Source: Stereum hirsutum FP-91666 SS1
Taxonomy: Eukaryota > Basidiomycota > Agaricomycetes > Russulales > Stereaceae
Reading direction: 5' to 3'
Assembly: GCF_000264905.1 (NCBI RefSeq)
Contig: NW_006763133.1
Location: 3,295,152 to 3,359,151, forward strand
Length of the DNA stretch: 64,000 nt
A program made the position numbers and the translations under genes. Under the pieces are notes generated by a model. It was given only the letters and a program-made list of their open reading frames with translations, was not told where the DNA came from and did no database searches. This document shows, one piece after another, positions 1 to 64,000 of the stretch. The stretch's first letter is position 1. Each line of letters begins with the position of its first letter.

Positions 1-1251
1 TGGTGTATTCGTGGGATGGCATGGGGTGGTCGGAGGCTGTTCGAGCGTGGGTTCTGGAAACATGATGAGGAAAGGAAGATGGAGATGGAGGTGTTGGACG
101 AGATGGAGGCGTTTGGGGCTGGGCAGGGAGATGGGATGATTGAGGACGATGATGAGGATGAGGAGGAGGTCGATGGGAAGTTGCCGAGGTCGTTGAATGA
201 GAAGAGGTGGCAGAGGACGGCGTGGGCGGGGACGAGGTTGGCGAAGACTGTTAATGGGTTTAAGTGGACGGAGGGTAAGGCCGAGTGGTGGGTTGAGGGG
301 GAGTTGCAGGCGAAGGTGCATATGTGGGAAGAGGAGAAGAGACAAGAGAGGGATGAGGAGGAGCGGAGGAAACGCGGGCGGAGGTGGGCGGATGAGGGTG
401 CGGATATGATGGATGTGGATGAGGAGTTGGAGGGCGAAGACGAGGAGGAAAGCGAGGATGATGAGAGTGATTCTCAAGAAGTGAGGGCGCTCAAGGTACG
501 TTCTATTTTTACATTCCGTTTCGTTAACCTCCTATTCAGCCCGCGTGTGTTCTGATGCGAACTCATATATTTTTAGGCTCGCCGGCGTCATCTTCGGGCT
601 CTCTTGCAGTCTTCGCGGCAGGCTGGACCGTCCTCGTTGTCCTCCGGCTCCATCTCACGGAAATCCCAGCCCAGAACACCACGCAAGTCGGCCTCCACTC
701 GGCCCCTCCTGCGCATCGTACCAGGCTACACCGTCCTCGTCGTCGACACCAACATCCTCCTCTCTTCCCGCGCTGAGGTCTCGTCGCTTATCACCTCGCA
801 CAAGTGGACCGTCGTCATTCCGCTCCCGGTCGTCATGGAGCTCGACGGCCACGCGCTCAATCCTACACCGCTCGGCGAAGAAGCGAAATCCGCGCTCAAC
901 TTCCTCGTTTCGCATATTCGGTCGCATCCGACGTCACTGAAGGTGCAGACCTCCAAGGGCAACTACCTTTCCTCCCTCATTATCCGGAGGGAACAGGTCG
1001 ATTTTGACGATCCCGATGCGTGGGAAAGGAATATGGACGACTTGATCCTCAAGGCTGCGATCTGGCAGGACGAGCACTGGGCGGATCGGTCGGCGTTCTT
1101 GAGGATCGACGAGACGGAGAGGAGGGATACGAAGGGCGCTGCGAAGGTGGTGCTCTTGAGTCTGGATAGGATGTTGCGGTTGAAGGCGAGATCGAGGCAG
1201 TTGGACGCGGCGGATGAGAAGGATATGGCGTTGCTGTTCAGTGCGCCATGA
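1..1251 (+). CDS. EST1/SMG-like PIN-domain protein, C-terminal part (5' end outside window)
   Basis: Two exons, 1..495 and 577..1251, with a phase-0 intron of 81 bases (donor gtacgt). The first exon is open from base 1, so the gene begins upstream. It encodes a charged linker with long Glu/Asp runs. The second exon is a PIN nuclease-like domain: the strand VVDTNILL carries the first acidic residue, VMELDG the second, and DDLILKAA and VLLSLDRMLR supply the later acidic positions. PIN domains at the C terminus after an EST1-type helical region are known from SMG5/SMG6 and related fungal proteins that act in nonsense-mediated decay or at telomeres. That family link is inferred from the PIN core only, because the helical region is not in view. 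The acidic set looks complete, so nuclease activity is possible. Confidence 0.75.
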
Positions 1252-2551
1252 CCATTCGGCGGCTCGTCGTAGTCAGTCCAGTGAACTACGTTTTCACTCA
1301 CCCCAAACTCAAAAGCCACCCGCCGCAGGCCCACCCGTCATTAGCGGGAGAGCTCGACATCCACCACAGGCCCATTCGTTCGGTGTTGATCTCGCCTCTT
1401 TCGCTCCGGCCGGTCCTGCCGCCCAGTCTTTCTCTCTGGCGCTGTCTCTCGTCTGCATCCTTGTCGGTTCTCCGTCTTGTTCTCCCCATTCGGTCTGATT
1501 CATCGTCATCTCACCATGGACTCCATCACCATTGTTTTACCTCCCTCATCTCTCATCTCTCACTGTCATCGCTTTCCTGTTTTCTTTTTTTTTCGCCTGC
1601 TGTGTGTGTTTCTAATCCCTTTACTTTCTTTTTTCTGCCTTTTCTTTTCTTATTGGAACACTTTACTGCCATATACATCGTTGCATCATTCCTTCTCTGT
1701 TTTGGGTGTGCTCTTCCTTTACCCCTTCGTATATCTACATTCCCCCAATCATTAAGTCTCTATTCCTCTACGCCTCCTTTCCGAATTGTGCTCCGGACTG
1801 CCAGTCTATCAGCATTTGTGTGTTTATTACACTGTCCACTCGTTGTCTTGTCTGCTTATGCTTCTCACTTCGGGGCTTTTCAGCCCGTACATACACTCCT
1901 TAAAATCCATTTCACTGTTTATTCCCGTCTCATCAGCATTTCATCGAGCACCCACCTATCAACTATCCATCACCAACTACTCAGTACTCTCGGCGGACTA
2001 TCACTGTCGTGTCCTGTTCGTATCGTCTGGGCCTATAGCTACCTGGTTAACTTATTCTTCTCCGTAACTCCCTGATTTCCCTTTCTGTCCCTCGACGTGA
2101 TTTTTTTCATCCTTTTTATTCCTTCTGTTTTCTCGAACCCAAACCCCTTTTCTGTGCTGAGCTTTGTGTATGTATTGTATAGCGGGACTGGTATTACGTA
2201 GTTGAATTCTGATATCACAAGCATGACTACAAGCACAACCCGAGTCTGAGTTGAGCAGGGAGTTCAAGGAAAGAAAGTAGTTGTGAAAAAGTGTCGCCAC
2301 AAACATTTGGAAAAGAAAGCGAAGTGCCACTAGCTGTAGGTGGCGCCGACGCGGGTGAATCCTGGTGAATCGCGACTTCGACAAAATCACGCTTCGCGTC
2401 GGATTTGTTACTCGTTCGCTATCCTCCTTCGTCCCATTCCAAATCTCTGGTGGCTTCTGCTGTACTGTGCGACAGCCCTTTAGCCGTACATACTCTCGAA
2501 TATTATCAGTACCGCTATACAAAACAGTCCAGCACATCCGAGTTCGCTGAC
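1252..2551. other. Intergenic; long pyrimidine-rich stretch
   Basis: No supported gene. From about 1400 to 2110 the + strand is strongly C/T-rich with many short T and C runs. A 275-codon open frame on the + strand (1248-2075) is Ser/Leu/Phe-rich simple sequence with no recognisable domain, and I treat it as non-coding. This DNA is the 3' flank of the PIN gene and the promoter side of PET100. Confidence 0.5.
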
Positions 2552-2999
2552 ATGGCCGGACCGAACCTCGAAGTCTTCAAGTTCGGCCTCTACGTCTTCT
2601 TCCCCGTGCTCGCGTTCTTGCATTATGGAGACCCGGAGTGGTATACGAGGAATGTTATCCCTGTGCGTTGTTGTCCTTCACTTCCGACCATTCCTCTACT
2701 CTATACATCTCCATTTGTAACACTTCCAATCCTCATTCACTCTATCTCCTATTGCCGCTGTTCAGGGCTGCTGAATGATTGGTACTGACATCTTGGCTGA
2801 TTCGGTTCACATATAGTACAAAGAACGGCTCTTTCCCTCAGAAAAGCCAGTACGTGTGCTTCCTTCAAATCATGCGGAAGTGCGGGATGCAGTGGAGAGG
2901 CTCAAGGCGCAGAAGCTGAAGCGGAAAGAGGAGAGGGAGGGCCATGTGGTTCAAAGTGAGGTTGGGGAAGCGGAGGGACGATCAACGAGGCTGGTGTAG
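2552..2999 (+). CDS. PET100: PET100, cytochrome c oxidase assembly factor
   Basis: Exons 2552..2662 and 2817..2999, phase-0 intron, 97 residues. The N terminus MAGPNLEVFKFGLYVFFPV followed by HYGDPEWY is the hallmark of PET100. It has a short N-terminal stretch, one hydrophobic helix (about residues 11-23) and a charged matrix-side tail rich in Lys/Glu. PET100 is an inner-membrane chaperone that helps build respiratory complex IV. Length is typical of the family. The start is the first ATG before the conserved motif. The only notable feature is the 154-base intron, longer than most here. Confidence 0.92.
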
Positions 3000-3725
3000 G
3001 AGGGAGACCGTGCAGGGTCTTTGGGAGGGTTCAGTTTCAGAGTAATGGAAGTCAGGTCGTGCCTTTTATTCGGTGCGTTTTCTGGATGTGTTTGGGGGGC
3101 ATACTCATACTCTAGATTTGGGTTTTATAGCTATATTTATATCGTTCATTGTTTTTCTGCCGCCACTACCACCTCTCAACATGTACTTCTACGCAGTCTA
3201 CCTCCGTATTCTCCCTTCAACTTGCTGCTTATGACTCTCTTCGACCGTCTATTCTCCATGGATAAGACAGTACGCTCAAATCGGACTTGCATGTTCTATT
3301 GGGACTCGACATCGACAGACCGTGCCCACTAGGAGACATGTTCAGACCGCTTAAGCGATTACGCCGGTGACCCTCAAGCAGTTATGATGATTGCTCCTCC
3401 TCCCAGAGCATTCGAGGTCGACCTCCACCAAAATTCGTGGTCTGTAGCCTCTGCGAAACTACCCGAAAAAACTGTTCGAATCCCCGACAGGCGTCACATT
3501 ATCATCCGATACCACTCGAGCGCTTGCAGGCCATCAGTGTACCTCGATAAAAAATACTTTGCCTTAGGTCTATCCGTGTGCGTCTACTTGTGCGTATCTC
3601 ATGACCGACGCCCTGAAGGCAAGGCGCCCAAGGCATCTTTGCGCGTATAAAGTGGCCTCCCTGAACAGATTGTCCGGACGACTTATCTCCTCGACGCGTA
3701 CACTCAAACATTGACCTGTGAATCC
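3000..3725. other. Intergenic, no gene seen
   Basis: Between PET100 and the peroxidase. Short open frames on both strands lack domain signals. The region holds the 3' flank of PET100 and the peroxidase promoter. Confidence 0.5.
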
Positions 3726-5909
3726 ATGATGTCCTTCATTGCCCTGACCCTCCTCACTGCTGCTTCTCTCGTATCGACGTGCTCTGCAGAGACAGTCCTC
3801 ACTTGGCCTTCCCCGCTCTATGACTCGCTGGAGCACCTCTTGGTTGATACGAGCGGCGCCAACGACGCAGGATTCAAAGCTGCTATAACTCCCTGTACGA
3901 ACTATGTCAGTGGCAGCCAGTTATTGGGAAGAGAGACTGCTGCTCAATGGATAAGGGTGGCATTTCGTGCGTTTTATCTCGTCTCATGTCTCAAGTCGTC
4001 TGTATACCCCTTTCTCAAGACATTTATCGCAGATGATTTCGCGACGGCAGATGTGGAGAAGGGGACCGGTGGGATCGATGCCTCCATTGGCTTCGAAACT
4101 TTGCGTCCGGAGAATAGCGGCTCTGCTATGAACGACTCCCTTGCCTTCTTTGCACCTTATGTGAATGCGCATACATCGAGTGAGTGCCCTCTTGTTATTT
4201 CTACTTACGATCGTCTCAATACTGACTACAATGATAATGACGACCTCTACAGTGTCAGACCTCATAGCTCTCAGTGTCGTGATGGCAGTCGGTGCCTGCA
4301 GCGGTCCCCAAATCCCACTTCGAGGCGGGCGCATCGATGCTACAGAGGGTGGTGAATTCGGAGTCCCCGAGCCAGAGTCGAGCATCGAGGACACTCTGAG
4401 TCGTCTTCAACTGGCCGGGTTTGATCAAAGTGACTCTATTGCGTTGACCGCGTGTGGGCATACGATGGGTTCGGTCCATAATGGCGGTTTTCCGCAAGTC
4501 GGTAAGCGTTTGCTTGCTTTTGCGGGCCTTAGGTGGAACGAGTTGAATGGACAGCTGATTAGGATGGTCTCGTTCCTGGTAATTTTTGTTTGAGATAGTT
4601 CCTCCGAGCGCGATAACACCGAACAATACTGGAGGTGGTGTCCATTTTGACGCCACACCTGCAGCTTTTGATATAAACGTGTGAGCGCCCTGTCTTCTCG
4701 CTATTCCTTCCGAAATACTTGCTTATGAACAATGCAACAGAGTCAATGAGTATCTTACCTGGACAGGCCAGCGAGGTGGACCTCTCGTTACCACAGACAA
4801 CGTAACAGTCCGCTCCGACCTACGCCTCTACACATCAGACAACAACGCCACCATGAAAACGTACGTTCATCCTTCTCTCGTCTCTGCCAACGCGACAAAC
4901 GATTTCCCACTCAAAGCCTCTCCGCTTCATTAACAGCCTATCACAGTCCTCAGGATATTTCCGGAATGCCTGCACCGACGTGTTCGAACGGATGATCAAT
5001 ACCGTTCCGGCCGAAGTCAACCTGAGCGAAGTGATATCGCCATTATCTATCAAACCTGTGAATGTTACGGTGGAAGTGCTGTGGAACGGGACGATGTCGA
5101 TATCCGGATTCATCCGCGTAGGTTTACCTTCCTCACCATCACTACCCTCGTTCCGCCTCACAGCTATTTCTCGTTCAGCTTTTGATCACAGATAGCAGTG
5201 AACCACTCAACACCATCACGTACGTGAGGACAGATATAGCGGTCATTCATTCATTCTCTCCTCTCGTGCTCAACAACCGTCTCATTCAGCATATCTTTCG
5301 CTTCACGAAACACGAGTGGAACCGGCGTCCATCCGATCGAAGCGGCTTACAGTGGCCCACAAGACATAGGATCCAGCATTTTTGGGACGACATACTACTA
5401 TTCGTTTAACACCTATTTTGACTCGTTCACTGGAATTTCCACCTTCGGCACAAGTGCCAACTCGGTCACCGCACAGTACGCTGTGGACGACACCGTGCTT
5501 TGGCTCCCTCACTTCTCGTCCTTGGGCACCGAGGTTGACTCCATTGGGAAGGTGGCCGTAAATATCACCGCTGCAGTAAGCCCTCTGCCTATCGTGCTCG
5601 TTTGATAAGTCGAGGCTGATTTTTCTTCGATGTCCTCGTTTTGGAATGCAGGTATTGACTTCATGGGCCGCGGACAGCGTCGAAGCGATCTTCTCAGCTC
5701 CGACTCCTCAACCGGGCACACTTTCTCCGCGTATCGAAACATCATACCTCCCCCTGCAACTTATAGGAACGGCTGGAGAGTACAGTGTGTACTCTGGTTT
5801 GACGCAGTTAGATTCGTCTACCTCCAACAGGACAACGGTTGACATTGTGGCAAAGGGGAAGCAGGGGACTGTTGTCAACGAGTTCAGAAAATTAGCTGGT
5901 CTTTCATGA
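3726..5909 (+). CDS. Secreted plant-type heme peroxidase (divergent class II-like)
   Basis: Nine exons: 3726..3966, 4033..4179, 4253..4501, 4599..4680, 4741..4860, 4937..5117, 5179..5219, 5290..5575, 5652..5909. They sum to 534 residues in frame. A signal peptide covers about residues 1-22 (hydrophobic run ending CSA). The distal heme site is rebuilt across the first intron as RVAFHDF (Arg and catalytic His present). The proximal heme ligand lies in ACGHTMGSVH. Between them is the usual GGIDASI segment and an acidic Asp/Glu stretch. The ~200 C-terminal residues beyond the peroxidase core are rich in Ser/Thr and possible N-glycosylation sites, and the protein is longer than lignin or manganese peroxidases. 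The Mn-binding and surface-Trp residues of the classic enzymes were not identified, so the substrate is unknown. The first of two tandem ATGs (3726, 3729) was taken. Confidence 0.85.
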
Positions 5910-6487
5910 TGCCATCGAAACCTGTAACATCCACCGGTGTACGGTGACTGCACTGTATTTGGACATGCAGTTGATCGAGGAGGCCCGTTTTTCCATCGCA
6001 GCAGCTCGCGCTCAATCTCGACGTTGGCATTCGCGTGTTGTTCGTGAGGCTGGAGTCCGCGTCCTCTCCAGGTGCGGCTGAGCCGGTGGTGGTACAAGGA
6101 CCCTCGCGTCAACGAATCTAATAAGGAAAGCAGACGTCAGACCTTTGCTCGGTTGAAGTCTAGTCTGTTCTGCCTTCGGGAGACTAAGTGGAACTACGGA
6201 TTGAAGCTGTACCCCGTCTACACCCCATTTGCATCATGGTCTGTCCTTGTCCTTTCCTCACCGCTTCCTCAGCATCTCATCATGGCATACATGCTGGTTC
6301 GTGTTTGAGTTCTAATGACCATAATCCCTTCATATGACACCCGATTGTGCTATGATTGACTTCAATTCCCACAAACGCCACACAAATCTCGCTAAGATTC
6401 GCTCAAAGGGAGCGCCCACTACACGTCTTTTGAGCCCTCTACAAGCGCACTTTATTGCCTTCTCATCACGATTCGACCGACTCAGCT
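5910..6487. other. Intergenic, no gene seen
   Basis: 3' flank of the peroxidase and promoter of the exonuclease-like gene. No coherent open frame or RNA gene was recognised. Confidence 0.5.
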
Positions 6488-7191
6488 ATGTATACCACAG
6501 TTCCAGTGTTATGCGACGACAGGGCTTCATTCAACTCTGCCGTGGCGGCTCTTTCCTCTTCTCGTACTTTATACTTCGACTGTGAAGGGGTCAAACTAGG
6601 CACCGCAGGCGGCACTCTCTCCCTCATCACCATCCGCTCTGCACCCTCCCCTAGCAACTCTCGCCAATCCGATGGTGATCGCAACGGCCAGACCTTCATC
6701 TTCGATATAACATCTCTCACATTGGCACGCCAACCCGTCTCCCTGAAACCCCTATTCGCCCTCTTGACCTCACCCAAGGTCCTGAAAGTTGTTTGGGATG
6801 GGCGAATGGACTCCAGCGCCTTACATCATTACTTCAGAGTCAACCTTCGTAACGTCCTGGACCTCCAGCTCGTCGATATCCACTCTCGCGAGCTACGAGG
6901 AGAAACCATTCAAGAGCACGTAAAGCGATTCATTGGAGGTGTAGACCCCCGTACGTTGTCGAACGAGAACCGTGCCATACAAACATATGCGCTCGTACAT
7001 CGACTGTCGGGCTTGTCTCAAGCAGTCACGGAGCATCAACCGAGCGTAGGGAAACAGTTTAAAAAGATTCCAGGTACGTAGGAGTGCTTCGGATTTCGTG
7101 TGCACCACGCCTCCGAGGTGACACATTGTATTCCTTAGTCGACCACAGTCTCCACACCGTCGAATGCTACCCCCAACACCGGAGCTGCTGA
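6488..7191 (+). CDS. 3'-5' exonuclease-like (DEDD/RNase D fold), C-terminally truncated
   Basis: Exons 6488..7073 and 7139..7191, 212 residues. The first exon carries ExoI, LYFDCEGVKLG with the paired Asp and Glu, and ExoII, VVWDGRMDSSALHH with the second Asp. It also has the conserved helix RNVLDLQLVD. In DEDD exonucleases a third motif (Y/H-x3-D) follows in the C-terminal third. Here the frame reaches VDHS and stops 13 residues later at TGA 7189, so the third metal-binding Asp is absent. No continuation was found in the three forward frames to about 7250. The gene therefore looks truncated, either a pseudogene or a short non-catalytic form. The splice site at 7073/7139 follows the local consensus. 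Confidence 0.7.
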
Positions 7192-7642
7192 TCAAAGCCC
7201 CTCGAACCCACACACACCTCAAAATCAGAATAGACCGAACGCACCTTGATGTTATATACCATTGACTATCCTTTCGCTTGCCCTTCTGTTCTTTCCACCA
7301 TCTCGTACCCGCTCATACGTAGTGTGAGAGCTTTCGGAGCCTGTCTTGACCGTTGGCCTTGATTGGCGCATTCTTGTATGATATTTGACGAGTATAGAGC
7401 ATTGAATTTGATTGGGTATGCGACAGATTTTGGTTTTGGCCCGAGGTCGATGAGAAACTGAGAGAGAGGAGGAGACGAGAGAGCGTGTCGAGAGCTGCCA
7501 GCGAACGCGACGCGTGAAATGAACGAGCCGTTTTTCCCACGGGGCCCTCGAGCAATCGTCGCCCCTCTTCAATAAGACGTCCGTTCTGTCCCTCGTTCTA
7601 CTTCAAACAAACTTCAAATAACCGAACCGTCACCCATCCACT
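7192..7642. other. Intergenic, no gene seen
   Basis: Contains degraded-looking sequence just after the truncated exonuclease and the promoter of the next gene. Nothing further could be assigned. Confidence 0.5.
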
Positions 7643-9363
7643 ATGCCTGCTTCGTCTTCGCAACCCCCATCCATCGATCTACAAACCCTATCTACCCTCG
7701 CCTCTGGTCTACCTGAACCTAATGCTCAGAATCTTCGGAGGACTACCTCCTCGCAAGTCAAAGACGATAGGCGCACACCCCAACTCTTGGACGCCCTCGC
7801 CGCCCTCGCCGTCTGCAAGGCGAAGGGCCAGGTGGTTGCCGTAGGTGTTACAATCACCCAAGACCTCGTGACCCTTTATGTCGCCGAAAATTGCCCCGTT
7901 CCACAGACTGTCGTCAACCACCTGAAAGACATCGTGCGTTGCATCAGGGATATCCGTTCGTTTGCACCCCGCATACCGGGCTCTCCTCCCTACGTTCAGG
8001 ACCCCGCCATTATTAAACAGCTCGATGATCTGGAGGATCGGGTGATCGGGTATGCGTGGCCTAAACTCAGGCAACGCTTCCGCAAGCGATACGACGACTT
8101 CAACAAGCTGCTTCGAGACGTTGTCTACGAGGACGGCAACGTACACGCCGAGGCGGATCGCAGCAACCCACCCGATGATTCCACTCTCGCATTTCGTCAG
8201 CATCTCCTCAAGGATCTGCGAGACTCAGATGCGCGCGAAAAGCTCACCGAGTTCGCGGAGGCGTTGGACATTATGGACGCTGCACTCCGGGACGTCGTGA
8301 CTCCGACAAAAGAGGATTCGGCCATGGTGAATATAGCGATGCAGCTTCTGGAGGTATCATATGGCAAACGTGTTATCGACGAGCGGGGACAGGACGTGTT
8401 AAACTTGTGCACGCTTTACCTTAACCGTAAGGATTTCACCGATGATCGCCCGATACCACAATGCTCATCCGTCTTTGATAGGCTCCAGTTACGACTTGGC
8501 GCGTTGGATCAATAAACTCATCACTCCGCACCGTAACTTCTCATGCGTGTCTCGCCTCGTCACGTCTACCTCTCTCGCCCCGTTCATTGACCCAAAGGTC
8601 GAGGTCGTTGCCGTCCATCCCCAACCGCCCGTCTCCATCTCTGTCAACATCACACTGGATACGATTCGGCAAGCTGCGCAGGAGTCCGGGTGGAAGAAAG
8701 ATGAGGAGAAGGATGGCGAAGGGAAGTCGATCGGTGATCACGTATTGGAACAGGTTTTCCTTGACCTCCCCAAAAACCTCCGGTTACCGAAACAGGGTAT
8801 GTGGATATCACCCTTTTGAGTCCTGAGTCCTCACTATCGAATCAGATGTGCCTCGTCAACAGATACAGCCCAAGTACGAGTCTGTCTATCCTCACTGCCA
8901 ATGTACACTTCTTGCAAGCCTCCACGGACAGGCAGGCCTCTACGCGTACTTCGGCGTCTCGAAGCTGTCATGCGCCCTGTGTGGTGAGTGTTTTGCGGCG
9001 TACAGGGTGGTGACGAAGTTGGAAATACACACTCGCGGCTCCCACAGTCAACTCGTCGCCCCATGGGTGTGCCCCAAGTTCTCTGAGAAAAATGTTGAGG
9101 TGCAGGAGAAGATGAGGGAATCAATCCTTCAAAAGATCTCCAACGGCCTGGAGGCCCTCCAGTCTGCAGAGAAGGCTCGGCAGAAATCTCAGAGTTCGGT
9201 GGCCTCTGATGATAGCTATGTTCAGCGGCCAATGATACATTCTAATTGTACGTTGTCTCATATGCTTTCATGGCTGTGTCAGTCCTTGATATGTTTCACA
9301 GTGACCGCCGCCATGCTAAGAAGGGAGCAAGTCAAGAAAGCACGGGAGCAGTCCGGCGTCTGA
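7643..9363 (+). CDS. OTT_1508-like deaminase-fold protein, catalytic Glu apparently replaced
   Basis: Exons 7643..8426, 8482..8796, 8846..9247, 9302..9363, 520 residues. The last intron (54 bases) is in frame and may be retained. The N-terminal ~350 residues are helical and unassigned. The C-terminal region has the pattern of fungal OTT_1508-like nucleic acid/nucleotide deaminase-fold proteins: PHCQCTLL, then FGVSKLSCALC with the Cys pair, then RGSHSQLVAPW and a Pro. In active deaminases the first metal ligand motif is H-x-E; here the residue two after His is Gln (CAC TGC CAA). That suggests a non-catalytic member, or a Glu to Gln change specific to this copy. Fungi often carry many copies; their role is unknown, with host defence or nucleic-acid editing proposed for relatives. 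Confidence 0.72.
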
Positions 9364-11570
9364 AAATCAGACCCTCTTCCCCTACAGCACGCACTTAGTG
9401 ATTGGCGATTATCGCAACACCTTCCCTTCATCTCATTTTTCTTGCTCTTGCTGTGTTGTATGCTCTCTCTGTTTTGTCTGCCATTATTGCTGTTTGCATA
9501 TATCCTTTCCGGGCGGGATTTCCCGAGAAATCAGGCAGCGGTTGAGTGTGAGACACTTTCGAGCTGTATCTCCATGAAAACACACTCAATTAGCATGAAA
9601 TTGACCACTATCGTGAGCTATGAGACAATTCTGAGCTGCCTGAGAAGAGGGCAAGAGAAATGGTGTCTAGATCATCCATCCACAGACAGTACCATGTGCA
9701 GGAGATTATGTCACGACCGGGCGATAGGGACTAAGGATACCCCACGGCTCAAGACAGAAATCGAGAGAAAAGTCGGAATAAAAGGGCAAGGGTGTATTGA
9801 GTCTAGGTAATCGGCCGGGAATAGACGGTCTACAAAGCTGGAGAAATACAGGAGGACCTAGCTACGTATTTATACAGATTTGAGACCGCGGGTCGAGTAG
9901 GTAGAAACAAACAGAGACGAATATTTACTAGTGTGATCAAAGGAGAAGATGAAGTATTCGTACACTAAGGTTGTGCCCTTCGAAGGACACTGTGGAAAAT
10001 GTGGAAACATTTGTAGCATGTAAAGAGAGAGTCCTGAATTAAGACGAGACGATACGATGCAAGGTAAAGGGTAGGTAGAAGGAAAAACTGATCTAGAGGA
10101 CAATGGGTACAAGGCCACAGCCTTAAACAATTATCCTCGAAAGTTCAGGCACAGATAAAATCATAGAGCATTGGAAGCGGAAGCTCTTGAACCAGTAGCA
10201 TACTCTCCATGTCTAATACTCGGTATTTGACTAGACAATAGTCGAATCGCTGCGGTGTCTCCCTTATCCGGTGGCCCTGACACGAGTTCGAGCAAGATCG
10301 TGTCGTTGTGACTTGGATATTGGACCGATCGTCTTGAATGTTGGACGGGTTGAAAGACATAGGTCGGTACTATATTCTACGATTTTATTTGAGGCGAAAC
10401 AGTTGGGAGGGAACTCCTGGAGCTTCGTTCGAAGGCGGGCAGAACCACTGGGCGGCGGAGTTCGAATCGTTCTACAGGAACCGGTAGTTCGGTGCGAGCT
10501 TCCGTAGCGCCATCGGATGTCTTGTGGGGTCTGAATAAAATACTAGAAGTCTCCGGAGAAATGTAGAAGCTCCCTTGGCATGCTCTAAGCCATGCGTACA
10601 CTTGGTCCCTCGTGTGTTGATAGGATAAATGCCACGGGAGACATTTCGCGAGGCTTTAAGTCTACGGATGAGGAGGCGACGCGCGAGTGCGGGACTTGCC
10701 GAGCCGTTTCCCTTATATGGTCTGTGGGTGTTCGACGGGGTTTGGAGGGCGAGATAAAATGGTATAAATGTCCGGAAAATTGTGTGCGTATCGTAGTCGT
10801 TGTGGAAGCATTCGTGTGTGGTAGTGCAGGGTGCGCAATTGAGGAAACGAATTGATATTAAGGAAAAAAGCGTATAGTACAGGTGGCGGTTATGACAGAT
10901 TACAAACCGACTTTTTACCTCTGGTGCTACACAATAGGCAAATGAAGACAAGACAATAGCATAGGCATATAATGTAAACATCTTTGAATGTGCGCACACA
11001 AAATTTGAGGGGAAATGGTACAGTTTTCGTGATGCAACGAGGGGCTCTCCGGGTAGGTGCCACTTGGGAAACTTTTGAGTCTCTACACATGAGCGAGTGC
11101 CCATAGCGCCGAGTAAAGACGCGAAGTAGTCCTCAAGAGCATATACGGACCTGCCACAGAAGGATTTGGTCCAAAGCGAGCAACTCCTTGACATTCTCGA
11201 TAAGTACACGGCAGCTTCGCCTGGGCCACACACCGCCACCCTCACGGGTGACGTGGCAGGTGGCGGCATCGGGTGGCACAAGCCATTATGGTGGGGATCA
11301 TACTACAGCGAAACATTGATCAATCGGGCTCAAACCTTCTTGTAGCAGGTCAGAATTGGTTCCCAAATCCCTGGCGGAAAGATCACTTGACGCCGTGCGC
11401 CTTCGTTCATGTGTAGTGAGTCGACAGTGGCATCCGTTGTCACGTATGATGCTTGAGGCGTGTCTATATTCATATTATCTACTTCCACTTTCGCTTTACG
11501 CCACTGCTATTTCGTCATTCGCCTTTCGAAACAAACCTCTATGTAATTCTACATACAATGTCAAGAGCTG
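9364..11570. other. 2.2 kb intergenic, no gene supported
   Basis: An open frame of 269 codons on the - strand (10472-11281) has no domain, an odd Cys/Arg-rich composition and no splice-consistent partners, so I do not call it. No terminal repeats or transposase-like frames were seen. The right part is the 3' flank of the serine dehydratase. Confidence 0.5.
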
Positions 11571-12972
11571 TCATGCCTCTACCTCCTCCTTTAGCACACC
11601 CAGAGTTTGCTGGTCGATCCTCACCTGCCACGATCCACCTTTAGCCACATTTTCCGCCACAATGCGACCATATTCCGCCATCTCGACGTTTGAGACTTTG
11701 AACCCACCGCAGACTATGAAGATGAGTGCATCGGTTTCCGTCGACGAGGGAGGAAAGAGGTGAGAGACGAGGGTGGGCGAGTATAAGGGCGCGAGAGTCG
11801 TGCTGCAGGCAAGCTCGACGAGCATTTTGTGATCATCTGGATCCAATTTAGTCGCAGATTCTATCGTGAAATGAAGCCGGAAGCCTACCGGCAAACAGCC
11901 TCCCAGTCTGCATCGCGAGCTCGTCAGGGATCGAAACACAAGTAACACGTCCTTTCCTTTCTAGAGCCATTTTTACGACTCCTGCCGCGGGCTCCGAAGC
12001 ACCGAGTGAGGACGCTTTTGAGGTGAGATGGTGGATGTGAGCGAGTTTGACGTTATGTATCGGGTCTTGTTTGATAGTGATATTGGTGTTATTCTCCGCA
12101 CATACGGAGGCAGAACGATTGGCCGACATAGATTCGAGGAAACAGTTGGCGCCATGGGTCTCGAGGGCAATTATTGGAACTGGGTGAGGTGATGGTGAAT
12201 TGGAGTTGGGCCGAGAAAGAATGTTGTGGTGGCTGACCATCGTCCCAGCCTGCGTTCTTGCAGCCAACTATGATTCCTCCGAGCAGTCCACCTCCGCCGA
12301 CGCTGCAGACTATAGCGTGTGGTTTCTTTCCTAAAGGTAGCTGTTGCTTTATCTCGTGGATCATGGACGAGTGACCGTCCCAAACGATAGGATCATCGTA
12401 TGCGGGGGCTAGAACTCTAACAAACTTCTGCATCAGCTTCGAAGAGTCTCAACGAACTCGAAAGGCAATCAATGAAACTTACGCACTCTCGTCATTCTTG
12501 ACTGCGCCTTCGGCCGCCCTCAGCGTCTCCAAGTAGAAATTGCCTACGACGACCAAGTGTGCGCACAATCTCTTTAAAAAGTCACGCGTGGAGGGTGCCA
12601 CACCTTCCGGCAAGAATATGGTACACTTGACGCCTAGACTTTGAGATGCACATGCTGCTGCGAGACCTGCATTTCCACCTGAAGCGCAGATAATGTGCAG
12701 GGAAGGGCCGTGGATGGAAAGTTGGTGCTGAACAAAGTGAGAGAGGCCGCGGAGTTTATAAGAGTGACAAGGTTGAAGGTTCTATAATATGCAACATATT
12801 GAGCGCCGAGGTGTTGTTACATAGGAAACTTGATTCAGCTTGATTGCTTTGAGGTTGATATGGGACGGAAACGGACCTCGAGCTTGAGGTAGACGGAGTG
12901 GTTGGAGGGGAGGCGGTGGGAGAGGTGACTCGAGAGCAGGAGAGGTGTCTCTAGGACTCGGTTGGAATGCAT
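11571..12972 (-). CDS. CHA1: L-serine dehydratase (serine ammonia-lyase, CHA1-like)
   Basis: Exons on the - strand: 12972..12877, 12781..12483, 12416..12238, 12179..11889, 11836..11571, 376 residues in frame. It converts L-serine (and L-threonine) to the 2-oxo acid and ammonia with pyridoxal phosphate (PLP). Seen: YLKLENLQP, the PLP Lys in SYKLRG, the substrate loop ASGGNAG, the phosphate-binding glycine loop SVGGGGLLGG, and IVCGG near the C terminus. Length is typical for fold-type II serine dehydratases. At the 12483/12416 junction the nearer cag acceptor breaks the frame; the second acceptor (ttgttag) restores ESAVLAPAYDDP, so no frameshift is needed. It is divergent from the fatty acid hydroxylase, sharing about 300 bases of promoter. 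Confidence 0.92.
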
Positions 12973-13275
12973 TGTCACCTCTTAGAATATTTACAAGAAA
13001 AGATAAGCCGAGGACTCCTGTCAAGTAGAACAACAAGGAAGATCTCGAATATGGCCGGACAGGTCGATCAGAAGTCGAGGCTAAGCTGGAAGGAACGGAG
13101 AACCCGGGATGATCCAATCGCATGCTCGTAATCTAATCGCGTCCGCGCTCATAATCGAACCACGGCCGGCTTCTCCACGGCTTGAGGAGCAACGTCCATC
13201 GCTGCGCCCCACTCTCTTCCCCAGTCGTTCCACTGCTCTTTGTATTTTCACTCTTTCCTTTCGACGGTCTCTAAA
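12973..13275. promoter_or_regulatory. Divergent promoter region, serine dehydratase / fatty acid 2-hydroxylase
   Basis: 303 bases separate two start codons pointing away from each other, so it must hold both promoters. The side next to 13276 is C/T-rich just before the ATG, as is common in fungal core promoters. No specific operator was identified. Confidence 0.5.
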
Positions 13276-14765
13276 ATGTCTAAGCGCATCCGCATCTATA
13301 CCGCCGAGGACGTTCAGGCGCATAAATCCGACTCTGCTTGCTGGGTCACTCTCAACGGCAAGGTCTACGATGTCACTAGCTTTCTCCCAGACCACCCAGG
13401 AGGCGACGACCTTGTTCTCCAGGAGGCAGGCAAAGATGTTGAAGCGGCTATGAAGGATGCGGGGCACTCGGAGAGTGCGTATGATATGATGGAAGAGTTT
13501 GTTATTGGAAGGTTAGGAGTGGGCGAGTCGCTCGTGGATGAGGATTGGGTGCCGGCGGACGATTTTCACCCCGAGGATACGGACGAGGCGAAGGACTTCG
13601 AGAAGAACCAGTTCTTGGACTTGAGGAAGCCGTTGTTGAAGCAGATGTGGGATGCTAACTTCAGGTACTTCTGCCCATGAGTTACTAGCCTTTTCTTCGG
13701 TATTGACGTTGGAACTTTGATCGTGAATAGCAAATCATATTACCTTCAGCAAGTACACCAGCCTCGCCATCTTACGGAGTCTGCCAGACTCTTTGGGCCG
13801 GACTTCCTTGAGGTCTGTTTCTCTCAGACCGTCTCATCCTCATTTATTGAACGTGACGGTCCGCAGGTCTTCACACGTACCTCATGGTATGTCATCCCCA
13901 CCATCTGGCTGCCCATAGCCATCTACCTTGGCCTTCGCTCCGTCCTTCAATTCGGTGGCCCTCTCCCTCCGTTCTCCATCAACCCCGCTCTGCCTCTGGC
14001 CTCCATCCTGTCTCTCCCAGTCGATGCCTATGTCAAAACCATGTTGTGCTTCTTCCTCGGCAACGTTGTGTGGACCATTCTGGAGTACACTCTCCACCGG
14101 TTCTTGTTCCACGTCGACTATTACTTGCCTGACAAGCCTATATTCTTGACATTGCACTTCTTGTTGCATGGTATCCATCATTATCTCCCTATGGACCGGT
14201 ATGTGGCCTCGCTTCTTTCCTTGTGTAGGAGACTTCTGTTTACCATTTCATGAATTGTAGCCTCAGGCTTGTGATGCCACCGGTGCTGTTCACCCTTCTG
14301 TCGTACCCGTTCACACAGCTAGCACACGCCCTCTTCCCTCCCGCTATGGCGAACGGCGTCATCTCCGGCTCGTACACCTTCTGTGAGTACTCCCTGCTAG
14401 AGCGTCTTTGCGCCTTTTTATTCAAGCCACCATATAGATGTCATTTACGACTGTATGCACTATGCGTAAGTTCTCATCATACGTCCAGCTAAGCTTGGGC
14501 TCAGTTTTCTCCTTTGCTGGCGTGCGTGGATGATACAGGATGCATCATACCAAGCTCCCTGCGTACCTGAAAGAGCAGAAGAAGTACCACCTTGCGCACC
14601 ACTATAAGAACTTCGAGCTTGGCTTTGGTGTCACGAGTACGTTCCCTCTCTCCTCATTGCCAACAACCCTCTCCAGTCTATTGGTGGTCCAATCAGCTCA
14701 TATGACTCTTCCGTCCGGCAGGCAAAGTGTGGGACTACGTGTTCAACACCATGCTCCTCGTCTAG
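13276..14765 (+). CDS. SCS7: Fatty acid 2-hydroxylase with cytochrome b5 domain
   Basis: Exons 13276..13664, 13731..13812, 13867..14198, 14261..14382, 14438..14465, 14539..14636, 14722..14765, 364 residues in frame. It adds the 2-hydroxyl to very-long-chain fatty acids of ceramides in the ER membrane. The N-terminal cytochrome b5 domain (about 5-85) has heme ligands in DHPGG and DAGHSE. Membrane helices follow, with the di-iron histidine clusters of the desaturase/hydroxylase superfamily: HRFLFH, HFLLHGIHH, HYALHHTKLP and HLAHHYKN. The protein ends shortly after FGVTSKVWDYVF, as in yeast Scs7. One exon is only 28 bases. Confidence 0.96.
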
Positions 14766-15333
14766 GATCTTTATTACATGTCATCCATTTTACCCTCGCA
14801 TAGTGCTCGTCGAAGCCTATCGCCAGAGCTTGTTGTGGACTTTCTTCCTGTGGTTCGACGGCGTACGATTATATTCCTACTACAGAGTTAAACTCATACA
14901 TACAGTCACGTTCTCTTCATAGTACATTACCTTTTATCGTTCGTTTTAGTTATGGGGTCGGGTTATGAGCTCTGAGGTTTGCATATGTTTTCGTTGCTGC
15001 ACGTTACATCGTGGGCAAATTATATCCCTCACTCCTCGCTCATCGCTCCAGGCATGACGACGCGAAAGCGGTGCACGATCGCACAGATCCAAGATTTCAA
15101 GGTTCAAACGTTCAAGGTCCATCGTCTCTTAAGTTCAGACTTCAGAACAGGGTTCTGGTGATGAATAGGCCACGATAGACCAAAAGCTCAACATCAAGGC
15201 GCTGACGAATAATTACAAGTGTAAGTATGTATATGTCAATGCGGAAGCTAGCGCTATAAAGACAAAAGATCACAGATCCCCAAATTATGGCCCATAGTGA
15301 ACAAAGAAAGATGGAAGATGACGTCGCTCAGTG
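14766..15333. other. Intergenic, no gene seen
   Basis: Converging 3' flanks of the fatty acid hydroxylase (+) and the AA14 gene (-). No open frame with protein-like content. Confidence 0.5.
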
Positions 15334-17489
15334 TCACCAGAGTCCCAAACCCCACAAAGCTTCGACTCCGCCGGTTCTGCTGTGCATCGACCGCTTTCGC
15401 TCGTAGGTCCCCATACCAAGACGGGAGGCCCATGTGCGCGGGAAAGAATAGTGTTCGTCAGTGGAGGATGTGGTGGATGATTGAGGTTCTGAAGGGTCTG
15501 AGCGTTTGCTGCTTGTCAGGTGGAATACGAGTCAGTTCACTTTAGAGCTGTGACGAAGGTGCAGTCAAGCGAATGGCGTACCATGCGGAGACGAGTTCGA
15601 CGTTTGAAGTATCTGCTGCACTTGTCATGTTGACGGCGTTGACCATGCTGTTGAGCTCACCATTCATCGATGCAAACGCCGTTCCATTCCCGCTCCCATT
15701 CCCAGACGCAGTCGAAGCAGAGGCATCGGCTGTAGCGCTGAGTGAGGGATTGATAGAGTTGAGAAACATCGTGGTGCCTGCAGGAGCAGTGGTGGATGTG
15801 GCGGCTACTATGACGACGACGGTCTGAGTCTGAGTTTGAGTTTCGGTCTCGGTGGTCGTTTCGATGGAAGTGGTGACGGAGGTAGATATGGCGGTAGCGG
15901 CCGATGTGGATACAGATGACAGCGCACTAGATGATGCAGGAGCGCCTGAAGTCGCAGACTGTACGGCTTCAGTCGACGACGCTTGTACCGAAGCAGCACC
16001 GACGGTTGCACTAGCTATAAACGTGCTGGCACTGGCCTCCGCCTGTTGTATCAATGCGAGAAGACTATTGTTGCTCAGAACCTGTGCGGCATCTGGTACG
16101 CGGAATTTCTGGCCCTGTACGACGGTCTTCAGCACGGGCAACGCGGTCTGATTCTCGGAGGGTTGCGGGATGGAATCGTTGTGATATGAGTCAGCGAAGA
16201 TGTCGTCCTGTGGGCCATCGAGAAAGTTGTACAGGTCAGTGTAGAAAGGTGGGTGGTAGGTGTCTTCAAACATCTGTGAGAGTATAATGAGCATAAAGTG
16301 GGCTATGAAGTGAGTTAGGTGCTGACGGTGTTGCGCTCTTTTTGATACTGTGTGAATAAAGAAAACGTCTGTCGTTTCAGTAGGAGTTCGGTCGGAACAC
16401 AAGACACGTAGGGACACGAACCCAATAGTGAGGCATTTTGGCACCGTAGGTACAATTTCCGATGACAGGATCAGCTTTGTTCGCCGTCGGATCGGCACCA
16501 CATCGTCGAGCGAGTTGAGCGGGGGCCAATGGGGTAGTAGACACTGAGTTCGTCACGTTGCACTGAAATCCGGTCATGTAGTCTGTATGACAATTAGTCC
16601 ACTGTACTGTATTGAACGAACTGTGTTCCATGGCACTTACTCTGTTCTCCTCCGCTATCAGGCTGTCGTATGTACAATTGTCAATTAGTTCGCACAGTCT
16701 ATTTCATAAGAATTGTTCTGTTCGGCTTACCGAATGAATCCAAAACCAAGCACATATGCAACCCCCATCCGGGCACGGCGGCATCCTCTGTGGCACCGAG
16801 AAGTCCGTGAACCTCGTCCACACACAGGTCTGATTCACACTGAACACTGTGAAGTCCTCTGGCTGTACATCCGAGACATTGCTCTTGTAGGCGATGGCAA
16901 GCGCGCAGCCTTTGACGTCGTCAATTCCGGTTGTGTGATACTCGGAGATATCACTTCCTGGGCAAACATCGTCACCAGAACGGATATCGCCGCCTTCAGA
17001 AGAGGCGAAGTAAGATGTTGCGCCCTGTTGGAGACGGCAGGGTGGAGGAGAGAAGGTGATAATGAGACGCGCGACCGATGGTACGTGAGTACTGAGACTC
17101 GCCTTGTTACATCCTATTTCGGTTGTCACGTTTGATCCTGCAGGAAGTTCGAATACATCTTCTGCATGAGGAGGGTAGTCAAGATGGCCATGAAACCACC
17201 ACTGATCGAAAGTCATGTCCATCAATGGAGCAACTGCACGGTTATCATACTATAGGAAGTATTAGTACGAGTTCGCCATGAAAATTTTCGGATACGCCTC
17301 ACAGGAAATGTCTGGTCGGTAACATTGAATCCCCACATCGCAGGGTGGAATATCGCTAAGAAAAGTCGAGTTATTAGCGAGGAGACTCAGCGGAATAGTG
17401 AATTCCAAGGAAAAGAACTCACATGCATGACCGCTGACATATGATATGTGGTTTGTAGCGATGGCAGCAGCAGCAAGTAGAAGGAACAT
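15334..17489 (-). CDS. AA14-type lytic polysaccharide monooxygenase
   Basis: Exons: 17489..17423, 17355..17303, 17249..17103, 17024..16731, 16662..16641, 16582..16422, 16347..16327, 16273..15582, 15508..15334, 543 residues in frame. After a short signal peptide the mature chain would start at His in NHISYVSG, the N-terminal histidine of the copper brace; the residue before it is Asn, unusual at a signal cleavage site. AA14 landmarks: [73 protein letters not shown] long Ser/Thr-rich C-terminal tail follows, as in fungal LPMOs carrying glycosylated or anchored tails. AA14 enzymes of Pycnoporus attack xylan on cellulose. The last intron is uncertain; if unspliced, the protein ends at 15542 with 498 residues. 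Intron 17102..17025 has a GC donor. Confidence 0.85.
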
Positions 17490-18729
17490 CGATAATAGCA
17501 AGAAATAATATGTCGTAAGTAAGCTTCCGGAGCAAGTGATGGTGAAATGCCAGCAATCTAGTGAGAAAGCGGAGACGTCAAGAAACAGGAAAGTCGAAAG
17601 CAAGACAGAGGCTGAGCCAGCTGCAGGCCAGTGCAGATATTCTTCGGAGAGACACCATCGGGCCCACGGCTGTCGTGGAAGGTTTTATACAAGCGAGTCT
17701 GTTTGCGGCACAAAAGCCGTCCGAGCCATTGTTCCCCATGAGGCCGCACCTTCCCACGAGTTCGGCAATGTCCGGAACCTGAATATCGCTCATTGTCCTT
17801 GAACAATATCGATTCATTCTTCGAGCTCGTCGCTGGAACGTCTAGAGTCATCACTACTCAGGCATAGGGAGTCGGAGATTTTATGTAAGCTGAACTGTCT
17901 CTTAAATTTCGATGTACAGGTGCTTATTAGTATTCATTCAATATCGGATCGCCAGTTCAAGGCAGTCAGGACGGCTTGCAATCAACAGGACTCGAAGTTG
18001 AGCTCATTCTATTATCGAGGGTATCTCTCCCTAGGTTTGGCCGTTACGACCTCAATGGTTTCGCGAAAAACGCCTGCGCCCGCTGTATCTCGCTCTGTGC
18101 GGTGGTAAGCTTTATCGCCGTACTATGGAGCATTATTCTTTTGGGTGGGTTTGTGTTCCAGCGTGAACAAGGCTTCCGATCATGCATCGCGCTAGTTGAG
18201 CATCTTTTAGACCATGGCATTTATCGCCACACTTTGGGCGCATTTATACCAAAACTTACACAGCCACTATTGGCCGGGTTATCTGTGGCGCACTCCTGGT
18301 CACTGGAACGCCACAGGGCTCTCAGGTGGGCTTGCGATGCTTTATTACGGTGTATTTTCATACTGCATTCGTGACTGCACGAAATTCACATCCCCTCCGT
18401 TTCGATGGTCGAAATAGCACAGACTCCCACACTGGCGGAACCCCTCTCCGTCCAGAGAGCGCTCAGTGATCAATTCGAAGAAGAGGAGTAAGATCCTGTA
18501 AGATCCTCCCAGACCTTGCTCTCACTATTCCATTTTCTATAACGGTCTTTTCGCTACCGGGCTCGCTGTTTTCTGCTAGGCATCAGCGAATGTCGGCCCT
18601 TAGCTCTGCTTCCGTCCCACTGTTTCTAACCTACCACCCTCAGCACGACAGATACCCCATCCGTATCTGACGACTTTCGACCTGTTTCCAAGTAATACCA
18701 GCATCAAGTCTCCATCCGCCGACAATATC
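17490..18729. other. Intergenic, no gene supported
   Basis: Open frames around 17560-17850 (-) and 17976-18374 (+) are short and disagree in frame. The latter has a hydrophobic patch but no start or splice logic. It contains the divergent promoters of the AA14 gene and the amidohydrolase. Confidence 0.45.
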
Positions 18730-20268
18730 ATGACTAGCGCTGCCCTCGACTTCCGCGAACTGGAAGCCGTCTGCCTCCGCTACCCTGCCATCGACAATCA
18801 CGCCCACCCCCTTTTGCGATCCTCACATCGTCATTCTGTTCCATTCGAAGGTGTCATCTCCGAAGCTTCTGGTCTTGCCGCCCCCGATGCGGTACACACC
18901 GTCGCATGCTATCGGGCTACAATCGAGCTCGGACAATTGTTCCAGATCAATAAATCTCAAGACTCGAGCATGAATACGTCTCATGACGCCGGGACTAAGG
19001 GCGATGATGTAACCTGGGACGACGTGAAGGCAGCACGGGATAGAATGACCTATGAAGATCTATGTAGGCTATGTTTTGGACCGACGAGGATTCAATGTCT
19101 TTTGCTGGATGATGGGCTCGGTGGGGTGGCGGAGATGGCAGAGGATTATACGTGGCATAATCAGTTTACATGGAGTCCAAGCAGGAGGATTGTCAGGGTT
19201 GAGGTAGTTGCTGAGGTCAGTTACACATCGTTTACCCCACTTCATGCTCTTAGTGATGCAACTTTTTGAAATTTGCCCTAATGTGTAACATCAGACTATC
19301 CTGAGCACCTTCTTCCGCTCAACCGATCCAACTATCAATCCTCGCCAATTTATGCATACGTTTGGCATTGAGCTTGTCCGCCAACTCTCAAACGCCGCTG
19401 GTCGTCCGGAGGTCTGCGGCTTCAAATCTGTCGTCTGCTACCGCTCGGGGCTTGATGTCTCTCCGACGGGCAACGAACCCGCACTGGACCACGCGATCGT
19501 GAGGATCTATAAGGAGTTTCTGAAGGCCTGGCCGGTCAAGGAGCTTAGACTAGATGATAAACCATTGAATGATTTGGTCGTGCAGGTGACACTCACTATC
19601 GCGGCAAAATTCAATAAACCGGGTATGCTCCTCTTCCATCAGCACCCTGACTTTTTCGCACTGACACACAAGCCTTCCAGTGCAATTCCACACGGGCCTC
19701 GGTGACAACGATATCACTCTTACGCGTTCCTCCCCGGCAAACCTCCAGCCGCTCATCAAAGCTCACCCGAACGCCACTTTCGTCCTTCTACACTCCTCTT
19801 ATCCCTACACACGCGACGCTGGTTATCTGACCTCCGTATACGCAAATGTATACCTCGATTTCGGGGAGATTTTCCCGTTTTTGAGCAGTGATGGCCAGAG
19901 AACAGTCTTGAGGCAGGTCTTCGAGTTGACGCCGATGAACAAGATAATGTGGTCGAGTGCGTGTATTCGTTCTAATAGTAACAAGGTATATCCTGATGAA
20001 GTGTTAACATTGTGCAGCGGACGGGCATTGGTGGCCCGAAAGCTACTATCTGGGGACAATGCAAGCTCGTCAAGCTCTCCTTCAGGTCCTACCTCTCGCT
20101 TCATGAGTGATACCTTGGCTAAACTGACGATACGTGCAGTTACTCCGTCAGTACACCAGCCAAGGCGACTTCAGTTTAACGCAAGCTATCAACATTGCGA
20201 AAAGTGCTTTTTTTCACAACGCCAATCGTGTGTACAACCTGCAGCTGGATCCAGTGTTTGATGGGTAG
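18730..20268 (+). CDS. Amidohydrolase (AMDH-2 family, FluG N-terminal-like)
   Basis: Exons 18730..19215, 19295..19622, 19681..19956, 20018..20085, 20140..20268, 428 residues in frame. TIM-barrel metal hydrolase signature: the first metal pair in DNHAHP, a Lys-containing strand GFKSVVCYR, the third His in QFHTGLGDND, the fourth in LLHSSYPY, and the catalytic Asp rebuilt across the fourth intron in STDGHWWPESY. The order and spacing match amidohydrolase_2 proteins related to the N-terminal half of FluG. Here there is no glutamine-synthetase-like half, so it is a stand-alone hydrolase. Substrate is unknown. Confidence 0.86.
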
Positions 20269-20433
20269 CAATACTGCGACGCGGAAATAGCCATGAGGAG
20301 TGTGCGGATTAAGATGTTGTACTGGCGAATGTAGGAATAGTTGAATCTACCCAGTGGCCGTCCTTAACTAGCCAAGAATGATTGCACTACCCTGAGTCGT
20401 ATGAGCCTCCCGGTCACCTCCTTAAGTTCCCGA

Positions 20434-20906
20434 CTATCCCTTCGCCTGCTGCGCCTCCCACTGTTTCGGCGTGAACGTTTTCTACCACGGTCCATGCATA
20501 AATATGTATCACGAGATTAGAGAAGATCGGACCCACGGACGTAAGGAACATCTCATACCTGTGTGAACGCGTGGATGGAAGAAATCTCCTTCTTCAACAT
20601 CTCGTTCACTTCGCGTGTTGTGGGTTATCAGATAAGGCTTTCAGGGATGATGGCTCTACAGAACCTCACCCATGCGATGTCTGGCCAGCGTATTCTTTCC
20701 CTCAAACGCCTACGCATGTACGAAGGGGACGTTGATTGAGTACACATCGCATCCACGAACGAAGAGACATAGACGATACGCACCTCGCTGACAATGACGA
20801 CAGAATAGTTCTCCCCACATCCACTCGACTCGTCGAGAATTTGTAGATGAGTGATTGGAATTGCAGACCGAATGACGGCCTCCATTTCCTCTGGTGTGAC
20901 GCCCAT
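20434..20906 (-). CDS. FRA2: BolA-like protein (Fra2/BolA2 type)
   Basis: Exons 20906..20784, 20709..20670, 20608..20559, 20481..20434, 86 residues in frame. The whole BolA fold is readable: HLQILDESSGCGENYSVVIV, then AFEGKNTLARHRMVNE, then ISSIHAFTQKTFTP. BolA2/Fra2 partners monothiol glutaredoxins in cytosolic iron sensing and Fe-S trafficking. The conserved Cys in SGCG and the His in RHRMVN are the cluster-ligand candidates. The compact length and lack of a mitochondrial presequence favour the cytosolic Fra2 class over BolA1/3, but this is an inference. Confidence 0.95.
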
Positions 20907-21221
20907 ATTTTCGTATTGGATATACCTCGATGAATGCTAGAGGCCGTACAGGTTTGACTTTATGGCACCCTGTGTTTTATTAGGCAAGTAGCAGAGGTGG
21001 CGAAGAGTCGGAGATGGGGCTGAAGTCCAATAATCTGATAAGATACGATGGGGAGCCATATATATATACCCCTACCAGCTACAATCTAATCTTGTCGTTT
21101 CCTTCCCACCACCCGCCAGTCTTCCCTTTGCCCCGTTTGCTCCATACTTCCCTATATTTCACGTAAGTGGCTTTAACGTGTGATTACAGACTGTAAATCG
21201 ATTATCATGGTGAGCATTTTT
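20907..21221. other. Intergenic with TATA-like tract
   Basis: An alternating tatatatat tract lies near 21057-21068, about 150 bases upstream of the BolA start (which points left). It may serve as a TATA region. Nothing else was seen. Confidence 0.4.
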
Positions 21222-22578
21222 TCAGTCACGGCACCCCGCCATTTTTCGCTTGGTCCGGCCGTTGCAGCTACGCAGTAACGTCGTCATCAAGTCGCGATCG
21301 GATCGAGAAAGTCCGACCATGTCGATACTATTGAAACCCCGATCGAGAATGTTGAACGTGATATTGTACATCTGCTGTGCCACGAGGACGTCGTGGAAAT
21401 TCTGCGTACTTACAACACCAGCACCGAAATTTTGAGACACAAACAAAACATCAAATAACGGTGCAGTAGATTTAAGGCGAGCAGAAAACGGGGCAGTAGA
21501 AGGGGAAGAGAACGCCGCCTGAGTCACTGCATACTCCGCCGCTGCCTGCTTGCAAGCACTGTGCATCTACGAGCGCACTAAATGTCCTCAGGGTATATTG
21601 TGGGCAAGGATAGGTTGCCAACCCCCTTGAGAAACATTGACGGCTCCCAGAATGAGAATGTCGTCAATGTTGAGCGTCCGTCCGTCTGGCGACACGAGAG
21701 GGTCTTCTTTAGGCTGGTCCTGGCAGTTTCCAATTGGTCAGTATAGTGCGCCTTTTTTGAGGCTCCAAAAATCAACAAAGAAACAGTCTATATCCGTACC
21801 TCCAGATACTTTAAATACCTCTGCACAGAGCGACCTAGGTGCGCAATAAAGTTCTTGAGATCGATGGGCTTCTTCGTGGAGGACTGAGTCATCCCGTTGA
21901 TCTGGCGTTGTTTGCTGGAATGGTTGGCAGCCTATAGACAAATGAGTCAACAACGGGTCGTTAAGCACAATCGCGTCTCGAGAGGAAGCATACGAAAGGA
22001 GTCAGGAATGCAAAGCCCTTACGGTGCTTGCTCATCACAGCCCTTGATATGCCTCACCTCCTTCTCGATAGCCTGCTTCGCCGTCACGCCACACTCGCGC
22101 GTCTGCCCCTCATGAAGGAAGAACATTGTGTTCTGAAGTTGAACGTTGGGGTTGGCCACGAAGCGGTCAGTACCGCTGGAGAACTTGGGATGCCAGAGCT
22201 GTTGAACAATGAAGGTCCAGGATAACGATGCTGAAAGCTTGCTGTAGTGAAAATCGAGGCACAGGGGGTGACTCTCGGGGCGGTGGATGAAGAAGCACCC
22301 TGTAGAGGTGTCGCAGCGTATGGCAAGATCGATAAAAGGCGTATGAAGCAAGTTCGTGACAATGTGGTAGGCATTTTCTTTGCCGAATGCATGAGAAAGG
22401 ATGCCGTCCTGCAGGAAAGCGGCGTGCATTCTCTCGAAGGTCTAATGCACATGACTGTAAGGAGAAGGAAAAGCCAAAGACAGACGTGAATGAGCTCTAC
22501 CTGGCGCGTTTCTGCATATCTCAAAGGTAGCGTGGCCAAGGAGTGTTCGATGATGGGGGAGAGGGACGGGGACTGCAT
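21222..22578 (-). CDS. Uncharacterised conserved-looking protein
   Basis: Proposed exons: 22578..22501, 22441..22058, 21931..21800, 21719..21636, 21566..21222, giving 340 residues in frame. I do not recognise the family. What supports a real gene: the four introns have consistent phase 0 and the joined peptide has ordinary globular composition (for example LHTPFIDLAIRC, LWHPKFSSGTDRF, IDLKNFIAHLGRSVQRYLK, LNIDDILILGAV, FNILDRGFNSIDM). No signal peptide and no clear membrane helix. The exon 4 end is the least certain because a second GT lies 13 bases further on. Could be a basidiomycete-specific cytosolic or nuclear protein. Confidence 0.5.
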
Positions 22579-25045
22579 CGTTGAGAAGTGGGTGGTATCT
22601 CCTAAGTGCCCTTTCCTATGTGGATTAAATACGACCTAGGGGAGCGACAGGGCGTCGCATATCTCGCCTTTGTCGCCTCTCTTGCATTCCCTTACATATG
22701 TAGGCCTACATATGAAGGAATGCAAGGTCACAGTGCCGCACAGGGATGACGACGACTCGGAACCGGTCTTCCCTCAGTCGAACGATTAGTTTGGAATAGA
22801 GATGCACATAATTAGGACCGGATCATCTGGAAAACGGTTACAGTGTGAGTATACAACGCTACAGCCTGCGCGTGCGACATGTTGCGTTGAGCCAGAGAGT
22901 ATGGGAAAAATTCGAAGGGTACGAACAGAGGGACGTACTTTCGCTTTGCTGTAGACGAGAACATATAAGTACTTCGACAGCAAGTGCAGCATCGCATCTT
23001 TGGGAGCAAATATCTGGACTGCCGTGTTTTTTTGTAACTGTTCTATTGGGTTGAAGAACGGTGCTGTGAGTAAGCCGCGCAGACAATATAAACCTACATG
23101 TGTAGTACCCTGTTTAGGTTAATCAGAACGCCAGCGGCCGAACCTAGAATACAGGCACCGGGACCTACAGCTGTGATTGCCTGAGACGCTCAACAAGGGT
23201 ATTTAGTCGACCGCAGAGTGCCCGAGTAAGTGACAGATATTTACCTCATGTGTGGCGGAGGTTGAATGGGGCATATGCAAACAATGTCCTGAGAAGGACG
23301 AACCCTCACAGTGGTGATGGCCGGTTAGCCTATGTCATCTGCGAGATAGAGTTATACACGCACCCGCAAATTCAGACGCCCAACAGCTGTTGTACCCTTA
23401 GTGTAATGGTCACAACTTGTGGGGTATGGACTATAATTTAAGAACCCGCTCGTCAAGCATGAAAGAAGACGTTGATTGATCGTGCACGAAAACGGAATCC
23501 CAGGGAGGGATGGTTGTGTGACCTCTAGGAAAATCGCTATGGGTAACGCTCTAAAAGGAGACGCCGTGGCGATCATTGGAAGGATTTAAGATGTCTGACG
23601 AAGGGAATATCCGAAACAAGATAACCAGGTGGTACCAGAGAAAACAGGGGAGGTATAAGATGTATGGTGAGGAGACGCCAGCAGAGAGCGATTGGGGCGA
23701 CGATGACTCGGAGTGGAGCAGGCCTTGCAGAAGTTGAGCAAGTGAGCACTGGGCAGCAGCGAGAAGGTAACGGAACTCGAACAAGAAGGCCGATGGATTC
23801 GTGTGGCGTAGTTGCCAGTAAAGGATGCCTGCAGAGCAATTGGGCCTAGGAAGTCTCTAGAGGTATTCCGAGCGGATGGTAGGTCGAGAGTGGCGGTTCA
23901 CGGGACATCATACTAAAAAGCAGTGTCATGTGGCGGGTCAAATCCTTGAGCAGAGACATGCGTAGCATCCAAGTGAGTTTACAGTGATGCGAGGAAGTGT
24001 GTTGTTGAGGGCAGAATACGCTCTGGACAGGTGGGTTGAAAGAAGTGACGTTGCATGGCAAGGGCTCGACTATTGATAGCTCCAGACTCGGAGGCAGGAG
24101 GGATTTGAAAGTACTAGGGGAGAGACAAGAAGAATGTGGTGAAGGGGACATGTCTCTGAAATCTATGAAGATATAGGTTAGATACGATGATGTCTAGGAC
24201 CGAGAGGGCGAGATACGCAGGAGAATCCCGTGATGGCGACTTGGAAGCCTGAGGTAGAACAAAAAAGCAGTACTTAGTAGGATCGAGTCGGTCGGGTTTT
24301 ATCCAGATGAGCACCAATACGAGTCTCTGATGGACGAGAGAAGAGGCCTAGGGTCCACATCGAACAGACGGACAGACCCATCGTAACAAAGAAGTCGGAC
24401 GTTGGGAAAGCCGTGGAAACACGACGCGCTGTTTGGCTTTGTGTACGTGTTCTCCACGTGGCGCGAACCCCGACACTTGCGCCGGACCCCTCGAGTCGCC
24501 TTCGAGTTGTCTGAAGTTACTACTTCACCGCGAGGGGCGGAAGTGAGTCTCACCAAGTTCTACTCCTTCTGGGTGGCACCAATGCATCATCTGGACGACT
24601 CTTTTGAGGGCTAGTCCTACGCTTTCAGGCGAGCCTGGACATCAGCGGCGCGTCGGCTATTGTGGGATATTGTGGCTTACCCTTCGGCGGTAGTAGTCAC
24701 TCATACGCATCTGCCTGCCTCTGCATCTTGACACATCAAGGTTGCTCTCTTTATTTAGACGGATGCTGTTGTTCTTGAATAGTCGCTATTCACGCTTGAG
24801 CTTCGTATAGCTTTTTTACTCCGCTGGGCATCTCACGACAACTCTTCAATCACGATGCACGGATCAAGGGCGTAACGTCCACTCTGTACATGGTCATGGG
24901 GCCAATTCTCGGGCATATAACACACTCTCCTGCGGCCCGCTCGCACCATCGCGCAACATTTTCCGGACCTTACTTGCTTTAAAAACACCTCCAACATGCG
25001 CAATGTTCACTTGCATTCCCACATCAAGGTGGCTTTCCTCTTGTC
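22579..25045. other. 2.4 kb intergenic, no gene supported
   Basis: Apart from the palindrome at 22681-22726 and the upstream frame at 24996-25049, I see only short conflicting open frames. No transposase-like sequence, terminal repeats or RNA gene were recognised. Confidence 0.5.
22681..22726. repeat. 46-base near-perfect palindrome
   Basis: The centre is a perfect 20-base palindrome (CATATGTAGGCCTACATATG). It is flanked by arms cttgcattccctt and aaggaatgcaag, complementary except for one extra C. The whole element can fold into a ~22-bp hairpin. Confidence 0.85.
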
Positions 25046-25049
25046 ATGA
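24996..25049 (+). promoter_or_regulatory. Upstream open reading frame overlapping the alpha-xylosidase start
   Basis: A 17-codon frame starts at ATG 24996 and stops at TGA 25047-25049, so its stop overlaps the main start codon (ATGA at 25046-25049). If the 5' UTR begins before 24996, translation of the xylosidase would need reinitiation or leaky scanning. The transcript start is not known. Confidence 0.5.
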
Positions 25050-28000
25050 AATTCAACGACGGCTTCTGGTTATTGAAGAACGGGGTAAAGGCCTATCATG
25101 GGCTCCAGGTCGTCAATGCCACACCACAGAAGGATGGCTTTGACTTTCAGGTGGCAACAAAGTGGATTAAGCATCGTGGCGATACTCTTGGAGGTCCGTT
25201 CTGTACACCTCAATCTAATGATGATTGACTGAAACTGCATCATCGCTGAAATCGCAGGTCCCATATTGAGTATCAAGGTCTATTCCCCGACCGAGGGTGT
25301 TGTGGGTGTTCGTATCGACCACTTCAAACACATTAAACCCTCTCCGGAGATCGAACTCTTCCCGGACGATGCACCCATCCCCTCCGTCTCCGTAGACACT
25401 CCGAGCGAGCCTCTGACACACGAGAAGTCTTTGACGTACTCCCTCTCGACAGCTGGCCTTACCGCAGAAATCACGTCCTACCCATATACTGTCACGTTCA
25501 AATCCCCTAACCGCACTCTGACTTCTGCTGGATACAAGCATCAGGCCATCTACGATATACCATACAAGTATACTCAGAATACGGCAGCGAACAGCTCATG
25601 CCTGGCGACCGATGTGAGCTCAAACCCGAAGCCCGAAACCCCTCCGGAGCTTGTGCGATACATTCACTCAGAGTTGAATATATCTCCTGGCGAACTGATC
25701 TATGGAATGGGAGAACAGTTCGGTGCCTTCGTGAAGAATGGTATGCTAGTCACACCTCCAATGTTGTTTAATATTAAAGGCTAATATATATGTCTATCTT
25801 GGCAGGTCAGACCATCAGTGTATGGAACAGAGATGGAGGAACTTCGAGTGATCAGGCATATAAATGCGTTCCGTTCTATCTGACCAACCGCGGCTATGGC
25901 GTGTTCATCAATCACCCTGGTGAGGTCGAAGTAGAAGTAGGATCTGAGAAAGTTTCTCGAGTTGGAGTTAGCGTCGCCGGCGAGTCGGTGGAGTATTTTA
26001 TCATCTACGGCGAGACGCCACTTCAGGTATTTGTGGCACCTCCATTGTCTTGGCTCACTGCCACTGACTATAAACCCTATGTCGCAGATCTTGGAAAGGT
26101 ATACAAGGATTACTGGACGTCCTGCGTAAGGCTTCTTCTCGAGTCTACCAGAATGCGGCATTGAGCTTACTTGAAAACTTCACAGCCTTCTGCCGACCTG
26201 GACCTTCGGACTCTGGTTATCCACGTCATTCCTCACGTCCTACGACAGCAAGACAGTCGCCGGATTCTTGCAGGGTATGCAGGATCGGGACTGCAATGTT
26301 CGAGTCTTCCACCTTGATTGTTTCTGGATGAAACAATACGAGTGGTGTTCTTTTACATTCGATCCGGACAACTTCCCGGACCCAAAGAAATATCTCGCGG
26401 ACATCAAGAAGACCTATGGTGGGAAGATATGTGTTTGGAGTGAGTTCTGAGTTTCATACATCTGTTCGTCTCTGTGGACGCTGAAACTTGCCATTACAGT
26501 CAATCCATACATCTCCCAACTATCTCCTATATATGAGGAGGCAGTGAAGGGTGGGTACTTCATCAAAAGGAAGGACGGAACGCCGTGGCAGTGGGACCTC
26601 TGGCAGCCTGGTCTTGCGATCGTGGATTTCACGAACCCGGAAGCGGCAGAATGGTACAAAGCAAAACTCAATGCTCTAGTTGATCTCGGCGTCGACACCT
26701 TTAAGGTATGTCTTTGCATATTTATTTCTAACGGCGTGTAACACGGAGACGGCGTTGATATGATGGTTATTAGACTGACTTCGCGGAGCGTATTCCCCAT
26801 GCTGGGGTTGTCTTCCACGATGGCTCGGACCCCATGCGTATGCATAACGTATACGCTATCACCTACAACAAACTCGTTTTCGGCCTTTTGGAGGAGAGAT
26901 TTGGAAAGGGCGAAGCCATCGTGTTCGCCAGAGCGGCGCATGCTGGTGGACAGAGACTTCCAGTGGTAAGTGCTCTCATCTGCTCCGTACTTGTAGCTCA
27001 ACTCATGCTTTGGGCTCAAGCACTGGGGTGGAGACTGCGAGTCGAGCTTTGAGGCTATGGCGGAGACGCTTCGCGGTGGTCTTAGCTTGACGATGTCTGG
27101 CTTCGCGTTTACATCTCATGATATCGGTGGTTTCGAGGTATGCGAGACTATATTGGTCCTTTTTATCTTTCTCAACTGCTTTATTAGGGTCGCCCGCCAC
27201 CTGAAGTGTACCAGCGATGGGTGGCCTACGGTCTGTTTTCCTCTCACTCGCGTCTGCATGGATCCCACACGTACAGGGTACCATGGGAGTATGGTGAAGA
27301 GGCCGCTGTCAGCATGGCGAAATTCTTAGATATGAAGCATCGCTTGATGCCCTACATCTATGATCTCGTAGGTCTTATTCTGACTTCGTATTTCTTCAAG
27401 TATCCTACTCACCATCTTTCGCTGTCTTCTTTGCAATCAGGCATTGAAAGCGCATGAAGTCGGCCACCCACTTCAACGCGCGATGTTCCTCGAATTCTTG
27501 TCCGATCGGACCACTCACACACTCGACCGTCAATACATGCTAGGCCCCTCTCTCCTCGTTGCACCTGTCTTCGTGCCAAAAGGCGAAGAAACTGAGTACT
27601 ACCTCCCTGCTGGCCGTTGGACCTCACTCTTTGACCCGTCGCGCACCGTTACTGGGCCTGTCTGGATCAACGAAGTCGTTCCCTTAGACGAGATCCCCGT
27701 TTGGATACGGCCGAACACTGTTCTACTCATGGGCCCAAAAAAGACGAAGAAGCCTGATTATGACTATACAAAGGGTCTGGAGGTGCAATTATACGAGATT
27801 GAGGAGGGTGCAACATTGAGAGTGGATGTGCCCACGGGCGAAGGGAAGAACATTGCAGGCACAGTGGTGGTGAAGAGGGAACAGAACGAAGTGACGGTGC
27901 AAGTAGAGAACGGTGCTCTTGAGCTGGCCTGTGTCAGCTTGTTCTTGGACGAGCTGAAGACGAAGAAGGTGCAAGGCTCGCAGGAATTGGCAGCTGGAGC

Positions 28001-28064
28001 GGGGGCGCCGAGGGTGACGGTGAAGGAGGGAGAAACCAAGGTCGTATTGAAGTTCGGAGCCTAA
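25046..28064 (+). CDS. Glycoside hydrolase family 31, alpha-xylosidase-like
   Basis: Ten exons: 25046..25193, 25258..25740, 25806..26026, 26088..26125, 26186..26439, 26500..26705, 26774..26965, 27021..27137, 27188..27367, 27441..28064, 820 residues in frame. It cleaves alpha-xylosyl residues from the non-reducing end of xyloglucan oligosaccharides; that specificity is inferred from resemblance to YicI-type enzymes. An N-terminal beta-sandwich carries [12 protein letters not shown]. The barrel nucleophile is Asp in [10 protein letters not shown]; the acid/base Asp is in [22 protein letters not shown] at the N terminus is typical of the xylosidase branch. No signal peptide, so probably cytosolic, acting on imported oligosaccharides. 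Confidence 0.95.
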
Positions 28065-28271
28065 AGGTCAGCGAAGTAACTCTATCATCGATCTGTAAAG
28101 TAGTGTACCTTTTGTGCTATGACCCTGTCTCGTATCGCTGTCGTTTTCAAAATAAGCTGTCAGTTCATTATTTTTGAGTTGTACCGTTCGGGCGGGCCAC
28201 ACCCCTGGCTCGTCGCCGATCTTTCGGGACCCTATGAGCGAAGACCGGCGCTGAGGCCAACCTTGCAAACG

Positions 28272-30023
28272 ATGCCTTCTTCTACCACCACTAAAAATGC
28301 GCCTTCCGCCACACAATCGAAGCGACCGTTCAAGAAAGCCAGGATAGAGGAAAAGGTGTCTAAGGTTCCTTCCAAAAAGTCCAAATCTACCTCAAAAGCA
28401 GTTGTGTCTGCTCCTGCCAATGGCAAAGGCAAGGGAAAAGCTCGCGCACCTACACCCCCAGCCTCTCTATCTTCGACTATCCTCCAAAATAAAGTCGACG
28501 ACTCGAAACCGTCACCATTACCCCAGACGTTCAAAATCGTTGCTGGAACATACGAGAAACTACTCTATGGCTTGGAAGGCACCATCTCTACACCTTCATC
28601 GTCCTCCCAAGAGCTTACCTTCAACCTAAAACCGATCTTCATCTTCCCTGCTCACGTCTCGTGCGTCAAGGCGGTCGCTGCATCTCCGGAGGGAGGAAAA
28701 TGGCTGGCGACTGGAAGTGCGGATGAGATCATCAAAGTTTGGGACTTGCGAAGGAAAAGAGAAATTGGTGGACTGATGCACCATACTGGTGCGCCTCCTC
28801 TCTCTTCCACGTAGGAATTAGCGTTCTCATCTATCATTTGGACTCGGCCATTTCAGGCTCAATAACACATCTTTCTTTTCCTTCTCGCTCGCATCTTCTG
28901 TCTGCATCCGAAGATGGCACACTTTGTATCTTCCGCGCGAGGGATTGGGCAGTCCTTCGTTCGCTGAAGGGCCACAAGGGACCCATCAATTCTATCGCTG
29001 TACATCCTTCAGGAAAAGTTGGACTCAGTGTCGGAAAGGATAGAACCCTGAGGATGTGGGATCTCATGAGGGGTCGTGCGGGTGGAAGTACGAGACTTGG
29101 GTTTGGTGAGCTTTTTCTCTTGTGGCGCTTTTTGTGGCGCAAGATGGCTTCGTGCTGAACATTTGCTAAATGCTTGTCTTGTCATTGTTTTCCTGCTTAG
29201 AGGGAGAGCTCGTGCGCTGGTCCGTCAATGGTAGCCTACTTGTTGTTCAACACCAGAAAATCATCGATGTCTATTCAACTGTAAGTGTCCTTTTGACCCA
29301 ACATTCCAAAGCTCGACCAATATTGACCACGTTCGTCGACTTCCAGGACCTCACACACCTACACACCGTCGATCACCCTGCACGTATACACGATATCAAA
29401 TTTGTTCTACGGCCTTCCGGAGATGGCGAGGCCCTTCTCGTCGCTGCTGAGGACAAGAAAACTGTGGCCTACGAAATCAATGCAGATGTCACAATTGCAC
29501 CAAAATATATAGCTACCTTCGTAGGACACACAAATCGGTGCGTCCTCCTATTCACTATATGTGTAAACAAATAACTTATTAAAGTTTTTGGCCAACACGT
29601 AGTGTCAAAGCACTCGATACCCTCCGTATCGCACTTCCTATTTCGTCCCGGCCTTCGACTACCATTCTCACGACCGTCTCCTCCGCCGGAACTGTCCACC
29701 TTTATGACCTGTTCTCTCTCCCTACACCTTCGTCATCCTCCCAGGCTGTTGCATACAAGGATCTACCACAGATAGAGCCGGTGGCTATCTACGATACGAA
29801 GGGCAGTCGGTTGACCTGTGTGACCCTTGGTGATGGAAGCGTAGATGTGGGAGAGGAGGGCGGCGACAAGGCGACCGGGGACAAGAGGAGGAGAGAAGTG
29901 GATCAAGAGAGTGAAGGTGAAGAGGAGGACGAGGAATGGCCGTCGGACCAGGAAGAGGAGGAGGACGAAGAGGACGAAGAAGAAGAAGATGAGGAGGAGG
30001 AGGAGGAGGGCGAGGAGGAGTGA
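28272..30023 (+). CDS. MAK11: MAK11 / PAK1IP1-like WD40 ribosome biogenesis protein
   Basis: Exons 28272..28788, 28857..29105, 29201..29280, 29347..29537, 29603..30023, 485 residues in frame. The N terminus is a Lys-rich basic tract (possible nucleolar signal). It is followed by WD40 repeats: WLATGSADEIIKVWDL, LLSASEDGTLCIF, GLSVGKDRTLRMWDL, LLVAAEDKKTVAYEI and a final blade near the acidic tail. MAK11 acts in 60S subunit assembly in the nucleolus. The C terminus ends in a run of almost only Glu/Asp, a common trait of nucleolar proteins. An alternative in-frame start at 28119 lacks support. Confidence 0.87.
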
Positions 30024-30426
30024 GAAGAGTGAGAGGCTATGTGTCATTTATTGCGTCATAGTACGCCTTCGCTGTCTAGTCCTACGCATGATGGCCTGTA
30101 GTTGAGGACATCGTCCTGGCGTCATTGGTCCCTCAACATGAACGAGGACAGTCAATTTATCTCACTTCCGCTAGTCATGCTTTGCGCGATGTGGAACTGT
30201 GTGCAGCCCTTTGACCGTCGAAGAGATGTATGTGTAAACCTGAAATATGCGCTGTCTACAACAACGATGATCAAGTCACCGTGAAAAGGATTGTTGACCA
30301 ACAAAGAAGGCACACAGGAAGTTATTCTATATTAAACGGCTGTATGATGGACTATCGCGGCCAGCGCAAGGCAAGTACACTCGTTGTATGAACCAGAGTC
30401 GTCGAACAAATTCATTGTCTGTCCAT
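30024..30426. other. Intergenic, converging 3' ends
   Basis: Between MAK11 (+) and the secreted precursor (-). No gene seen. Confidence 0.5.
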
Positions 30427-31426
30427 TCAATCAAGCTCGTCAAGAACTCTCGTAACAAGTTTATGCAGCGCAGCGAGGGCGGCAGGACTGATCACCAGAT
30501 GAATCAACATTAGCTAAGTCTGCGAACACGTCAGGCAAGACAGTAGACCGAAAAAGCTCACTCTAGCCCGTTGGTAGTGGTACCATCTTTGGAAGACCTG
30601 CGTTCGGGTCCATCGACCAGGCTAGGAGAGGTAGGGGCTGGTGCTGATGGTGTCGTGACAGCTGGCGCGCTGGTGGAAGTAACCACTGTGCTATGAGGAA
30701 CACATTCCTTCTCGAACCTTGTTTGCTCCTCAGGGGAACTATAAAAGAGGTCGCATGTCGAGTTAGTTTGCAACTGAGCTGCGTATCATAATAGTAAGCA
30801 TTGCGTACAACACCGTCCCTTCCGGGCTTGTAGAAGAAGAGACATTAGTATAGTCTCAACCGTAGCATATGGAAGATATTTGATTCACAATATTTGGCAC
30901 AAGCCTGAGCCAAATGGCAGAGCGAATCGCTTCCTGAGGATAATCTGAGCAAACAATCTCATATCATCGAAGGATACATAACTCACGACGGTGTGTTCCC
31001 GGAGGAGTTGCCAGTCGTATTCTGGGCTGTGGAATTGGTAGGATCCATAGTGGCAGCAGGAGTCGAGAGAGCTGGAGCCGTGGCAGCTGGTGTAGGGAGC
31101 TGGTCCAACACCGCGCTGAACCCGTTGAATAGGTTGATACCTTGCTCGACATTGTTGAGGCCATTGCCGAGGGAGTCAAGTATCCCGCTGAGGCTGACTT
31201 TAGAGGCGCTCTTGCTGGATGCCCCCTTTGCAATTTTGCCGACTTTTGAGGCGCGTGCGTTGACGTTGAAAAGCTGATCTCGACGTTCTCTATTCGAATG
31301 TAAGCGTTGGTGAAGCGCTATTCAATTTGGGATCTGAATGCAAAAAGTGAAATGCACTTACGAGAATGGGGCGGCGGCGACAGCGGACGCAACGAGAAGC
31401 GCGACGAGGGTAGATGAAATGTACAT
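30427..31426 (-). CDS. Small secreted precursor with dibasic sites, relative of the repeat precursor at 51610-53701
   Basis: Exons: 31426..31362, 31289..30987, 30826..30809 (18 bases), 30738..30562, 30487..30427, 207 residues in frame. All introns are phase 2. A signal peptide (about 1-19, ending AVAAA) is followed at once by SERRDQ, a possible Kex2 site. The middle is Ala/Ser/Thr/Pro-rich with several N-x-T/S sites. A second dibasic site is in PERRSSKDG. The tail PAALAALHKLVTRVLDELD parallels the tail of the larger precursor, and both last exons are 61 bases beginning inside an Asp codon split GA/T or GA/C. No known family was recognised. The shared promoter element is described separately. 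Confidence 0.68.
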
Positions 31427-32506
31427 GATGTCTGAATAGATGACGTGGCCCGCAAAAATAGGTTCAATCTTGTGATGTTTCGAGTGTAAGTAGACGAAGA
31501 TGTATAGGATTAACGAAGGACTGAATAGAGAGCGTAAATGGAAACAAAATGGTGGACTGTGAAGAAAATTGTGAGCATGGTGGCCTCGTAGTCGTCATCT
31601 ACGGAAGACTCACTATCCAGTACCAGAAGAATATCGAAGTGAGCATGCGCTGACGGTCCAAAATGCTACTATGCGGCCTTTTATGCAGTAGTTGAAGTAC
31701 CGCCCGGAAACAAGGGTGCGGTGCCGAAGACGTTCCATCCCCTTGATTTTGTTTCAACGCATTGACGCGAGAGACAACCAGTCGACATGAAAGTGAGGTC
31801 CAGATTGCAGATCAGGAAGGACAACTCGGCCATCATAGAAAGGCCCCTAAGGATCATGCTCGCCAAAGCAGTCCGAGTCGACCAGGACTTTCTCGGAGTA
31901 TATAGTTACAGCACGCATGGATCTAGCTGGCAGAAATGTGACACGCTTGGCCCTCGATTGCTTCAGCGTTTTTATAAACACACTGCTTCGCAAGATGATG
32001 AAACAAGCGTCAGTCTGTATTTGAGTGATCGTACGATCGGCGTGGACCGATAGATCATGTGCTTAGAGTAGGTTATATTCAGTATCCCATGGATCTCGAA
32101 GAACGAATTGACAGCATATAGCACGCAGCTGGCAGTGTTGGTGGGGTTCATAGTATCCCCAGCGATCGCCAGTTACTTCAAGAACCTCGTGCATCAATTG
32201 TCATAGACCGAAACAGAGCTCACCAACTGGCCTCGAAAAAAGTGCAGCCGTGATAACCTGCGCCCTAACTCAATGTCTGAAGCTAAGAGAGTGGTCAATG
32301 TTGATTCATCTACGTTGTCTGGGATGATCGATGAAAGACGTATACTTGTGCGAGGTTCGGAGAAAGTCGGCGTGACACGACGAACGAAACACACCAAGTC
32401 CTTGGGCTGGATACACGGCAAAAGCCGAGTGCTCGAATTTCGAATTTCGCGAAGTCGACTTGCAGTTGCACTTTACCTACTCTGCGCTCACAGTTACATT
32501 TGAGCT
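31427..32506. other. Intergenic with precursor promoter
   Basis: Besides the conserved element and TATA box listed separately, nothing coding was found. The right part is the promoter of mL41. Confidence 0.5.
31609..31688 (-). promoter_or_regulatory. Core promoter with conserved 36-base hairpin element (copy A)
   Basis: Read for the - strand gene at 30427-31426: a TATA-like cataaaagg (31679-31687), then 35 bases, then a 36-base element at 31609-31644 whose ends CTCACT and AGTGAG are inverted repeats. The start codon lies 183 bases further on. The same arrangement occurs at 53879-53960. The element sits where transcription should start. Confidence 0.7.
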
Positions 32507-33216
32507 ATGCATCCTACCCTCGTTGCTCTCGCAAAGGCGTCAAGAAGGCCGCTCACTCCTAAGCGGGGAAATAAGGACTACTACAAGGGTCAGTGCTAAC
32601 TTCCTCATTCCCTCACTGCCGCCTCTTCCTCTGTCTCGCAATGCAACCACTGTCTGACAGAATCTATATCACCCGCAATACGGCTGGAAATGAATACGAA
32701 CATACAGGTACACGACAGGCCTTTCTTCCCCATGGTCGCCGTACGGGTGCACCGGGTCAACATGTGGTCAAGGGCAAGGCCAAGTACAGGTTGATTGACG
32801 AGAAAGTGAGGTTCTTCGTCGCGCCACCGGTGGAGGAGATCAATAACTCGAAGGTGCGCCTGCGCTCGCTGCTCTTTTTTGATCTGTCTAATGTTCCGAC
32901 CGTCGATATACTCGTGGCATCTTTGCCCATGCGTCGCGCCACGTTCTGCCTTGGACCCCACTCTTTGCTACGCTCTTGCTGTTATTCACTCCCTCCGACC
33001 TCCGGCCTCTCTCTCGACATCACTGCTATTTCCTACTCCATCTACACTTAGCTCAAACCCTACGTCGACAAAAACGTGAAGCTCACCGACGACCAAAGGA
33101 ACGAGATCTGGGGAAAGCTTCCGTGGGGTGGTCTTACGGGCAAAATATACCTTGACAGAACATCACGGCCAGGTGGTTCGTCGAGCGTTATCACCGAGGC
33201 GGAGGGATCATCATAA
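32507..33216 (+). CDS. MRPL27: Mitochondrial large-subunit ribosomal protein mL41
   Basis: Exons 32507..32588, 32708..32853, 33052..33216, 130 residues in frame. The motif RRPLTPKRGNKDYYKGTR near the N terminus and KLKPYVDKNVKL near the middle match the mL41/Mrpl27 family. The basic N terminus serves as a mitochondrial presequence. The third intron boundary gives the conserved step from EEINNSK to LKPYV. The tail is longer than in yeast, with a Ser/Gly-rich end. Confidence 0.9.
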
Positions 33217-33871
33217 CTTCTCAGTGCGCGCATGTAGGTGCATGTATGGTTGCGACTGCCTCAGTGGAGGGCGTGTTTGCTATGATCGTAATTTATGGTG
33301 TGCGCTTTTCTTTACGCCCCTTATGTCTCACCTCTGAATTAGCGGAGATACTGGGCTGGATTTTGCACTGGAAGAATGCTCATTGAGCCTAATTCATGAT
33401 ATGGCCGCTGACTGTTCAGGCCCAGGACTGGACTTGAAATGTTGATGGTTGGGTCTATTCATTCTCTCATGGGGGGAGGTCGATATTTCTTCCTAGAGCC
33501 ATTTTCAGCTCTAGACTCCATTTATTCGAGGAGAAGCGAACGAAGAAACTACTTCATTTGTGCCTCTTCTTCCACCTTTGGCGGCCAGACTCACTACCAC
33601 GATTTCCTTGGAGGCGACGCCAGAAGGACATCCGACTCTAGCAGTGTGGCCACAGATCGTAATCGAAACCCATTGGTGGACATGAATCGAAACCAACTCG
33701 TACTATGCTCGCCATCACCAATCCAATCACTCATCCTCCTCGCCAAACAGACCCATTCCTTCAGCTCCCCAGGTATACGGTTGCCCACTGCACGCGACAT
33801 GAACGCCACCCGCCGCGACTAGCTGCTGCAGCTGAGGATCGGTGGCGTGGCAATCCTCGAGAATAATCGTC
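33217..33871. other. Intergenic, no gene seen
   Basis: 3' flank of mL41 followed by unassigned sequence up to the F-box relic. Confidence 0.5.
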
Positions 33872-34267
33872 TTAGGTGTCAAGCAGCGCCTTTCTCTTCG
33901 ATAGAAATTCCGCGAGTTGGGTGCACATTGTCTGAGTGCCTAACGGGAAAGACAAGTGGGCACTGTGAATGCGAAGTGCGATGAGGTTAGGAAGCGGTAC
34001 GGTCGATGTCGAAGAGGTGGCACTCTCGTCATCCTGGTCGCCGGACAAGGAAACCACAGTAAAATGATTGAGAGCCTCGACGAGCGCATAGCTCATCCGG
34101 CCTTTCAATTCCAATGTTTTGACCTGTTGCATCCGATGGAAGAGTGTCTGCCACATGTCGCGGCCAACTTCGAATCTGCCCGAGACGCTGAGGAATGTGG
34201 CGATATCGAGCCGCACGGTCAACAGAGACTGTAACAAAACGTTTGAGCAACTCTCATCGCCGTTCAA
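33872..34267 (-). pseudogene. Relic of an F-box/LRR gene, C-terminal fragment
   Basis: The - strand encodes a fragment that parallels the C terminus of the intact F-box protein at 46874-48634. It has QVKTLELKGRMSYALVEALNHF where the intact protein has IQTLELKDSMMYRIPHTLNHF, followed by PNLIALRIHSAHL where the intact one has PALVTLHLHRV, and TQLAEFLSKRKALL where it has KELADFFESRHALF. No N-terminal F-box lies upstream in the same frame, so it is a truncated copy. Confidence 0.55.
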
Positions 34268-35155
34268 AGCCTGTCATCCACGCCACCCCGATGGCGCCAC
34301 AGCTCATTCTCCGCCTCTCTTCTCTACCTGGCTCCACACTGCTCCCTCCCACTCTTCGCCGGATCTTCGAATCAACGCACAAAGCTTCTGCATCGCTGGA
34401 AACTCGAGCGCTTTCTTCTTTACCGCAGACGGCTTTTTCTGTCTGCCATCACCTCTCTTCTTCGTCTACGGCACATTCGCAGGATGCGGTCTTATGCGTT
34501 GTACATCTCCCTCGCCACCTCTGTTGGCCGGAATCATCACGATATTCGGACAAGAAATAAACGCGGGAGCCTCAGGCTTGAGATCGGGTTTCCATGAGGA
34601 CTAGTAGTGACCAGGACCGTTTGTGGGCGTGTACTTCTTGAACCGTGCCATATCTGTAGTTGAAGCTTTTTCGTCGAATCTACATCTATCTACATACAAT
34701 ACTACTATTTGACTTTCGCGATTGCACTCCACCCTCAGCGTCCGCTTGAGCTAGCCAGCCTCAGGAAGGAAGGAAGGAAGGAAGGAAGGAAGGAAGGAAG
34801 GTTTATTTCTGCTCTCGACTAGACCGTGAAAGGCCCCAGCTAAGAGCTGGAACGAGAAGGGGCGTAGTATACTTATTTGACCTGTCTAAGGCAAGACTGG
34901 AACTTTCTCGTCACTTCTTGTGCTTTGAACTTAATGGATCACCGAGCGCTCCAAGCCAATGATAATGAAAGAGCATGTATATTCAAAGCTGTCAAAACAA
35001 TTGACAAAAGAGGCACGGTGTACGAGAGCATGGGGCAAAGCACAAAGTAAAAATGATAACGAGAGAGTTCGAGGAGATGAAAGCATACAAACACAATATT
35101 ACACAACACAAATGAGCGATGTTCATACAGAGTTCCGGAGGCGAGAATTCTGGAT
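34268..35155. other. Unassigned DNA with a tetranucleotide microsatellite
   Basis: Three short overlapping frames at 34195-34604 look like shadows. A (GGAA)n tract is listed separately. No gene supported. Confidence 0.45.
34763..34801. repeat. (AGGA)n microsatellite
   Basis: About 39 bases of uninterrupted AAGG repeats (nearly ten units). Confidence 0.98.
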
Positions 35156-38100
35156 CTAGGTTGCCCTCGGCTCTGGAATCTTGACCATGTTCTGAGCACC
35201 AGCCAGCGCCCAGGGAGCGCCGAAATATTCCTTGAAAGCCCAACTCTTGGTTACGGCCAGAGGGCCGAAGGCGTCGTTCGAGAGTGCCTCTTCGCACTCC
35301 CTGAACTGCTTGGGAGTCTCCTCAGGCCCCGCGATGGCAATGACGTAGATATCGTTCGGAATTTTCGCTTCGTCCTCGGCAGATAGTGGGACCAGAGGCT
35401 CGTAGTCTCCGTGCTTTGCCAGTCGCATCTTCTCGAAGATCTCCATGATCGCGGGGCCTTCCTGAGTCGAAAGTTTCCAGTCCGGTTCTCCCTGCAGAAT
35501 TGAGAACGCAAAGCGGCCAGTTAGGAAAATGGATATAAAACTCGAAAATTCAGACGGAAAGAGGAACAAACGTACCGGTTTGTTGCAGCGAGACATGTAG
35601 GTCCATTCCGGGTTAAGAGAGCGATAGGCCTCCCAGAAAGTCAGCGACCTGATGCTACCGTTCTCCCCAGTAGTAAACTTGGCCTGCACACGGATCCTGA
35701 TAATCTTCGAAGAACCCCTGGGTCTGACAAAGAGTTCCACGTCGATGTGGTTGTTCGGGTCGGGGAAATAGAACGCGGCTCCTCCACCACGTTCAAGGGT
35801 CTCCTTCAAATCTGGGGCCTTGTTGGCTCTGAACCCGAGGAGGCTACTACTAGGACCACTACCCCACCCAGCCGAGGACGCGATATACTCGCCATCAACC
35901 TTGTAAATGGCGACGAGCTCACATTCGAGTTTCTCCAGATGTTTGTATTTCTCGTGAAACAGGAGAAGATCGCCCAACTTGCGGAATTGGCCGCCGAACA
36001 TCAGCGCGATGATGACCAAGATCTGAAGTTCGTACGATCGTCCTTGCGAACAGGCTTCGGGCGCCCAGCGCGTGGAGTCGGCCACGGCCTTGATCAACTC
36101 GTCCTTGCAATGGATCATAAGAGAAAAAATCACCAGCGGCTCGTCGATGGAAACGACGAAGGCCTTTTGTCCATCGGCGCCGCTCGACTTGTGAGTACTG
36201 TTCTTGTCTTTGCCCCCGTCATAATGAATATTGTTCTCGTCTTTGCTCCCGTCGTAAGTCTTTTCGCAGCGTACATGCCCTATACTAGCCTTGACGAGCT
36301 TCAGCTCCTTGTCAGTGATGGTGGACAGGGTCCCGGTGGTGAGGTAGCGTGCGACCATGTGGATAACCGTCGTCTTGACGTCTAGAGCAAGACAAACAGT
36401 CAGTTCAATGCAAATATAATGGTGTAGCGTAATCGAAATACGAACCAGCGGGCAAGGAGTCGTACTCCTTCCAGACGATCATCGGTCTGATCTCGTCGGC
36501 GAGCTTGATCGCTTCGTCTTCGAGGCATGCCTCTTCGCGCTCAATCTTACCTCCATCCGTACACACATAGCCATCAGTTAGACGCAGAGCATACAGAGTG
36601 AAAAGTCGATGAGGAGATTCGGTATCGGATCGAAGCACTAGCTCGATGAAGCACGCAGTCACTCGATACCTGGATGATTGGGGAAATATTGATTAAGAAG
36701 AATTATGTGCGACTGCAGAGCAAACTATGAAGACTCACCGGCCGGGAAACAAGTCCAGCATCCGCTGGACAAGCCGTTCGAAGGACTTTTCCGGTATTTT
36801 GCGCTTTTTAGCCCAAGGCCCGAGATGCTTGACTATATACTTCCGTTGCTCTTCCTTGTCGTAGAAACCATCTGGAATATAGACCACCTTCAGGCCGGTA
36901 CCCAAGCGAGCGGTCGTGGACTGCACGGAGTCTATGATTTGGTCCTCAGATAGGCTGATTCCGGAGATGACGATACGATCGAATAGGCCGAGGTTCTTGA
37001 ATGCCGCAAGCATCTCAGGCAAGAGTGAACTAGGACGACCAGGGTCATCACGAGAGCGAAAATGAGAGGTGTACAACAGTGCGCCGAACTGAGCCTCGTC
37101 AAGGATCAGGTAGAAGATCTCCATGTATTGTCGGAAGCGGGATTGCAGCCGACGAACTTTCTCTCGAGCTAGCCTCCAAATCGTAGATGGACAAGCATCT
37201 TGAAGGTCCTCTTCCAAGTACTCGCAGATATCCTGGTAGAGATCGGGAGAGTCCTTGTATGATAGTTGGGGATGAAATTCAAACAAAGCCCACTGCATCT
37301 TCCAAGTCTCAACAGACACATCCTTTGGTTTGCAGCCCAGGAATTCTTCGAGAACAGAAAGCCGACACAGGACCGAAGTCGCGACGAAAGTTTGCACAAG
37401 TTTCCGATTCTCGTCGAGTTGCGCTGGGTCGCCAGATATGGGGGCGAACTTGGACCTGTATGCGAGAGAGTTCAGCATGCCGGAAACTCTCCGAAAGCCA
37501 TGATCGGTGGGGTCCTTTCCGAGTTCGGAGGGCTGAAAGGAAAAACCTAAACCAAGAGAGTTTCCAAGGAGGCGTGCACATGTCTGAGACTTTCCGGTCC
37601 CCGAAGCTCCAGAGAGCAGACTTTGAGAATGTCAGTGCGTTTCGATAACCGAACAAAGAAGGACACGTACGAGACTGGGGCCGAAAATTTGCTCTTAGCT
37701 AAGAGATCGTTCGTCTCCTTGTCCGAATCTATAAAATCACGCGCAAAGACCGAACTCATATCCCCCCCAGGCTCAAAGCGTTCGGACGGCAGTCTTCCGG
37801 ACTTTAGGCCATCAAAGAAGGAGCTGTACTTCTTCATACCATCAGCGAGAGCTTGCTTGACCTCCTTCGGGCCTAGTTTTTCGGGAGTGTCTGCGCCGGG
37901 GTCAATTCAGAATTGGCATCAAGTGAACTTCGTGGATGACATGACTCACAGGGTGTTTCTCTAGCTTGCTGTGGCCTAGGAGGTGTTGTCTTGACTTGGT
38001 CGAAAGACGGCGCAGGGGCTAAAGTGAAGAGTGTCATGTTCTTGATTCATGTGAAGCAATAATGTGAACGTACGATCTTCCGGTGTCGCACGCATAGTGG

Positions 38101-39455
38101 GTCTATCCAAAGTAGCTTGCGTGGTTCCCTGGACGGGTGGCGGGGGCGGGGGTTTTTTCTTGGGTGCAGCTGCACCAGTGTCAAGTTAGAATTGGCATCA
38201 AGTGGATGTGAATAACATGACTCACCTGGTATTTTGCGGTGCACCGTGCCTTGATTCTCGGGTGTACCTGCACCGGTGTCAAGTTAGAATTGGCATTGAG
38301 TGGACGTGAATGACATGACTCACGGGGTGTTTCGCCAATGTGCTGCACATAGGATTCACCAGATGAGCGTGAATGATGTGGTCCAGAGGGCGTTGCCATA
38401 ACTTGCTCGAAAGACGGTGCAGGGGCTAAAGTGACGAGTGTCAGCTTCTTGATACATTTGACGCAATAAGGGGAACATACAATCGTCCGGTGTTGCACCC
38501 AAGGTGGGTAGGGCTTTCCACGCTTCTATAATTTCAAGTCAGTCCTAGCCTTGTCATTAGTAGATCGGGAAAAAAACTCGCCATGATTGACAATCCCATA
38601 GAAGTAAGAAGCCACAATATCCATCGGGAGAGAGTTCTTCAAATGATGCCGAAAGGATTGGACCAGATCATGCAACGTTTTGTGTTTGTTCAACACAGCC
38701 CTGGCACTAGCTTCGTTCACTGTATGGTGTATCCCCAGAGCGACCAGAAGCCTGTGAGGAGTCAGCCCTGCCAGATTCAACGGCGGCACCTCCCTGCTTG
38801 CAGCAGTTAATATCCCTTGACACTGCCTCGAGTACCCTGCCTTTTGCGTAGACGACAAGCTCCTCCAAAGAGACGAAGTATCTGGTGAAGCTTGCGCATG
38901 CGACCGAGTAGCATCCATAGAGGTCTCACGGTTACCATCGGGAGCGTCGATGCGAGAGTGATGTGCGTCCGATTCTTCCTCATCAGATGATTCGGGTATA
39001 GGGTAGAGTGCGTGTGAGGGGGAGGGGCAGGGGGAGTGAGAAGGCGAAGACGAAGGAGTAGGGAAATCCGGAAAAGCATGACGAAGACTCCGCTTGAACC
39101 AGAATGAGTTGTTGTCTGAGTCTTTGGTTGAGTCTTTGTTTGAGTCTTTGTCTGAGTCTTCGTTGAATGGTCCTTCTGAAGCAGCACGTGTAGGAATGGG
39201 TACGGGGACGACATAGGGTGGAACTGGGGCGACATGTGGAGGAACGGGTGCGACATAGGGAGGACTTGAGTCGTTCATAGAGGGTCCTTCTGAAGCAGCA
39301 TGCGGAGGAACGGGTACGGGGGCAACATAGGGAGGACTTGAGACAGGGTTCCTCTGAAGCAGCACGCCGAGGAACTTGGGGGCGATATGGCGAGGACGAT
39401 TTGATACCTGTTCGGAAGGGGGTAGATGGTCTGCTGTCCGCTTTCCTGTAGACAT
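35156..39455 (-). CDS. Crinkler-type P-loop NTPase with repetitive N terminus
   Basis: Eleven exons: 39455..38582, 38525..38481, 38425..38324, 38267..38226, 38169..38074, 38018..37950, 37890..37671, 37620..36739, 36669..36446, 36381..35576, 35491..35156, 1231 residues in frame. Residues 1-290 are Pro/Ser-rich and low complexity, ending in a small helical region. Five short exons then encode Pro-rich linkers of the type APAPSF. The NTPase core has Walker A GASGTGKS (about 485-492) and Walker B FYLILDEAQ (about 655-660), with the sensor-like strand DRIVISGIS. The C-terminal third has DVELFVRP and IRVQAKF, the Asp/Glu-x-Lys spacing of a PD-(D/E)XK nuclease fold (about 1063-1087). NTPase plus nuclease modules are known from Crinkler-like proteins expanded in basidiomycetes. 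The nuclease call is an inference. The first intron has a GC donor. Confidence 0.72.
37891..38500 (-). repeat. Duplicated exon-intron block in the NTPase gene
   Basis: Sequence 37993-38090 recurs at 38402-38497 (exon encoding PAPSF plus its upstream intron). An intron of about 55 bases, gtgagtcatgt...ccaattctaacttgacac (- strand), occurs three times, ending near 37891, 38170 and 38268. The copies are close to identical, indicating recent tandem duplication. Confidence 0.85.
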
Positions 39456-39832
39456 GGCGTGTTCGAAGAATCGAAGGACAGAGAGCAGGGTCGGGACTAC
39501 AGAGTCAAGAAAGTTACGAGGGGAAGGCCGGGGTTGATGGTGGAAGAGAGGAGAGAGGCGAGAAATCAAGAGCAGGCGACACGAGAACTTTGAACGGCCG
39601 ACGTTGGGTTTGCGGATCGTTCCGCGTCTGTGTCGTCTTCAATAAAGCAAGCGAGGAAGATAACGGTCGAGCCTGACACATAACGTGACCTTTGGACACG
39701 GTGGCACCATGGAAAAGCGGGGCGCAGCGGCCGAGAGCGGCCGACGCGCTCGCGTCATGCCACGTGCCCGGTTCCTTTCACCTCGACTACCGCATACCTC
39801 CTTTCACGCTTGGACAATCCAGTCAATGCACA
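39456..39832. promoter_or_regulatory. Divergent promoter, NTPase / 93-residue repeat protein
   Basis: 377 bases between two outward-facing start codons. The two genes lie in the same accessory block, so co-regulation is possible. No specific motif was identified. Confidence 0.4.
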
Positions 39833-42372
39833 ATGTACCCACTTCAAGCCATACAGAATTGCGCAGAAAGGAAACGTCGGCGCAAAGATGTCGATAGCCC
39901 AGACGAACCGCCAGCAAAGCGGCATCACCAGCGACATCTGACATCCACACCATCGAAGCGTGAGGTGCGTCTCTCGACGAAGCCAGCCCTCTCGACTCAG
40001 AGACGCTATTCTCTGAGGACTACCGCAGAGCGTGCACGAAGGAATGTCACACAAAATTTAGCTCATATCCCAGTTGCGCCGGTTCCCCTTCCCATTCCAA
40101 CCCCAGTTCCCGCCCCAATCCTTCCGACTACCCGCGTCCCCACCAAACGTCCACGCAACGCTCTGGAAGCCGATATCTGTGAAGAGCCACCGGCAAAGCG
40201 TCACCATCAGCGACATCTGACATCTCCACCATCGAAGCGTAAGGCGCGTCTCTCGACGAAGCCAGCCCTCTCGACTCAGGGACGCTATTCTCTTAGGACT
40301 ACCGCAGAGCGGGCACGAAGGAATGTCACACAAAATCTAGCTCATATCCCAGTTACAGCGGCTCCCCTTCCCATTCCAACCCCAGCTCCCGCCCCAATCC
40401 TTCCGACAACTCGCATCCCTAGCAAACGTCCACGCAACGCTCTGGAAGCCGATATCTGTGAAGAGCCACCGGCAAAACGTCACCACCAGCGACATCTCAC
40501 ATCTGCACCACCGAAACGCAAGACTCGTTCATCGACGCGAACAACCGTCCCTCCCCAGAGCCGTTACTCACTCAGGACCACCGCGGATCGCGTTCGAAGG
40601 AACACTGCAGCAACTTTGGCTCACAATCCGACTGTCGTACCTCCCATTCCTGCTTCAACCCCAGCTCACGGCCCAATCGCTTCTCTGCCTCCTGTTCTCG
40701 TCAAACGTCGACGCCTCACTGTCGACGACGATTTCGACGTCGATGTCTCCGAAGAACCCCATGCAAAGCGTTATCGTCTGGCACCGTCACCTTCGAAACA
40801 CGCGAGCGATTCGTCACCTGAGCCAGCCATTGCCATTCAGAGCCGTTACTTTCTTAGGATGACTGCGGATCGCATTCGAAGGAACATCGCAGCAACCCCT
40901 CCTCACATTCCAGCTGCCTCCCCTCGCCTTCCCGTACAACTCCCCCCTCGCGGATCAACGCCTACCCCGGAATTCGTCACGATTCCTGCCTCAACTTTTG
41001 TCGACGCTCCGGTTCCTCCTTCAGCTCGCACCTCCGATCGCGTCCAAGCTCGCCGTATCCCCATCCAAGTTTCTAATACCGCCGCAACTCCCCTTCCTCT
41101 TCATCCGTTGGCTAATATTCCCACTCGTCCTCCAGTTGACATCTCGGCTACCAGTGCTACCTCAGGACACACACATGTTCCCTGGGAAGAAATTCCTGAA
41201 CGCGAACGAACTCGTCTGTTGGCAATGTGGGATAACATAATCATTCGGATATGGGGCAGTCACTCCATGTTCGACCTGGGAGGCCTTGAAACCTACGCCC
41301 AAGCGATGGGTTTATCGTCTTGCGATAAGCCCGATGATCTCATCACGCAAGCCGTGCTCGTCAAATATCCAGAGCTCATGGACATCTTCTGGGAACTTCA
41401 GGATGACTTTACCAAACTCTATTCATATTGTAACCATCGTGAGTGCAGCTGTTCATCATCCCTTATCCTTGTACTTACCGGGATTCCCAGCCGCATTCTT
41501 TAATGCTCTCGATGCACCGATTGACGCGGCATTAGCTGAAGTAGAGCCTCTGTTCAATCGCTATCGTTTATCTTATTTCTATGATCACTTCAATCCTCTC
41601 TCAGTCAGTAATCTTGCGATGCCCTGGGGGGACAGGTGGGGACGTGTGGCAGACACCTTTGAGGACCGACAGTGCGTTGATCTTTCAAATATATCTTGTA
41701 ACCCTAACTGATCCATTTGTAATCCTTGGTAGACCTTATAAGACCGTAGAACCCAAACCACAGACATTAGAACTCTTAACAGGTATCAGCACACACTGGG
41801 GTTTCTATTTCACATATTCGCCAAATAAAACAATGGAAGAAGTTTTCAAGAGTAATTTGTCCCAAGACCTCCTCCTCGCCACCCAAGAGCTCGGTGCTAC
41901 CGTCGACACTGCGACACTCAGCCCTGAAGCCATATCGCGTCGTACCGCTGCGGCGGAGCGCTGCTTCTACGCCCTCTATCTCACCCGCATCATCGTACTT
42001 TCCAGATTTTTGGAATTTCTTCCTAAAGACGTAGATGATGGCTATCACAGTGCATGTTGGGCCGTCTTTCAACAGAACCCACCTCGGACATCGGAGGGTG
42101 ATGATGTTTTCTCCATGGTCTACCGACATGTCGCGAGGGCTCGAGGTTCCATTGCAGAACTAAAGCGGACGGCTGAAACCCGTTTCGACACTTTGGTTGA
42201 GAGGAGCCCGGGCTTGTTCTTCGAGCTACATGAATGGGGCCGCTACCCTCCGGACTTTCCATTCTACCTTGCAATCGACGAAGTCGAAGCCCCCAATTTG
42301 TTGAGCGGTCGTCGTCCGGGCTATTCACGGTTTGGCGTCAGTGCCTTGTTTTATGGATTCGATACTCCGTGA
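39833..42372 (+). CDS. Protein with four ~93-residue N-terminal repeats, unknown function
   Basis: Exons 39833..41438, 41491..41671, 41733..42372, 808 residues in frame. The N-terminal half holds three near-identical 279-bp repeats plus a diverged fourth. Each contains EPPAKRHHQRHL, then RYSLRTTAERARRN, then a Pro-rich stretch ending RPRNALEADIC. These are basic, disordered and likely nuclear or nucleic-acid binding (inference). The C-terminal half is a globular region without known signature (for example WEEIPERERTRLLAMWDNII, PAFFNALDAPIDAALAEVE, GRYPPDFPFYLAIDE). The ATG chosen is the first in the frame after stops upstream. Likely an Agaricomycete-specific family. Confidence 0.62.
39902..40860 (+). 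repeat. Tandem 279-bp coding repeats (3 plus 1 diverged)
   Basis: The block beginning with the codons for EPPAKRHHQRH starts near 39902, 40181 and 40460 (spacing exactly 279 bases), with a diverged fourth near 40750 (spacing about 291). The first three are nearly identical at DNA level. Confidence 0.9.
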
Positions 42373-44127
42373 GGCCTTTCTCATATTGTGTGCGTATCTT
42401 CCTTCATCCTCCGTCCCGTGTCTTTCGCCTATTCTGACCCCGTCATTGTCTCGTTGTTAGTTGTCGCTATACACAGCCTCGAGTTCGACTTCATCGGATG
42501 TACCTGGCCTCTACGTCTCCCGGGCCCCGCCTCGGTAAACGATACCGCAAGAGCCGCTTGCAGCCCTGAGACACAACCGCCCTCCGTAGTCCTCTCATGC
42601 TCAGCCTTGTTGCCCACCTCCTGGGCGACGATCCCGCACCGCAGCCTGCGTGCACCACTTTAGGTCAATGGCCACGAGGTCTCAAGCGTTCCCAGCCGAT
42701 GGACATCTCAAGACCCACGCCCCAACCCAGACCATCACCATCTCGAACAGGCCTGTGTTGCGTCTACACAGGTCGCCATCTTCGTGGATCAGGCGGTGTT
42801 GGGGAGCGTTCTTCGCTCAGACAATCAGTATGATTTGCCCATACAGATCTCACATCGTGCGGTCGGTTCCTTCTCTTGCGTCCTGCGACCCCGTCAACCA
42901 GCTCGCCGATTTCTTTCGCTTTTGCAGTAGGACTAAAGTTCACTGCTCCCCTTTAATTCCTCTCCTCGTACCAGATGCACGACCATGTCCTGGCACAGGC
43001 CATCTACATCGATCGGCTGTGTCCAGCACGTTACCTATTCACGCCTGTGGTCTACGTATCCGTACTGGTGAATCTTTCTACCCTTTTTTTTCTTGTGCTT
43101 TGCTCCTGCTCTCGTTTCGCGACTCTTCTTTTCTTTGACCATGTCCTGGCACAGTCCATCTACAGCGATCGGCTGCTGTCCAGCGTGTTGCATTTTCAAC
43201 ACCTGTGGTCAATGTCCGTGTATTGTCGCATCACCCGCCTTCTCATCTCTTTGTTTCATTTTCGTGGTTCGTTTCTTCTCGTCTTTTTTTTTTTATCTGC
43301 ATTCACATTCTTTCGGAGTACTTTGTTATTACCATATCCTGGCGCAGTCCATCTACAGCGATCGGCTGACGTCCAGCGTGTTGTCCTTTCATCACCTGTG
43401 GTCAATGTACCTGTACTACTCACCTGCTCCCCTTTCTTGTCTCGTTCTCTCTCATGCTCTGTTTCTATTTTCGTGATTCATTTTTTTTGCTACCGTTCCG
43501 CATTCAATTATTTCCTGTATCGATGTCGGATCCCTGTATTATCACGTCCTGGCGCAGTCCATCTACAACGATTGGCTGACGTCCAGTGTGATATCCTTTC
43601 AACGCATGTAATTTGAGTACCTATATTCATACATCCGTCCTCGAGTCCTCATTTCTTCTACTCTTCCTTGCTTTTGTTTCGGGAATGCACACCTACAAGA
43701 CTTGTAATTCATCCTACCGCCCGTGCGGTCCCTCTGTTCCTTTGCTCTCGGGCTCAGGCTGTCCGCTGTACCTCCCTGTCCGTAGGCATTGATCGAACAC
43801 ACGCCGAAGCTTCTGCTACTGTTTGGAGACAGTAGATCCCTCCGGGAATTGTACGCATCTGTTATCGTTATGCACTCCCTGAGAACGACAACGCCTCTCA
43901 CGACGTCATCGACACGACGTGTGAACTGGGTCCACAAACGCAGACAAAGCCCCAACTCTAGCAGGGCAGACAACCGGAAGCGATCTTTGAGACGCTGTCC
44001 ACGACGAACTGAGTACACCAGAGAAACGACCCGGCTCTCCCTCGGGGGTCAGTGCATGTAGAGGGCTTGACATGCGCACGTACAGTCACAGGCCACATCG
44101 GTGCAGCTCGAATGCATGCCGGAAGAC
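42373..44127. other. Non-coding accessory stretch with degenerate repeats
   Basis: No gene supported. Holds the four-copy repeat at 42983-43620 and C/T-rich DNA. A 139-codon frame at 43599-44018 (-) lacks any signature. Confidence 0.5.
42983..43620 (+). repeat. Four-copy ~200-bp degenerate tandem repeat
   Basis: A ~75-base core beginning ccatgtcctggcacag and continuing ccatctacagcgatcggctg recurs at 42983, 43139, 43332 and 43541 (spacings 156, 193, 209). T-rich spacers differ in length. The reading frame is not kept between copies, which argues against a protein repeat. Confidence 0.85.
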
Positions 44128-45252
44128 TCATGCTCTCCGAAGGCGATCGAGCGAAGAGAGTTTCCAGGCCGGAATGTCGTCTATGCTGGAGATAAATTTG
44201 TTGTACAGGTCTCCGAATAGGATCGTTGAATCCTCAGAGCCCTTTGTGCGCCGATAGCGATAATGCACCACAAGCGCGAAGCGACAAGCGACCGTGATGG
44301 ACTTAGGGCCTGTAGAGGAAGACACTTCATGAAGACGACGAGACAAGGTAAACCTGTCCATGCCCTCGACACGTCCAGGTTCTTATCTTACACCTATCGG
44401 GTTCGCGACCACTCGCTGATGCACATTCGAGTAAAGACTTACAGCATGATCGAGATCGACCATAGATCCAAACTCTAGAAAGTGCTCGAGAAAGGCCCCT
44501 GCCAGTTTGTGGGATAACCAAAGCCGACGGTCGTCCTCAGGAGCAAACAACTCCCTTCCCTTACGGAAGTGGAAAGCGGACACCTCGACGTACTGATCGG
44601 CGTCGCCGAGCACTTTTAAGACACCGGCGAGCGTGACGCCTTTGGCGTATAGCTGAAACATAGGGTTTTGTTTCGGCATCGGAGCCTAGTATCGAGGTGT
44701 TTAGTAGCCTGAGGACTTTCGAAGAGCGTACGTCCAGACTCAGAGGCTCCAGGAAGAAACGCAGGCGTACGTGTTGACGACCTGCCCGAACTTGTTGAAG
44801 GGAAAAGGCAGCCTCCGTTGCGGAGGTTGATCGTCCAAGGGGCTCGATAGCGACGGCGACATTTGACGACTCAAGTTGAATTTCGGACGGCTTGAGCATG
44901 CGCGACGGAAAGCGCAACGGGCAGACTTGCGCCCGGCCTCGGTGAAGAAAGTCGAAGACTTGTTGATGCCTATATATATATCATTATCAGTGTGGTGCGG
45001 AGGGACATAGAAGGCAGACACGTACCCTTTGCCACAGATATCCGTCGCAATGATGGCTTCTCTCGTTGATGCGTGGTCGTCGCTGCCAATAAGCCAGTGT
45101 ATGACCCACTGAGAGGGAAGAATAATGTCAGTTATCATCGGCAGCAACGACTCATTGCTACGACTTACTAGTGAAAGGCGACGCGTGAAATCACTTGAAG
45201 TACAGGGACTAAGACTATCTCGAGCAGTCCTGAGCACGATGGCTTGAGACAA
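44128..45252 (-). pseudogene. Possible remnant of a TPR-type (CHAT-like) gene
   Basis: Several - strand segments in different frames look protein-like: SNVAVAIEPLGRSTS and RAGRQHVRLRFFLEPL (44561-44917), then FHFRKGRELFAPEDDRRLWL and VDLDHAVSLYSNVHQRV (44383-44679). The last resembles a tetratricopeptide helix of the DLDxAI type. Introns could join the pieces (for example a donor at gtgtaag near 44400), but no continuation with further TPR units was found, so it appears broken. Assignment is weak. Confidence 0.3.
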
Positions 45253-46043
45253 AGAGTCTAGAAGATAACAAACGGGGAAGTATGATGGTTAGTTATGTGA
45301 GCTTCGTTGCACTTGAACGAGCCAGTGGGCGCGCTCTGGCGTCACCCGGCTGAGAGCAAAGGTAAAGTTGAAAGGACATACCGGCAGCCTTTAAATATTT
45401 CATCATGAATTTACGGGGCCTTGAATCCTATCACAATACTGTGAGCCTTATGAACCGAAGTTAGACGAATAGTAAAGACGTACCGAAGATTCAACCACGA
45501 TGCTAGTTGATACAGCAACGGACACTGACCACTCGCGGGTCCTGAACACGCACGAATCAAGGGGCTCATGAACACAAGTGTAGTTCAACCTAAATGCCAA
45601 CAGGGTCCCCCTGTACCTTCATAGGAAGGCTAAATGGCACCCACTCTAGCGTCCCGCTCCGAGTGATGGATAACACGAGTGAACAAAACCCCGAGACAAG
45701 ACACGCATATCAAGGAGCGCGCAGCGGATATGTGTCGTGCGACACGACCATTCAGTTGCAAACGACGAACAGAGCAGACTGAGGTCTGATAGTCGAAGGT
45801 TGAAGGCTGAGAAGTTGGCGGGAGAGAGAAGGAGCAGAGACGAAGACCGAGACCATTATATACCGTTTGCACTGCTATTGTTACGGACCAAACAATAACA
45901 CGTCGAAACGTGCCGTGTCACGATCGGGTGGCACCGCACAAGACAAGACAAAAGACAAGGCACGCTTATACCAACTGATCACAAAGAGCATTCCGCTAGC
46001 GATCGAAGACCAAAGTGTCACATATCAAGCCTGTCGCTGTCAC
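45253..46043. other. Intergenic, no gene seen
   Basis: Short frames only. Confidence 0.45.
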
Positions 46044-46469
46044 CTATAGGTAAGCATTCCAGTACTCAAGGCGCGAAACCAAGTGCATTGTAAGAGCGAG
46101 AGGCTGTCTGCGCCGCATGACACGAGCCCACTCCGGTGAACCCAAGGTGATTTTCGTCCACATCAGTGGACATCCGATGGCCGCCTCTCGCCCTAAGTGG
46201 CAAACATGGGTACTAAATCGCAAGCCATGTCGGATAATATGTGTCTTCATCTTCGAGATCACAGTACAGGTACAGGTCATCGTTTTCCTTTCTGATTGCG
46301 GGGAAAAAGAGGAAGATCGATGTAAGAAGGAAAATGGGAAGGCGGGATACAGGGGCAAAGTCGTTTCGTGGCGTTTGATCTCGGCGATGCGTTTCTCTTC
46401 GTCTTGGCACTGTTCGATAATGTTGTCAATTAGAAAGACATTAGGCGAGACAGAAAGAGGGTCAGGCAT
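46044..46469 (-). pseudogene. Relic of an F-box gene, N-terminal fragment with frameshift
   Basis: One frame gives DFAPVSRLPIFLLTSIFLFFPA and another gives THVCHLGREAAIGCPLMWTKI. In the intact gene at 46874-48634 these are contiguous as APISRLPLCLLTAVFLFFPA ... THVCHFWRKVALDSALLWTNI. The change of frame between them and the lack of a C-terminal part mark a broken copy lying directly downstream of the intact gene. Confidence 0.55.
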
Positions 46470-46873
46470 GCGAAGTGGGCGTTGAGAGACTTCTTCGATA
46501 CGTTGTTGTAGTTGGTGAGAAAGAAAGAGATATTGGGTTAGCGTCTAGTCTTGATTCGTGACACACAGGAACAACGAGTGGCGTAAATTCGTAGCATCGG
46601 CGCCACAATTGACAAGGATTCTCCATTGCATGAAGCTCTTTTGAACTCTTGGCGCCTCGATCATCATGCTCTTGCTTCATTCCAACACGCCCCAGCCTTA
46701 TACATAATTCGTCTTCGGAATGTTTTTGAGTTTTATCAGCAAGAAAAGTCTAGTTACTGGGTCATAAAACAGAGAACACACCCGGCCACAAACGTCGCGT
46801 ACTTCCTCGTGCCCCAAGGACCAACACTACACCTAAATTGGCTCGACGACATTCAACTAAAATGCCTCTCCCT
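46470..46873. other. Intergenic, no gene seen
   Basis: Spacer between the F-box relic and the intact F-box gene. Confidence 0.4.
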
Positions 46874-48634
46874 CTACGTATCCACGCCTCTTCTCGCGCA
46901 TCGAATGCCCTTCACAGCCTCGAGTTCTTGAAGTTCGTTGTCGGCAATACCAGCACCATGGAATAAGATCTCGACGGGTCCCAAGTCAGGAAACAGAGCA
47001 TGTCTCGACTCGAAAAAGTCAGCCAATTCTTTGTGAATCGTGGGCATGTCTTGGTAGTGGCCACCACCCGTGTGATAGAGTCCATAGTCGATCACCCTAT
47101 GCAGATGGAGCGTGACAAGCGCGGGCAAGGAGGGTGTGGTAGGAGGGTGTTCTGGTGGGGCGGCATTGTCACGGTCGGCGCAAAGAAAGTGGTTCAGTGT
47201 GTGAGGAATTCTGTACATCATAGAGTCCTTGAGCTCTAAGGTCTGGATACGACCCATTGACATGAAAAGGTCGCGCGCGACATCTGGACTCATTGCAAAA
47301 TTGCCCTGAAAGGAAAGAGAGACGGCTTGCTCCATTTGTAGTTCGGATGAAGACCACTGCATAATGCGGTCAAATTGATATTCGCGAATGAACGACTCGG
47401 TGAAATGACTGGCGCTGATCGAAAATTCCAAACAACGCAGGGGTTCGTCAACTCCCGGGATCTTGATAGCTATTTCGATAGTCATGTTTGCGTCTTCCAA
47501 GACATTGGTTCCTGCAGACCATGTCATTGAGAGGGAGGAACCGGTATGGTCTGCTCGGATTCGATCATGGCGCACAACGATAGTTCGAAGTAATGTGGAC
47601 ATTTCGTCCTTGAATGATCGAGGACTATGCGTGTAGGAACAGTCGACCCTTATCGTCGCATGCGCCGGTATGATGAGCGATTGTAAAAGGTTTGACAAGG
47701 GCAAAGGCGCATCCTCGATTGATAGACGCAGTAAGTTGGGCATGTCGACAGGGAGGTGATATGGAGGCATCAACGACCACTCGCGATACAGTCCATCGTC
47801 CTCAGTCTCCCAACCAGGTTCGTAACAAAGTTCGAAGACCTGGAGAAAGGGTAGTTGACGCAGAATGGCGAACAATTCGTGCGGTGTGGGTCTTGGATTT
47901 TGATACAGACAAATCACTAGCTCCAGTGTGGTCAAGTCTGAGGGAAACATCCCGGTCGTCCACGCAAAAGTACAGGCAGAAAGCTGTAGGTTGCGCAGGC
48001 GAGGACAACGTCCCGACAGAAGGTTATCGGGAAGATCGAGTCGGTCTGCAAGGTCCGTGTCAAGGCGGAAAGATTCAAGGGTAGGCAACTGCGGTATTTG
48101 TTGCATGCTGGAAATGAGCTCCGGTAAAATTCGGCGTGTGATCAATGCATCGAGGACCTTGATCCGATGAAGCTGAGGAAGGACGGTGCGGGTGTTGTTC
48201 TCAAGTCGAGAGTATCGATCTGCCTCATTGTCACCGAGTACTCGGATTGGAGGTTGTATCAAGATGGTTAACGGAGCAGATTTAGAGCGGTGAAGGGTAG
48301 CATGCCTCCATTGTGGGCCCCGTAAGAACATGATGTTCGTCCATAACAGCGCAGAATCAAGGGCAACCTTGCGCCAGAAATGGCACACGTGAGTGATGGA
48401 AAGCAGAGTAGGAAAGTCGTTGTCGTCGATTACGTTGTCGTCGTCGTCGGTTTCGGGATCTGTGGCGGGGAAAAAGAGGAAGACGGCGGTGAGGAGACAG
48501 AGGGGCAGGCGAGAAATCGGTGCAAGGCTGTTTCGGCGGCGTCGCGAGTCTACGCAACATTTTTCGTCGAGGCCGCCTTCTAGTTGACGGTCGATGTGCA
48601 GACGTTCCGAATCAGAGGGAGTGATGTCTTGCAT
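46874..48634 (-). CDS. F-box/leucine-rich protein
   Basis: Single exon, 586 residues. Start taken at ATG 48634 (MQDITPSDSERL), since the frame extends further upstream only through sequence overlapping the divergent gene. The F-box-like region is SRLPLCLLTAVFLF...ITHVCHFWRKVALDSALLWTNIMF, interrupted by an Asp/Asn-rich loop. Leucine-rich-like segments follow (RLRNLQLSACTF, LTTLELVICL, LLRLSIEDAPLPL, IQTLELKDSMMY, LVTLHLHRV). F-box proteins present substrates to SCF ubiquitin ligases; the family is greatly expanded in Agaricomycetes. An intronless frame of this length among intron-rich neighbours is typical for this class. Divergent from NOC4, sharing a 196-base promoter. Confidence 0.78.
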   Translation of the reverse strand: MQDITPSDSERLHIDRQLEGGLDEKCCVDSRRRRNSLAPISRLPLCLLTAVFLFFPATDPETDDDDNVIDDNDFPTLLSITHVCHFWRKVALDSALLWTNIMFLRGPQWRHATLHRSKSAPLTILIQPPIRVLGDNEADRYSRLENNTRTVLPQLHRIKVLDALITRRILPELISSMQQIPQLPTLESFRLDTDLADRLDLPDNLLSGRCPRLRNLQLSACTFAWTTGMFPSDLTTLELVICLYQNPRPTPHELFAILRQLPFLQVFELCYEPGWETEDDGLYREWSLMPPYHLPVDMPNLLRLSIEDAPLPLSNLLQSLIIPAHATIRVDCSYTHSPRSFKDEMSTLLRTIVVRHDRIRADHTGSSLSMTWSAGTNVLEDANMTIEIAIKIPGVDEPLRCLEFSISASHFTESFIREYQFDRIMQWSSSELQMEQAVSLSFQGNFAMSPDVARDLFMSMGRIQTLELKDSMMYRIPHTLNHFLCADRDNAAPPEHPPTTPSLPALVTLHLHRVIDYGLYHTGGGHYQDMPTIHKELADFFESRHALFPDLGPVEILFHGAGIADNELQELEAVKGIRCARRGVDT

Positions 48635-48830
48635 GGTTGGGGACACAGAGCGCAAACATGGGAGTGATTGAAGCGGTATAAACGTTGGGGAAGGGCCCGT
48701 GGTCGGCGTGACCTCAAAGCTCCTCAAAGCGCCGGCCAAACTAGGATAGGTGGCGCGATGCAAATTGCAACATTGTGGCGAGTCGTAAATCTTTGCACTC
48801 GTCTTCTCCGTCTCCCATCTCTCGTACAAA

Positions 48831-51352
48831 ATGCCATCTGCGCCGTCGTCACTCGCGCCTCCGACAAAGCGTCGAAAGATTACTGCTTCGTCGTCTGTCG
48901 TCATTTCTACCAACTCACTGACTGTCTCAAAAATCGCTGCACTCGAGTCGACCCTCACTGAAGCTATATCCTCGAACGAATCCCTCAATCCCTTAGCAGA
49001 CTTGCTTCTTCTCACACGGACACTGGAAGACCCTAAATTGGTCTCAAAAGCTATCTATGCAGTATATCGAATCTTCGTACTGCTACTTGGGCCAGGAGGA
49101 AAGTTCGAGGGCATCGTCAGCGAGGAGGGAAAGGCGGTCAGGGCGTGGATTGTGGACAGGGTGAACGAGTACGCAGACTACTTGGGCGGATTGCTCAAGG
49201 ACGAAGAAGTCTCGCTTCGGGTGCGCTTTCATTATTTTTGTAATATTCACCGTTCATTGACCTCAATGGTGCCCCGGCAGACGTCTGCGCTCCAGATTCT
49301 GTTTTCGTTACTCAAGCACCTCTCGACTTCACTGTCTAAATCTTTTGCTGGCCAATCACAGCCGCAGTTCCACGTTCCATTTTTCAAAAATATTATCTCC
49401 TTCCTTGTGCTCGCACCGTCATCTCCTCGTCTCCTCCCCCGTCCAGATAATTCTTCACAAAAACAGACGAGCGATGGTCTACTCGACTTGCACGTCCGTA
49501 CCCTCTTTCTCGATACTTGGCTGGATGTTCAAGATGATATCCGGTGGTTCTTTATGCGGGATGCCCAGTATGTATAGTTCTTACTTCTCATCTGGTCCCT
49601 GTTCTCAGTTCCTGCCAGGCCCCTTCTCCTCTCCCATTCCTCCCCGCAAGTCCGCCAAAACCTCCTCTCTCTCCTAGAGCGTATCACCACGTTCCCAACA
49701 GAAGCCAAAGAACTCAACTCTTGGTGGGTCGAAGAGCTTGGCGCAAAGCCACCCAAACCAAAATCTACAAAATCCAAATCCAAGGCTAATCAACCGGCCG
49801 GCACCCTGTCGGAGTCTGAGTCTGACGATGAGCCCGCGGAGGATAATGAAGGCGGTGGCGAAGACGACTGGCGAAAATTCTTCGACGAGCCAAAGGATGG
49901 AGATGACACGAAGTCGAAGAAAGGAGCCAAAGCTGGTCCATCAGTGAGGTTGAACAAACTCACTGTTCATCAGTCCCTGCACTCCCTTCCTTCGCACCGT
50001 GCCGTCTTCACCAGGTTATGGCTTACACTCCTCCCACAATTGCGGATATCGACTGAAGGGAAAGGGAAGGCTACAGATAATGAAGCGAAGAACGCGGAGA
50101 GGGAGAAGAAGAGGAAGACGGAGGAGGATATGGTGATACGAGCGTTGAATGTGATGCACAGGGGGGTCATGCCACATCTGACAAGGGCCGTGATGTGTAT
50201 GGACTGGGTTGGTGGGTGTGTGGACTATGGTGCGTTTATACTCTAGTGTCTATTGGGACGTAGCAGTTTCCCATCACTTGTTGGGCCCGTGCTAGTGGAT
50301 GGATTCTAATGTGTGTTTTTTTTGCATTGGTATAGGTGGCGTGATCGGGCTTCTGGCATTGAATGCACTTTTCGTTCTGATGAAAGAGTACAACCTGTAT
50401 GTCTTTCTTTCCTTACACAGCATTTCGCATGCTCACGTCGGCAAAATGAATCCGTAATAGGGACTACCCATCGTTCTACACACGGCTGTACTCATTCCTT
50501 GATAAGGACTTGCTATATTTGAAGCACCGCGCACGCTTCTTCCGTCTCACAGAATTATTCCTGTCATCCACGTAGGTCAATCTCTTCATCTTCCACGCGC
50601 CCCACTCTCCTCACCACGCCCTTGTTGACTTCGCCAGACATCTTCCCGCAACACTTCTCGCGTCCTTTGTCAAGCGCCTCGCTCGTCTGTCGCTCTCAGC
50701 ACCTCCGTCAAGTATCGTCATCGTCATACCGTTCGTCTATAACGTTCTTAAGCAACATCCGGCGTTGATGGTTATGATACATCGGGAGGAAGCAGAGGAT
50801 GCGGGAGAATTCAATGGTATGATCCATCCTTCTGATCCTCTCATACACCCCGCACCTTGCTTCTCGTCGCATTCGACGCTTTCGGCTTACCGTTGTACTC
50901 TGTGTATTCGCACTTCACAGACCCGTTCGATTTCGCCGAATCAAACCCGAACCTCACCAACGCCCTGAATTCGTCGCTCTGGGAGATTCAGGCCCACACG
51001 AGACATTACCATGCTGGTGTGTCGACACTGGCAAAGATTTTCGGAGAGGCTTTTACGAAGCCGAATTATCCGCTGGAGGACTTTTTGGACCATACATATG
51101 GAACGGTGAGTGGCTCATTCAAGTATTGCATGCCTACGCATGGGATACCTGCTTGCTGACATTTTCCATTTTTTTCTCTCTCCCTCGTAGCTCTTTGATG
51201 CGGAGGTCAAACGGCCCATCAAGAAAGAGCCGGCCTTACGGGATCCACTCGTCGCTTCGAAGGATGTCTTTCCGTCCAAGCCCGTGCATGCAGCAGGAGA
51301 TGGCGTGCAGGCCGGGGCAGTGAATTTCTTGTGGACCTTCACTGATGTTTAG
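48831..51352 (+). CDS. NOC4: NOC4, nucleolar complex protein 4
   Basis: Exons 48831..49220, 49281..49567, 49619..50229, 50336..50396, 50461..50571, 50638..50816, 50921..51105, 51191..51352, 661 residues in frame. NOC4 works with NOP14 in 40S subunit maturation. The N terminus has a KRRK nuclear signal. The C-terminal CBF/Mak21-type domain is clear: YNLDYPSFYTRLYSFLDKDL, LKHRARFFRLTELFLSST, HLPATLLASFVKRLARLSL, IVIVIPFVYNVLKQHPALM, FTKPNYPLEDFLDHTYGTLF. A central acidic Ser/Glu/Asp linker separates the two halves. In-frame intron 49221..49280 has no stop and might be partly retained. Confidence 0.94.
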
Positions 51353-51609
51353 AATACCGTGGTTATTGAACATCAAAATAAAACCGAGGCTTGTATCAAG
51401 GCACAGCAGCGTAAAACCCAAAAAATAATGATTTGGCCACTTTGGGTAGATACAGTGGCGTATCAAGGAACGTAAATCGATCTCCACCGTCAGAAATTGC
51501 GAGGGTATCAAGAACCAAAATGTTAAAAAAAGCCACAGTTCCACATTATGGGCAGCGAAGGTAAGGTACACGCGTAATATAATAAATATCGTCTGTCGTC
51601 ATAAATCGT

Positions 51610-53701
51610 TCAATCGAGTTCGTTCAATGCCCTGCTCGCGAGCTTCTGGAGAGCGACGAGGGTAGCGGTGCTGCAGTAGGAAGATATCATCAGCATCTAG
51701 GATGAGTGATACAATGGGAGGAAGAAGCTTTGGAGACATACTCGACATCACCGTAGTCTACGGAGCGGCGCCTGGATTGAAGAGATGTCAGAAGTCGCGC
51801 CGAAAGTGTTGCTACTACAGACACGTACGAAGAAGAGGGGGCGGCCGATCCCTCGATCCCTGGAAGAGAGGTAGTCCCAATCCTAAGGTGGGGGAGGATA
51901 AGGCCGTTCAAGGTGTCTTCGTCGATATCCCTCTTCGAAGATGGGTCGAACAACGCCTCGACTCCGGAAGAAGCTGCCAAACCGGTGAGAGTTCCAAGTA
52001 AACCCTTAGTGATGGGACTGAGATTTAATGGCGCCCTCTCGTCGATCTCCCTCTTGGAAGACGGGTCCAACAATCCCTCGACTCCAGAAGAAGCAGTAAG
52101 GCCGGTGAGAGTCCCAAGGATGCCCTTGGTAATCGGGCTGAGGTTCAGAGGCGCCCTCTCGTCGATCTCCCTCTTCGAGCTGGATCCTCCAAAGGCGCTC
52201 TCGATAGCATCCCCGGCAGAAACGACACCGCCAGTGACAGCACCACCAATAGCGCCGTTCTTGAGTACAGTGCCGATATCGTCTTCCGTGGCACCGAGTA
52301 CCTTTCCGAGGGCACTACCGATGCTGCGGATGTCTATATCTCTCTTGGAGTTAGCTGCATTCTCGGCGGCATCTCCAGCGGAGACGACCCCGCCAGTGAC
52401 GGCACCACCGATAGCGCCATTCTTCAAGACGGTACCGATATCATCTTCCGTGGCACCGAGAAGCTTTCCGAGAGCACTTCCGAGACTGCGAGCATCAAAG
52501 TCCCTGTGTAACCGGACACGGGTCAGCATCTGATACATCCGAGAGAGAATACTTTCGTGCAGATGTGATGGACATACATAAGCTCACGTCTGCTAGCAGG
52601 AGTCGCAGCAGGCGCGGCAGCGCTCGAAGAATCGCTGCCACCGAGGACATCTCCAAGGGCGGTAGTCCCAGCACCAGCGGCTATACCGAGACCCAGCTTC
52701 TTGAGGAGGGGTACGATTTCAGATCCCAATCCACGAGCCTCGAATTCACTAGATGGGCAGAACGGTGAGGAAGTCATACGTTCTTGGCGTAGATGAAGCA
52801 CATACGTCAAGTCACGCTTGCTCGAAGAGCTGTCGCTGCCGCTGACGGCGTCACCGAGGGCAGTAGTCCCAGCACCAGCAGCGATACCGAGGCCCAATTT
52901 CTTGAGGAGGGGGACAATCTCAGAAGAGAATCCGCGGGCCTCAAACTCTCTGTATAGCGAGATATAATCGTAAGCAAGACCTCATCTCGGAGACGGGCCA
53001 AAAAATACTCACTCGAGCTCACGCTTGCTGGTGCCAGTAGCGGACGGTGCGGCAGCAGAGGAGCTGTCACTACCGCCGAGTGCGTCACCAAGGGCAGTGG
53101 TCCCGGCTCCAGCAGCTATACCGAGGCCCAACTTCTTGAGGATGGAAGTGATCTCGGAAGAGAGGGCACGAGCATCAATATCCCTGAGGACGAGTGAGTT
53201 GTTCGAGACGATTGGTCCGGGGCCTTCCGCGATGGGGAGCTCGTGGAGGAGGTCGGCGAGGTCCCGTTGAAAGAGGGTAGAATTGATGACGGCTGGTCCA
53301 TGACCTTCCTCGAGCTTCAGCTTCATGAGAAGGTCGGCAAGACTCGTCGAGATTCTGTTCTAAATGTGAGAAAAATCTATACGCATGGATAGAAGCTATG
53401 ATGCTCACGAAGGCGAGGCGGTATCGTCACGCTTGGAGGCTGGCGCGGTGCTGGAGTCGGAGCTACCGCCGAGGGCGTCACCAAGTGCGGTGACACCAGC
53501 ACCTGCAGCAGCACCTAAACCCAACTTCTTGAGAAGTGGGCCAAGCTCAGATGAAAGAGAGCGAGAATCGAAGTCCCTGGTGCTATGTCCCGATGAGTTT
53601 CTGACGGAGAACTTGATAAAAGAAAGGGCTGACCCAAGAGGAGCGGCTGACGCCGTGGAGGCGGCAATGGTGAGAGCGAGGAGAACAGATGAGGAGTGCA
53701 T
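51610..53701 (-). CDS. Secreted Kex2-type repeat peptide precursor
   Basis: Eight exons: 53701..53634, 53576..53409, 53354..53013, 52949..52806, 52748..52578, 52503..51829, 51771..51742, 51670..51610, 552 residues in frame. A signal peptide (about 1-20, ending ASAA) is followed by tandem modules, each closed by a dibasic site: KR at 71-72, 189-190, 237-238, RR at 294-295, KR at 351-352, 408-409, 448-449, 488-489, RR at 524-525. Module A (four copies) contains LLKKLGLGIAAGAGTTALGD. Module B (two copies) contains LGATEDDIGTVLKNGAIGG. Module C (two 40-residue copies) contains APLNLSPITKG. Nearly every new segment starts with an acidic pair (DD, EL, DL, DID, EID). This is the architecture of fungal Kex2-processed repeat proteins. 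All internal exons are multiples of three bounded by phase-2 introns. Confidence 0.87.
51829..53576 (-). repeat. Tandem precursor modules (A x4, B x2, C x2)
   Basis: Module A exons at 53576..53409, 53354..53013, 52949..52806 and 52748..52578. Modules B and C are within exon 52503..51829. The two C copies differ at only a few positions over 120 bases, and the two B copies are similarly close. Confidence 0.9.
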
Positions 53702-55524
53702 GACGATTAATGAACTACTAAAGATTTGACGACGATTGGATGACGAGTCGAAAATATTAAACGTGTTAGTGCGTTAATGCAAAGGAGTGGCGTGATAGTA
53801 GTGAATGAACAAGAATTTAAGGCTAAAATGGGGGTCAAAGTCAGACGGATTTTTCGAACGAGGGTGAAGGAAGTGAAGCTCACTATCCAGTACCAGGTGA
53901 AGATCGAAGTGAGCAAGAGCTGGGGAACCAAGAGTCCATGGTACATGGTTTATATATGCAGCAATGGTGTGCGTAAGGCGCCCATCGGGCATAAGGGAAT
54001 GTAAGAGGGTTTTCCCCTTGATGGTTTCTCTCTGTAAACAGTCCCTTGGCCACAAGGAGCAGATGATAGCTAGCAAGGCCCATGGCGATGAGGTGGTCAG
54101 ATCGTCCGGTGCCATACGATGTTCAACGAATTCGCACAGCGTGCATTGTGGCGAGGCTAGATGTCTGGTACCATAGCCAGCGAGAACAATCGTTTGAGAT
54201 GCACAGGCAACCGTGAAGCAGATGATCCAGGCCCGGGCACAAACGAGGGTTCAGTTGAGAAGTAGCATCCCGCAGAGCCATGTCAGGACTGGCTGTGAGA
54301 TGAGCACCCCCGATAAAGACATGACGTGCCATTTTGCTTCAATTTTCTGAACTGACCGTGTACCTCTGCGACTGTTACTGAACATTGTCAGCAACTGAGC
54401 CAAATGGTCAGTTCGTCGACCCGTCGAAAGCTACGAAATACAACCGAAACAGGCACTTGGACTGTCCCGGACGGCGGATGGGGAAAGGATGAACATTGTT
54501 ATTTCAACTATGGGCATCATAACGAGCTGATGATCAAGAGGGCGAGACAACAGTTGCAGAGAGCGGAACGTTGGAAGGAGAGGATTGTGGTTGAAGATGA
54601 ACATCATTCCGCCGCATTGCCAAAACTAGGGAAGCTCCACATGCTGTGGCACTGACCTTGCTTGAGAGACCTCTTCTGACAATGGCATATCTACCAGTGC
54701 TCAATATTTTCGTGCACTTTATTTGCAGTAGCAACTTTGTTAGCGATACTGCAGAGAATCCTTTTTCTTTCTTTTTTCTTAATCAAATGCATTTATATAG
54801 CACCGGCGCAGGCCAGGGGCGCTGTTTGGGTGTAACTAGTCAACTAACTACGCGTAGGTAAAGTTGGTAAACACTGTGGAACTCGACTGGAAGAGTGGGT
54901 AATGTGAGTGCAGAAGCAAATAAGTTCGATATACTCTGCAGAGTATTCAGTACCGGAAATTACTTCTGGGTGGTCACGCAAGAGTCACCACAGATGGTTC
55001 TTCTTGGCTCGCAAACTCGTATTAGAGGCAGCCTTTAAATCTGCACAATACATCCACGTTCCGATGGCCACTGATGTCAGGTTTCTTGCTTCGCTGACCG
55101 CAGCAGCGCCTCGAAGCGTACGTAGGCCTCAGGAGAAGCATCGGCTTGATGCATTGTGGCGTCGATAATTTAATAGCTCTTCAGGCCTGAGCGCGTTGTG
55201 CGTGCAGACATCGAGCATACTTTCGCGGAACATGCTGACAATGTACGAAAACTGTAGATCCAGGGCAAATAGAAATTGCTCCGTCCTGATGGTGGTAATC
55301 AAGTACGCGTTTGCGTTGGGTGAGGGGTGCCACAGAAATGTGAGAAAAGCTTACGCAAACTGTTTGGCTTTGTGTGCGAAAAAGTCGCTCAGCCACAATT
55401 ACCGGGGTGGGAGAGACCTTGCAAGCAAGGTAATCAACGATCCCGAGCAGCCGACCTCAGTTCTCGTGTGGCCCATCGCCTCTGTGGCGCCTCGGTAACC
55501 CGCCCTTTCCTTCATCTTACCACC
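53702..55524. other. Intergenic, 1.8 kb, promoter plus unassigned DNA
   Basis: Holds the precursor promoter (53879-53960). Beyond 54000 only short unconvincing frames occur. Confidence 0.5.
53879..53960 (-). promoter_or_regulatory. Core promoter with conserved 36-base hairpin element (copy B)
   Basis: Read for the precursor gene: TATA-like catatataaac (53948-53958), 35 bases, then the 36-base element at 53879-53914, then 178 bases to the ATG. 33 of 36 bases match copy A at 31609-31644. The ends CTCACT/AGTGAG are inverted repeats. Confidence 0.72.
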
Positions 55525-56425
55525 ATGTCCCTTGCCCTCTCCCCTCTTCGTCGAGCGTTTCCTTCTCTAATACGCGTTCGGGTATCTTTCGCTGTTGCTG
55601 CTCTGCATACCGAAACATCGCAACTGCCATCAGACGCGTATTTCGACCCATCTCGGTCTGGACATCCTTCAACTTCAAGTACTCCCGAGTACCTCACAGA
55701 GGAGCAACGAGAGGCCATTGACATAGCTCTGCGTGTGGACCAAGCTGGAGAAATAGCTGCGAATTATATTTACAGGGGCCAGCATGCTGTTCTCGGCCGG
55801 GATCCCAAACTCGGTCCCTTGGTCCAGGTGCGTTGAAAACTATTCGTCATTGTCCAGGAACTGTCGGCATTGATGTCGCATCACTGATGCTCAACGCCTT
55901 CATGGTTTATATCTCGTTTCATTTACGGTTTCACCATCGCCACTTTGGATGTCGTACTCAGGAGATGTGGGATCAAGAGAAGAAACATCTAGCGGTGATG
56001 AACAAGCTCCAGGTACAGCACCAGGTCAGGCCCACTCTGCTTTGGGAGTTTGCGAAAGCTGGGGGATATGGGTTGGGTGTCGTCACTGCACTTATGGGGA
56101 AGGAAGCCGCCATGGCTTGCACCGAGGCCGTCGAGACAGTGATAGGGGAGCATTATGATGAGTACGTATCGGCAAGGTTTCACTCCGGAAAAGCGACTCA
56201 CACCTCACTTATTCTAGTCAATTAAAAGAGATGGAGAAGGTCTCAGAGGCGCATCCTAGCGTTCCTTTATTGAAGGACATCATTCGCGAATTCCGAGACG
56301 ACGAGCTCGAACACCTGGACATCGCAGTCGAGCACGACTCACAACGCGCGCCCGCCCATGCATTACTGAGTTCCGTCATAGGCGCAGGTTGTGCCGTGGC
56401 TATCCAACTCTGCAAGCGATTGTAG
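55525..56425 (+). CDS. COQ7: COQ7, 5-demethoxyubiquinone hydroxylase
   Basis: Exons 55525..55827, 55962..56161, 56218..56425, 236 residues in frame. Di-iron carboxylate enzyme of ubiquinone synthesis on the mitochondrial inner membrane. A mitochondrial presequence rich in Arg/Ser/Leu covers about 1-30. Ligand motifs are present: RVDQAGEIAANYIYRGQ, EMWDQEKKHL, ACTEAVETVIGEHY, and FRDDELEHLDIAVEHD. Length and motif order are standard. Confidence 0.97.
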
Positions 56426-56554
56426 AGGACCATTTGGACTTGGACAGACTGGCTGGCTTCGTCACCTGGGTTATTGTGTACTTATTTTAGGGTTCGTGCG
56501 GGTGAACGGGGTGCGAGATAATGTATTGGTGTATGATAGTTAGACCTCCATAAT

Positions 56555-57052
56555 CTACTCCTCGGTGGGCTCTACGGCAGCCGGTGGGTTCCTGAGCAGT
56601 GTCTCGTCCTTTCGCCTGCCCTTCCAATCCCACTTTCCCTATCCATCGAGATATTGGCGAGGTAAGAGGTATGACAAATGACATCAGTCGCAGAACGAAA
56701 GGCTCACGATGCTCAAGGTAGAAGTTAGATATATCGCGCCGGGGAAGATGACCAACCCAATGAGAGATACTTTGGTCGTTTGGCGAGTGAATTTGAAGTA
56801 CCTCCATACGTTCTCGCGCTAGTAAGAATATAACATGTGAATTGGGAAGCAGCAGACGACGCGCGAGCGAGACGCACCATTGAGTTCCATCTTTCGACAG
56901 CAGGGTCATGCTTTGGGACAATCAATAAACTGGCCAAATTGTGTGTCGTCAGATTATGCTTACCTTGACATAACCTACAAAAGAGTCCAGAGAGAAGTGT
57001 CAGCAAAAATCGGGAAGGATAAATGGAGCGACTACTGACCGTGACCAGCCAT
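56555..57052 (-). CDS. NADH:ubiquinone oxidoreductase B15/NDUFB4-like subunit
   Basis: Exons: 57052..57040, 56974..56964 (11 bases), 56910..56878, 56818..56708, 56638..56555, 83 residues in frame. Reads MAGHGYVKHDPAVERWNSM, then RENVWRYFKFTRQTTKV, a single membrane helix (LIGLVIFPGAIYL), and the tail GKWDWKGRRKDETLLRNPP. The order of a DPAxERWxxMRE segment, one helix and a WDWKGRR tail fits the complex I accessory subunit B15/NDUFB4. The 11-base exon is required to keep frame. Divergent from the RBM gene. Confidence 0.85.
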
Positions 57053-57186
57053 GGTGGATGTCAAGTCGCGGACTTTTGTTGATCCTTGTTTGTCCGACTC
57101 TCTTCCTCTTTCTCTCATCTCGCGCGAGCTTCCGCCCATTCCGGCTTCGTCCATTGCGACGCTACACACATCTTTTCGTTCCAGTC
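57053..57186. promoter_or_regulatory. Short divergent promoter, complex I subunit / splicing factor
   Basis: Only 134 bases separate the two start codons, and part is C/T-rich next to the + strand gene. Confidence 0.5.
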
Positions 57187-60100
57187 ATGGCCTACAATCG
57201 AGAATGGGATAATGGAAAAGGTTCTTGGGATGATGGCGATTATGATCAAGACGGTGGGTGGTACGACAGCGAGAATCGTTACCACCGCGAAGGCAGGAAA
57301 CGAAAATGGAACAGCGTGCGTAGTCTCTACCTTTCTGACGCAATTCAACTCACAGTGAAGATATAGGGATACGAGGATGGCGGGCAGGGTTGGGACGAGG
57401 GCGCGTATGACTACGGCTACGACAACTATGACTACGATTCGGGATACTACGGTTACGAGCAACATCAATCATCTTCCCGAGGAGGCTATGCTGGTGGCAG
57501 AGGCGGCGGCGGCGGAGGCGGCAGCAGCAGAGGAGGAGGAGCAGGTGGTGGTGGTGGTGGTGGAGGCGGAGTTGGCAATGCTGGCGGAAACGACTTCCAT
57601 GCCAACAAAAAGCGAATGGTGGCCAGTGAACCGAGCGCGCATGTCATCTTCCTGGGCCTCGACAATGACTTCACAGAAGCCGACGTCCGTTCTCACTTGT
57701 TCCTCTCTCCGTACACGAATACTCAATCTAGTCTGTTCCCCTGGCTCCTTCCCCCTCTTCACAGTTGCAGGCGTATTTGACCAGTCAAGGCTGTCAGCTC
57801 GAGACTGTCACTATCATCCGAGAGAGATCAACAGGCACTTGCCCATCACTTGTTCCTGCTGTTGGCCATTTGCATTGACAACTCGTTCTTTTCTTTTGTC
57901 TTTGCTTGCGCTGGGCGATTCTGTACTCTTGGCGATTGTGGCTTTCTCTGCACTTTGCAGGCGCATCCAAGGGCTTTGGTTTCGCCCAGTTCGCGTCAGT
58001 GGAGCACGCGCGAGCATTTGTGGACCCCTTGTTTCCATTCATCCAGGTACCTCCGCCAGCCTCACACGGCGCTTCTGCAACCCAGGCATACTACAAAGCC
58101 CTCGAGACAGGCGCGCCACATAGTGGCCGACGTGTCAAGATCGATTATTCGCAGAGCGCGAACCCAGGCGACAAGAATAAGTTTGGACGTCCGGCACACT
58201 CGAATGACGGGACTCGCGATATTGGGAACTCTCAGTCCCCGATCCTATTGTTCAGAGGTTTGGATCCGCTCTCGGGCCCACAGGCGATATGTCAAGCGAT
58301 GAAAGGGTCATCGGGAGCAGGAAAGGAAGGCGCGAAGGGTATGAAGAGGATCATTTTGATCAAAGACAAGGTGACAATGTCGAGCTGGGGGTTCGCGTTC
58401 GTGGAGTTCGTTGACGTGCAGGTGATCCTTTCTTCTATCTGCCTTCTTTGTCGCCACACTGAACGCTTGTTCTTCCCTTCTGCAAGTCGGCGTCAGCGGT
58501 TTTGGCTGCTACCATGTCTCCACAGATACATCCAAATGGCTTCCGCATCTCCGAACGACCTGTGGCGGCGTCATTTGCTCATATGTACTCCTTCCAGCTG
58601 CTCTCGGATCCCATGCAGCGCGATGAAGGCTCCATACCTTCCTCGACGAATTTGGGTGGTGTAGAAGGTGGCTGGGTGCGATACTGGGACGAAGCATCGA
58701 CGGTCGCCATGTTGGAGTTCAATGTGGTGGAACCAGTCACGCAGCAGGCGCACGTAGCCGCGTCAAAGGAGAAGAAGAAGAAGCCGAAAGGTATATCACA
58801 ACGATTCGTCTTGATAAACAACCAGGCTGACTATAGTCTTCACCAGCTGCCGAACCCGAATCTGGTCCATTGGCACCCGCCGAACCTTCCGCCCTTCCAG
58901 TTTCCGACAAACCGGTCATGCTGAGCTTCAAGGGTTCTTTGGCCCCTAACAAGACAAATGCAGCTACAACAGGTTTGAGCCTCCTTTCATGTTGCTTTAC
59001 GTTCCGTCAACATGTATTCATGCTTCAGGCATGCCGGTAGCGAAACCGAAGGTGGCCGCTCCTTTGACTCTAGGTTTCTCCATGAACGATGATCCCGCGG
59101 CTGGTGAAGACGCGGCAGCGGAGAAGGCAGAAGCCGCTGAAGATCCCAAAGGTGTGTCGCTGCCATTTGCATTCATTCATGTGAAGTATGGGCTGACATC
59201 ACTCGACTGTAGTCGCTGCTGCCAAGAAGGTTGCGCCTATGATAGCCAGCAAAAAGGTGCGTATTCTCAAGGCATATACGACGACACTCATATCTAGGCA
59301 AGTGCTGAGCGAAGTCAACGAACAGACGGCCAACAACATCAATAAATGGAATCAAGTTCAAGAAGTTCTCAGCACTCCATCTGCCTCTACTTCCACACCT
59401 GCCACCGCTCCAGTAACCATCTTATTCCTTTTTTCCGCTTCTTAATGCGACCTCAGCGAAGAGCACTAAATACCCGGGTACATGATACTATCTTTAGGTC
59501 GCAGCACCACTGGAAACCGTCCACAAGTCTGTAACACCGGAAACAGCCAAGGTGCAGCCGAAACCCAAAGCAGAGACGCCACTTCCTCCAGAAACGGACT
59601 TCGAGTTTTCAGACACGGTCAAATTCACGTGTCTGCTGTGTGCGAGGCAATTCAAGTCGTTGGACCAGCTGAAGAGGCACAACAAAGAGTCTGATCTGCA
59701 CAAGGTCTTGTTTCCTTCCCAATTCTTGATCTTCACTGCGGGCTGCATCGTACCTGAGCACTAACCCCCGATCGTCCTCTGCGTGCCCACCAACGTCAAC
59801 AGAAGAATTACAAGGATGCAAACCTCCGCGACGTCGCTCGCGAGAAGGCCACCGCAGCGAAGGCAGCAGCTTCAAACCCTGCACCCGACTCATCAAAGCC
59901 AGAACAACCGAAATACCGCGACCGCGCTTTCGAACGCAGAATTATGCACAATCAACCCGATGTGCCACTTCCAGATCCTTCGGGTCACGCTGACGAAGGC
60001 AAGCGCAAGGCGAGGAAGGCTGAGGGACCACCGCCACCGCCGAGTCCACCTCCACCGCCTGTGGCGCCAGGCAAGGACGAGAGTAATGTGGGGAATAAGT

Positions 60101-60558
60101 TGTTGAAGATGATGGGGTGGACGGAGGGCACGGGACTGGGGATCTCTGGGGAAGGCAGAGTTGAGCCGATGTGAGTACGATGCGATGCTTTGGCGTTGTG
60201 GCGAATGTCACACGCCACACTGCGTGCACCTTTCGACCGGAACACTAACTTGCCAGACACCGCGATGAAGAGTTTGCTTGACGTGATCACTGACATGACA
60301 TCCTTCTACCAGCCAAACACAGATTTACGCGTCCGGAGTTGGACTCGGCGCGAGCAAGGGCGTGGAGGTGGGCAAGTACGAGCCGGGATACACTGGATAC
60401 GTGCACAAGGCGCAGGACGCGGTAAGTGGTTCACGTTCATGACCAGCGGTCTTGATACACACAGATTCTTGTGGAACGCATTCGTGCTGTTTTTGTGCGA
60501 CCTGCTGAATGCGTTTTGGTCTTTCGGAATACAGGCTAGGGAGCGGTATGGGAACTAG
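57187..60558 (+). CDS. RBM5/RBM10-like splicing factor with RRMs, zinc finger and G-patch
   Basis: Thirteen exons: 57187..57315, 57367..57684, 57765..57834, 57961..58421, 58487..58790, 58847..58972, 59029..59151, 59213..59256, 59326..59412, 59498..59704, 59803..60170, 60313..60421, 60535..60558, 789 residues in frame. The N terminus is rich in Tyr/Asp/Gly with a long poly-Gly/Arg tract. RRM1 (about 120-230) has VIFLGLDNDF and ASKGFGFAQF. A second RRM-like unit (about 260-345) has ILLFRGLDPL and WGFAFVEFVD. A C2H2 finger has KFTCLLCARQFKSL...KRHNKESDLHK (about 595-623). A G-patch has NVGNKLLKMMGWTEGTGLG...ASGVGLGAS (about 718-765). The protein ends ARERYGN. This domain order is that of RBM5/RBM10, U2-associated regulators of splice-site choice. 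The intron after 57834 has a GC donor. Confidence 0.91.
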
Positions 60559-61040
60559 GTCAGATTTCGTCTGGGGATTGCTCTTTTGTCGAGCTGGGCT
60601 GGACTGTCGCTGAGGTTTGGTCCGTGCAGGCTTTTTGCCTTGCGAGACTTTTATGCTTTTATCTTTCATCTTATGTTCCGTCGTTTTTGTCCATATGCAC
60701 ATCCTCACTACATTATTCGCATGGTGCTGATTCAGAAGAATGGTCGTCTGTTTTTCGTTTCAATGAAACAGAATCAATATTTGGTGCCTGGGTATGGTAA
60801 TGAGTTGTATAGCGAGCGTAGTACTAAGCGAGTGCGTGCGTGCGAGCTAAGAGCTACAGGCAGTATATGAGAGTAAGAGACGACACGATGAGACAAGACT
60901 AGGGTACGATATGAAGCGACATGGAACAAAGAAGCGAAAACCACAGAAGACGGCAAAGTCGTCGTGCAAGCACAGAGCGAGATGCCTTTCCACCGTGGAT
61001 TGACACTCCTTGATCCATATTCGTCTCGAGGTTGACCATC
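60559..61040. other. Intergenic, converging 3' ends
   Basis: Between the splicing factor (+) and the PEBP-like gene (-). No gene seen. Confidence 0.5.
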
Positions 61041-62185
61041 TCAGAATGTCATGACGAACAGAAGCCCGGCGACGAGGAAGAGAGGAGTGCTGAGGATGGC
61101 TGTGCTTTGCGCTCCGCTGGACGAGGTACTGGCGGTCGAGGACGAAGCGCTGCCAGTGGAAGTGCCGCTTCCGGAGGAACCGGAAGAGGCGGCGGCAGCG
61201 AGGGTGGAGGTGACGACGGCGGAGGTGGCGGAGACGGAGGCCGTGGCCGTGCCTTCTTCAACTTGGATGTACGTCCCCTGCGAGACCTCGATAAGCGAGT
61301 GAGACTATGAAGAGGGAAGGAAAAAACATACGGCGATGGGAGAGCCGAGGTTGCTGGTCTATATAGATTGAGATATTGATTAATTGAGATGATAAACAGG
61401 ATTAGGGGCGAGAAGATACGTGCCGAGAGGTAGTCAGTCAGGTTGAAGACCGAAACGCCTACGTTGGCCGAAGAGAGGTCGGAGGGAGGGCTGAAGTTGT
61501 CGCCTTGGGTAAGGAGGAGGATCACATAACTTTCAAAAAATATGAGCATACTAAACAGGACAAGATCGAAGGTAGAATGACAGCATACCGGTGGGCACCT
61601 GAGCCCGAAGCGGGGCCCGGACCAGCGTAGTCCGTGACAGCGGTAGCACCATCCGTCGAAAGTGTGTACGGAGCAGAGTCACCTACAATGTCAAACAAGA
61701 CAAATGAGCGATGTCAAGCATTGAGGAATTGATGAGGAACATACCAGAGAGGGAAGCGCCGTTGACGAGCCAGTGGCGGGTCTGCCCTGCCGACTCGTCT
61801 GTGCCGACGATGTCAGCGTCAGCCATGACGACGGTGTACTTCGAGGAGGTCAGGTCGGTGATTGAGCTATTGGCGGGGGTGATAGTGATGCCAGGCGCGT
61901 TTGCGACCTCTGCATATGCACGTCAGTAAACGTACCGCAATGGTCAAGATAATACGCACGATCTTTGGACAACAACTGGCCGGGCGAGATGGCGCCGACT
62001 GAGTCGTACGTCAAGTTCAGGATGCTAGACGGGTCAAAGGTCGCAAGGAGGGAGGGGACGAGGCCAGCATTCGTGAAATGAGCCTCGATGGCCTCAATCT
62101 GGAGCGTGCCATCGCTCGAATTGGACTGAGCGGCGACGAAGGAGGCTGAGGCGAGAGAAAGAGCGAGCGTGAGGGCGGAGAACAT
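61041..62185 (-). CDS. Secreted PEBP-like protein with probable GPI anchor signal
   Basis: Exons: 62185..61960, 61909..61745, 61682..61589, 61529..61424, 61358..61332, 61277..61041, 284 residues in frame. A signal peptide covers about 1-19. The body matches the phosphatidylethanolamine-binding protein fold: YTVVMADADIVGTDES, TRHWLVNG (the HWxxxN ligand strand), DYAGPGPASGSGAHRYVILL (the GPxPxxGxHRY strand), and DYLSTSNLGSPIAGTYIQV. Then a Ser/Thr/Ala-rich stalk and a hydrophobic end FLVAGLLFVMTF typical of a GPI attachment signal. The intron at 61423..61359 has a GC donor. Ligand unknown. Confidence 0.87.
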
Positions 62186-63413
62186 CGTGAGGATTGAAAG
62201 AGCGAAGGGAGCAAAGATGAAAGAGGAAGAGTTGATGGTGATGGTCAACGAGAAAGCGGGCTTGGCCTCGCCTTGTTGCTCGCCCCCGTTTTGTTGTGGG
62301 CGCCTGGCTATTTTGGGGTTCATGCCCGAGTAATCCAAGCCTACCTTTCGTTCATCTTGCATCCCCGTAGTCCCATAATTGCCCGGATATAGTTGCACGA
62401 CACTGGTCTATAAAGTGTAAGTTGTATCTTTATTTGTTGTAAACCCTGTTCAAACGTGGGGCAGCAAGGGGTTCGCGAGGGAGCTTCAGCCAAGAAACGC
62501 CAAGCCATACTCATACGTACCATCAAACGCCATCGCCTTCCGATCCTAACAACACCAAACATCCCATTCTCACGCGAATATTCGATACTGGACCCATCCT
62601 TGATGTCGTTCTGAACCTTAGTCGTATGTCTTTCTTTCTCACTCGGGCGCGGTGGAGCTAACTGCGGCGATTATGACATTGGACTTTGACGTTCAGTCTT
62701 TCAGGATTTTTTTGGCGTGTGCCAAACAACGCCACTCTGATTGACTTCGCAAACCCTTTCTGGATGTGCAAATGCCTACGCAGCGCCTTCGAAGTGTCGT
62801 AAATGCTTCGTCGACGCTTGTTTTCTACTGGATCGTGGTTATGTTTGCCCACCCCCGGCCCTATTTGGCACACATGAAGACTATGAGGGCCGTCTATCGT
62901 TCTGAAGACAGCTGCCATCACAGAAGCGGAATGCACAGCACATTCGTGGACCGCAATGCGTGCCAGTCAACACTCTTCTTTTTTGAACGTGTTACCTTTG
63001 TTAGCACAACCGTACCCCCCACGGTGGACTGCGATCGTGATTGGTCCGGTCGGAGAGCGGTAGCTCATTATCCAGGACACCAAAATGCTGCGTTTCATGC
63101 ACGGCTCTTACGGCTTTGCGCCCGGTTGATATCTGGGCACCAATTGGTATACTCGGTTCCCAAGCTAGCTCGAACGATGAAGCTCTATCTCTACTGTATA
63201 TCGATACGGGTGTAAGGGGGCCCTATATTGAGAGTCATCGTGGCGGCGATCTAGGGCGTCGATAACTTTAACCTTCAAACCGTGGGTGCGCTGAAGGAGG
63301 ACAGTATATAAAGTCGAGCCCACGCTATAGTTTAATCTCTTGCAGCTTAATCTCCCATATCACCTTCCCGTGAATATTGGCATCGTCGGAGAGATATACT
63401 CTTTGCTCCTACC
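62186..63413. other. Intergenic, no gene seen except promoter of the last gene
   Basis: Includes a TATA box near 63305. Unassigned frames around 62766-63215 have no signature. Confidence 0.5.
63305..63313 (+). promoter_or_regulatory. TATA box of the last gene
   Basis: tatataaag lies about 105 bases upstream of ATG 63414, a usual fungal spacing. Confidence 0.6.
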
Positions 63414-64000
63414 ATGCCCATATTCTCATCCATGGACAGTGGTTTTAGAGATTCAGCACACGATACTAGCACCATGTCAGGAACTCCATATACCTTTGAC
63501 GATGATTTATCTTTGTCCCATACCAATCCGCGTCTTCGGCGGCCTGGCACTTCTTTCTGGGCCCCGAATTTGATGTCTTCATACACGCCCGACACATCCC
63601 ATCTAACCACTGAACAAGAGGCTCTTTTCTGGCAAGTCATGCTCGATCAATCTATCAGCTCCGGATATCAGGCCGTCGTGAGTCCCGAAATTCTAGCTCG
63701 TCGTGAATGATATTTCTTCTGCGTACACCATCTCATACTTGGGTTCTCCTTCTAGCCTTTTGCGAATCAGCCAAACCCCGCCTATCTGGATCGTGCCTCT
63801 GAAAATGGGTGCATTTCGCCCATGATGCTCTCACAATCTTTCTCGCCAGAACATAGTTCAGCGACGGCCCAGGGACTCTCACCCTATGGAACGCCACGCA
63901 TTTCCCTCGACTGCACTACCGAGACATCGCCAAGGTCCCCCGTCTCACCATCTCAATTCTCTTCCTCTTCCTCGTCACTCTCCTCCTCTGGTTCTCCATC
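63414..64000 (+). CDS. Serine/proline-rich protein, 5' part (continues beyond window)
   Basis: Exons 63414..63677 and 63756..64000 (open at the window end). The first ~170 residues are rich in Ser, Pro, Thr and Tyr, with segments such as LTTEQEALFWQVMLDQS and repeated SP/TP sites, as in the activation regions of transcription factors. No DNA-binding domain is in view, so the role is open. A second in-frame ATG lies a few codons after the first. Confidence 0.5.

Follow-up and report, generated by a model that had tools for sequence, protein, structure and literature searches.

The locus considered here raises the question of what a repeat-built protein with a signal-peptide-like start and many dibasic sites may be cut into, and what its products may do for the fungus. 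It lies on the minus strand of a window of 64,000 nucleotides from Stereum hirsutum FP-91666 SS1 (contig NW_006763133.1, positions 3,295,152 to 3,359,151), and positions below are those of this window unless a contig is named. Reading from the ATG at 53701 to the stop codon ending at 51610 on the minus strand, the removal of seven GT..AG introns (57, 54, 63, 57, 74, 57 and 71 nt in order) exactly reproduced the 552-residue preprotein that the first-pass annotation had proposed. Introns 2, 3, 5 and 7 are forced because in-frame stops appear without them, and introns 1, 4 and 6, which are 57 nt each and open in frame, are supported by splice signals and by relatives. Retention of the latter three (53577–53633, 52749–52805 and 51772–51828) would keep the frame and alter the peptides made. 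As all seven introns are in phase 2, each internal exon is divisible by three (168, 342, 144, 171, 675 and 30 nt for exons 2–7). Uniform phase 2 and multiple-of-three internal exons over 51610–53701 are what growth by exon duplication is expected to leave. The protein contains zero cysteines, and exactly nine KR/RR sites, the number claimed earlier, were counted behind the signal-peptide-like start, which was judged by eye; they start at residues 71, 189, 237, 294, 351, 408, 448, 488 and 524. A similar start is found in many relatives, with MHSS/MHS.. beginnings and A-AP[LIV] at the equivalent place.

Profile segmentation of the protein gave the series A D D A A A B B C C T T (Table 1). The modules described before, namely four glycine-rich ones, two of a second kind and two nearly identical 40-residue units, were all recovered, and the count of three module types in series is probably too low since the D pair (residues 80–136) and the tail module T bring the kinds to five, D and T with weaker profile support. 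One A module each is encoded by exons 2, 4 and 5, exon 3 carries the D pair with A2, and exon 6 the B and C modules. The score of the D1/D2 pair was reached in 0 of 5000 shuffles, and a D profile from which the focal rows had been left out reached 4.7 bits at focal residues 96–103 (maximum 3.0 in 300 shuffles). The internal repeat of D is clear, with a weak link to the GP-containing modules seen in Auriscalpium and Rickenella. A T profile built without the focal rows matched residues 536–552, that is T2, at 13.5 bits (maximum 5.6 in 300 shuffles) and did not recover T1, which had itself been a seed; the tail module may therefore repeat within the protein, T2 being supported and T1 doubtful. 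The A, B and C cores are 33–50 residues long with a net charge of -1 to -3, GRAVY of 0.34–0.60 and 12–24% glycine; they have no cysteine, no Tyr or Trp and at most one aromatic residue. A common origin of A, B and C was not established by profile–profile comparison, which gave probabilities of 18% for A–B (0/100 column shuffles as high), 38% over 11 columns only for A–C (1/100) and 1% for B–C (7/100).

Table 1. Predicted gene, exons and product modules, in window positions.
Feature	Position	Strand	Remarks
Precursor gene, 552 residues	51610..53701	minus	8 exons, introns all GT..AG and phase 2; predicted model
Exons	53701-53634, 53576-53409, 53354-53013, 52949-52806, 52748-52578, 52503-51829, 51771-51742, 51670-51610	minus	
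Signal-peptide-like start	53642..53701	minus	residues about 1-20, ..STASAA then PLG; judged by eye
Module A1 core	53435..53560	minus	residues 29-70, then KR at 71-72; profile segmentation
Module D1	53264..53353	minus	residues 80-109, ends LFQR; has GHGP and NST sequon
Module D2	53183..53263	minus	residues 110-136, ends LVLR; has GPGP
Module A2 core	53027..53167	minus	residues 142-188, then KR
Module A3 core	52820..52933	minus	residues 199-236, then KR
Module A4 core	52592..52732	minus	residues 247-293, then RR
Module B1 core	52347..52487	minus	residues 304-350, then KR; dN/dS vs B2 0.065
Module B2 core	52176..52325	minus	residues 358-407, then KR
Module C1 core	52056..52154	minus	residues 415-447, then KR; dN/dS vs C2 0.063
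Module C2 core	51936..52034	minus	residues 455-487, then KR
Module T1, doubtful tail-type repeat	51771..51929	minus	residues 490-523, split by intron 6, then RR
Module T2	51631..51764	minus	residues 526-546, split by intron 7, ends LASR
C-terminal hexapeptide ALNELD	51613..51630	minus	residues 547-552

The copies within the gene were compared codon by codon. The dS between copies of A, B and C was 0.78–1.91, which is near saturation, and the dN/dS was 0.07–0.19 for A, 0.065 for B and 0.063 for C (0.06–0.19 over the three), with the D pair looser at 0.32. Changes at codon positions 1/2/3 numbered 4/2/20 between B1 and B2, 4/1/18 between C1 and C2, and 4/2/18 between A3 and A4. High dS together with low dN/dS and the third-position bias indicates a translated gene of which the peptide sequences have been kept, and this pattern speaks against a pseudogene, against a frame error and against a tandem artefact of recent origin. 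When, over 17 proteins, the nearest copy of each module from a multi-copy protein was sought, it was found in the same protein for 22 of 23 A, 18 of 26 B and 20 of 26 C modules, which suggests partial homogenisation of the copies by concerted evolution.

Relatives were found in the Russulales, to which the nearest named ones belong (Auriscalpium vulgare, Artomyces pyxidatus, Gloeopeniophorella convolvens and Bondarzewia mesenterica) and elsewhere in the Agaricomycetes, in Punctularia strigosozonata (Corticiales) and, with five proteins, Rickenella mellea (Hymenochaetales). The gene belongs to an uncharacterised family of Kex2-processed repeat proteins found in at least three orders of Agaricomycetes; this breadth is a lower bound, because each protein-collection search scored the ∼8,000 candidates sharing the most words. 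The relatives retain the signal-peptide-like start, the dibasic sites and, except in Rickenella, the module order. The order A to B to C is never reversed in 10 of the 12 proteins counted, which were taken as full-length (the focal one and the Russulales proteins P0002–P0007 and P0009–P0013, leaving out P0019, P0024 and the unnamed proteins other than the focal one), and the two exceptions, Artomyces P0006 (ABCABCABC) and Gloeopeniophorella P0010 (ABABC), repeat the cycle in the same order. The Punctularia protein reads A A B T C C. In Rickenella, the matches of the five proteins are weaker and their order is mixed, so the A-B-C order is not a strict requirement. Two database entries, P0008, almost identical to the exon 6 region of the window, and P0001, a sister sequence, look like conceptual translations that read through introns; in P0001 both flanks of intron 4 are retained, with much lower likeness across the intron. 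Auriscalpium P0003, P0004, P0005 and P0007 share one contig size (42,179) and Rickenella P0017, P0020 and P0021 another (2,920,446), with mostly neighbouring locus tags in both, and tandem gene clusters are therefore likely in these two fungi. Besides the gene itself, no second copy was seen among the best candidates of six-frame searches in its own genome; one match on C9 (E 3.94) was taken as chance. A distant metagenomic protein, P0029, has a similar layout (RR, acidic spacer, LExR, then ...KIMxKLFGN.. repeats) and matched none of the three core profiles (A, B, C); it possibly represents another family that uses the same cleavage code.

The cleavage code was examined through the arginines. 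In 18 proteins, the focal one and 17 named ones, 184 of 351 arginines lie in KR/RR and a further 143 show an L, I, V, F, M or A at P4, which leaves 24. The counts leave out P0001, P0008, P0014, P0016 and P0018, which appear to be intron read-throughs or fragments, as well as P0019 (partial), P0024 (atypical) and P0025–P0029 (unnamed). With the first 20 residues omitted, Kex2-type motifs hold 327 of 350 arginines against a mean of 48% and a maximum of 55% in 500 shuffles, a contrast whose p-values are overstated because the proteins are related and several come from one species; with one protein per species the count was 141 of 146. As controls, lysine stood in matching contexts in 135 of 317 cases in the same protein set, and four neighbouring ORFs of the window had 52 of their 103 arginines in Kex2-type motifs. 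Over 3276 residues of module cores there are 2 R and 176 K, a figure that is partly circular since core boundaries were drawn at sites, which does not apply to the test on all arginines. Among the 166 non-dibasic arginines, 143 have one of LIVFMA at P4 (39% expected), and P3 is D in 25 and E in 44.

The first-pass annotation had most cleaved pieces starting with an acidic pair. It was right as to acidity, as eight of the nine pieces that follow a dibasic site begin with D or E, and not as to the pair, as only one has adjacent acidic residues. The commonest boundary is Ser, then K/R-R, then E/D, then L/I, with an arginine shortly ahead of the core. In the focal protein, an acidic spacer ending in [I/F]xxR precedes six of the eight A, B and C cores (8 residues ahead of A3, A4 and B1; 5 ahead of B2, C1 and C2), and A1, after the signal peptide, and A2, after D2, have a single-arginine motif alone (FDSR or IDAR) directly ahead. 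The acidic start is probably not the mature peptide end and would belong to a spacer that is taken off at a second Kex2-type site with a single arginine ([L/I/F]xxR). This reading draws on the arginine pattern, on the reported preference of Kex2 for an aliphatic P4 and its tolerance of a variable P2 (PMC8528282) and on the account of C. cinerea KEPs, which when expressed in Pichia gave products apparently cut after single arginines (PMC9769878). Asp at P3 is described as unfavourable to Kex2 (PMC8528282), which counts against six of the eight focal pre-core sites, where P3 is D (FDSR, IDAR, FDAR, IDIR and IDER twice); it is E in the other two. About 0.46 Mb away on the same contig (C3:2885323-2886575) there is a kexin-like candidate with matches to subtilase and the P-domain. 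There is good support for reading the protein as a secreted precursor with cleavage at dibasic sites, since start, sites and, outside Rickenella, order are kept in relatives and arginine is almost confined to Kex2-type motifs, from which we infer the processing. Unconserved dibasic sites in orthologues had been named as evidence that would tell against it, and the sites were found to be conserved in relatives.

The 552-residue protein had no match in Pfam, nor as a whole in the PDB by sequence; single cores searched against the PDB matched once at E 1.7, once at E 0.72 and, for one core, not at all, and both matches were taken as chance. Pfam matches on 14 A3 members were taken as noise: DUF7464 on 4/14 (best E 4.3e-6), DUF5899 on 3/14, and the remainder on one member each, including bCoV_lipid_BD at 8.5e-7. 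For A3 member 1, both matches were under the curated cut-off, and cut-offs for the other members were not given. In an AlphaFold2 model of exon 6 the cores are drawn as helices at a mean pLDDT of 52.7, a low confidence at which helical cores are only hinted at. Of ten neighbouring ORFs scanned with Pfam, five matched (CBF/Mak21, COQ7 twice, RRM, and an F-box-like domain just below cut-off) and five did not, and no biosynthetic cluster is apparent among them. The open frame 61850–62407 on the minus strand contains the signal-peptide-like stretch MFSALTLALSLASASFVAAQ, has no Pfam match and is possibly another secreted protein. Five scattered HxxHC words, a motif known in the context of UstYa, were seen in the six frames of the window and taken as chance.

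By its layout the protein resembles the KEPs (Le Marquer 2019, Umemura 2020, Vogt 2022), which have a signal peptide, where the present protein has a signal-peptide-like start, share the repeats separated by KR/RR and are widespread in fungi including Agaricomycetes. The present family is set apart by its module kinds, probably five and mostly in a fixed order, by an LxxR site proposed as a second cut before each core, by a conserved C-terminal hexapeptide, and by module size, 33–50 residues, whereas a class of 9–24 residues is described as the most abundant in Dikarya (PMC6339444). The KEP criterion as given by Umemura asks for at least three tandem repeats of at least eight residues between Kex2 sites, none >100 (PMC7329392). 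When the layout was compared with this wording, rather than run through the published pipeline, the four A modules agreed with it: A3 and A4 lie directly between dibasic sites, A1 between the signal peptide and KR, and A2 shares with D1 and D2 a piece of >100 residues that dibasic sites delimit. Several repeat types per KEP were already noted by Umemura, whose type S-8 comprises 5 KEPs of Rickenella (PMC7329392); as five Rickenella members were also found here, S-8 may be the present family. No earlier description of the module set, the LxxR spacer and the C-terminal motif was found in the accessible parts of the literature, supplementary KEP lists aside, and these features would make a new family within this known kind. 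A search on Auriscalpium vulgare and Kex2 returned no paper, and among the papers listed for Kex2 repeat secreted peptides none names Russulales.

What is seen in the sequence is a series of modules A, D, B, C and T with serine-containing linkers ending in KR/RR. We propose, at a probability of about one half, that the gene encodes a secreted prepro-protein of the KEP kind from which kexin, cutting at KR/RR and at single arginines, frees cores for assembly at the hyphal surface. Cleavage after KR/RR would be by a kexin in the Golgi, and cleavage after the single arginine by this enzyme or a related one, leaving freed cores of ∼33–50 residues that begin with S, G or A and not with an acidic residue; trimming of the Kex1 type may come next. 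About a dozen small peptides of several kinds seem to come from one precursor. With less certainty, the destination of the cysteine-free, glycine/alanine/leucine-rich cores would be the hyphal wall or surface, where they would assemble like the Ustilago Rep1 peptides. The Rep1 of Ustilago maydis is described as having 12 amphipathic repeats, cut by Kex2 to 10 peptides of 35–53 residues and one of 228, which form amyloid-like surface fibrils, and Hum3 as having 17 amphipathic repeats of 31–36 residues (PMC4617103). Rep1 is thus like the present protein in layout and peptide size (33–50 against 35–53 residues), with no sequence kinship detected; no Ustilago protein stood among the matches of the protein-collection searches, which scored candidates sharing words with the query and involved no direct comparison with Rep1. 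Hydrophobins too would be comparable, as small amphipathic secreted products, should the surface role hold. They carry eight conserved cysteines, whereas the focal precursor has none and lacks a Pfam match. A six-frame whole-genome search with the hydrophobin profile PF01185 gave 0 matches and, as it lacked a positive control, no conclusion is drawn from it.

As to function, our best guess ranks repellent-like surface peptides first and membrane-active peptides next. In the second case, which we consider possible if somewhat unlikely, processing would be the same and the cores would act as membrane-active or antimicrobial peptides against bacteria, fungi or small animals. The glycine-rich amphipathic cores, mainly A and B, do carry small-xxx-small patterns (counted without a chance control), and the presence of several family members in Auriscalpium and Rickenella fits biotic interaction. 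The cores are, however, net acidic (-1 to -3), unlike most antimicrobial peptides, which are cationic. Candida Ece1, with its signal peptide and seven KR motifs, is described as likewise yielding several peptides from one dibasic-site precursor (PMC5784256), a likeness of layout, and the present modules differ in recurring in copies. In C. cinerea, six kep knockouts had no phenotype in axenic culture and the authors favour a role of KEP peptides in biotic interaction, which tells against the surface reading; the KEP peptides tested are reported to be without antibacterial activity, which tells against the membrane-active one (PMC9769878); their kinship to the present family was not compared.

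A bolder reading holds that the precursor is combinatorial and conserved in mushroom-forming fungi, with a KR/RR-then-LxxR code and arginine excluded from the peptides, with A, B and C released at a fixed ratio per molecule and co-assembling into one surface or membrane structure, and with the hexapeptide as a sorting tail or a separate signal; taken as a whole, this appears distinctly unlikely. The C-terminal hexapeptide itself appears better kept than the modules. The proteins end in [ND][DE]LD in 22 of 25 cases, focal included, across three orders (P0001, P0008, P0014, P0016 and P0018 left out), the exceptions being P0010, P0024 and P0029. The tail has an S[FLIY][ND][DE]LD-like form, with S at -6 in 19 of the 22 and F, L, Y or I at -5, and the focal form is ALNELD. 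An arginine stands 6–8 residues from the end in 21 of the 22 (all except P0021), in KR or LIVFMAxxR context in 16. This end may serve as a sorting tail or be released as a free hexapeptide, and these same counts could be taken for a signalling precursor in which modules A–C are scaffolds and the hexapeptide or the tail module is the signal. We hold this to be quite improbable, because the terminal motif could equally be a sorting tail, the long modules are themselves under purifying selection, and the Ste13 signature XA or XP, which follows the dibasic site in alpha-pheromone-like KEPs, was found after 0 of the 9 focal sites.

It is more improbable still that the product is an uncut, repeat-rich wall protein in which KR/RR and LxxR are incidental: Rickenella P0017 and P0021 do carry the database name 'Cell wall protein', and cleavage is so far read from sequence, but arginine is nearly confined to Kex2-type motifs and the sites flank modules in relatives. 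The chance that this is the precursor of a cyclised ribosomal peptide of the dikaritin type is close to nil. The Kex2-bounded repeats are the layout described for ustiloxin-type precursors and, among the five Rickenella KEPs of type S-8, one has a DUF3328 gene in its vicinity (PMC7329392), if S-8 is this family, but the genome has at least 30 UstYa (DUF3328) matches with none on the focal contig, C3, among the 30 scored, and the cores of 33–50 residues are without Tyr, Trp and Cys.

Agaricomycete KEPs have so far been known from surveys and a few detected peptides, with functions mostly unknown. Since the modules described here are recognisable in several genera, orthologous peptides can be predicted, synthesised and searched for by mass spectrometry. 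The arginine pattern amounts to a testable cleavage code and, if the LxxR cuts are true, surveys based on dibasic sites only misplace the peptide ends, while the C-terminal hexapeptide offers a specific and cheap target. If the cores are surface-active, the family would represent a non-hydrophobin route to surface coating in mushroom-forming fungi.
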